Origin: an uncultured Granulosicoccaceae bacterium
GTDB taxonomy: Bacteria > Pseudomonadota > Gammaproteobacteria > Granulosicoccales > Granulosicoccaceae
Length of the DNA stretch: 35,305 nt
NCBI GenBank assembly: GCA_937923745.1
Contig: CALDUO010000063.1
Location: 1 to 35,305 of the forward strand
Reading direction: 5' to 3'
Below, one piece after another: positions 1 to 35,305 of this stretch. A program made the position numbers and the translations under genes. Below the pieces are notes generated by a model, which worked only from the letters and a program-made list of their open reading frames with translations, was not told where the DNA came from and searched no databases. Numbering within the stretch: the first letter of the stretch is position 1; each line of letters opens with the position of its first letter.

Positions 1-1
1 C

Positions 2-1219
2 TTGGCCGGGGTTGGATGGTATGCCCACGCATCGAGTCCGCCTGTCTCACAGTTAATGCCTGTGCTCGGCGACGCCTATGGCCCGGTCGTCGATAACCTG
101 GATAAGGTGATTGAAGCCACGCGGCCAACTGAAGCGCAACCCGGTAATAACGGTACGGCCGTTGCGGGCAGTAACGTCAATGACGCTGCATCATCAGCAA
201 TAACCGGTAACACAGAATCTGTTAGCGCAGCAACAGACAGCAGTAGCCAGCCACAAGTCGTCGCGACAACTGACCAGTCATCAACCCATAACGCCCCGAA
301 TGATGGTGATGGCGGAAATGATGCCGGCAATCAATCTGGCGATACATCCAAACAGACATCAGCCCGTGGTGTAACCACAAACAGCAGTGCAGCAAATGGT
401 GCCGACGCAAAGAACACGTTAACGGGCAGCACAAAAACAGGCAGCACAAAAACGGGTAGCACAAACCCGGTTGACGTGGCTGAGTCAGATGCAGCACTCG
501 GCGCGAGCGATAATGTGATTGCCAGTTTGGCAAACCGCAATTCGACAGATTCCGGTTTAGTGAGCGGTGAGCAATCGGATAACAACACGCCGACAGACAA
601 TGTGCGTGCTGCGCTGCCATCGGGCAATACCGAAGACGGTGCAACCGCGTTAACTGATTCCGGTGCGTCTTCACAAGAGACCAATCAGGCGAGCACGGGT
701 CAGCCAGCCACCCAGCAAGCCACCCAGCCAAACACCGCGCAAAATGCCTCGCCAGAAGCGCTGCCAGATGCGCTGCCAGATGCGCTGCCAGAAACGCTGC
801 AAGATGCGTCAGAAAATAACGATAATAATCCCGATAGCGTGCTGGCGACGTTACGTGAAACTGAGTTGGCGCTATTGAATGATTATGTCAGCGATATCTC
901 GTTCACTGCCGAACGCTGGTCACTGAACGAGACAACACGGAGCGCTCTGTCAAATATCTTCGAAACGCTTTTTTTGTATTCAGACGTTAATTTAGCCATG
1001 GATGTTCACGTGACGGATACCGATGACTCAGCCTTGAATCAGGTGATTAGTGAGCAGCGGGCGTCGGCAATTCTTGGGTACCTCATGGATCGTGGTTTGG
1101 CCAGTGACCGCATACAGATCAAAGGACAGGGCGATGCTGCTCAAAATGATGCGGCGTCGGCTGAGGTAACAACTGTGTCAGGGGTGACCCTGAGACAATT
1201 GAAAGGAGAGAACCAATGA
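2..1219 (+). CDS. OmpA-domain protein with long low-complexity linker (5' partial)
   Basis: The reading frame is open to the left edge, so the true start lies outside the window and the first visible residues look like the end of a membrane anchor. About 240 residues rich in Ala, Asn, Thr, Ser and Asp follow; this is a disordered linker containing the tandem motifs TGSTKTGSTK and PDALPDALPE. The last ~120 residues resemble an OmpA C-terminal peptidoglycan-binding domain: an ISFTAERWSL strand, a VDVHVTDTDD-like stretch (seen as MDVHVTDTDD), then SEQRASAILGYLMDRGL and RIQIKGQGD, matching the family's TD...N..LS..RA...L...G pattern. It would tether the envelope to peptidoglycan. The stop overlaps the next start (ATGA), so the two genes are translationally coupled. 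The OmpA-like assignment is good; the specific role is unknown. Confidence 0.7.
   Translation: MAGVGWYAHASSPPVSQLMPVLGDAYGPVVDNLDKVIEATRPTEAQPGNNGTAVAGSNVNDAASSAITGNTESVSAATDSSSQPQVVATTDQSSTHNAPNDGDGGNDAGNQSGDTSKQTSARGVTTNSSAANGADAKNTLTGSTKTGSTKTGSTNPVDVAESDAALGASDNVIASLANRNSTDSGLVSGEQSDNNTPTDNVRAALPSGNTEDGATALTDSGASSQETNQASTGQPATQQATQPNTAQNASPEALPDALPDALPETLQDASENNDNNPDSVLATLRETELALLNDYVSDISFTAERWSLNETTRSALSNIFETLFLYSDVNLAMDVHVTDTDDSALNQVISEQRASAILGYLMDRGLASDRIQIKGQGDAAQNDAASAEVTTVSGVTLRQLKGENQ
421..465 (+). repeat. 15-bp in-frame tandem repeat, three copies
   Basis: Three consecutive 15-bp units (421-435, 436-450, 451-465) with consensus AACGGGCAGCACAAA differ at only one base each. They encode repeated Thr-Gly-Ser-Thr-Lys in the linker of the OmpA-domain protein. 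The unit is a multiple of three, so copy-number changes would alter linker length without breaking the frame. Confidence 0.9.
758..805 (+). repeat. 12-bp in-frame tandem repeat, four copies
   Basis: Four 12-bp units (758-769, 770-781, 782-793, 794-805) have consensus GCGCTGCCAGAT; the third and fourth are slightly diverged. They encode Ala-Leu-Pro-Asp repeats just before the OmpA-like domain. Confidence 0.9.
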
Positions 1220-2415
1220 CAGCATGGCTTACCCCGGTCGTTTTATTAATTGCGGCCGCAGCCATTTTGGGTTTGATTGTGGGCTGGTGTATCAGTGCGT
1301 TATTTGCAGCCCGTGCCCATAACCGGCTGATTGCACAGTCTGAGGCGCGTGTGCGTACTGCGAAGAGTCGGCTGGAGGCTGCAACGACGGCCAACACCCG
1401 TCTGACACAAGATATTGAGCGGGCCAATGAAGACTTGGCCAAGGCGCAACGCCGACTACTGGATGAGGGTGATCATCGCAACAATCAGGTCAGAGAGCTT
1501 GGTGAGCTGCTGAGTCGAAAAGATCGCCAGCGTGAGGACATAGAGCGTCAACTCAGAGCGCTTGAGGAACAACAGCTGCGGGTGCAACGTGACATCACTC
1601 AGTTCAGGCTCTTCAAAAATCGTGAGGTGGAGCAGCTTCGTGAGCAACTGGGTTTAAAGGGCGCAGCGGGCTCCTCCCTGTCAGCAGCTGCGGGCACTGC
1701 TGCCTTGAGCGCCGCATCGTCAGGTGCAGGGTCCAATGATCAGTCTTTAATGAGCTCAGGGCTCTCCGGGTCCGCGCAGCCTGCGGCAACAATGCAGGCC
1801 ATGGCAGAACAAAACGGTCTCACCCGACAACCCGAAGCGGCGACTGCCGACGCGACCGGCAACGCATCTGCAACCCCGGGTAACGCTGCCCCGACCGGCG
1901 CCGAATCTGACCGATCGACTGGTGATGAGACACGCAAAGAGACTTTGGATCAGCGTGATGCGGTGAATCAACAGCAGGCCTCGTCGCCGTTTGGGGATGG
2001 CGCTGCAATGGGTGCAGTGGCCGGCTTGGCGTCAACCCGTTCTGACAATGCCGCAGACGGGCTGAACCTTGAGGGGCACGCGCCGCTGGTGCCTGCCGAT
2101 ACCACAGACGGCAGCTTGCCCGACATCACACACGTTGTGATCGAATCAGAAGAAGATGTGCTGGATATGACCAGCGAGTTTGACTTTGATCCGGCACAAC
2201 TGCTCGACGAGACCGCAGAGCCCGAGACGCTCAGCGCGGACGACCTGCCGTCGATCAATCTCTCCTCGGATCAGCCTGCGCCTGCGACAGACACCACAGC
2301 AGACAGGGCGGCAGAGCAGGTAGCCGAGAGGGTAGCTGCCAGGGCAACACCTCCCACTGAAGAGCCAGAGTCGCGTGGAACCGGTCTTCTCGACAGGCTG
2401 CGAAATCGTCGATAG
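1216..2415 (+). CDS. membrane-anchored coiled-coil protein of unknown function
   Basis: I do not recognise a named family. A hydrophobic segment at about residues 5-30 (LTPVVLLIAAAAILGLIVGW) is a single N-terminal membrane anchor. Residues ~40-145 are Arg/Glu/Gln-rich with heptad-like spacing and should form a long coiled coil. The rest is acidic, Ala/Thr/Asp-rich and probably disordered, ending in a basic tail (GLLDRLRNRR). The ATG at 1216 overlaps the upstream stop and has AAGGAGAG at a good distance, which supports this start. Coupling to an OmpA-domain gene suggests the two act together in the cell envelope, perhaps as a spanning complex; that is inference. Confidence 0.75.
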   Translation: MTAWLTPVVLLIAAAAILGLIVGWCISALFAARAHNRLIAQSEARVRTAKSRLEAATTANTRLTQDIERANEDLAKAQRRLLDEGDHRNNQVRELGELLSRKDRQREDIERQLRALEEQQLRVQRDITQFRLFKNREVEQLREQLGLKGAAGSSLSAAAGTAALSAASSGAGSNDQSLMSSGLSGSAQPAATMQAMAEQNGLTRQPEAATADATGNASATPGNAAPTGAESDRSTGDETRKETLDQRDAVNQQQASSPFGDGAAMGAVAGLASTRSDNAADGLNLEGHAPLVPADTTDGSLPDITHVVIESEEDVLDMTSEFDFDPAQLLDETAEPETLSADDLPSINLSSDQPAPATDTTADRAAEQVAERVAARATPPTEEPESRGTGLLDRLRNRR

Positions 2416-2547
2416 CGGTCTGAGCCAAGCCCACGCTGGATAAGTTATTGGTGTCATTGTCAGCATTTGTTGCGTCTGCTTGTGCTGATAGCTGTCTAAC
2501 TGCGAACTCTGCACAGCCGGCTATTAACTCTGTTGCCATGCTTACCG

Positions 2548-2553
2548 TATACT
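2548..2553 (+). promoter_or_regulatory. candidate -10 element upstream of the MocR regulator
   Basis: TATACT is a near-consensus -10 hexamer 62 bases before the first possible start of the regulator gene. No good -35 hexamer sits 16-18 bases upstream (TAACTC is the best), so this could be an activator-dependent promoter or chance. The rest of the 2416-2614 gap shows no gene. Confidence 0.3.
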
Positions 2554-2614
2554 GAAGTGGCGTAGGTCCTTTCTCAATCGTGGTGGCGGACCGTTATGAC
2601 TGTGTAGGCTCCGC

Positions 2615-4168
2615 ATGGGTACCAGAAGCGAAAATTCGATGTGGCACCGGCTGTTTCAGCTGTCGGCTGACAGTGGTCAAAGCCTGCAAAGCCAGCTGCG
2701 TGAATCATTGGTGAAAGCCATCCTTGACGGCCATATTCAGGCCGACGTACCGCTACCATCATCCCGGGAATTGGCTCGCCAGCTCGGTGTTGCACGCAAT
2801 ACGGTGGTGCTGGCGTATCAGCATCTGATCGACGAGCGTTATCTGCTCGCCAGCGAACGTCGTGGTTATTTTGTGAACCCGGCTATTCTGGAAGGGCGGG
2901 TCGCAGCGAATCGCGGGCCGACAGATATGTCGCGCGGCAGTCAAATCGATTGGCAAAACCGGCTCACCCACGACCTCTCCCAACAAGAGAACATTCAGCG
3001 GCCCATCGACTGGCAGCGCTATGAGTATCCGTTTATCTACGGCCAGGTCGACCCGTCACTGTTTCCTGTAAATGACTGGCGTGAGAGCTGTCGTCTCTCT
3101 TTGCGCGTCGGTGCCATCCATGAATGGACCACCGATCGGGTTGACCATGACGATCCGTTGTTGGTCGAGCAAATTCTCACCCGAGTGCTGCCGCGGCGCG
3201 GTGTGTGGGCGTCAGCCGACGAGATTCTCATTACCTCCGGTGCCCAGAATGCGCTGTATCTTGTTGCGCAGTTACTGCTCGACAAAACCCGCACGGTAGG
3301 TCTTGAAGACCCTTGTTACGTGGATGCCAGAAATATCTTCTCGTTGTTCACGGATCAGCAGGTGTTGTTTCCGGTGGGCGAGCAAGGTGTGATGGTCGAC
3401 GACCGCGCGCAACACTGTGAGCTGTTGTACGTGACGCCCAGTCATCAGTGTCCCACCACAACCACGCTGCCGCTCGAGAATCGGGTGGCGTTGTTGCAGC
3501 GTGCTGCCGAGCAGGATTTTCTGATCCTCGAAGACGACTACGAAAGCGAACTCAGTTTTGCCGGACAACCAACGCCAGCGCTCAAAAGCCTCGATCAAAA
3601 CGGACGCGTGATCTACGTTGGCAGCCTGTCGAAGACGCTGGCTCCCGGGCTGCGGGTGGGTTTTATGGTGGCACCGGCTGAGGTCATCCGGCAGGCGCGC
3701 GCACTGCGCCGACTCATGTACCGACACCCGCCGACCAATAACCAGCGCACCGTAGGCCACTTTCTGGCACTGGGGCATCACGACTCGGTCATGCTCAGAA
3801 TCAGTGAAACCTTCCGCGCGCGTTGGATCGCCATGGATCGCGCACTCTCACAGCATCTAAACCTGACTTCAACCGCGCCGGTCTTCGGCGGTTCTTCGTT
3901 TTGGGTGGCATTGCCCGAGCATGTCAGCGCGCGCGAGCTGGAAGCGTTGGCGGCGGAGCAGGGCATTATTATCAACGCTGGCGACAACTACTTTGCAACC
4001 GCTAGCGCCAAGTCGGTGTCAAACAATCAAGCTGGTTCACCGGAGAACGCAAACCCCAAACGTCGACCAGAGCACTTTTTTCGACTGGGTTTTTCGTCAA
4101 TTGAAGAAAAAAAGATCGAGCCTGGCATCCAAAAACTCGCCGCAATCGTGAAACACCTGGCATCCTGA
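2615..4168 (+). CDS. tauR: MocR/GntR-family PLP-binding regulator, TauR-like
   Basis: This is a 517-residue transcription factor of the MocR subfamily: an N-terminal GntR winged helix (about residues 20-85, with PLPSSRELARQLGVARNTVV) fused to a class I aminotransferase-like domain. The PLP-binding lysine is visible as Lys340 in GSLSKTLAPGLRVGF, and ILEDDYESELSF carries the usual aspartate region. Such proteins bind PLP as a sensor rather than catalyse. Because ald and xsc follow on the same strand, a TauR role (activation of taurine catabolism genes) is the best guess; PdxR or GabR-type functions cannot be excluded from sequence alone. An in-frame ATG at 2639 (MWHRLFQL) is an alternative start closer to the family N-terminus; neither start has a strong ribosome site. 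Confidence 0.85.
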   Translation: MGTRSENSMWHRLFQLSADSGQSLQSQLRESLVKAILDGHIQADVPLPSSRELARQLGVARNTVVLAYQHLIDERYLLASERRGYFVNPAILEGRVAANRGPTDMSRGSQIDWQNRLTHDLSQQENIQRPIDWQRYEYPFIYGQVDPSLFPVNDWRESCRLSLRVGAIHEWTTDRVDHDDPLLVEQILTRVLPRRGVWASADEILITSGAQNALYLVAQLLLDKTRTVGLEDPCYVDARNIFSLFTDQQVLFPVGEQGVMVDDRAQHCELLYVTPSHQCPTTTTLPLENRVALLQRAAEQDFLILEDDYESELSFAGQPTPALKSLDQNGRVIYVGSLSKTLAPGLRVGFMVAPAEVIRQARALRRLMYRHPPTNNQRTVGHFLALGHHDSVMLRISETFRARWIAMDRALSQHLNLTSTAPVFGGSSFWVALPEHVSARELEALAAEQGIIINAGDNYFATASAKSVSNNQAGSPENANPKRRPEHFFRLGFSSIEEKKIEPGIQKLAAIVKHLAS

Positions 4169-4258
4169 GTCACAAAGCATTTCTGGCCCGTTACAAAACG
4201 CGCGCTTGGTACTATTTACCGCATCCCGCACTTACTAAGGTGTCGCTCTCACCGGCTT

Positions 4259-4287
4259 AGGCAGGGGCCTTGCTGTGCCTGTTTTTT
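4259..4287 (+). terminator. possible intrinsic terminator after the regulator gene
   Basis: AGGCA (4259-4263) can pair with TGCCT (4276-4280) over a GC-rich loop that may itself fold, followed by G and six T residues (4282-4287). The stem is short, so it may be a weak terminator or an attenuator in the leader of the alanine dehydrogenase gene. Confidence 0.4.
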
Positions 4288-4343
4288 AATGAGCTGTTTC
4301 ATGGTGAGCTATCAACCTGATGTTATGCCCGGAGAGAGTGTCG

Positions 4344-5462
4344 ATGATTATCGGTGTACCAAAAGAGATTAAAAACCACGAGAACCGGGTGGGCCTGACC
4401 CCTACCAGTGCTCGTGAATGTGTACAAAACGGGCACGAAGTCCTGGTGGAGACTCAGGCGGGTGCCGGTATCAGCCGCTCCGATGACGATTACGTAGCAG
4501 CCGGTGCCACCATCATCTCGACAGCGGCCGAGATTTTCGAACGCGCCGACATGATCGTCAAAGTCAAAGAGCCGCAGCCGGTCGAATGCGCGATGCTCAG
4601 ACCCGGACAGATCCTGTTTACCTATCTGCACCTCGCCCCCGATCCGGATCAGACGCGCGCGTTGGTCAACAGCGACGCCATTTGTATCGCGTACGAGACG
4701 GTGACGTCGCCCTTCGGTGGTTTGCCGTTGCTGGCACCGATGTCCAAGGTTGCCGGTCGTATGGCCATTCAGGCAGGTGCCTACTGCCTGGAAAAGCCAC
4801 ACGGTGGACTGGGCATGTTGCTCGGTGGCGTACCGGGTGTAGATCCGGCGAAAGTGGTTGTCATCGGTGGTGGTGTGGTGGGCTCACATGCCGCACACAT
4901 CGCGATTGGTATGGGCGCTGATACCTGGGTTATTGACCGAAGCACAGAAGTCATTGAAAATCACTGGAAACAGTTTGGCCGCAGCACCAACACGGTGTAC
5001 TCAACCCGCGATGCCCTCGAGAAACACGTGCTCGAGGCAGATCTGGTGATCGGTGGTGTACTGATTCCGGGTGCGGCAGCCCCCAAACTGGTCACTGCCG
5101 AAATGGTTAAAAACATGAAGCCAGGCGCTGTCATCGTTGATGTTGCCATTGATCAGGGTGGCTGCTGCGAGACCTCGCGGGCAACCACTCATGCAGACCC
5201 AACGTATGTAGTTGACGATGTTGTGCATTATTGTGTTGCAAATATGCCCGGTGGCGTGCCGCTGACATCCACCTACGCATTAAATAATGTCACTTTGCCG
5301 CACGTCCTTAACCTCGCGGGCAGTGGATACAAAGCAGCACTGCAAAACGATCCGCATCTTCGAAACGGTCTGAACGTGTATCGTGGTCAAATTACCTGCC
5401 AGGAGGTGGCAGTTGATTTGGGTTACGACTACGTTGAGGCATCGAAAGCACTGGCGTCCTGA
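4344..5462 (+). CDS. ald: alanine dehydrogenase
   Basis: This 372-residue enzyme has the family length and interconverts L-alanine and pyruvate with NAD and ammonium. Active-site residues known in the family are in place: Arg15 (HENRVGLTP), Lys75 (VKVKEPQP) and His96 (TYLHLAPDP). A Rossmann motif [20 protein letters not shown] binds NAD. The start at 4344 is chosen because GGAGAG lies at 4331-4336 and the protein then begins [15 protein letters not shown], as in homologues; an in-frame ATG at 4320 would add eight unlikely residues. Next to xsc it most likely regenerates pyruvate for a taurine:pyruvate aminotransferase and releases taurine nitrogen as ammonium. The aminotransferase gene itself is not in the window. 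Confidence 0.95.
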
Positions 5463-5474
5463 CACTCGGACACT

Positions 5475-5531
5475 GGCCAGAATTCGGCCAGAATTTGGCC
5501 AGAAGTTGGCCAGCATTTTGGCAAGAATTTT
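5475..5531 (+). repeat. 11-bp direct repeat array upstream of xsc, five units
   Basis: Five consecutive units share the core GGCCAGAATTT: 5475-5485, 5486-5496, 5497-5507, then two 12-base diverged units at 5508-5519 and 5520-5531. The array fills most of the 101-base gap between ald and xsc and ends 32 bases before the xsc ATG. A pitch of 11 bases places each unit on about the same helix face, so it could be an operator for the TauR-like regulator; TauR in Rhodobacter is known to use direct repeats. It could equally be neutral slippage. Confidence 0.9.
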
Positions 5532-5563
5532 AACTTTAACGTAACTGTACCCGGAGAATTGAT

Positions 5564-7327
5564 ATGGCGCGAATGACGCCCAGTGAAGCATTTGTTGAAA
5601 CCATGGTAGCCCAGGGTGTCACCGATATTTTTGGCATTATGGGTTCCGCGTTCATGGACGCCATGGACATATTCGCGCCTGCAGGCATCCGTCTGGTACC
5701 GGTTGTGCACGAGCAGGGTGCGGCCCACATGGCTGACGGTTATTCGCGTGCCAGCGGTCGTCACGGTGTCGTGATTGGTCAGAACGGCCCCGGTATCAGT
5801 AACTGTGTCACCGCTGTGGCTGCCGCTTACTGGGCACATTCACCGGTGGTGATGATCACCCCCGAAACCGGCACCATGGGCATGGGCCTGGGTGGTTTCC
5901 AGGAAGCCAATCAGCTGCCGATGTTCCAGGAATTCACCAAGTACCAAGGGCACGTGAACAACGCCAACCGCATGGCTGAATACACCGCACGTTGCTTTGA
6001 CCGCGCTCACTCAGAACTCGGCCCCACCCAGCTCAATATTCCACGCGATTACTTCTACGGTGATATCGACGTAGACATTCCCGAGCCAATGACTCTCGAT
6101 CGTGGACCCGGTGGCGAGCGCTCGCTCAACGAAGCAGCTGACCTGCTGGCAACAGCGAAATTCCCGGTCATTCTGTCGGGTGGTGGTGTCGTGATGGGTG
6201 ATGCGGTTGACGACTGTATTGCGCTGGCCGAAAGACTCGGTTCACCGGTCGTGAACAGTTACCTGCACAACGATTCATTCCCCGCCAGCCACCCGCAGTG
6301 GTGTGGCCCGCTGGGGTATCAGGGATCAAAGGCTGCGATGAAACTGATCTCGCAGGCTGATGTTGTGGTCGCGCTTGGCTCACGCCTCGGGCCGTTCGGC
6401 ACCTTGCCACAGCACGGCATGGACTACTGGCCGAAAGATGCCAAGATTATCCAGATCGATGCTGACCACAAAATGCTGGGTCTCGTGAAGAAAATCTCTG
6501 TTGGTGTTTGTGGTGACGCTGGCGCTGCCGCCCGTGCACTGTTGGCACGACTGCAAGACCGTAAGCTGCACTGTGATGACAGCCGTGAAGAACGTGCGTC
6601 AACGCTTGCCCACGAAAAGAAAGTCTGGGAAGAAGAGCTCACCGCATGGAAACACGAGACAGACGACTTCAGCCAAGACATGCTGGCAGAGGCGGCCAAC
6701 GAAGAAGGCAACTGGCTGGCTCCGCGTCAGGTATTGCGTGAACTCGAAAACGCGATGCCGGCCGACGTCATGGTGTCAACCGACATTGGTAACATCAACT
6801 CGGTTGCGAACAGCTACCTGCGTTTCGAACGTCCTCGCAGTTTCTTCGCGCCCATGAGTTTCGGTAACTGCGGATACGCACTGCCCACCATGATTGGTGC
6901 GAAAGCCGCGGCTCCTGAGCGTCCGGCAATTGCTTATGCCGGTGACGGTGCCTGGGCGATGAGCATGACCGAAATCATGACTGCGGTTCGTCACGACATT
7001 CCGGTTGTTGGTGTGGTGTTCCACAATCGACAGTGGGGTGCAGAGAAGAAGAACCAGGTCGATTTCTACGGTCGTCGTTTTGTGGCTGGCGAGCTTGAGA
7101 GCGAAAGCTTTGCAGACATCGGTAAAGCGATGGGCGCTGAAGGTATCACTGTCGATGAAATGGGTGATGTTGGTGCTGCGTTAAAGAAAGCGGTCGATAT
7201 GCAAATGAACGACGGCAAGACCACCGTGGTTGAAATTATGTGTAACCGTGAACTTGGCGATCCCTTCCGTCGCGACGCTCTGTCAAAGCCGGTTCGTCAT
7301 CTGGCAAAGTACAAGGACTACGTATAG
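5564..7327 (+). CDS. xsc: sulfoacetaldehyde acetyltransferase
   Basis: This 587-residue thiamine-diphosphate enzyme converts sulfoacetaldehyde and phosphate to acetyl phosphate and sulfite, the desulfonation step of taurine breakdown. The catalytic glutamate of ThDP enzymes is Glu50 in VVHEQGAAHMADGY, and the cofactor-binding GDG motif is at 460-462 (YAGDGAWAMS) followed by the NRQWGAEKKNQ region. GGFQEANQLPMFQEFTKYQG is strongly Xsc-like and separates it from acetolactate synthase and glyoxylate carboligase. Length is normal. GGAG lies about 8 bases before the ATG at 5564. It follows ald by 101 bases that hold an 11-bp repeat array, and a strong terminator follows. The usual partner pta is absent here, so acetyl phosphate must be handled by a gene elsewhere. 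Confidence 0.95.
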   Translation: MARMTPSEAFVETMVAQGVTDIFGIMGSAFMDAMDIFAPAGIRLVPVVHEQGAAHMADGYSRASGRHGVVIGQNGPGISNCVTAVAAAYWAHSPVVMITPETGTMGMGLGGFQEANQLPMFQEFTKYQGHVNNANRMAEYTARCFDRAHSELGPTQLNIPRDYFYGDIDVDIPEPMTLDRGPGGERSLNEAADLLATAKFPVILSGGGVVMGDAVDDCIALAERLGSPVVNSYLHNDSFPASHPQWCGPLGYQGSKAAMKLISQADVVVALGSRLGPFGTLPQHGMDYWPKDAKIIQIDADHKMLGLVKKISVGVCGDAGAAARALLARLQDRKLHCDDSREERASTLAHEKKVWEEELTAWKHETDDFSQDMLAEAANEEGNWLAPRQVLRELENAMPADVMVSTDIGNINSVANSYLRFERPRSFFAPMSFGNCGYALPTMIGAKAAAPERPAIAYAGDGAWAMSMTEIMTAVRHDIPVVGVVFHNRQWGAEKKNQVDFYGRRFVAGELESESFADIGKAMGAEGITVDEMGDVGAALKKAVDMQMNDGKTTVVEIMCNRELGDPFRRDALSKPVRHLAKYKDYV

Positions 7328-7741
7328 TCCGGCGCGTGTAGCTGCTAACGGCTCGTACGCGTAGGGTTATCGGCTCGCTTACCCACGTGCTCAGTTGGGC
7401 GCGTGCAGCAGGGCGAGGTCACCTCACGCTTGGCCGCAAGCGACGCAAAGGCCTATCGGCATCCGGCATTCTCGCTGTGATGTTGATAGGCCTTTTTTGT
7501 GCCTGCGGCTCTTCCCATGCCCTAACGCGCCTACTGTTTTATGTCAATTTTTGGCCTGTCGTTTGGTGCTTGTGTTTAACCTGGCCACAGGTTTTATCTG
7601 CGCCAAATCCGCACGCAACCCTCATGCAGGATCTACAACCCATTGATCGTCTTGTGTCTGCCTCCCGTGAAAGTATGACCGGGCTTTTGTGTGTGCCCAG
7701 CTGTGCTAAAGTCACGGTTTTGACAAGCGTGGCTGACAGCT
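7328..7741. other. intergenic region after xsc
   Basis: This 414-base gap holds a small perfect hairpin (CGCTTG 7427-7432, loop GCCG, CAAGCG 7437-7442) directly before the strong terminator at 7447-7498. After the terminator about 240 bases lead to the dehydrogenase gene. TAAAGT at 7707-7712 preceded by TG could be a weak extended -10 element, and TTGACA at 7720-7725 is too close to the start to act as its -35 box. Open frames here have no recognisable protein features and I see no gene. Confidence 0.6.
7447..7498 (+). terminator. Rho-independent terminator of the xsc transcript
   Basis: AAAGGCCTATC (7447-7457) pairs perfectly with GATAGGCCTTT (7485-7495) to make an 11-bp stem with a 27-base loop, ending in six T residues (7493-7498). 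It closes the regulator-ald-xsc unit. Confidence 0.85.
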
Positions 7742-8638
7742 ATGACCGACACCATTAAAACTGCCTTCATTGGTCTGGGCGTGATGGGATATCCCATGGC
7801 GGGTTACCTCGTGAAAGCCGGGTTTGATGTGGCGGTTTTCAATCGCACGCAAACCACAGCACAACGTTGGGCCAAAGAACACGGCGGTCGCACCGAGTCC
7901 ACACCTGCAGATGCAGCACGTGATGCAGACTTTGTGATGGTCTGTGTCGGTAATGATGACGATTTACGGTCTGTTGTATTTGGTGATCAGGGTGCGTTGG
8001 CAGGCATGAAACCGGGTGCGACACTCATTGATCACACCACTGCGTCTGCCAATGTCGCGCGCGAAATCAATGACGTTGCTGCTGAACGCGACATACAGTT
8101 TTTGGATGCCCCCGTGTCTGGCGGACAAGCCGGTGCCGAAAACGGTGTACTCACCGTGATGGCAGGAGGCGAGCCAGCGGTGTTTGACAAGGCTGAGCCC
8201 GTTGTAGATGCCTACGCACGCTCATTCACACTGATGGGCCCCGCGGGTGCCGGTCAGCTCACCAAGATGGTCAATCAAATTTGTATTGCCGGATTGGTTC
8301 AGGGGTTGTCCGAGGGTTTGCACTTTGCGGAATGCGCAGGCCTGGACGGTCGTCGTGTCATTGACAGCATCTCCAAGGGTGCCGCGCAATCCTGGCAAAT
8401 GGAAAATCGTTACGAGACGATGCTTGACCGTCACTTCGATTATGGCTTTGCGGTCGATTGGATGCGCAAGGATCTGGGTATCGCGCTGGATGAGGCCAAC
8501 CGAAACAACGCGAGCCTGCCAGTGACAGCATTGGTCGATCAGTTTTATGCCGATGTACAGAAAATGGGCGGTAACCGATGGGACACCAGCAGCCTGCTGG
8601 CTCGCCTTGGCGGCACGACGCCACCCGCATCCGAGTGA
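7742..8638 (+). CDS. NAD(P)-dependent beta-hydroxyacid dehydrogenase (3-hydroxyisobutyrate dehydrogenase family)
   Basis: This 298-residue protein has the full beta-hydroxyacid dehydrogenase layout. An N-terminal Rossmann fold with FIGLGVMGYPMAGYLVKAG binds the dinucleotide; the substrate-binding motif appears as DAPVSGGQAGAENG, and the catalytic lysine is Lys175 in GQLTKMVNQ. Family members include 3-hydroxyisobutyrate dehydrogenase, tartronate semialdehyde reductase and the sulfolactaldehyde reductase YihU, which has about the same length. Lying after the xsc terminator and before the importer, it could act on an aldehyde or hydroxyacid tied to sulfonate or amine catabolism, for example reducing sulfoacetaldehyde, but the sequence does not fix the substrate. 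It appears to be its own transcription unit. Confidence 0.85.
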   Translation: MTDTIKTAFIGLGVMGYPMAGYLVKAGFDVAVFNRTQTTAQRWAKEHGGRTESTPADAARDADFVMVCVGNDDDLRSVVFGDQGALAGMKPGATLIDHTTASANVAREINDVAAERDIQFLDAPVSGGQAGAENGVLTVMAGGEPAVFDKAEPVVDAYARSFTLMGPAGAGQLTKMVNQICIAGLVQGLSEGLHFAECAGLDGRRVIDSISKGAAQSWQMENRYETMLDRHFDYGFAVDWMRKDLGIALDEANRNNASLPVTALVDQFYADVQKMGGNRWDTSSLLARLGGTTPPASE

Positions 8639-8956
8639 ACCGCAACCGCCACCGATTGCTATGGTAGTTCGTTAAAAACCGCGTAATCAGAGAGCATTTG
8701 CGCCTTTTTGTAGCCTCAGGCACGAGTAAAGATCACCAAGACCCTGTCAGCGACACTCAATTCACACGATCTGTATAGGTATTGGACATCTACCCGCCAA
8801 CGTGAGAGCATATTTTGAGTGGTCCTCGAGCCCGCAGGGCCTGTATCTTCTCGCCAGCGTCTCCCACACCGGATACATTGACCGCCGCATCCTTCGAGGC
8901 AACCCAACCAGTAACAAATCACGTGACAAAACACGTGACAAAAAAAGAGTCTTTCT
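8639..8956. other. intergenic region upstream of the ABC importer
   Basis: This 318-base gap separates the dehydrogenase from the importer ATPase. It carries the 12-bp direct repeat at 8920-8943 close to the start and presumably the operon promoter, but I could not find a convincing -35/-10 pair. No gene is supported in it. Confidence 0.5.
8920..8943 (+). repeat. perfect tandem 12-bp repeat before the importer ATPase gene
   Basis: CACGTGACAAAA occurs twice back to back (8920-8931 and 8932-8943), ending 13 bases before the ATG at 8957. Each copy contains the palindrome CACGTG. The position, overlapping the ribosome-binding zone, is compatible with an operator or with simple duplication. Confidence 0.85.
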
Positions 8957-10054
8957 ATGACTAACACTGCCGAACCTTTGGTTCGATTCGTTGATGTGCA
9001 GAAAAGTTATGACGGCGTAACACTAGTCGTAAAGAAGTTTAACCTCGATATGCAACGGGGTGAGTTCCTGACCATGCTTGGCCCATCGGGCTCGGGCAAA
9101 ACCACGTGCCTGATGATGCTGGCAGGTTTTGAACCAGCCACGCATGGCGAAATTTTCCTGAAAGACCAACCCATTAATAACGTACCGCCGCACAAGCGCG
9201 GTATCGGTATGGTGTTTCAGAACTACGCATTGTTCCCCCATATGACCGTGGCTGAAAATCTGGCGTTTCCTCTGCAGGTGCGAAACATGGATAAATCAGA
9301 GGTCAATTCGCGAGTGACGAAAGCGCTCGACATGGTGCAGCTGGGGCAGTTTGGTGGTCGCAGACCCGCGCAACTCTCTGGTGGTCAGCAGCAACGGGTA
9401 GCCGTCGCTCGTGCTCTGGTGTTTGACCCTGATGTGGTCCTGATGGACGAACCGCTGGGTGCGCTGGATAAAAACCTGCGCGAACAAATGCAGTATGAGA
9501 TCAAACATATCCACGAAAATCTGGGTATTACCGTGTTGTATGTCACTCACGACCAGAGCGAAGCGCTCACGATGTCCAACCGTATTGCGGTGTTCGATGA
9601 CGGCATCGTACAACAGTTGGCATCACCGTCCGTACTCTATGAAAAGCCCGATAACGCATTTGTTGCTCGCTTTATTGGTGAAAACAATGTGCTCAAAGGC
9701 ACTATCAAAGAAGTGAACGGACAAGCCTGCGTCGTTGACGTCGGTGAAGAGCGGCCAGTGCATGCAACAGCGGTAAACATTGGCGGTGTCAACACACTGA
9801 CCAATCTGTCGCTCAGACCCGAGCGTGTTACGTTGAATCCACCCGAACATTTCCCCAATCAGTTTGACGGCAAAGTCGAAGAACTGATTTATCTGGGTGA
9901 CCACATCCGCACCAGAATGAACGTCTGTGGCCATTCAGAATTTATTGTAAAAATTCCGAACTCATCCGATCAGGGACAACTTCGCGAAGGCGATGCGGTC
10001 CGGGTTGGCTGGAAGATGGAGGACTGCAGGGCGCTCGACTGCAACGACAGCTGA
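8957..10054 (+). CDS. potA: polyamine-type ABC importer, ATP-binding subunit (PotA-like)
   Basis: This 365-residue ATPase has Walker A GPSGSGKTT at residues 42-50, the signature LSGGQQQRVAVARAL, Walker B VVLMDEPLGALD and the H-loop YVTHDQSEAL. A C-terminal TOBE-like domain (from about residue 240) carries SLRPERVTL. Sequence and operon order (ATPase, binding protein, two permeases) place it in the PotA/PotG spermidine-putrescine class. That class also imports other small cations and amines, so the substrate is not proven. It powers uptake on the cytoplasmic side of the inner membrane. The ATG at 8957 has only a weak AAGAG upstream, next to the CACGTGACAAAA duplication. Confidence 0.9.
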   Translation: MTNTAEPLVRFVDVQKSYDGVTLVVKKFNLDMQRGEFLTMLGPSGSGKTTCLMMLAGFEPATHGEIFLKDQPINNVPPHKRGIGMVFQNYALFPHMTVAENLAFPLQVRNMDKSEVNSRVTKALDMVQLGQFGGRRPAQLSGGQQQRVAVARALVFDPDVVLMDEPLGALDKNLREQMQYEIKHIHENLGITVLYVTHDQSEALTMSNRIAVFDDGIVQQLASPSVLYEKPDNAFVARFIGENNVLKGTIKEVNGQACVVDVGEERPVHATAVNIGGVNTLTNLSLRPERVTLNPPEHFPNQFDGKVEELIYLGDHIRTRMNVCGHSEFIVKIPNSSDQGQLREGDAVRVGWKMEDCRALDCNDS

Positions 10055-10178
10055 TGATCTTTAGTTCGTGTCGTACGGGATAATCGCTGTTTCTGTGTTG
10101 TCAGCAGGTGCTGTGTTTAACAGTGTTGTTAGAGTAAAACCAAAACAGTCATTTAAACTGTAAACCGGAGAAATCTTA

Positions 10179-11273
10179 ATGAAAAAACTGGTAACAAAAA
10201 CGCTGATTGCAACGGCCGTTGCAACCGGAATGGTGGGCGTTGCGTCCGCACAGGATCTTGTTGTTGTCTCTTGGGGTGGCGCTTACACCGCGAGCCAACA
10301 AAAGGCCTACCACGAGCCCTATATGGCGATGAACCCCGATATTAAAATCGTCAACGACGATTCTGCCGGTGGTGCGGTTGCCAAGCTTCGTGCCATGCAG
10401 GAAGCCGGAAACGTCACGTGGGATCTCGTCGATATGGTGGCGTCTGATGCAATCTTGAGCTGCGATGAAGGCCTGATCGAAGAAGTGAATCACGACGAAC
10501 TGCTGGCGGCTGCACCTGACGGCACACCGGCATCGGTTGATTTCGGTGACCTCATTGTCTCGCCGTGCTTTATTCCGCAAATCGTGTATTCAACCACCTT
10601 TGGTTATCGCACCGACAAAGTCGGTGATACACCGCCAACGTCTATCAACGACGTCTTCGACCTCGAAAAGTATCCTGGCAAACGCTCGCTCGAAAAGAAG
10701 CCTATCAATAACCTCGAATGGGCATTGCTGGCAGATGGCGTAGCCGCTGATGAAGTCTACGACATGCTCGGCACCGACGAAGGTGTTGATCGTGCATTGG
10801 CTAAACTCGATACCATCAAAGACAGTGTTATCTGGTGGGAAAAGGGCGCACAGACCCCTCAGCTGTTAGCTGACGGTGAAGTTGTTATGGGTTCAACCTA
10901 CAACGGTCGTTTGTTTTCTGTCATTGAAGAAGAGAAACAGCCCGTTGCAATGATGTGGGACTGGCAGGTATTCGATCTGGACGGTTGGGTAATTCCGGCT
11001 AACGGCAAGAATACCGAAGAAGTAAAGAAGTATCTGACCTTCGCTACCGATACCCAGCGTTTGGCTGATCAGGCGAAATACATCTCTTACGGTCCGGCCC
11101 GTGCCTCTTCTGCTCCCATGGTTGGCAAGCACGCGACCCTCGGAATAGACATGGCACCACACATGCCAACAGCGCCCGACAATGCAACCAACACTCTGTT
11201 GTACAACTATGAGTTTTGGGCAGATAACGTCGACGATCTGACCGAAAAATTTCAGGCTTGGTTAAACAACTAA
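10179..11273 (+). CDS. potD: periplasmic substrate-binding protein of the polyamine-type importer (PotD-like)
   Basis: This is a 364-residue periplasmic binding protein with a clear signal peptide (MKKLVTKTLIATAVATGMVG, cleavage probably after VASA at about residue 24). The mature start DLVVVSWGGAYTASQQKAY matches the spermidine/putrescine-binding family, and WWEKGAQTPQLLADGEVVMG lies in the second lobe as in PotD/PotF relatives. It would capture the substrate and deliver it to the two permeases encoded downstream. GGAG lies about 10 bases before the ATG. The 124-base leader has two small inverted repeats (TAACA/TGTTA at 10118-10131, ACAGT/ACTGT at 10145-10161) of unknown value. The ligand cannot be named from sequence alone. 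Confidence 0.9.
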   Translation: MKKLVTKTLIATAVATGMVGVASAQDLVVVSWGGAYTASQQKAYHEPYMAMNPDIKIVNDDSAGGAVAKLRAMQEAGNVTWDLVDMVASDAILSCDEGLIEEVNHDELLAAAPDGTPASVDFGDLIVSPCFIPQIVYSTTFGYRTDKVGDTPPTSINDVFDLEKYPGKRSLEKKPINNLEWALLADGVAADEVYDMLGTDEGVDRALAKLDTIKDSVIWWEKGAQTPQLLADGEVVMGSTYNGRLFSVIEEEKQPVAMMWDWQVFDLDGWVIPANGKNTEEVKKYLTFATDTQRLADQAKYISYGPARASSAPMVGKHATLGIDMAPHMPTAPDNATNTLLYNYEFWADNVDDLTEKFQAWLNN

Positions 11274-11303
11274 GCGAGCACACTGCTCAACTGAAAGACA
11301 GAT

Positions 11304-11325
11304 GGCCGACCCGGTCGGGTCGGCC
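11304..11325 (+). promoter_or_regulatory. intercistronic GC-rich hairpin between binding protein and permease genes
   Basis: GGCCGACCCG (11304-11313) and CGGGTCGGCC (11316-11325) are perfect inverted repeats, giving about nine GC-rich pairs with a tight loop. No T tract follows, so it is unlikely to be a full terminator. Its place right after the binding-protein gene fits an mRNA-stabilising or 3'-end-protecting structure that lets the binding protein be made in excess over the permeases, as known for maltose and histidine importers. Confidence 0.75.
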
Positions 11326-11361
11326 GTCGCACTGTTCTCTACCTGGGTTTACCCGTAACCT

Positions 11362-12648
11362 ATGACCGATACCGCTTCGCATCATAATCCTCGTGATCTC
11401 GGGCTCAAGCCGTTGCAGACGGTTGACGGCACGCCGCTTAAGGTCAGTTTGGCCCGAGCGAAAAGGCGTGCACGCATTCGTGCCGTGCTGCTGGTCATGC
11501 CGCTGTTTCTGTTTATCCTCGTGACGTTTTTTATTCCGGTTTTTTCAATGCTCATGCGCAGCGTTGAAAACCCGGTGGTGGTCGAGGTGTTACCGAGCAC
11601 CGTCGAGCAGCTGGCCAATTGGGATGAAACCAGTGGCGAGATACCCGATGATGATGTGTTTAATGCACTGGCGGCCGACTTTAAAGTGGCTGCCGTTGAC
11701 AAAACCGCCGGTAAAGTGGGGCGGCGCCTAAACTATGAAAAGTCCGGTTTTTCCAGCATGTTTCGAAAAACTGCCCGAAAAATCAAAAAGCTCGAACCAC
11801 CGTTTAAAGAAGGCATTATCGACATCGATAAAAAATGGGCTGATGTCGACTATTGGCGTGTGCTCAAACGGGAAAGTCGTGAATATACCGACAGTTATTT
11901 TTTAACCGCATTGGATTTTACCTATACCGATGACGGTGAGCGGGTGTTAAAGGGTGATGACAAGCGTATTTACATTGATCTTTTTGCCCGCACGTTTTGG
12001 ATGAGTCTGTTAATTACCGGTATCTGTCTGGTGCTGGCCTACCCGGTGGCTTATCTGTTATCGACATTGCCAGTGCGCTCCAGTAATTTGTTAATGATAC
12101 TGGTGCTGTTACCGTTCTGGACGTCGTTGTTGGTCAGAACGTCTGCATGGATTGCACTGTTGCAACAAGAGGGCGTCATCAACAGTCTGCTGGTGGGTGC
12201 CGGTGTGCTCGATGATGCCAACCGACTGGCCATGATTCATAACCAAACCGGTACTATCATCGCAATGGTGCATGTGCTGCTGCCGTTTATGGTGTTACCG
12301 CTGTACAGCGTCATGAAAACCATTCACCCCAGTTATATGAGGGCAGCCCGCTCTCTGGGCGCAAACCCGTATACCGCGTTCGTCCGGGTTTATATGCCCA
12401 ATACCGTGCCCGGCATAGGCGCCGGTGCCATTCTGGTGTTTATTATTGCCATTGGTTACTACATCACACCGGCACTGGTCGGTGGGCAGAGCGGCACCAT
12501 GATCAGTAACTTTATTGCCTATCACCTTGAAACATCACTGAACTGGGGGCTCGCCGCTGCACTGGGTGCTGTGCTGTTGGTCGTGGTATTGATACTGTAT
12601 TTTGTCTACGACCGTATTGTCGGTGTCGACAACATGAAACTGGGATAG
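11362..12648 (+). CDS. potB: ABC importer permease (PotB-like) with large periplasmic insertion
   Basis: This inner-membrane permease has 428 residues, about 140 longer than classic PotB (~285). The first membrane helix (AVLLVMPLFLFILVTFFIPV, about residues 46-65) is separated from the remaining five by a hydrophilic stretch of roughly 135 residues that is Lys- and Asp-rich. The core from residue ~210 carries the EAA loop RAARSLGANPYTAFVRVYMP that contacts the ATPase. It starts 88 bases after the binding-protein stop, beyond the hairpin, and is followed by the second permease gene after six bases. Long-insert forms occur in proteobacterial importers of this class, so this is probably a subfamily trait rather than a fusion. 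Confidence 0.9.
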   Translation: MTDTASHHNPRDLGLKPLQTVDGTPLKVSLARAKRRARIRAVLLVMPLFLFILVTFFIPVFSMLMRSVENPVVVEVLPSTVEQLANWDETSGEIPDDDVFNALAADFKVAAVDKTAGKVGRRLNYEKSGFSSMFRKTARKIKKLEPPFKEGIIDIDKKWADVDYWRVLKRESREYTDSYFLTALDFTYTDDGERVLKGDDKRIYIDLFARTFWMSLLITGICLVLAYPVAYLLSTLPVRSSNLLMILVLLPFWTSLLVRTSAWIALLQQEGVINSLLVGAGVLDDANRLAMIHNQTGTIIAMVHVLLPFMVLPLYSVMKTIHPSYMRAARSLGANPYTAFVRVYMPNTVPGIGAGAILVFIIAIGYYITPALVGGQSGTMISNFIAYHLETSLNWGLAAALGAVLLVVVLILYFVYDRIVGVDNMKLG

Positions 12649-12654
12649 CGAACC

Positions 12655-13506
12655 ATGTCTTTACCTGCATATGCCGGCAAGCTGGAAACCCTGTGGTATT
12701 ACCTGTTTCGGGTGATCTGTGGTTTGATTCTGTTTTTTCTGATTGCACCCATTGTGGTGATCATACCGCTGTCTTTTAATGCGGTGCCGTTTTTTACATT
12801 TACCAAAGAGATGCTCGCGTTCGATCCGGCCGGGTATTCCACCAAATGGTACGCCGATTTTTTTACGAACCTCAATTGGCAGGGAGCCGTTAAAAACAGC
12901 TTTATTATCGCGTTTTTCTCGACCATTATTTCCACGACGCTGGGCACCGTTGCAGCGCTCGGCCTGAGCCGCTCCGAGATGCCTGCCAAGTCTCTGGTGA
13001 TGGCTATTTTAATCTCGCCGATGATTGTGCCGCTGATTATCTCTGCGGCCGGTATGTTCTTTTTCTATACCGAAATCGGACTCGCCTCTACACACCTTGG
13101 CGTTATACTCGCACACGCGGCTCTGGCCACACCGTTTGTCGTGATCACGGTTACTGCAACACTGGTGGGGTTTGATCAGAGCCTGACTCGCGCTGCAGCC
13201 ACACTTGGCGCAACACCGGTAACCACCTTTTTTAAAATCACGGTGCCACTGATTTTGCCCGGTGTGATCTCAGGCGCACTCTTCGCATTTGTGACATCAT
13301 TCGATGAAGTTGTGGTGGTGAAATTTATCGGAAGTTACGAGCAGCGCACCATACCCTGGGCGATGTTCTCCGGTATTCGTGAGCAGATCAGCCCCACGAT
13401 TTTGGCGGTGGCAACGCTACTGGTGATTTTATCCATCGGTATGTTAACGGCAGTGGAACTGCTGCGTCGTCGAAACGAAAAAATGCGCGGCCTCAGCCCC
13501 GGTTAA
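12655..13506 (+). CDS. potC: ABC importer permease (PotC-like)
   Basis: This 283-residue permease has six predicted membrane helices. The first is around residues 20-42 (VICGLILFFLIAPIVVIIPL) and the EAA loop appears as RAAATLGATPVTTFFKITVP. Length and organisation match PotC/PotI. It forms the membrane pore with the preceding long permease, and the six-base gap between the two genes indicates one mRNA. The operon ends here; the next gene is convergent and its stop is only 14 bases away, with no obvious terminator between them. Confidence 0.92.
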   Translation: MSLPAYAGKLETLWYYLFRVICGLILFFLIAPIVVIIPLSFNAVPFFTFTKEMLAFDPAGYSTKWYADFFTNLNWQGAVKNSFIIAFFSTIISTTLGTVAALGLSRSEMPAKSLVMAILISPMIVPLIISAAGMFFFYTEIGLASTHLGVILAHAALATPFVVITVTATLVGFDQSLTRAAATLGATPVTTFFKITVPLILPGVISGALFAFVTSFDEVVVVKFIGSYEQRTIPWAMFSGIREQISPTILAVATLLVILSIGMLTAVELLRRRNEKMRGLSPG

Positions 13507-13520
13507 TACACGTGCAGAGT

Positions 13521-14417
13521 CTAGCCGGTGCCACAAAGGTCGGCGTTCACCACGCCAGCCTCTGTCAGTTCGTTTAGTGTTGGTGTCCATAAACCGGAAG
13601 CAGGTGTGTCAAACACCCGTTTGATAAACTGCTCGTCGACACCGCGTGCGCGGTAAATGTCCCGGTCTTTCTCTTCTTCAGCGCTAATATCGAAAAGTCC
13701 GATATTTTGGCGCTGCCGGTTTTCATCAAACCGGTACTGATGAAAACCCATGGTGCCATTCGTACCAATGCTTCGTTTTGACCCTGCCAAAAACGCGATG
13801 ATGCAGGCTGAGTTGCATCGATTGACCACGCAGGTATCAAGATGATTCGTCTCGATAAGACGAGCCAGTCCCCGCCCTTCATAGAGCTGCCCGCCCTCGC
13901 TGTCGAGTGTGACGCGCCGAACAGCGTTGCTGCGGTTGAGCAGTGTCTCGACTTCTTGGGTGATACCAAAATCAAGCAACCCTGTGATGCGCAGCGTGGC
14001 GTTGTGTTGCGTCAGCGTGTAGGTGTGCGTGCTGTTGGTTCGCGTATCTGCCAATTCGGTTTGTTGTGCCACCAATAGTTGCAGCGAGACGATGACATGG
14101 TTGGCGGTGGCTATGAGACAGACGAGCAGCAGGGCCTGTGTGGCATAAAGCCGAGTGTTGTAACCGGTTTTTTCGCGGTCTGTCTCGGCGGTTCTTAATA
14201 ATCCGATCAGAAGCCACGGCACAATCAGTAATGACAGCACCGATAGCCAGATCAGTGTCAGTGGCACGGCGAGGTTGGGGTGTGCCGCAGCTAGCGCCGA
14301 CACGAACCAGTTGACGGCAACAATGGCGACCCCAACGCCAACAATGAGCATGGTTAAGGTGAAGGTGAGACCCAGTTCTCCTTTCCAGTGCCGTTTAATG
14401 AGATTTAATGCGGTCAA
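13521..14417 (-). CDS. membrane protein with ClpP-like periplasmic domain (COG3904-type)
   Basis: This is a 298-residue protein. The first ~125 residues hold about three hydrophobic segments (TMLIVGVGVAIVAVNWFVSA, then around 50-73 and 92-113). The C-terminal half looks like the ClpP/crotonase-fold family annotated as predicted periplasmic COG3904: VTLDSEGGQLYEGRGLARLI, then CNSACIIAFLAGSKR with a candidate nucleophilic serine, and MGFHQYRF with a candidate histidine. That would make it a serine-protease-like protein facing the periplasm, but activity is not shown by sequence. It is divergent from the Kelch-repeat gene and convergent with the importer operon, so it is probably monocistronic. 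Confidence 0.75.
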   Translation of the reverse strand: MTALNLIKRHWKGELGLTFTLTMLIVGVGVAIVAVNWFVSALAAAHPNLAVPLTLIWLSVLSLLIVPWLLIGLLRTAETDREKTGYNTRLYATQALLLVCLIATANHVIVSLQLLVAQQTELADTRTNSTHTYTLTQHNATLRITGLLDFGITQEVETLLNRSNAVRRVTLDSEGGQLYEGRGLARLIETNHLDTCVVNRCNSACIIAFLAGSKRSIGTNGTMGFHQYRFDENRQRQNIGLFDISAEEEKDRDIYRARGVDEQFIKRVFDTPASGLWTPTLNELTEAGVVNADLCGTG

Positions 14418-14489
14418 AACAGACTGAACATGGGGCGATTATTGCTCGTTATTTACGGATAAAACAACAGTTTAAGGCCCCAGAATACC

Positions 14490-16475
14490 ATGACCAATCG
14501 AAATGCAGCACGTCGCTGTGTCCTGTGTTTCGTCACACTGCTGAGTGTATCTATCAGCGTGACGGGAGAAGATTCAAAGGTCAATTCCAGTCAGGAGTGG
14601 ATGTTTGAGCTGTCGGCTGATGACAGTATCCCGACCCCCCGTCACGAAACCTCCGCTGTGGTGGTGGAGGACCAACTGTATTTGATTGGTGGGCGCGGAC
14701 TCAAAGCTGTCGAGCGATATGACCCCGCAACCAAAGTATGGACACAGCTGTCCAACACACCCTTTGAAATTCATCATTTTCAGCCCGTGTACACCGCTGG
14801 AAAAGTGTACGTGCTCGGCGCATTTACCTGTTGTTATCCCGATGAACCATCGGTGCCTGATATCCAGTTATATGATCCTGCAACGGATACCTGGACAGTA
14901 GGGTCGGCGATTCCATTGGAGCGTCAGCGCGGTGGTGCGGCGGCGGCGGTGCATGACGATAAAATTTATCTGCTGGGCGGGAACACGCTCGGCCACAATG
15001 GCGGTGCGGTGCCATGGTTTGACGAGTACGATCCCGTCACCGGCACGTGGACGGTATTGCCCGATGCCCCGAATGCCAGAGACCACTTTTCTGCCGTGCT
15101 GGTTAATGGTCAGCTGGTTGCCACCGGCGGTCGTACCACCACACTACCTGATCCTTTTGCCAACACCGTTGCACCGGTCGATGTCTATGACTTTGAGTCT
15201 GGCACTTGGGTGACCGGTGCAGACCCATTGCCAACAGAGCGGGCAGGCGCCATGGCTGTTGGTGTTGGTGGAGAAGTGATTTTAATTGGCGGTGAAGTGA
15301 CCGGTGTACCCAATGCACTCGATACCGTTGAAGCATTCGATGTTGCCACAGGCGAATGGCGTAACCTGCAGGCTTTGCAGCAACAACGGCACAGCGGTGC
15401 AGCCGTTGTGATAGATGGCAATATTCATGTGGTCGTTGGTGGTATCAAGCAAGGTGGCGGACAAGAGACGGCGACCCACGAGACACTTGAAATCGAACCG
15501 GTCATCCCGCCACCACTGGATACTGACGTCGATGGGCTGACAGATGACGATGAAACAAACCTCTACGGTACAGACCCGGAAAAAGCCGACACTGATGATG
15601 ATGGTTTAACCGATGGCAATGAAATTGAGTTAGGCACCAGGCCAACGGTGGGTGATACTGATGAAGATGGGGTGAACGACGGTGACGAAGTTAACCTGTG
15701 GGAATCAGATCCGCTGGATGCAGACACCGACAATGACCGGCTCACCGATGGTGACGAGGTGCTGGTGCATAACACACACGTGCGCAGGCGCGACACCGAT
15801 GGTGACGGCATAAACGATGGCGACGAAATCGAGCAGGGATTAAATCCACTGAGTGCAGACACCGATGACGACGGCCTCGACGATAACGTCGAACTGACTC
15901 AGTCAAACACTGATCCGAGCGTGGCCGACACCGACAGTGATCTGCTGACCGACGCAGACGAATTTAATGTTCACAATACCGACCCCAACTCGCGTGACAG
16001 CGATAGCGATGGGGTTGAGGACGGCGTGGAGATCGGTCTGTCCAGTGATCCGCTCAGTGCTGACACAGACGAGGACGGGTTAAGCGATGGCGAAGAGGTC
16101 AATGACTACGATACCAGTCCGGTAAAGACGGATACCGACGGCGATGGTCTCTCCGATGGCGATGAAGTCAATACGCACAACACGCGCCCTGACAACGCGG
16201 ACACTGATAGTGACGGGTTGGACGATGGTCTGGAAATTCAGGAGGGCTATGATCCGCTCAAAGCCGATACCGATGACGATGGCCAGTCTGATAGCGACGC
16301 CTATACTGCTGCGCAGGCAGCGGCTGACCTTGGCCGCAACCCCGATACTGACCTTGAAACGGGTGAGGGCAATGGTGAAGAGTCCGGTGGCGGTGGTTCA
16401 ATGGGAGGATCAGCGCTGTTGCTCGGTGCACTGATGCTGCTGACCCGACGCCGCAAAGCCCTGTCCATTCGCTGA
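14490..16475 (+). CDS. exported Kelch-repeat / calcium-binding-repeat protein with C-terminal sorting signal
   Basis: This 661-residue protein starts with a signal peptide (hydrophobic CVLCFVTLLSVSISV). Residues ~40-335 hold about six Kelch-type blades, for example LYLIGGRGLKAVERYDPATK, IYLLGGN and VILIGGEV, predicting a beta-propeller. Residues ~345-610 hold twelve thrombospondin type 3-like units spaced about 22 residues apart (DTDGDGLSDGDE and variants), each a likely calcium site. A Gly/Ser stretch, a hydrophobic segment and RRRK at the end resemble the GlyGly-CTERM tail cut by rhombosortase. The protein should be exported, calcium-stiffened and anchored or released at the surface. Ligand and partner are unknown. 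No strong ribosome site precedes the ATG at 14490. Confidence 0.85.
   Translation: MTNRNAARRCVLCFVTLLSVSISVTGEDSKVNSSQEWMFELSADDSIPTPRHETSAVVVEDQLYLIGGRGLKAVERYDPATKVWTQLSNTPFEIHHFQPVYTAGKVYVLGAFTCCYPDEPSVPDIQLYDPATDTWTVGSAIPLERQRGGAAAAVHDDKIYLLGGNTLGHNGGAVPWFDEYDPVTGTWTVLPDAPNARDHFSAVLVNGQLVATGGRTTTLPDPFANTVAPVDVYDFESGTWVTGADPLPTERAGAMAVGVGGEVILIGGEVTGVPNALDTVEAFDVATGEWRNLQALQQQRHSGAAVVIDGNIHVVVGGIKQGGGQETATHETLEIEPVIPPPLDTDVDGLTDDDETNLYGTDPEKADTDDDGLTDGNEIELGTRPTVGDTDEDGVNDGDEVNLWESDPLDADTDNDRLTDGDEVLVHNTHVRRRDTDGDGINDGDEIEQGLNPLSADTDDDGLDDNVELTQSNTDPSVADTDSDLLTDADEFNVHNTDPNSRDSDSDGVEDGVEIGLSSDPLSADTDEDGLSDGEEVNDYDTSPVKTDTDGDGLSDGDEVNTHNTRPDNADTDSDGLDDGLEIQEGYDPLKADTDDDGQSDSDAYTAAQAAADLGRNPDTDLETGEGNGEESGGGGSMGGSALLLGALMLLTRRRKALSIR
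15523..16300 (+). repeat. twelve thrombospondin type 3-like calcium repeats (coding)
   Basis: Twelve degenerate units of about 66 bases encode the Asp-rich pattern D-T-D-x-D-G-x-x-D-x-x-E, beginning with DTDVDGLTDDDE and ending with DTDDDGQSDSDA. Between units, TDP or SDPL-type linkers are conserved. The nucleotide copies are well diverged, so the array is old rather than a recent expansion. Confidence 0.85.
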
Positions 16476-16709
16476 AAGTGCCTGGCTGAGGCCCTGTCGG
16501 GCTTCGAAAGGCAGTTTTACAGGCGCGGTTAAGCTCACGTCGCAGCTGCCGTAGCAACTCGCGGTTGAGCCGCGCAATTTGCGCGTCTTGTTGCTCGTTC
16601 GTGGCTCACTGGAAGCGCATTGGCAGCATCGACGTTGGCTCTTGCTCTGGCGCTAATCAACGGCTTTGGCTGGATTCACCGCCGGGGTACATCTGACCCC
16701 ATATCAGCG

Positions 16710-16718
16710 TGGTATAAA
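16710..16718 (+). promoter_or_regulatory. candidate extended -10 promoter element of soxBDAG
   Basis: TGGTATAAA has a TG dinucleotide one base before a TATAAA hexamer, typical of an extended -10 promoter, about 83 bases before the soxB start. No good -35 box is visible. Confidence 0.35.
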
Positions 16719-16731
16719 AGGCTTGAAGGGG

Positions 16732-16756
16732 TCGCCTGTACACTAGGTGCAGGCGA
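16732..16756 (+). promoter_or_regulatory. inverted repeat in the soxB leader
   Basis: TCGCCTG (16732-16738) and CAGGCGA (16750-16756) are perfect inverted repeats separated by 11 bases, just downstream of the candidate -10 element. It could be a regulator site near the transcription start or a leader hairpin. Confidence 0.4.
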
Positions 16757-16800
16757 TTCTGTTGCATTACACTACGCGCAATCTACCCAGGTACACTCTA

Positions 16801-18045
16801 ATGAAACCCTACTCTCTTTGGAGTCTGGTTCGTAACGGCATCAGTTACGACAAGGACTGGCAACAGGCATGGCGCAGCCCAGAGCCCAAAAAGCACTATG
16901 ACGTGGTCATTATCGGTGGTGGCGGGCATGGTCTTGCTACGGCCTACTACCTCGCCAGGGAATGTGGCGTCAGGAATGTCGCAGTCATCGAAAAAGGGTG
17001 GCTCGGTGGCGGCAACACCGGGCGCAACACCACCATCGTTCGGTCTAACTATCTGCTCGACGAATCGGCAGGCATCTACGAACATGCGATGAAACTGTGG
17101 GAAGGGCTGAGTCAGGAGCTGAACTACAACGTCATGTTCTCCCAACGTGGCCTGCTGCATCTGGCGCACAGTGTTCATGATATGCAGGAGATTGGTCGGC
17201 GCGGTAATGCCATTCATCTCAACGGTATTGATTCTGAGTTCCTAAACCCTCAGCAGATTAAAAAAATGCTGCCTATCATCAACCTGAACTGTCGTTATCC
17301 GGTCATGGGTGGGCTGCTTCAACGTCGTGGTGGTACTGCAAGGCACGATGCGGTGGCATGGGGGTATGCCCGCGGTGCTGATGATATGGGTGTTGATATC
17401 ATTCAAAACTGTGCGGTAGAAGGCTTTGATATACAAAACGGTGAAGTCAAAGGAGTGCGCACCTCAAAAGGTTTGATTGGTGCGGGCAAAGTCGGTTGTG
17501 TGGTTGCCGGGCACAGCAGCGTGCTCGCCGAGATGGCAGGCTTTCGTATGCCGTTGGAATCTGTGCCGTTGCAGGCGTTGGTTTCCGAGCCGGTGAAACC
17601 GGTGATTGATTGCGTGGTCATGTCGAACGGCATCCACGTCTATGTGAGTCAGTCCGATAAGGGCGAGTTGGTCGTGGGCGCAGGCTCTGACGCTTATATC
17701 TCTTATTCGCAACGCGGCAGTTTTGATCAAATTGAACACGTGGTGGGCCCGCTGGTAGAACTCTTTCCGTTGTTCTCGCGGCTGCGCATGTTACGACAGT
17801 GGGGTGGCATTGTAGACGTGACAACAGACCGCTCGCCAATCCTGTCAAAAACCCCGGTTAAAAATCTGTTTATTAATTGTGGTTGGGGTACGGGTGGATT
17901 TAAATGCACTCCGGGATCCGGGCATCTGTTTGCGCACTCGATTGCGCAAGGTGAAATGCACGAAAAAGCAGCCCCGTTCTCGATAGACCGGTTTAATACA
18001 GGCGCGCTGATCGACGAAGGCGCCGCAGCAGCGGTCGCGCACTAA
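16801..18045 (+). CDS. soxB: heterotetrameric sarcosine oxidase, beta subunit
   Basis: This 414-residue flavoprotein subunit oxidises sarcosine (N-methylglycine) in the heterotetrameric enzyme. [14 protein letters not shown] at residue ~39 is the FAD-binding loop, and [17 protein letters not shown] contains the histidine (His182) that in this family carries covalent FMN. The start at 16801 gives [13 protein letters not shown] and the family length; an in-frame ATG at 16747 would add 18 atypical residues. It leads a tight operon with soxD 12 bases later. Sarcosine is the presumed substrate by family; related secondary amines are possible given the nearby sulfonate genes. Confidence 0.95.
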
Positions 18046-18057
18046 AGGAGACACGAT

Positions 18058-18393
18058 ATGTTACTTATTGAATGCCCGTGGTGCGGTCAGCGAGATCAGA
18101 CAGAATTTAGCGCGCATGGTGAGGCGCACATTGCACGGCCCACCGAAACTGCAACACTAAACGATGAACAGTGGGGCAACTATGTGTTTTTTCGCAGCAA
18201 TTCAAAAGGCTTGCACTATGAACGCTGGACGCACGATTTTGGCTGTCGCCGATGGTTTAACGCGGTGCGCGATACCGTCTCCGATCAGTTTCTGGTGACC
18301 TACAAGCCTGGTGAACCTGCACCTGATGCCAAACAACTCACCCAACAACTGTCCGATGCAACATCAGGCACTGCAAAGGTGTCCGGCGTATGA
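18058..18393 (+). CDS. soxD: sarcosine oxidase, delta subunit
   Basis: This small 111-residue subunit binds zinc. Cys6 and Cys9 (ECPWCGQRDQ) with His59 and Cys63 (THDFGCRRWFN) match the four zinc ligands known for SoxD. A GGAG-type site (AAAGGAGACACG) lies just before the ATG. It structurally stabilises the complex and has no catalytic role of its own. Its stop overlaps the soxA start (ATGA). Confidence 0.95.
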   Translation: MLLIECPWCGQRDQTEFSAHGEAHIARPTETATLNDEQWGNYVFFRSNSKGLHYERWTHDFGCRRWFNAVRDTVSDQFLVTYKPGEPAPDAKQLTQQLSDATSGTAKVSGV

Positions 18394-21300
18394 GTCATGT
18401 GAATCGAATCGAGGGTATTGGCCGTATCCGTCGTGGACGCGCGGTACGGTTTTATTATGACGGTCGCCAGTACTTCGGTTATGAAGGTGACACGCTCGCC
18501 TCAGCGCTGTTGGCAAATGGTGTACACCTGACCGGTCGCAGTTTTAAGTATCACCGTCCGCGGGGTATTTTTACAGCAGGCTCTGAAGAGCCCAATGCCA
18601 TTGTCCAACTCGAAAGCGGTGCCTACACCGAGCCCAATACGCGCGTCACCCAGGTTGAGTTATATGAGGGCCTGCGTGCCAATAGCCAGAATTGTTGGCC
18701 ATCGGTTAAATACGATATCGGTGCGGTTAATTCCTTGTTGTCGCGTTTTTTACCGGCTGGTTTTTACTACAAGACGTTTATGTGGCCTGCGTCCATGTGG
18801 ATGACGTACGAGCACTTTATTCGTAACGCAGCAGGTCTTGGCAAGTCACCGGAGCAGAAAGACCCGGATCGTTATGAGCAGCTGCATGCGCACTGCGATG
18901 TGTTGGTCGCCGGCGGTGGTCCAGCCGGATTAAGTGCTGCACTCGCTGCCGCCAAGACCGGCGCATCGGTGATTATCATGGATGAGCAGTCAGAGATGGG
19001 CGGCTCGTTGCTGGCGTCTGATGAAACCGTTGACGGCGTGACTGCTGCCCAGTGGTTAAAGACGACGCTGGAGACGCTGGGTACGTATGACAATGTCACT
19101 GTGGTACCGCGCTGTACCGTGACCGGTTACTTTGACTACAACTATTTGACTGCAGCAGAACGTGTGACTGATCATCTCGGCATCGGTAATGGTGGTTATT
19201 CACCAAGACAACGTTTTTGGAAGATTCGTGCAAAACGGGTGGTGATAGCCGCTGGTGCGATCGAGCGTCCGCTACTGTTTAAAGACAACGATCGGCCGGG
19301 TGTGATGCTCGCCAATGCAGTGCGCACGTATATCCGTCGTTATTGTGTGTTGCCGGCAAAATCGGTGTGTGTGTTCACCAATAATGACAGTGCCTACGAC
19401 ACTGCTATTGCGGTGCATGAAGCCGGTGGTGCGGTGACGGTTGTGGATACACGCCAAAGCGCCAGTGCAGTATCGGTCAAGCGTGCCCGTGATGTGGGTA
19501 TCACGGTGTATCACGGGTATGCCGTGTCCAACGTTATTGGCAGCCGTGCAATACGCCGTGTTGAAATTCGCCGGTTGAGCGACGACGCGCAAAGTCTTGT
19601 TGGTGACCCGGTTACCGTGAATGCGCAGGTCATTGCGAACGGTGGCGGCTGGAACCCGGTGGTGAATCTTTTTAGTCAATCGCGTGGCAAGTTACGGTTT
19701 GAGTCCGGAATACAAGCGTTTGTGCCTGACAAAGCAGTTGCGATAAACCCCAGTGTGTCTGCCGGGTCATGCGCTGGCGTCTACGATACTGCGCAATGTC
19801 TTGCCACGGGTGCCGAAGCCGGTGAGATTGCAGCGCGCGCTGCAGCATCGGACCCAAAGCCTTCGGTACCTATGCCGCAGTTAACAAAGGCGTTGGCAGC
19901 TGATGCTGTCAATGGCCGCGACTTTTATGTGGTGCCTGCAAACACCGGTGCCGCAGAAGGGCTGTTACAAAAATGGAACGACCGGGGCTATTCAAAACAC
20001 TTTCATGATTTGCAAAATGATGTGACGGTAGCAGACATTCATCTGGCCGCCACCGAGGGCTATCGGTCGGTTGAACATTTAAAGCGTTACACCACCACGG
20101 GAATGGGTACCGATCAGGGTAAGACGTCTAACGTGAATGCATTGTCGATCATGGCAGGTATCCAACAAACCGATATCCCGTCGGTGGGTACAACAACGTT
20201 CCGCCCTCCCTATACACCAGTGACGTTCGGTGCCATTACCGGACAAAATCGGGGTGAGCTATTTTTGCAGGCACGTAAAACGCCAATGCATGCCTGGCAT
20301 GAGCTGAACAATGCGGTCTTTGAAGATGTCGGTGACTGGAAACGCCCGTGGTATTTTCCGCGTCACGGTGAAACCATGCATCAGGCGGTTGATCGCGAAG
20401 CACTGGCAACACGACAGTCTGTCGGTATGGTCGACGCAAGCACACTCGGCAAAATAGATATTCAAGGCGCTGATGCTGCGTGGTTTTTGAATATGGTTTA
20501 CACCAACGCGTGGCTTAAATTACCCGTGGGTCATTGTCGTTATGGTCTGATGCTCAACGAGCATGGCATGGTATTCGACGATGGTGTCACGACACGCCTC
20601 GGCGAAAATCATTTTCATATGACAACCACAACCGGTGGGGCTGCTCGCGTGATGGCTTGGTTGGAAGAGTGGTTACAGACCGAATGGCCGGAGCGCGAAG
20701 TCTATTGCACCAGTGTGACCGAGCAATGGGCTGTTGCTGCGATAAACGGACCCAACGCCAGAGCGTTGCTGGAATCACTGACCGATGAAGACCTGTCTGA
20801 TGAGTCTTTCCCGCACATGTCCTACAAGTCAATGAAAGTCGCGGGGCTGGATGCACGTGTGTTCAGGATCAGTTTTACCGGCGAGTTGTCGTTTGAAATT
20901 AATGTGAGTGCCCGACACGGTCTGGCCCTTTGGGAAGCATTGATTGATGCCGGTAAAGCGTTCGATTTAACCGTGTACGGTACCGAAACCATGCACGTGC
21001 TGCGTGCTGAAAAAGGATTCATCATTGTGGGTCAGGACACCGATGGTACGGTGACACCGTTTGATCTTGGTATGTCGTGGATTGTGAACAAGAACAAGCC
21101 CGATTTTCTGGGTAAGCGATCACTGTCTCGCACGCACACCGCAGCGTCCGGGCGCAGACAACTGGTTGGGCTGTTAACAGATGATCCTGACACGGTACTA
21201 CCCGAGGGGGCACATCTTGTTGAGGGGCACGTGCGTCGGGTACCGGCTGTCACACAAGGTCATGTGACTTCGAGCTATATGAGTCCAAACGCGAAGCGCT

Positions 21301-21458
21301 CGATAGCCATGGGCTTGGTGACTAACGGGCTGGATCGATTGGGCGAATCACTCACAGCGCAATTGATGGATGGTCAAATGATAGGAGTGACGTTGGTAAA
21401 ACCCGATTTTCTGAGCATCGACAAAAGCCCGGAAACTAAGCCGGAGAAAGGCCAATGA
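18390..21458 (+). CDS. soxA: sarcosine oxidase, alpha subunit
   Basis: This is a 1022-residue multidomain subunit. Residues ~10-105 form the 2Fe-2S-ferredoxin-like N-terminal domain (Fer2_4 type, with YEGDTLASALLANGV). Residues ~168-500 are a dinucleotide-binding oxidoreductase domain with GGGPAG at 175-180. Residues ~620-1000 are a GcvT-like aminomethyltransferase domain that binds tetrahydrofolate and makes 5,10-methylene-THF from the methyl group. Length is in the normal range of about 970-1000 or slightly above. Both ends overlap neighbours by ATGA, so the four subunits are translationally coupled. The usual flanking folate genes (glyA, purU) are not in the window. Confidence 0.95.
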   Translation: MSHVNRIEGIGRIRRGRAVRFYYDGRQYFGYEGDTLASALLANGVHLTGRSFKYHRPRGIFTAGSEEPNAIVQLESGAYTEPNTRVTQVELYEGLRANSQNCWPSVKYDIGAVNSLLSRFLPAGFYYKTFMWPASMWMTYEHFIRNAAGLGKSPEQKDPDRYEQLHAHCDVLVAGGGPAGLSAALAAAKTGASVIIMDEQSEMGGSLLASDETVDGVTAAQWLKTTLETLGTYDNVTVVPRCTVTGYFDYNYLTAAERVTDHLGIGNGGYSPRQRFWKIRAKRVVIAAGAIERPLLFKDNDRPGVMLANAVRTYIRRYCVLPAKSVCVFTNNDSAYDTAIAVHEAGGAVTVVDTRQSASAVSVKRARDVGITVYHGYAVSNVIGSRAIRRVEIRRLSDDAQSLVGDPVTVNAQVIANGGGWNPVVNLFSQSRGKLRFESGIQAFVPDKAVAINPSVSAGSCAGVYDTAQCLATGAEAGEIAARAAASDPKPSVPMPQLTKALAADAVNGRDFYVVPANTGAAEGLLQKWNDRGYSKHFHDLQNDVTVADIHLAATEGYRSVEHLKRYTTTGMGTDQGKTSNVNALSIMAGIQQTDIPSVGTTTFRPPYTPVTFGAITGQNRGELFLQARKTPMHAWHELNNAVFEDVGDWKRPWYFPRHGETMHQAVDREALATRQSVGMVDASTLGKIDIQGADAAWFLNMVYTNAWLKLPVGHCRYGLMLNEHGMVFDDGVTTRLGENHFHMTTTTGGAARVMAWLEEWLQTEWPEREVYCTSVTEQWAVAAINGPNARALLESLTDEDLSDESFPHMSYKSMKVAGLDARVFRISFTGELSFEINVSARHGLALWEALIDAGKAFDLTVYGTETMHVLRAEKGFIIVGQDTDGTVTPFDLGMSWIVNKNKPDFLGKRSLSRTHTAASGRRQLVGLLTDDPDTVLPEGAHLVEGHVRRVPAVTQGHVTSSYMSPNAKRSIAMGLVTNGLDRLGESLTAQLMDGQMIGVTLVKPDFLSIDKSPETKPEKGQ

Positions 21459-22048
21459 GCGCACAAATCTACAGCGTGTTTACCACCGAAGCGATCCATG
21501 CAGAGCCACTCGATTACGGCGCGGTATCGTTGTCGACGATGCCCCATTGCATCAAGGTGATTATTCGCGGTGAGCATGACAATGCGGCATTCATAGCCGC
21601 CGTGCAGGAGGCTACCGGTTTATCCGCGCCAACGCGCGCCAATTCGGTGTCATCGAACGATACCTCTGAGCTCATCTGGTTAGGTCCGTCTGAACTGCTC
21701 TATCGTTTACACAATGAAACATTGTTGGCAGGTGACACGGTACAGAGGTTGCAGAATGCTCTGCAGGGTGTCCATAGTGCCGTGGTGGATGTGAGTGATT
21801 ATTACACCACATTAAAGTTGGCAGGTCCGGACGCCCGACGTGTTTTACGCAAAGGTACGCCGCTCAATGTGGATGTTGCGTTAGCCGATGGCTCAGACTG
21901 TGCGCAGACGCGGTTCGGTCACGCGGCTATTTTGCTGACCCAAGCGGATGGTCAGGCAGAGGACGGGTTTATTCTGCAGGTGCGATGGACGTATGCCGAA
22001 TACCTGTGGACGTTTCTGGCTGAAGCCATGCAGGAGTATCGCACCTGA
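21455..22048 (+). CDS. soxG: sarcosine oxidase, gamma subunit
   Basis: This 197-residue subunit completes the heterotetramer. It has the family pattern: LIWLGPSELLYRL in the middle, then VVDVSDYYTTLKLAGPDARRVLRKGTPLNV split across the GcvT-like fold, and a C-terminal RWTYAEYLWTFLAEAMQEY. The start overlaps the soxA stop (ATGA) and its stop lies inside the first unit of a 14-bp repeat array. Confidence 0.92.
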   Translation: MSAQIYSVFTTEAIHAEPLDYGAVSLSTMPHCIKVIIRGEHDNAAFIAAVQEATGLSAPTRANSVSSNDTSELIWLGPSELLYRLHNETLLAGDTVQRLQNALQGVHSAVVDVSDYYTTLKLAGPDARRVLRKGTPLNVDVALADGSDCAQTRFGHAAILLTQADGQAEDGFILQVRWTYAEYLWTFLAEAMQEYRT

Positions 22049-22116
22049 TCTGACTTGAATGATCCGGTTCGCATGATCTGGTTTACACGATCAGGTTTGC
22101 ATGATCAGGTTTGTAT
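22047..22116 (+). repeat. 14-bp tandem repeat, five copies, after soxG
   Basis: Five units of 14 bases with consensus GATCAGGTTTGCAT lie end to end: 22047-22060, 22061-22074, 22075-22088, 22089-22102 and 22103-22116. Homogeneity rises toward the 3' end. The array starts within the soxG stop codon, so it forms the immediate 3' untranslated region. Confidence 0.9.
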
Positions 22117-22446
22117 GATTGGGAAAACGTGAGCTTTGGTGAAACGGCAGTGGTGCGCAGTCTGTGTTTTCGGTGTGCATTTACCCTGACTGGGCGTTGC
22201 TGACCTTACCGAAATGTTATTGTTTGTCGATGTAATAAAGATGACGAGACAGTCAAAATGTTAGCGCCTATGGCGTGATTAGCGTAAGCACGGTGCATTG
22301 ATTGATTAATTTCATCCTCGGATGGGTAACCAACACTTAACGAAGCGTCATAATACTGGCTTGAAAATGAAATAATCAAATCGGTGATTGAAAATAAACG
22401 TCATCGGTAAGAGAATTACGCCAGCGCGTTTCTGGAGAAGAATTGA
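22117..22446. other. intergenic region upstream of the Cys/Trp-repeat protein
   Basis: These 330 bases are AT-richer than their surroundings and contain no recognisable gene. CATAAT at 22349-22354 could be a -10 box, without a clear -35 box. The last part holds the ribosome site GGAG at 22433-22436. Confidence 0.5.
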
Positions 22447-23844
22447 ATGAGATATAACCCAATTGTACTGGCATCTGCATTTGCAATGGCGACACTGCCG
22501 GCATTGGTCAGTGCGCAACAGCTCGATAACACCGAAACTCTGCCCGATGCGAAAGCCGGTGAGTGTTATGCGAAGGTCATAACGCCTGCCCAATTCACAA
22601 CGCAGTCCGAAACCGTGGTGGTTCAGGAAGCGTCTGAGCGGGTGCAGATCATTCCGGCAAAATACGAGTCGGTGGAACAAACCATCGTCGTCAAAGAGGC
22701 GAGTCGTACCATCAAGGCAGTGGCTGCCGAGTATGAAGACCGCATCGAACGTATCGAAATCAGTCCGGCGTCCACCACCTGGATGTCTACGGGTCGTAAC
22801 GACGACGTGCCTGCAGGCCCGGCGATGCTTGATGCCCTGACGGGTTCGGGTATCAACCTTGCCACTGTCTCCCCGGGTAGCTGCTTTCGTGAGTATTACA
22901 CCCCGGCAGAATTCAAAACCGAAACCGAGCAGGTGCTGGTATCGGAGGCGAGCGACCGAATTATCGTGTCACCCGCTGAATTCGAAACTGTCTCGGAGCG
23001 CGTGGTAGTCAAAGAGGCAACCAGCCAGGTGATTGATGTGCCGGCGTCGTATCGCTCGGTAAGCCAACAGGTTTTGGTAGAGCCTGCCAAGCAAGTATGG
23101 AAGCAGGGTCGTGGCTTGGTTGAACGTATCGATAACACCACCGGCGAAATCATGTGTCTGGTTGAAATTCCGGCACGTTTTGAGACCATTACCAAAACCG
23201 TTCTCGACAAGCCGGCAACAACCCGTCAGGTTGATGTGCCTGCAGTCTACAAGACTGTGCAGGTGCAACGCTTGGTGAAGCCTGCTTCTGTCAGACGTGA
23301 GTCTATCCCGGCAGAATATCGGTCGGTGACCAAGCGGGTTAAAGTGGCTGAAGCCAATTTTTATTGGTTGGCTAAAGGCGAGTCGCCGGTTGAAGGCGCA
23401 AAGTACACCGGCAACGAAGCTTGCCTGTTACCAAAAGAAGCTGAGTTCCGTAACGTTAAGGCTCGTGTTTTGAAAACACCGGCAACAACACAGGTTGTTG
23501 ATGTTCCGGCCACCTACGAAACCGTTCGGGTTGATCGTCTGGTGTCTGCTGCTACCGAGCGCAGAATTCAAATTCCCGAGAAAACCCGCACCGTAGCCAA
23601 GCGCGTACAGACAGCACCTGCAAAGCTTGAGTGGCGTAAGGTCCTGTGTGAAACCAACATGACCCGCGACATCGTCGTTGATCTGCAACGTGCGCTGAAG
23701 AGAGAAGGGTTTGATCCCGGCCCTCTGGACGGTGTGCTCGGCATTGCGACCAATCGTGCACTGGAGTCCTATCAGACCCGTAAGAACCTTGACCGTGGTG
23801 GTCTGACTTACGAGACCCTCGAAGCACTCGACGTCGATACCTGA
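22447..23844 (+). CDS. exported repeat protein with C-terminal peptidoglycan-binding domain
   Basis: This 465-residue protein has a signal peptide (NPIVLASAFAMATLPALVSA, cleavage near residue 23). Four modules of 75-105 residues follow. Each opens with a cysteine (Cys40, Cys146, Cys237, Cys326) and closes with a tryptophan (in STTWMSTG, KQVWKQG, NFYWLAKG, KLEWRKV). Inside each module a strand-like unit of about 25 residues repeats roughly three times, of the form VPAxYxTVxxxVLVxPA. Cys401 then precedes a peptidoglycan-binding domain (VDLQRALKREGFDPGPLDGV). It should sit in the periplasm, tied to the cell wall. I do not recognise a named family for the repeats. GGAG lies about 11 bases before the ATG and a strong terminator follows, so it is monocistronic. 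Confidence 0.85.
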   Translation: MRYNPIVLASAFAMATLPALVSAQQLDNTETLPDAKAGECYAKVITPAQFTTQSETVVVQEASERVQIIPAKYESVEQTIVVKEASRTIKAVAAEYEDRIERIEISPASTTWMSTGRNDDVPAGPAMLDALTGSGINLATVSPGSCFREYYTPAEFKTETEQVLVSEASDRIIVSPAEFETVSERVVVKEATSQVIDVPASYRSVSQQVLVEPAKQVWKQGRGLVERIDNTTGEIMCLVEIPARFETITKTVLDKPATTRQVDVPAVYKTVQVQRLVKPASVRRESIPAEYRSVTKRVKVAEANFYWLAKGESPVEGAKYTGNEACLLPKEAEFRNVKARVLKTPATTQVVDVPATYETVRVDRLVSAATERRIQIPEKTRTVAKRVQTAPAKLEWRKVLCETNMTRDIVVDLQRALKREGFDPGPLDGVLGIATNRALESYQTRKNLDRGGLTYETLEALDVDT

Positions 23845-23873
23845 TACCACAGAGAGACGTATTCAATACCAAC

Positions 23874-23904
23874 AAAAGCCCGGCATAGCCCGGGCTTTTT
23901 TTTG
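23874..23904 (+). terminator. Rho-independent terminator
   Basis: AAAGCCCGG (23875-23883) pairs with CCGGGCTTT (23890-23898) around a six-base loop, and the T run spans 23896-23903. It ends the Cys/Trp-repeat gene. The A run on the other side could also let it act for the convergent YdjM-type gene. Confidence 0.92.
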
Positions 23905-23985
23905 CCCGTTAAATCATCGTTACACTTTTCATTAGGGCCATTGGTGAGCGGGCACCAGTGCCGGTCATTCAATGGGCGGTGTGTG

Positions 23986-24714
23986 CTAGCCCGTTATCTT
24001 CGGGAGCCAATTGGTAAACCATGCTGGCAGAAAGTTAACGCTGATCGACTGTCTCAGCTGTGGGTCAGTGACGGCTTTTAGTACATCATCGAACGGCGGG
24101 GTGCAAAACCACAACAGAAATCCGGTCAGCACCAGTGTAATACTACCGCCCAGTTGATCGGTGTCGACGAGTTTTAATGCGGAGCCGAACGAGCGCTTAA
24201 CCCGATTGTCCATAAAATCGACGCTGTAAAGTTCGTCAAGCAATAGATGAATCATGAAGCCTGCAAACAACACAATGGCGGTATACCACGCGAGTGTTGC
24301 AGGCACCTCCGCCCAGTGATAAAGCCCGGCAGCGGTTGCAAAACCTGCTGTTATACCGGCAACCACTGAATGTATAGATCCCCGATGCACGGTGATTTTA
24401 GAAAAAATAAACCACAAGCCATACCGTACACCGATAAACACCAATAGCCCTACCATCCACAGTTCGGTGGTAGACAAATGTTCTATCAGTGATATCACCC
24501 CGAACACCGACGCCAGTATTCCCAGCGCCAGAAACAGTAGCCTACCGGGTTTCGATGATCCCAGGTCTATGTCCGGCGCAATACCTCCGATAGTGCCTGC
24601 TGCGGTTAACAACAGCGCGTCGGGTATGCTGACAAATTGCGCTTTGAGTAATAGCGTGGCGGCGGAGCCTGCGGCAATCGCTGCGATTCCGACGTGTGTG
24701 TTAAAATTAGCCAT
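23986..24714 (-). CDS. YdjM-like inner-membrane protein (LexA-binding hydrolase family, DUF457)
   Basis: This 242-residue multi-pass membrane protein has the YdjM/DUF457 signature of histidines and aspartates that could bind a metal: NFNTHVGIAAIAAG near the start, GGIAPDIDLGSS at ~45, ITVHRGSIHSVVAGI and FMIHLLLDELYSVDFMDN later. In Escherichia coli the relative is SOS-regulated, but no LexA box is evident here. The function is otherwise poorly defined. The start fits the family N-terminus. TATAAT on this strand lies at 24725-24720, only six bases from the ATG, which would give an almost leaderless mRNA. It is divergent from the DUF1840 gene with 25 bases between. Confidence 0.85.
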   Translation of the reverse strand: MANFNTHVGIAAIAAGSAATLLLKAQFVSIPDALLLTAAGTIGGIAPDIDLGSSKPGRLLFLALGILASVFGVISLIEHLSTTELWMVGLLVFIGVRYGLWFIFSKITVHRGSIHSVVAGITAGFATAAGLYHWAEVPATLAWYTAIVLFAGFMIHLLLDELYSVDFMDNRVKRSFGSALKLVDTDQLGGSITLVLTGFLLWFCTPPFDDVLKAVTDPQLRQSISVNFLPAWFTNWLPKITG

Positions 24715-24719
24715 AATAA

Positions 24720-24725
24720 ATTATA
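24720..24725 (-). promoter_or_regulatory. candidate -10 element of the YdjM-type gene
   Basis: A consensus TATAAT on the minus strand lies five bases upstream of the ATG at 24714, so transcription would begin at about the start codon. No matching -35 box is clear, and the same bases form part of the leader of the DUF1840 gene. Confidence 0.35.
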
Positions 24726-24739
24726 GGAGTTATCCCATC

Positions 24740-25057
24740 ATGCTCGTGACATTTAAATCCCGTTCGAGTAGCGACATCGTGATGTTTGGTGATGTAGCGA
24801 CCCAGCTGCTTAAACTGATGGGTCAAAGCGGTGACGTGCCGGGTGCTGTTGCAGAGGGTGATGTACAGAATGCATTGGCGGCGCTGGAGGCCGGCTTAGC
24901 GGCACGGCCTGATACCGGCAGTCAACCGTCGGCAGGTGACATCGACGAAGACGACGGGTCGGCGCCGGTGAGTTTACAAACGCGTGCTTTGCCGTTGATC
25001 GATATGCTCAAAGCCGCAGACGCCGACAACGTTGCGGTTATGTGGGAGCAGCAGTAG
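24740..25057 (+). CDS. DUF1840 family protein
   Basis: This small 105-residue soluble protein begins MLVTFKSRSSSDIVMFGDVA and matches the DUF1840 family in length and opening motif; AQLLKLMGQSG-type text (here TQLLKLMGQSGDVPGAV) follows, with a variable acidic middle and a C-terminal PLIDMLKAADADNVAVMWE. The family has no assigned function. The ATG at 24740 is chosen because TAGGAG lies at 24724-24729 and the family begins here; the frame stays open for 348 bases upstream, but that stretch is antisense to the YdjM-type gene. Confidence 0.85.
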   Translation: MLVTFKSRSSSDIVMFGDVATQLLKLMGQSGDVPGAVAEGDVQNALAALEAGLAARPDTGSQPSAGDIDEDDGSAPVSLQTRALPLIDMLKAADADNVAVMWEQQ

Positions 25058-25064
25058 CAGTACC

Positions 25065-25110
25065 GGCTTATTACAAAGGTTATTACACTGGGTTATTACA
25101 CCGGGTTATT
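25065..25110 (+). repeat. 13-bp tandem repeat between convergent genes
   Basis: Three full units of 13 bases (25065-25077, 25078-25090, 25091-25103) with consensus GGTTATTACACCG are followed by a partial unit (GGTTATT). The array begins just after the DUF1840 stop and runs into the stop codon of the TMEM220-type gene on the other strand. Confidence 0.88.
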
Positions 25111-25516
25111 TGATAGGAGCGCCTAATCGGGTAGCCGGTAGGCGCTCAAGCTCGCTGGGTTGCGACTGTCTTTGCCAGTGCCTTACACTCCACCACGCTG
25201 TGATCAGCACCGCAAGGTTAATCATGGCACCCATACCTTCGCGTGCAGTCTCGGTCTCCCACCAAACCTCAGCCGCCCACCAGTGTGAGGTGGTCGGGAA
25301 GTACAGCACCAACAAACACACGCCGAGCCCTATGCTTGCCAGCAACAGGTAATGCGGCAGGCGTCGGAGCAGGTGTTGTGGCTGCCATGCGGCAAGTCCG
25401 GTCCATACGGCGGGAAGCAGATAAATGAGCATCCATTTCCAGCCATCCGGATCATTGTATTGCACGCCGGCGAACAGCAGCATCAGAGCACACAGTGTTC
25501 CGTTGAGATAACGCAT
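25106..25516 (-). CDS. TMEM220-family membrane protein
   Basis: This 136-residue protein has about four hydrophobic helices. The N-terminal motif LLFAGVQYNDPDGWKWMLIY is the hallmark of the TMEM220 transmembrane family (PF15071), found in bacteria and animals with no known function. The start is set at ATG 25516 because GAGGAG lies six bases upstream; a GTG two codons earlier (25522) overlaps that spacing and is less likely. It is divergent from the eboD gene with 75 bases between, and its stop lies in the 13-bp repeat array. Confidence 0.8.
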   Translation of the reverse strand: MRYLNGTLCALMLLFAGVQYNDPDGWKWMLIYLLPAVWTGLAAWQPQHLLRRLPHYLLLASIGLGVCLLVLYFPTTSHWWAAEVWWETETAREGMGAMINLAVLITAWWSVRHWQRQSQPSELERLPATRLGAPIK

Positions 25517-25591
25517 TGCCACTCCTCGTCATAGGGCTAACGGGTACACTAACTGCAGGGCTTACGCCAGATTTGGCCCTTTGGTGCTTTC

Positions 25592-26836
25592 ATGGCGCAG
25601 CTGCAATTAACGCTCGAACAGTCACGGTGCGAGACCACGGTCGCATGGCAACGATTTAGCGTTCCCTACGAATTTCCTGTGGTGTTCACCGAGGGTCTGT
25701 TTGCCCCCGACAACCCCGTGCTGCGGGACACGATGTGTATGCTGGAACCGCAGCGGGAGCATCGCCTTGTTGTGTTTATCGATGAGGGAGTGGTCGAAGC
25801 CCGACCCGAGCTACCGGCAATGATCAAAGCCTACTGTGACGCTGTGGCATCTTCCATTACACTAACGACCGCTCCGGTGCTGTTACCTGCCGGCGAGTCG
25901 TCGAAGTCTGATGAGCTGATCATCAAACGTATACAGACTGTCGTGTTTGAGCAAAATATTGACCGTCATTCCTATGTGATGGCAATCGGCGGTGGTGCGT
26001 TGCTCGATGCTGTTGGTTTTGTTGCGGCGACATCGCATCGGGGTATTCGGCATATTCGGGTGCCAACAACAGTGCTGTCACAAAATGACTCGGGTGTGGG
26101 CGTCAAAAATGGCGTCAATCTCTTTGGGCAAAAGAACTATTTCGGCACATTTGCCCCCCCATTTGCTGTGCTGAACGACTATGATTTTATAGAGTGTTTG
26201 CCCGAGCGTGAACGCATCAGTGGTATCGCCGAGGCCGTCAAGGTAGCGCTGATTCGCGACGGTGATTTTTATCGGTGGCTGGAGGCGCATGCGTCTGACC
26301 TCGTGACACAAAATATTGATGCAATGCAGCACATGATCAAACGCTCTGCAGAGCTTCACATGCATCAGATAGGGCAGGGTGGCGACCCGTTTGAAACTGG
26401 CAGTGCCCGTCCGCTCGACTACGGACACTGGGCAGCGCACCGGCTTGAAACGTTGAGCCGTTATACACTTCGCCACGGCGAAGCTGTCGCTATTGGTGTG
26501 GCGCTGGATACTCGCTATTCAGTGCTGGCGGGTTTGTTACCTGCAGGTGCAGATGCGAGAGTCTGTTTTCTGTTGGAGAAACTCGGGTTTAATCTGTGGC
26601 ACGACACACTGGAGTTAACCGATGAGACCGGTCAACTGCAGGTGATCAAAGGTATTCAAGAGTTTCAGGAACACTTGGGTGGCGAACTGACCATCACATT
26701 GCTGGAAGACCTTGGAGTGGGAGTTGAGGTACACGAGATGAACACACAGTGGATTCAGGCATCGATAGACTGGCTCAGACAAGTCAGTGGCACAGTTCAC
26801 TCACAACCCTACGCCCAGCGGGTTCTACCGGGTTAA
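25592..26836 (+). CDS. eboD: EboD, 3-dehydroquinate synthase-like enzyme of the ebo cluster
   Basis: This 414-residue protein belongs to the dehydroquinate synthase-like fold. AIGGGALLDAVGFVAATSHR (GGG from residue 133) binds NAD, and VPTTVLSQNDSGVGVKNGVN with Lys172 corresponds to the family's PTTLLA..DSSVGGK. The metal ligands are kept: Glu214 (SGIAEAVKVAL), His279 (DYGHWAAHRLE) and His295 (LRHGEAVAIG), with the same 16-residue His spacing as in true synthases. The changes GVGVKNG for SVGGKTA and GHW for GHT/GHS suggest a different substrate, as in sugar-phosphate cyclases. Neighbours make it EboD rather than shikimate-pathway AroB. eboA follows after 35 bases. No strong ribosome site is visible. 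Confidence 0.88.
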   Translation: MAQLQLTLEQSRCETTVAWQRFSVPYEFPVVFTEGLFAPDNPVLRDTMCMLEPQREHRLVVFIDEGVVEARPELPAMIKAYCDAVASSITLTTAPVLLPAGESSKSDELIIKRIQTVVFEQNIDRHSYVMAIGGGALLDAVGFVAATSHRGIRHIRVPTTVLSQNDSGVGVKNGVNLFGQKNYFGTFAPPFAVLNDYDFIECLPERERISGIAEAVKVALIRDGDFYRWLEAHASDLVTQNIDAMQHMIKRSAELHMHQIGQGGDPFETGSARPLDYGHWAAHRLETLSRYTLRHGEAVAIGVALDTRYSVLAGLLPAGADARVCFLLEKLGFNLWHDTLELTDETGQLQVIKGIQEFQEHLGGELTITLLEDLGVGVEVHEMNTQWIQASIDWLRQVSGTVHSQPYAQRVLPG

Positions 26837-26871
26837 TGGTAAGGGTGTGAGGCAAGCGTTGTGACAAAGCA

Positions 26872-27795
26872 ATGACCCCGCAAGCGACTTCAGAAGCGAC
26901 GTCGGCTGCGACCTCTATAGCGACTGCGGCCACGTGTTTAACCGACTGGCTCAATAGCCGATTGTCGCCAGCGCAGTCTGACTGGCTACAGGCAAAATTG
27001 CAGTTGGTCTGCGACAACCGTGAGCCGCGCGATCTGGCCATCACGTTTGGACTGATCCCCCGCAAACTGCCTCGCCTTGATCTACAGCTTGATGACACCG
27101 AACTGCAGGCGGCAGATGCCGCACGTGCTGGCTGGTCACCGCAACACTGGACGATCGATGAGGCCGCCAGAACCCTGTTGTTGCTGGTGCGTTACGGCGC
27201 AGATGCAGCCGGTCTTGGCGAGTGCGTTAAACAGTTGTGTCGCACCGCCGACTTGTCCGAGTCTATTGCGTTGTATAACGGCACCGCCGTTTTTCCGATG
27301 AGTGACACCCTGTCGCAACAGATAGGAGAGGGGCTGCGCAGTAACATGCGGGTGATTTTTGAGGCGATAGCCCATCGAAACCCGTGCCCGCGTGATCATT
27401 TTGACCAGCATCGCTGGAATCATATGATTTTAAAAGCACTGTTTACCGAATCGACGTTGCATCCTATTCTCGGATTGGACGAACGTGCGAATGCCGAGCT
27501 TGCGCTGATTCTGTGTGACTATGCAGCTGAGCGCCGCGCCGCCGGTCGGCGCATATCCTATGAGCTGTGGCGCTGTGTGGGTCCGTTTGCTGAAGGTGCC
27601 GCGCTCGAAGCGCTGGCAACCGCCGTAACATCTGATGACCAGGCTGAACACCAAGCTGCTGTATTGGCCTTGTCGCTCAGTGGTGGCCCTGACCAACCCA
27701 TCGATCCCAAGGCCGAGCGTATCATCGCCCCCTACACCGAAACATTGGCACAGGTTGCCACCGGTACACTGACGTGGGATGCCCTACACTCATAA
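26872..27795 (+). CDS. eboA: EboA-family protein
   Basis: This 307-residue protein matches the EboA family, whose biochemical function is unknown. Recognisable conserved text includes LLLLVRYGADAAGLG, ALYNGTAVFPMSD, LRSNMRVIFEAIAHRNPCPR, RWNHMILKALFTES and SYELWRCVGPFAEGA. It looks soluble and helical, without signal peptide. The first ~17 residues (ATSEATSAATSIATAAT) are low complexity and come from a 12-bp repeat, so the real family domain may begin at about residue 20. It sits 35 bases after eboD and 35 bases before eboB, indicating one transcript. No ribosome site is clear before the ATG at 26872. Confidence 0.9.
   Translation: MTPQATSEATSAATSIATAATCLTDWLNSRLSPAQSDWLQAKLQLVCDNREPRDLAITFGLIPRKLPRLDLQLDDTELQAADAARAGWSPQHWTIDEAARTLLLLVRYGADAAGLGECVKQLCRTADLSESIALYNGTAVFPMSDTLSQQIGEGLRSNMRVIFEAIAHRNPCPRDHFDQHRWNHMILKALFTESTLHPILGLDERANAELALILCDYAAERRAAGRRISYELWRCVGPFAEGAALEALATAVTSDDQAEHQAAVLALSLSGGPDQPIDPKAERIIAPYTETLAQVATGTLTWDALHS
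26884..26931 (+). repeat. 12-bp degenerate tandem repeat at the eboA N-terminus
   Basis: Four 12-bp units each beginning GCGAC (26884-26895, 26896-26907, 26908-26919, 26920-26931) encode Ala-Thr-Ser-Xaa repeats at the start of EboA. The third positions vary more than the GCGAC core. Confidence 0.75.
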
Positions 27796-27830
27796 CCATC
27801 TCTTTACCGTTCTGGCGGGTTTGACACGTT

Positions 27831-28784
27831 ATGATGTTTATTGATCCACATGCGCACATGATCTCGCGCACCACCAACGACTACGAAAATATGGCCGCCG
27901 CCGGTGTGGTGGCTGTGATTGAGCCTGCGTTTTGGGTGGGCCAACCGCGTACTCACGTTGCCACTTATATGGACTACCTGTCCGCGATTATCGGGTTCGA
28001 ACGGTTTCGTGCCGGTCAGTTTGGTATTCGGCACTACTGCACGATTGGACTGAATTCCAAAGAAGCCAATAACGAAGCATTGGCCGAGGCGGTGATGGAT
28101 ATTTTGCCCGGTTTTGCGTTAAAGGAAGGCGTGGTTGCGATTGGTGAAATCGGTTATGACGAACAGACAGCACTTGAAGACCGTTACTTTCGGGCGCAAT
28201 TGGAGCTTGCGAAAGAGCTTGAGTTACCGGTGATGATTCACACGCCGCATCGGGATAAAAAACGCGGCACCAGCCGCTCTATGGATGTTTGTGAGGAACA
28301 TGGCATGGATCCATCGATGATCGTGGTTGACCATAACAACGAGGAAACCGTCAGAGAAGTGCTCGATCGCGGCTACTGGGCGGCGTTCTCGATTTATCCG
28401 TCCACCAAAATGGGTAACGCGCGTATGGTTGATTTGCTGCTGGAGTATGGCAGTGATCGCATCATGGTAGATTCCGCGTGTGATTGGGGTATCTCGGAGC
28501 CACTCGGTGTTGCCAAAACTGCAAGACTGGCACTCGAGCGTGGCGTGCCGGAGGAGCAGGTGCGACAGGTGTGTTATCAGAATGCATTGGACGCCTACGG
28601 GCAGAGTGGTCAGATGAAAGAATCTGACTGGCTCGACCCGCTACCGGTTGACCAGCGCACCGTGTATGAGGGCAACTCTATTCTGCGCGGTGGACGTGAG
28701 CCGGTGGTAACTACAGATGGCCACACTGGCAGTCAGCATGTAAAAGACAACAACGACTTACCCGGTGATCTGTTGATTGAATAA
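27831..28784 (+). CDS. eboB: EboB, TatD-like metal-dependent hydrolase of the ebo cluster
   Basis: This 317-residue TIM-barrel hydrolase has the amidohydrolase/TatD layout. His7 and His9 (FIDPHAHM) form the first metal pair, GEIGYDE is the central acidic motif, MIHTPHRDKKRG and VVDHNNEETV supply further histidines, and VDSACDWGISEPLG carries the C-terminal aspartate. TatD enzymes are hydrolases or exonucleases, but the ebo branch has no proven substrate. Two ATG codons (27831 and 27834) open the gene; the start choice matters little. The last ~50 residues are hydrophilic. It ends 40 bases from the stop of the convergent eboF. Confidence 0.88.
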   Translation: MMFIDPHAHMISRTTNDYENMAAAGVVAVIEPAFWVGQPRTHVATYMDYLSAIIGFERFRAGQFGIRHYCTIGLNSKEANNEALAEAVMDILPGFALKEGVVAIGEIGYDEQTALEDRYFRAQLELAKELELPVMIHTPHRDKKRGTSRSMDVCEEHGMDPSMIVVDHNNEETVREVLDRGYWAAFSIYPSTKMGNARMVDLLLEYGSDRIMVDSACDWGISEPLGVAKTARLALERGVPEEQVRQVCYQNALDAYGQSGQMKESDWLDPLPVDQRTVYEGNSILRGGREPVVTTDGHTGSQHVKDNNDLPGDLLIE

Positions 28785-28824
28785 CTGTTTTGTGTTGCTG
28801 GTTTAATTGGCTTAATACGATGTA

Positions 28825-30225
28825 TTAGTTACTGGAGCCTGAATCTGCGAACACATGAGCCAGCACCAGGTCTTTAAAATCCAGTGTGTCTATTGCGGTG
28901 TCGGGCAGTAATGCCGCGTTCGAACTGATGACAAGCGGGCCGTGATCAGGGTCATCGGTGGGTCGACCGTGCGAGCCTTTCACCAGGGTGGTTTCTTTGA
29001 GCGAAATGACATCCATTAACGTGCGCATACCCAATTTTCGTTTGAGTAAGCGGTAGCCAAGACTCAGTGGTGGTGCTTTTATTTCGGGGTCGATAAAAAG
29101 CTCTACCGGATCATAGCCAGGCTTTCGGTGAATATCGACAGTGCGTGCGTAATCTGGCGCACGGGTATCATCGAGCCAATAATAGTAACTGAACCAACGA
29201 TCAGCGGTAGAAATTGCGACAAGTTCACCTGCGTTGTCGTGATCAAGCCCGTGTTCGTGTTTGGTGTTGGCATCCAGCACGGTTTCAACCCCGTCCAGTG
29301 ACGATACCAGTGTTTTAACCTGCTCGGTGACAGCAGGATTATTAATGTAGATATGGGCAATTTGATGATCAGCGACTGCAAACGCATCTGAGGCACCGGC
29401 ATCGAACTGCTCACGACCCTGTTCGTTTCTGACTCTGAGAAAACCTGCCTGGCGTAGTTCACGGTTAATCAGTATGGCATCGGTGACCGGTGTAATGCCG
29501 TACTCGGAGACCACAATGATGTCCTGACCCTCTTTTTCTGCCTGTGCTATTAATTCGCCACAGAGTGCATCGACGTCGCGCAGATCAGACTGAATGGTCG
29601 GGTGCGCCAGATCTGGCCCCAAGCGTTGCAGGTTGTAGTCGAGGTGCGGTAGATACGTTAATGTAAGTGTGGGTTGGCGTGTTCGCATCACATGCCGGGT
29701 GGCGTCGCTGATCCATTTGCTGGAGGTAATGTCTGCGACCGGGCCCCAAAACTTAAACAGCGGGAACTGGCCAAACTGTTCGTCCAGTTCGTCATGGAGT
29801 TCCGCCGGGTAGGTATAGTGATCGGGTATTTTACGTCCATCAGCAGGATACATGGGGCGAGGGGTGGCACTCCAGTCGGCGGTTGAATACATGTTGTACC
29901 ACCAAAACATTTTTGCGCAGGTAAATGTAGGGTCTTTTGCTTTTGCAGCTTCCCAGATTTTTGTGCCGCCAACGAGTTTGTTCGACTGTCGCCATAACCA
30001 AACCTCTGACAGGTCTCTAAAGTACCAACCGTTAGCCACGATGCCGGTCTCTGACGGGGCAAGTCCTGTGACCAGGCTTGACTGTGCAGTGCAGGTCACG
30101 GCGGGCGTGACCGCTTTCATCGGACGAAGACCACCACGCATTGCGAGTTTGTGCAAATGGGGGGTGTGCTCGCCCACCAGTGCCGGTGACAGGCCCACCA
30201 CCAAAATAACCAGTGTGCGTTGCAT
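28825..30225 (-). CDS. eboF: EboF, alkaline phosphatase / nucleotide pyrophosphatase-like protein
   Basis: This 466-residue protein belongs to the alkaline phosphatase superfamily (type I phosphodiesterase / nucleotide pyrophosphatase). The Thr nucleophile region is PAVTCTAQSSLVTGLAPSET (Thr44). Family landmarks follow: GIVANGWYFRD, LTYLPHLDYNLQRLGPD, VVSEYGITPV, AVADHQIAHIYI and the C-terminal GSHGRPTDDPDHGP. Two positions that usually bind metal are altered: VVGLSP replaces the usual V-D-G, and SEYG replaces S-D-H-G; this may be general to EboF. It is 15 bases after eboC, so it is co-transcribed with eboE and eboC. The ATG at 30225 has GAGGA upstream. No signal peptide is evident, so a cytoplasmic site is likely. 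Confidence 0.85.
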   Translation of the reverse strand: MQRTLVILVVGLSPALVGEHTPHLHKLAMRGGLRPMKAVTPAVTCTAQSSLVTGLAPSETGIVANGWYFRDLSEVWLWRQSNKLVGGTKIWEAAKAKDPTFTCAKMFWWYNMYSTADWSATPRPMYPADGRKIPDHYTYPAELHDELDEQFGQFPLFKFWGPVADITSSKWISDATRHVMRTRQPTLTLTYLPHLDYNLQRLGPDLAHPTIQSDLRDVDALCGELIAQAEKEGQDIIVVSEYGITPVTDAILINRELRQAGFLRVRNEQGREQFDAGASDAFAVADHQIAHIYINNPAVTEQVKTLVSSLDGVETVLDANTKHEHGLDHDNAGELVAISTADRWFSYYYWLDDTRAPDYARTVDIHRKPGYDPVELFIDPEIKAPPLSLGYRLLKRKLGMRTLMDVISLKETTLVKGSHGRPTDDPDHGPLVISSNAALLPDTAIDTLDFKDLVLAHVFADSGSSN

Positions 30226-30240
30226 GTTGAGTGAGTCCTC

Positions 30241-31158
30241 TCAGGTACCGGCGATAAAACGCTGAAACACCAGCGTTAGCAGAAAAAAGATGGTAGCAAC
30301 AATGGCCGCGATAGCGTAACCGCTGGCTGCCAGAACGGCGGCATCCACCAGACACATACCGGCAATTAGCACAGACACGGCGTTGGGAATATCACGAGGC
30401 TGTCGCCGCTTTATCCAGTAACACGCCACAAACACAGTAGACACCAGTGTTATCCATACAGCTGCCAACAACATATGCTCGACGGTGGGCAATGTTATCT
30501 GAAATGCCGGTATCCACTGGCTGCCCATAACGGGTAGGCATAAAGCGATTAACGGTAACAGCAAAAACACCAGCGGCCATTGATGACTCACGGTATTGAT
30601 GTGTTCCTGTTTGGCAGCGTAGGTGAGTCCGATTAAATAAGACAGCACCAATACTGCTGCCGTGATTAACGGTGTTGCGAGCGAACCACCCAGTGCAAAC
30701 GCTGCAGTCACATATACCATCACCCGGCACAACCCCATGATGACAGGGCTCAATGGATTACTCTTGTGCCACAGATTGTACGCCACGATACAGGTGATTA
30801 ATTCAATGGCGCTCCACACCACAGGCGATGAAGACCGGTCGGTGTCGAGTAATGACGGCACGATAATGAGGATTGAGCCGACCACAAACAGCAACACAGT
30901 CATACTGAATACGGTGGCACGTGAGACTCTGCCGGATGGTATCGGACGCTCGGGTCGCTCTAGTGCATCAATGGTTGCATCGCACGCGTCGTTTAAATAC
31001 ATGCCGGCAACATAATACAGCGACAGACCGACAATGACGGTGAGCACTGCCCACCAGTGTGGTGCTGCGGTGGTAAGCACCATCGCTGTGATTGCGTTGG
31101 CCCAGACGGTCGGTAAGTTGGAGACGCGCCCGAGTGACAGTGCATCGCGCAGTGTCAT
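30241..31158 (-). CDS. eboC: EboC, UbiA-family prenyltransferase-like membrane protein
   Basis: This 305-residue integral membrane protein has about eight or nine helices. The first aspartate-rich motif of UbiA prenyltransferases is present as NDACDATID (56-64), followed by ERPERPIPSGRV. The second Asp motif expected in the cytosolic loop between helices is not recognisable; that position reads GLTYAAKQEHINTVSHQWP. UbiA enzymes move an isoprenoid chain to an aromatic or other acceptor; an ebo role in lipid modification or in membrane handling of a metabolite is inference. Its ATG overlaps the stop of eboE (ATGA) and eboF follows after 15 bases. Confidence 0.88.
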   Translation of the reverse strand: MTLRDALSLGRVSNLPTVWANAITAMVLTTAAPHWWAVLTVIVGLSLYYVAGMYLNDACDATIDALERPERPIPSGRVSRATVFSMTVLLFVVGSILIIVPSLLDTDRSSSPVVWSAIELITCIVAYNLWHKSNPLSPVIMGLCRVMVYVTAAFALGGSLATPLITAAVLVLSYLIGLTYAAKQEHINTVSHQWPLVFLLLPLIALCLPVMGSQWIPAFQITLPTVEHMLLAAVWITLVSTVFVACYWIKRRQPRDIPNAVSVLIAGMCLVDAAVLAASGYAIAAIVATIFFLLTLVFQRFIAGT

Positions 31159-32387
31159 ACGCGGGCATCGGCCAGTTGTGTTTGAACCCAGTGCATTTCG
31201 CGCGCGATTGCCTGCGCCACACTCACCTGCTGGTATTGCTGTGGTAACACATTAAAACTATAGGTCTCTATTTCCAGGTGGTGGGTGACAGGTTCGCGTG
31301 CCTGCAGTGCCAGTATCTCTTTGAGAAAATACTGTGTGGTATCGAAGTGCTCCATGGTGTCCAGAAAAACCGGCACATGAAAGTGTACCCGCCACTCACT
31401 GCCAGCATCAATTGCACCCCCGCGAAAGGCATCTGCCAGATCATTAAAGCGAGACAACTCATTACGACGGTTTTTTTCGACCACCTGATGCATATACACA
31501 GGTTCGGCGAATGGTTTTAAGTGATTCACTGATGCTGCGGTGACATTGGTGAGTCGAAGTGCCGAGCTGAGCTGAACTTTGGGTATGGTGATGCCGGCGT
31601 GTTGCAGTTGCCGGATACTGTCTATCGGGTTTTCAAATTCGACAGCAGCATGACAGACGTCGTAACACACACCGATGTGCGTATGCAGCGCATCATTTGC
31701 CTCAGTGAGGGATAGACCGGTGAGTTGACTCAACTGTGTTTGTGCTGCTTGACTGAAGAGTCTTTGCTGAAAAAAATCGACAGTCTCATCGATGGTTTCC
31801 AACAAACAACACGGCTCGGGTTCCAGCGCCAGCGCAATAGTGTTGCCGGTGGTTTCCTTAAGTGACACCAAATGGGCGACATGCTGCACCATTTGCCCGG
31901 CGATCAGTGCCAGTTTGCTTTCATCACCATTGATCCATGGTTTGTACGAGCCTGGCACGGTGCTGACGCTGCCCTGTACTGGCTGACCGGCGGTATCTTG
32001 TGCGGGTAGAAATTCTGCGAGCAGTGTGGCCAGATCATTGGTGTAGCCGAGCCGTTCCGGTTGGGTCCAGTCGGGCTTGTATGCACCCTCCTTAACAGGT
32101 TGTCCATGGAAGGTGCCGTACGGAAAGCCGTTAATGGTAAAGAGGTAGGTGTTGGTTTTTGTCAGAAAGCTGCGAAGCTCTTCCCGGGCTGTGTGGCTTT
32201 GTAGCGCCTTGGACGCGCTGGCAGATACCCGAAGGCCAAGGCCAAACGGGGTGTCGTCGGGTACGCTGGCGCGGACCGTGGGTACGTTTTCATAGAGGCT
32301 CTGCAGCACATCAGGCCACGCTTCACCGGCGTGAATGTTGGTGCAGTAACTCAGATGTGTGTTGTTGCTGGAATCGGTCAGTAGCAT
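31155..32387 (-). CDS. eboE: EboE, xylose isomerase / AP-endonuclease-like TIM barrel protein
   Basis: This 410-residue protein belongs to the sugar-phosphate isomerase/epimerase (xylose isomerase-like) TIM-barrel superfamily. Its opening HLSYCTNIHAGEAWPDVLQS is the typical EboE start. ALALEPEPCCLLE, HIGVCYDVCHAAVEF and LEIETYSFNVLP carry the Glu, Asp and His residues likely to bind a metal. It has no signal peptide or membrane segment. The start at 32387 fits the family; no clear ribosome site precedes it. It leads the minus-strand ebo trio with ATGA coupling to eboC. The DUF1501 gene upstream reads in the same direction with a 52-base gap and no visible terminator. Confidence 0.88.
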   Translation of the reverse strand: MLLTDSSNNTHLSYCTNIHAGEAWPDVLQSLYENVPTVRASVPDDTPFGLGLRVSASASKALQSHTAREELRSFLTKTNTYLFTINGFPYGTFHGQPVKEGAYKPDWTQPERLGYTNDLATLLAEFLPAQDTAGQPVQGSVSTVPGSYKPWINGDESKLALIAGQMVQHVAHLVSLKETTGNTIALALEPEPCCLLETIDETVDFFQQRLFSQAAQTQLSQLTGLSLTEANDALHTHIGVCYDVCHAAVEFENPIDSIRQLQHAGITIPKVQLSSALRLTNVTAASVNHLKPFAEPVYMHQVVEKNRRNELSRFNDLADAFRGGAIDAGSEWRVHFHVPVFLDTMEHFDTTQYFLKEILALQAREPVTHHLEIETYSFNVLPQQYQQVSVAQAIAREMHWVQTQLADARV

Positions 32388-32439
32388 GTGTGGTTCGGGT
32401 TTTCATACCGTGACCACAAGTATATGCAAGATTCCGCGC

Positions 32440-33840
32440 TTAGCTCATAAATCCAAGATTGCGGGTGGTGAAATTATTGAGGTCGGGAAAGATCGACAGC
32501 ATGTCAGCGTCGTCGAGACCCATCCACGAGGAAAGGGTAGCGCCGTACTGATGGACCGATGTGCCGGGAATAATGCGACCGGCAAAGCTTGCATCGTTAT
32601 TACCGGCATCGTCCGGGTTGTCGATCTTCGTATAGCTTGGCATCTGCCCGTAGACACGTCCGCCCTGGACGGCATTGCCGAAGACAAAGTTGTGTCCGCC
32701 CCAACCGTGGTCGGTGCCGTTGCCGTTACTGGTCAAGGTTCGGCCAAAATCAGAGGCGGTAAACGAGGTGACTGTGTCGGCCAGACCCAATCCGTCGATG
32801 GTGTTTTGAAACGCATCAATTCCTTCGTTGAGGTCGCGGTACAGAGATGGCAGGCGTTGTAGTTGATCGGAGTGCGTGTCCCATCCGCCCATCAGTACAA
32901 AAAACACCTGCTGTTGTTGTTGCAATGCCGTTCGCGAGGCGATCAGACGTGCCACCATGTGCAGTTGGATGGCAAGTTTGTTTTTGCCGTCGTAGGTCAT
33001 TTGTGGCAACGGGTTGTTGCGTAGCGCACTGTGCAAGGCGTCGGTCGCGACGGTGGCTCTTGAAAAAGTACCGGCCAGTTCCTGCTGAAAGCGAGACGAG
33101 TTGTTACTGCCCAGTTGAGCCATGGCGGCATACACGTTACGCATACGGTCCTGGCGTCTCGGCGGTATCCAGTCTGAAACATTGGCGTGTCCGAGCATCT
33201 GCTCAACCGTGAGTGCTGCGTTTAGACTGATGTAGTCTGAGTTGGACGCAGTTTGCCAGTCGTTGTTACCTGCCGTAGAGAAGCCCGGTGCTACGGCAAT
33301 GTTACCGTTACACAGCGCGGCATGATCACAGATAGCGCCGCCCCAGCCAAATGAGCTGGAGCCAGTGACTTGCCCTGCACCGGTTTGCCAGAGCTTTTGT
33401 TGTGTGTTGTGTGCAAACAGGCTCTGTGGCAGAGCGGTCTCGTTCAGGTAATCGGCTTTGGTGGTTGGACGAATTAAGGGGCCCGTGTTACTGACCACGG
33501 CAAGTCGACCTTCCTGGTAGAGTCTCGCCATGGCACCGGTTGCGGTGTTAAAGCCAAAGTTGCCTTGCGCGGAATCATTGACGGAGATGAGGTCGTTGTC
33601 GTCCACCGCCAGTTCATTACGGGTGGTGCGGTAGTCGTTATAGGCTGCGCCGCCCGGCACAAAAATATTAAAGGAATCTGCGCCACCGGCCAGAAAAATA
33701 CACACCAATGATTTAGGTGAGCAGGTAGCTGCAGCTGCGGTTTTGGGTGCGGCAGTCATGCTGATACCAGAGCCCAAAAACGGTAGGGCTGCCACGCTTT
33801 TCAGCAGACGACGACGGGATTTGTCTGTGTTGTATTTCAT
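32440..33840 (-). CDS. DUF1501 family protein, Tat-exported
   Basis: This 466-residue protein starts at ATG 33840, giving MKYNTDKSRRRLLKSVAALP; the twin-arginine motif SRRRLLK and the following hydrophobic stretch form a Tat signal peptide. An upstream in-frame ATG (33927) would overlap the DUF1800 gene and bury the signal, so it is rejected. The body matches the DUF1501 family: LVCIFLAGGADSFNIFVPG near the start, FFVLMGGWDTHSDQLQRLPS and FGRTLTSNGNGTDHGWGGHN, all typical. The fold is related to alkaline phosphatase/sulfatase enzymes; the role is unknown. It lies 13 bases after the DUF1800 stop; the pairing is widespread in bacteria. Folding before export suggests a bound cofactor or metal. 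Confidence 0.92.
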   Translation of the reverse strand: MKYNTDKSRRRLLKSVAALPFLGSGISMTAAPKTAAAATCSPKSLVCIFLAGGADSFNIFVPGGAAYNDYRTTRNELAVDDNDLISVNDSAQGNFGFNTATGAMARLYQEGRLAVVSNTGPLIRPTTKADYLNETALPQSLFAHNTQQKLWQTGAGQVTGSSSFGWGGAICDHAALCNGNIAVAPGFSTAGNNDWQTASNSDYISLNAALTVEQMLGHANVSDWIPPRRQDRMRNVYAAMAQLGSNNSSRFQQELAGTFSRATVATDALHSALRNNPLPQMTYDGKNKLAIQLHMVARLIASRTALQQQQQVFFVLMGGWDTHSDQLQRLPSLYRDLNEGIDAFQNTIDGLGLADTVTSFTASDFGRTLTSNGNGTDHGWGGHNFVFGNAVQGGRVYGQMPSYTKIDNPDDAGNNDASFAGRIIPGTSVHQYGATLSSWMGLDDADMLSIFPDLNNFTTRNLGFMS

Positions 33841-33853
33841 GATGAGTACCGTG

Positions 33854-35305
33854 TCAGTGCTGGAAATTGGAGGCAGGGGACGTGATCGATAAAAACAAGG
33901 CGTCCTGTGCTCGCGCAAACAGTCCATCGCTGTTGGTGATTCTGATGGTGTTCAGGTGTTGTTTTATGACTTCGCGTATATCGGTTGGCATGGCGCCGCT
34001 GAAAAAGACAAGGTCTATCCAGTCCATGACATCATCAGAGCTGCGTGCCAAGGCTGCGAGCGGCTCAAGGTCAATAACGGTGACGCGCGGATTGTCGTCG
34101 GAGAGGTCTGCCCGGTTGTGGAAGCGATACACTTGGTGGTGGTAATTGTTGTGCGTTGCTCCGATGTTGGTTTCGGTCATGATCTGGTTTTCAGGTGACT
34201 GAAGGTTCGAGCCGTTGGTGAGCGGGTTGTCGGGCAAATAAAAATTAAAGACCGAGCGTGAACTCATGACCGCCTGACCGGTGGCCTCGTCGATGCGATC
34301 CACGGTGAAGTCTGCCGTGCTGTGGACGCCGTCGGCTAACGGGCCCGGTGTACCATCAAGCGCACGAAAAAAGTGTGTGAATTTTATAACCGGCTCTCTG
34401 ATTTTGCCGAAGTCCGGATTGGCGAGCTGACCGTTCTGTGCCTCGTCGTCAATCAGGATGGCGTTAATGACTGCGCGCAGATCGCCACGTACGCCATTGC
34501 CGTTGTTGTTAAACACTGATGCCACCCGACTGACATAAGCGGCAGACGGATTACTCGTCACCAATCGCTGGATGAGTTGTCGTCCGATAAAAGGCCCGAC
34601 GTTCGGGTGATTAAAAATGGTGTCGAGCGCGTCGGACATATCTTTGGCCGTGCTCTGACCTGCTGGCAACACCACACCGTTTAACAGTGTTTTCGAGCCG
34701 GTGTCGTGAAAGGTTTCGTCAGGCACCATACGCGACAGGTAGTTTTCGTTGGTAATTCTTGTGTCGGTCCAGGAGCGTGCATTCGGGAAATTCCAACCGG
34801 TGAACACGCGCGCATATTCTTCGACTGTTTGTTGGGTGTAGGCAGGTGTTGGATTGTTGGCCGGGGTAGGCCGGCCGCTGCTGTCGAGCTCAAAGAGTCC
34901 GATCGAGAACAACTGCAGCACCTCGCGTGCATAGTTTTCATCGGGACGAATGTTCTCGGCGGGGTTGGCTTTTTCATTTCTGACCATGCTCAGGTAAACA
35001 CCCATCACGGGATGCAGCGTGACCTCTTCGAGCAGGTTACGATAATTACCAAACGCATTGTTGATCAGCATATCGTAGTAGTTGGACATGCCGTACTGAG
35101 CGTTACCCAAGGCGAAATCAAGATCAGACACCACAAAGATCTGGCTCAGCGCGAAGGCGACCCGCTGCCTGAGTTGGTCAGGCGCTGATAGCGCGTTTTC
35201 CCACCAAATGTAGTGGCGTGGCTCCCGGCGGCTGCCGTTACTGTTTGCCAGCGTGTAGGGGCTGGTCAGCGACGGGGTCATTGCAAATTGTGCGTCAAGC
35301 CAGGA
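33854..35305 (-). CDS. DUF1800 family protein (5' partial, runs off right edge)
   Basis: The frame is open to the right edge (SWLDAQF precedes the first internal ATG), so the start lies outside the window. The visible 483 residues show DUF1800 hallmarks: ENALSAPDQLRQRVAFALSQ, YYDMLINNAFGNYRNLLEEV, LHPVMGVYLSMVRNEKA, RPDENYAREVLQLFSIGLFE and VEEYARVFTGWNF. The family is of unknown function, usually exported, and nearly always paired with a DUF1501 gene, as here with a 13-base gap. The ATG at 35281 is inside the conserved domain and should not be taken as the start. Confidence 0.92.
   Translation of the reverse strand, partial: SWLDAQFAMTPSLTSPYTLANSNGSRREPRHYIWWENALSAPDQLRQRVAFALSQIFVVSDLDFALGNAQYGMSNYYDMLINNAFGNYRNLLEEVTLHPVMGVYLSMVRNEKANPAENIRPDENYAREVLQLFSIGLFELDSSGRPTPANNPTPAYTQQTVEEYARVFTGWNFPNARSWTDTRITNENYLSRMVPDETFHDTGSKTLLNGVVLPAGQSTAKDMSDALDTIFNHPNVGPFIGRQLIQRLVTSNPSAAYVSRVASVFNNNGNGVRGDLRAVINAILIDDEAQNGQLANPDFGKIREPVIKFTHFFRALDGTPGPLADGVHSTADFTVDRIDEATGQAVMSSRSVFNFYLPDNPLTNGSNLQSPENQIMTETNIGATHNNYHHQVYRFHNRADLSDDNPRVTVIDLEPLAALARSSDDVMDWIDLVFFSGAMPTDIREVIKQHLNTIRITNSDGLFARAQDALFLSITSPASNFQH

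Follow-up and report, generated by a model that had tools for sequence, protein, structure and literature searches.

The window, the whole 35,305-nucleotide stretch of DNA analyzed here from an uncultured Granulosicoccaceae bacterium, contains on its forward strand a gene for a repeat protein in which four Cys-to-Trp arms (M1 to M4) lie between a Sec-type signal peptide and a C-terminal peptidoglycan-binding domain (Table 1). Since a signal peptide is present, the protein is probably exported to the periplasm; the signal ends in VSA-QQ and, having no cysteine, does not contain a lipobox. An earlier note made from the sequence had named a peptidoglycan-binding domain at the C-terminus, and the family search bears this out: PG_binding_1 was found with E = 2.9e-7 and 31 bits against a curated cut-off of 23, and a match at E ≤ 0.01 was present in 56 of 56 aligned members. 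Membership of this family suggests that the domain docks on peptidoglycan. The repeat gene is convergent with a YdjM-family gene (PF04307; 23986-24714, minus strand), and a convergent YdjM gene often follows the repeat gene in Granulosicoccaceae, being kept in 22 loci including the window.

Table 1 Features of the repeat protein gene in the window
Feature	Position	Strand	Basis or remarks
Open reading frame	22447-23844	+	465 aa, with a Sec-type signal peptide at the start
Shine-Dalgarno-like GGAGAAG, ATG 6 bases on	22434..22440	+	Direct sequence reading
Sec signal peptide, residues 1-23, MRYNPIVLASAFAMATLPALVSA, without lipobox	22447..22515	+	Sequence reading; putative cleavage site
Arm M1, type A, C40-W112, 3 x 23-aa units	22564..22782	+	Cys/Trp positions, arm comparison, unit profile
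M1-M2 linker, 33 aa, short helix predicted	22783..22881	+	AlphaFold model, sequence
Arm M2, type A, C146-W218, 3 units	22882..23100	+	Cys/Trp positions, arm comparison, unit profile
M2-M3 loop, 18 aa, KQGRGLVERIDNTTGEIM	23101..23154	+	As long as the A-B loop usually is in two-arm relatives
Arm M3, type B, C237-W307, 3 units	23155..23367	+	Cys/Trp positions, arm comparison, unit profile
M3-M4 linker, 18 aa	23368..23421	+	Sequence
Arm M4, type B, C326-W396, 3 units	23422..23634	+	Cys/Trp positions, arm comparison, unit profile
Cys401, five residues after W396	23647..23649	+	Kept in 120/120 four-arm sequences examined
PG_binding_1 (PF01471), residues 407-461	23665..23829	+	Family search; SleB and SltB3 domains matched in Foldseek
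Inverted repeat AAAAGCCCGG...CCGGGCTTTT 3' of the gene	23874..23899	.	Terminator-like in minus strand scan; consensus match only

Repeat anatomy and comparison with known families

A residue census of the open reading frame found cysteines only at 40, 146, 237, 326 and 401 and tryptophans only at 112, 218, 307 and 396, verifying the four Cys-to-Trp modules followed by Cys401 that had been described earlier. The three inner units per module were likewise recovered by a 23-column unit profile, which gave 3+3+3+3 units at a spacing of exactly 23 residues, each run bounded by its Cys and Trp; a shuffled copy of the sequence, used as a control, gave one isolated match. The units share the consensus P-A-x-Y/F-x-T-V-x-x-x-V-L-V-x-(P/E)-A, after which come about seven residues, the last being V or I. 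Across 81 aligned proteins the five cysteines together with W218, W307 and W396 are invariant (100%), and W112 is present in 98%. Mean identity between proteins is 39% for M1/M2 and 40% for M3/M4, compared with 26-31% across types, and the arms are A-A-B-B in order and origin. In the four-arm family the A arms carry a negative and the B arms a positive net charge; this contrast is weak in two-arm proteins, where B is the more positive arm in 37 of 55.

The module was earlier taken to be undescribed, and the searches agree. Over the repeats (residues 40-401) of the window protein and several relatives there was no match above the cut-off in Pfam, NCBIfam or PHROGs, the family libraries covered, a 141-row module profile gave zero matches to PDB chains at E ≤ 10, and no paper on the repeat family turned up in the literature library searched. 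Matches to HxsA, SleB and endolysins sit mainly on the C-terminal domain. Membership of HxsA (TIGR03979) was rejected at 34.1 bits, far under the cut-off of 121.65; the weak likeness lies mainly over the PG_binding_1 region (residues 371-463), and the His-Xaa-Ser repeat of HxsA is absent from the window protein. A Pfam hint of a Dna2 rift-barrel (E = 0.089) was put down to chance. Foldseek comparison of the full-length model, which has a low pTM, with the PDB returned nothing at E ≤ 0.001, the wall-binding domain alone matching with a probability near 1 and good superposition. This domain resembles the SleB N-terminal domain (6tci) and the PG_binding_1 domains of the lytic transglycosylases SltB2 and SltB3 (7qvd, 5ao8) at 31-37% identity and an rmsd of about 1.5 A; unlike these proteins, the window protein has no enzyme domain, and the rest of its chain is mostly unmatched repeat. 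With the same low-pTM query, two matches in a viral library at E ≤ 0.001 had TM-scores of 0.05-0.12 and were not taken as signs of homology; long-hairpin pores and tail fibres came up only with insignificant Foldseek E-values.

Relatives and matched arm lengths

The genome of origin also encodes a paralogue with 37% identity and an identical Cys pattern, and a homologue was present in 52 of the 95 relatives searched. A GTDB genome scan gave 208 relatives; the 80 retained are all four-arm proteins and come from Granulosicoccaceae, Chromatiales, Thiotrichales, Ectothiorhodospiraceae, Campylobacterota (Sulfurimonas, Sulfurovum, Sulfurospirillum) and Desulfobulbaceae. Of 274 genomes of the class, 38 contained the module, as did 35 of 398 sampled from the phylum; phage records held no match, and plasmid records one partial match. 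Two-arm relatives of A-B order are common, with an A-B loop usually 18 residues long, like the M2-M3 loop. In 38 of 57 two-arm sequences with four units, a lipobox and then a heptad-like helical stretch precede the first arm, an N-terminal arrangement that fits an anchor in the outer membrane. In another family of the phylum, L272, L273, L274, L275 and L277 (frames of 146-187 aa) have just one arm, of about three units, with a CxxC pair at each end, and may form homodimers.

When the units of A and B were counted independently, two-arm proteins had A/B counts of 4/4 (59 proteins), 3/3 (10), 2/2 (3) and 10/6 (one, L113), and the arms of L137 and L138 were 6/6. Once redundancy was removed, equal arms were present in 23 of 24 two-arm proteins, L113 being the only clear exception to the equal-arm rule. 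The unit count was 3/3/3/3 in 117 of 118 four-arm proteins; the remaining one, L073 at 5/3/3/3, was a counting error in which the signal-peptide Cys had been mis-assigned. Unit number therefore shifts jointly in both arms, as expected for pairing along their whole length. L113 and L261 form an adjacent two-arm pair, and the 10/6 arms of L113 contain near-identical, recent repeats. L147 (G617:C1:869000-871500), a four-arm gene whose M2 is shortened to one unit, was discarded as a clue to arm pairing and treated as a decaying gene because of an internal TGA stop; the same contig holds a second copy of the match elsewhere.

One relative, L149 (G002:C220; a 5'-incomplete open reading frame of 1632 aa), carries at least 51 consecutive 23-aa units, followed by a terminal Trp, a Cys, a PG_binding_1 domain and, last, a tail rich in glycine; a second copy was not found among 48 genomes of its family. 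So long an array far exceeds any periplasm and would suit an exported surface fibre or adhesin instead of a periplasmic part. We nevertheless regard such a role as highly improbable, as the usual forms combine a Sec signal or lipobox with a wall-binding domain, which places them in the periplasm, secretion apparatus genes are absent nearby, and L149 is unique in its family and incomplete at its 5' end. An elongated beta structure in the periplasm, which the earlier note had proposed, is the best reading for the window protein, whose N-terminus resembles a Sec signal.

Antiparallel register of the arms

The full-length AlphaFold model (mean pLDDT 74) has a low pTM of 0.34 and displays strands of 7 and 12 residues across all four modules, with breaks at PA or EA. 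The strand segments of M2 and M3 are mirrored at a residue sum of 410 and those of M1 and M4 at 393 (mature numbering), 12 residues facing 12 and 7 facing 7, with end strands off by a few residues. Because the break pattern is palindromic, the model alone sets the register just modulo 23; both sums correspond to an index sum of 79, which lies within the peak found by coevolution.

Mean-field DCA was applied to 120 four-arm sequences and to a separate set of 57 two-arm sequences with four units, both of small depth (Neff 81 and 34, respectively). The strongest antiparallel signals in the four-arm set were M2-M3 at index sums 76-81 and M1-M4 at 77-80; averaged over registers 77-80, M2-M3 scored 3.88 (rank 3 of 164 windows) and M1-M4 4.12 (rank 1 of 164), against a background of about 0.1-0.2 with an SD of 0.9. 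The antiparallel peak of M1-M2 was lower (1.84, rank 2 of 164), and M1-M3 and M2-M4 were flat, with no DCA signal in this set. The independent two-arm set scored 4.34 at registers 100-103 (background SD 0.76, rank 1 of 256 windows), peaking at 102, which matches the four-arm register plus 23. Coevolution thus places the arms antiparallel at one register, with M2 opposite M3 and M1 opposite M4; the order in the sheet is probably M3-M2-M1-M4.

These data bear on an alternative in which each module folds by itself into a small beta domain of about seven strands, either a compact meander or a barrel, and the protein is a string of four beads with a wall-binding domain. Modules that are equal in length and internally repeated agree with such domains, as does the way in which strands of 7 and 12 residues alternate in the full-length model, separated by breaks of two residues. 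However, a single module folded alone with an alignment of 141 sequences showed no strand pairing (pTM 0.18), which argues against stand-alone domains; the arms coevolve in a single antiparallel register; the unit numbers of A and B covary, a matching that independent domains do not need; and the PA breaks are ill suited to two-residue hairpin turns. We therefore consider the bead arrangement improbable. On the better reading, the actual repeat is the 23-aa unit, each module supplies a single strand or arm for pairing with another, and the Cys-to-Trp module does not look like an independent domain. The structural part of the paired-arm reading has good computational support.

Cross-linking through the cysteines, raised earlier, is plausible. 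In a nested antiparallel topology C40, C237 and C401 would lie at the base and C146 and C326 at the tip. A Cys following the final Trp never occurs together with an additional Cys immediately ahead of the first arm (188 proteins have the first only and 6 the second only; one broken gene has neither), which suggests a clamp at the base by a C40-C401 disulfide. The six proteins without the terminal Cys are of alphaproteobacterial type and form one clade; being related, they possibly reflect a single event. C146 and C326 may form a second pair at the tip. Some four-arm subsets (L031, L042, L086, L091 and others) carry additional cysteines near the M2-M3 loop, seen as KENCG in Granulosicoccus and as two further Cys in some Campylobacterota.

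Proposed role in the cell envelope

The explanation that we favor for the whole, and hold to be rather probable, is a wall-docked four-strand antiparallel ribbon that acts in the envelope as a strut or spacer of constant length. The four modules would form four long, almost fully extended beta strands, interrupted at regular PA and EA/PA sites, whose antiparallel arrangement in exact register would yield a rigid ribbon or rod with a maximum length of about 24 nm (72 residues x 0.33 nm). Its base, where M1 begins and M4 ends, would also contain Cys40, Cys401 and the wall-binding domain and be held by the putative disulfide clamp, and the ribbon would be fixed to peptidoglycan at this one end. 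Judged from domain and topology, the protein most likely serves the cell envelope as a spacer or strut of fixed length. With its N-terminal helix anchored by a lipid, a two-arm relative would become a tether between outer membrane and peptidoglycan; as the window protein has no lipobox, we propose the strut or spacer role for it and keep the tether for its lipoprotein relatives.

The ribbon could instead be a binding scaffold whose conserved loops or face bring an enzyme or a partner, such as an HtrA-like protease of the periplasm, to the wall. The loops are indeed conserved (TGEIMC; PASP..SGVDL), and a trypsin-like protease adjoins the gene in two separate contexts, downstream as Trypsin_2 with PDZ (7 loci) and upstream as Trypsin_2 with Sel1 (5 loci); L071 and L056, and L068 and L072, are loci with such a neighbor, in unrelated contexts. 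A protease neighbor is missing, however, from most loci and from the window, gaps of 20-500 bp are no proof of operons, and a scaffold does not require exact matching of arm lengths or a fixed number of three units; we therefore judge this role unlikely. No operon partner common across lineages was found among the loci compared.

The favored spacer or strut has counterparts among known envelope proteins. Pal, OmpA and Lpp link the outer membrane and the wall (PMC11369160). The repeat family shares with Lpp, Pal, OmpA and PapS (PMC11369160) wall binding at one end and, where two-arm relatives are concerned, lipid anchoring of the opposite end, and the helical heptads of these relatives recall Lpp. 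It differs in having no OmpA-like domain and no noticeable Lpp wall-attachment sequence, in a spacer built of beta repeats with paired arms and, for the window protein, in the missing lipobox. The repeat and its paired-arm design appear to be new; a role of this kind, as an envelope connector or spacer, is known. More tentatively, we suggest as a possibility short of an even chance that the family represents a new fibrous beta architecture, in which arms, each one long strand with kinks, are zipped antiparallel in register to form a wall-anchored ruler in Proteobacteria and Campylobacterota, with unit number setting rod length; two-arm relatives would form antiparallel dimers, and the four-arm protein would correspond to one such dimer fused in a single chain.

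If the proposed architecture is correct, a widespread family of envelope proteins has been overlooked by the domain libraries searched, and the module alignments suffice for defining it as a new family. The length of a periplasmic strut would then be set in a modular way, by an equal number of 23-residue units per arm, which would offer a clean system for the design of rigid beta rods and a genetic handle on the spacing between wall and membrane in the bacteria that carry it.
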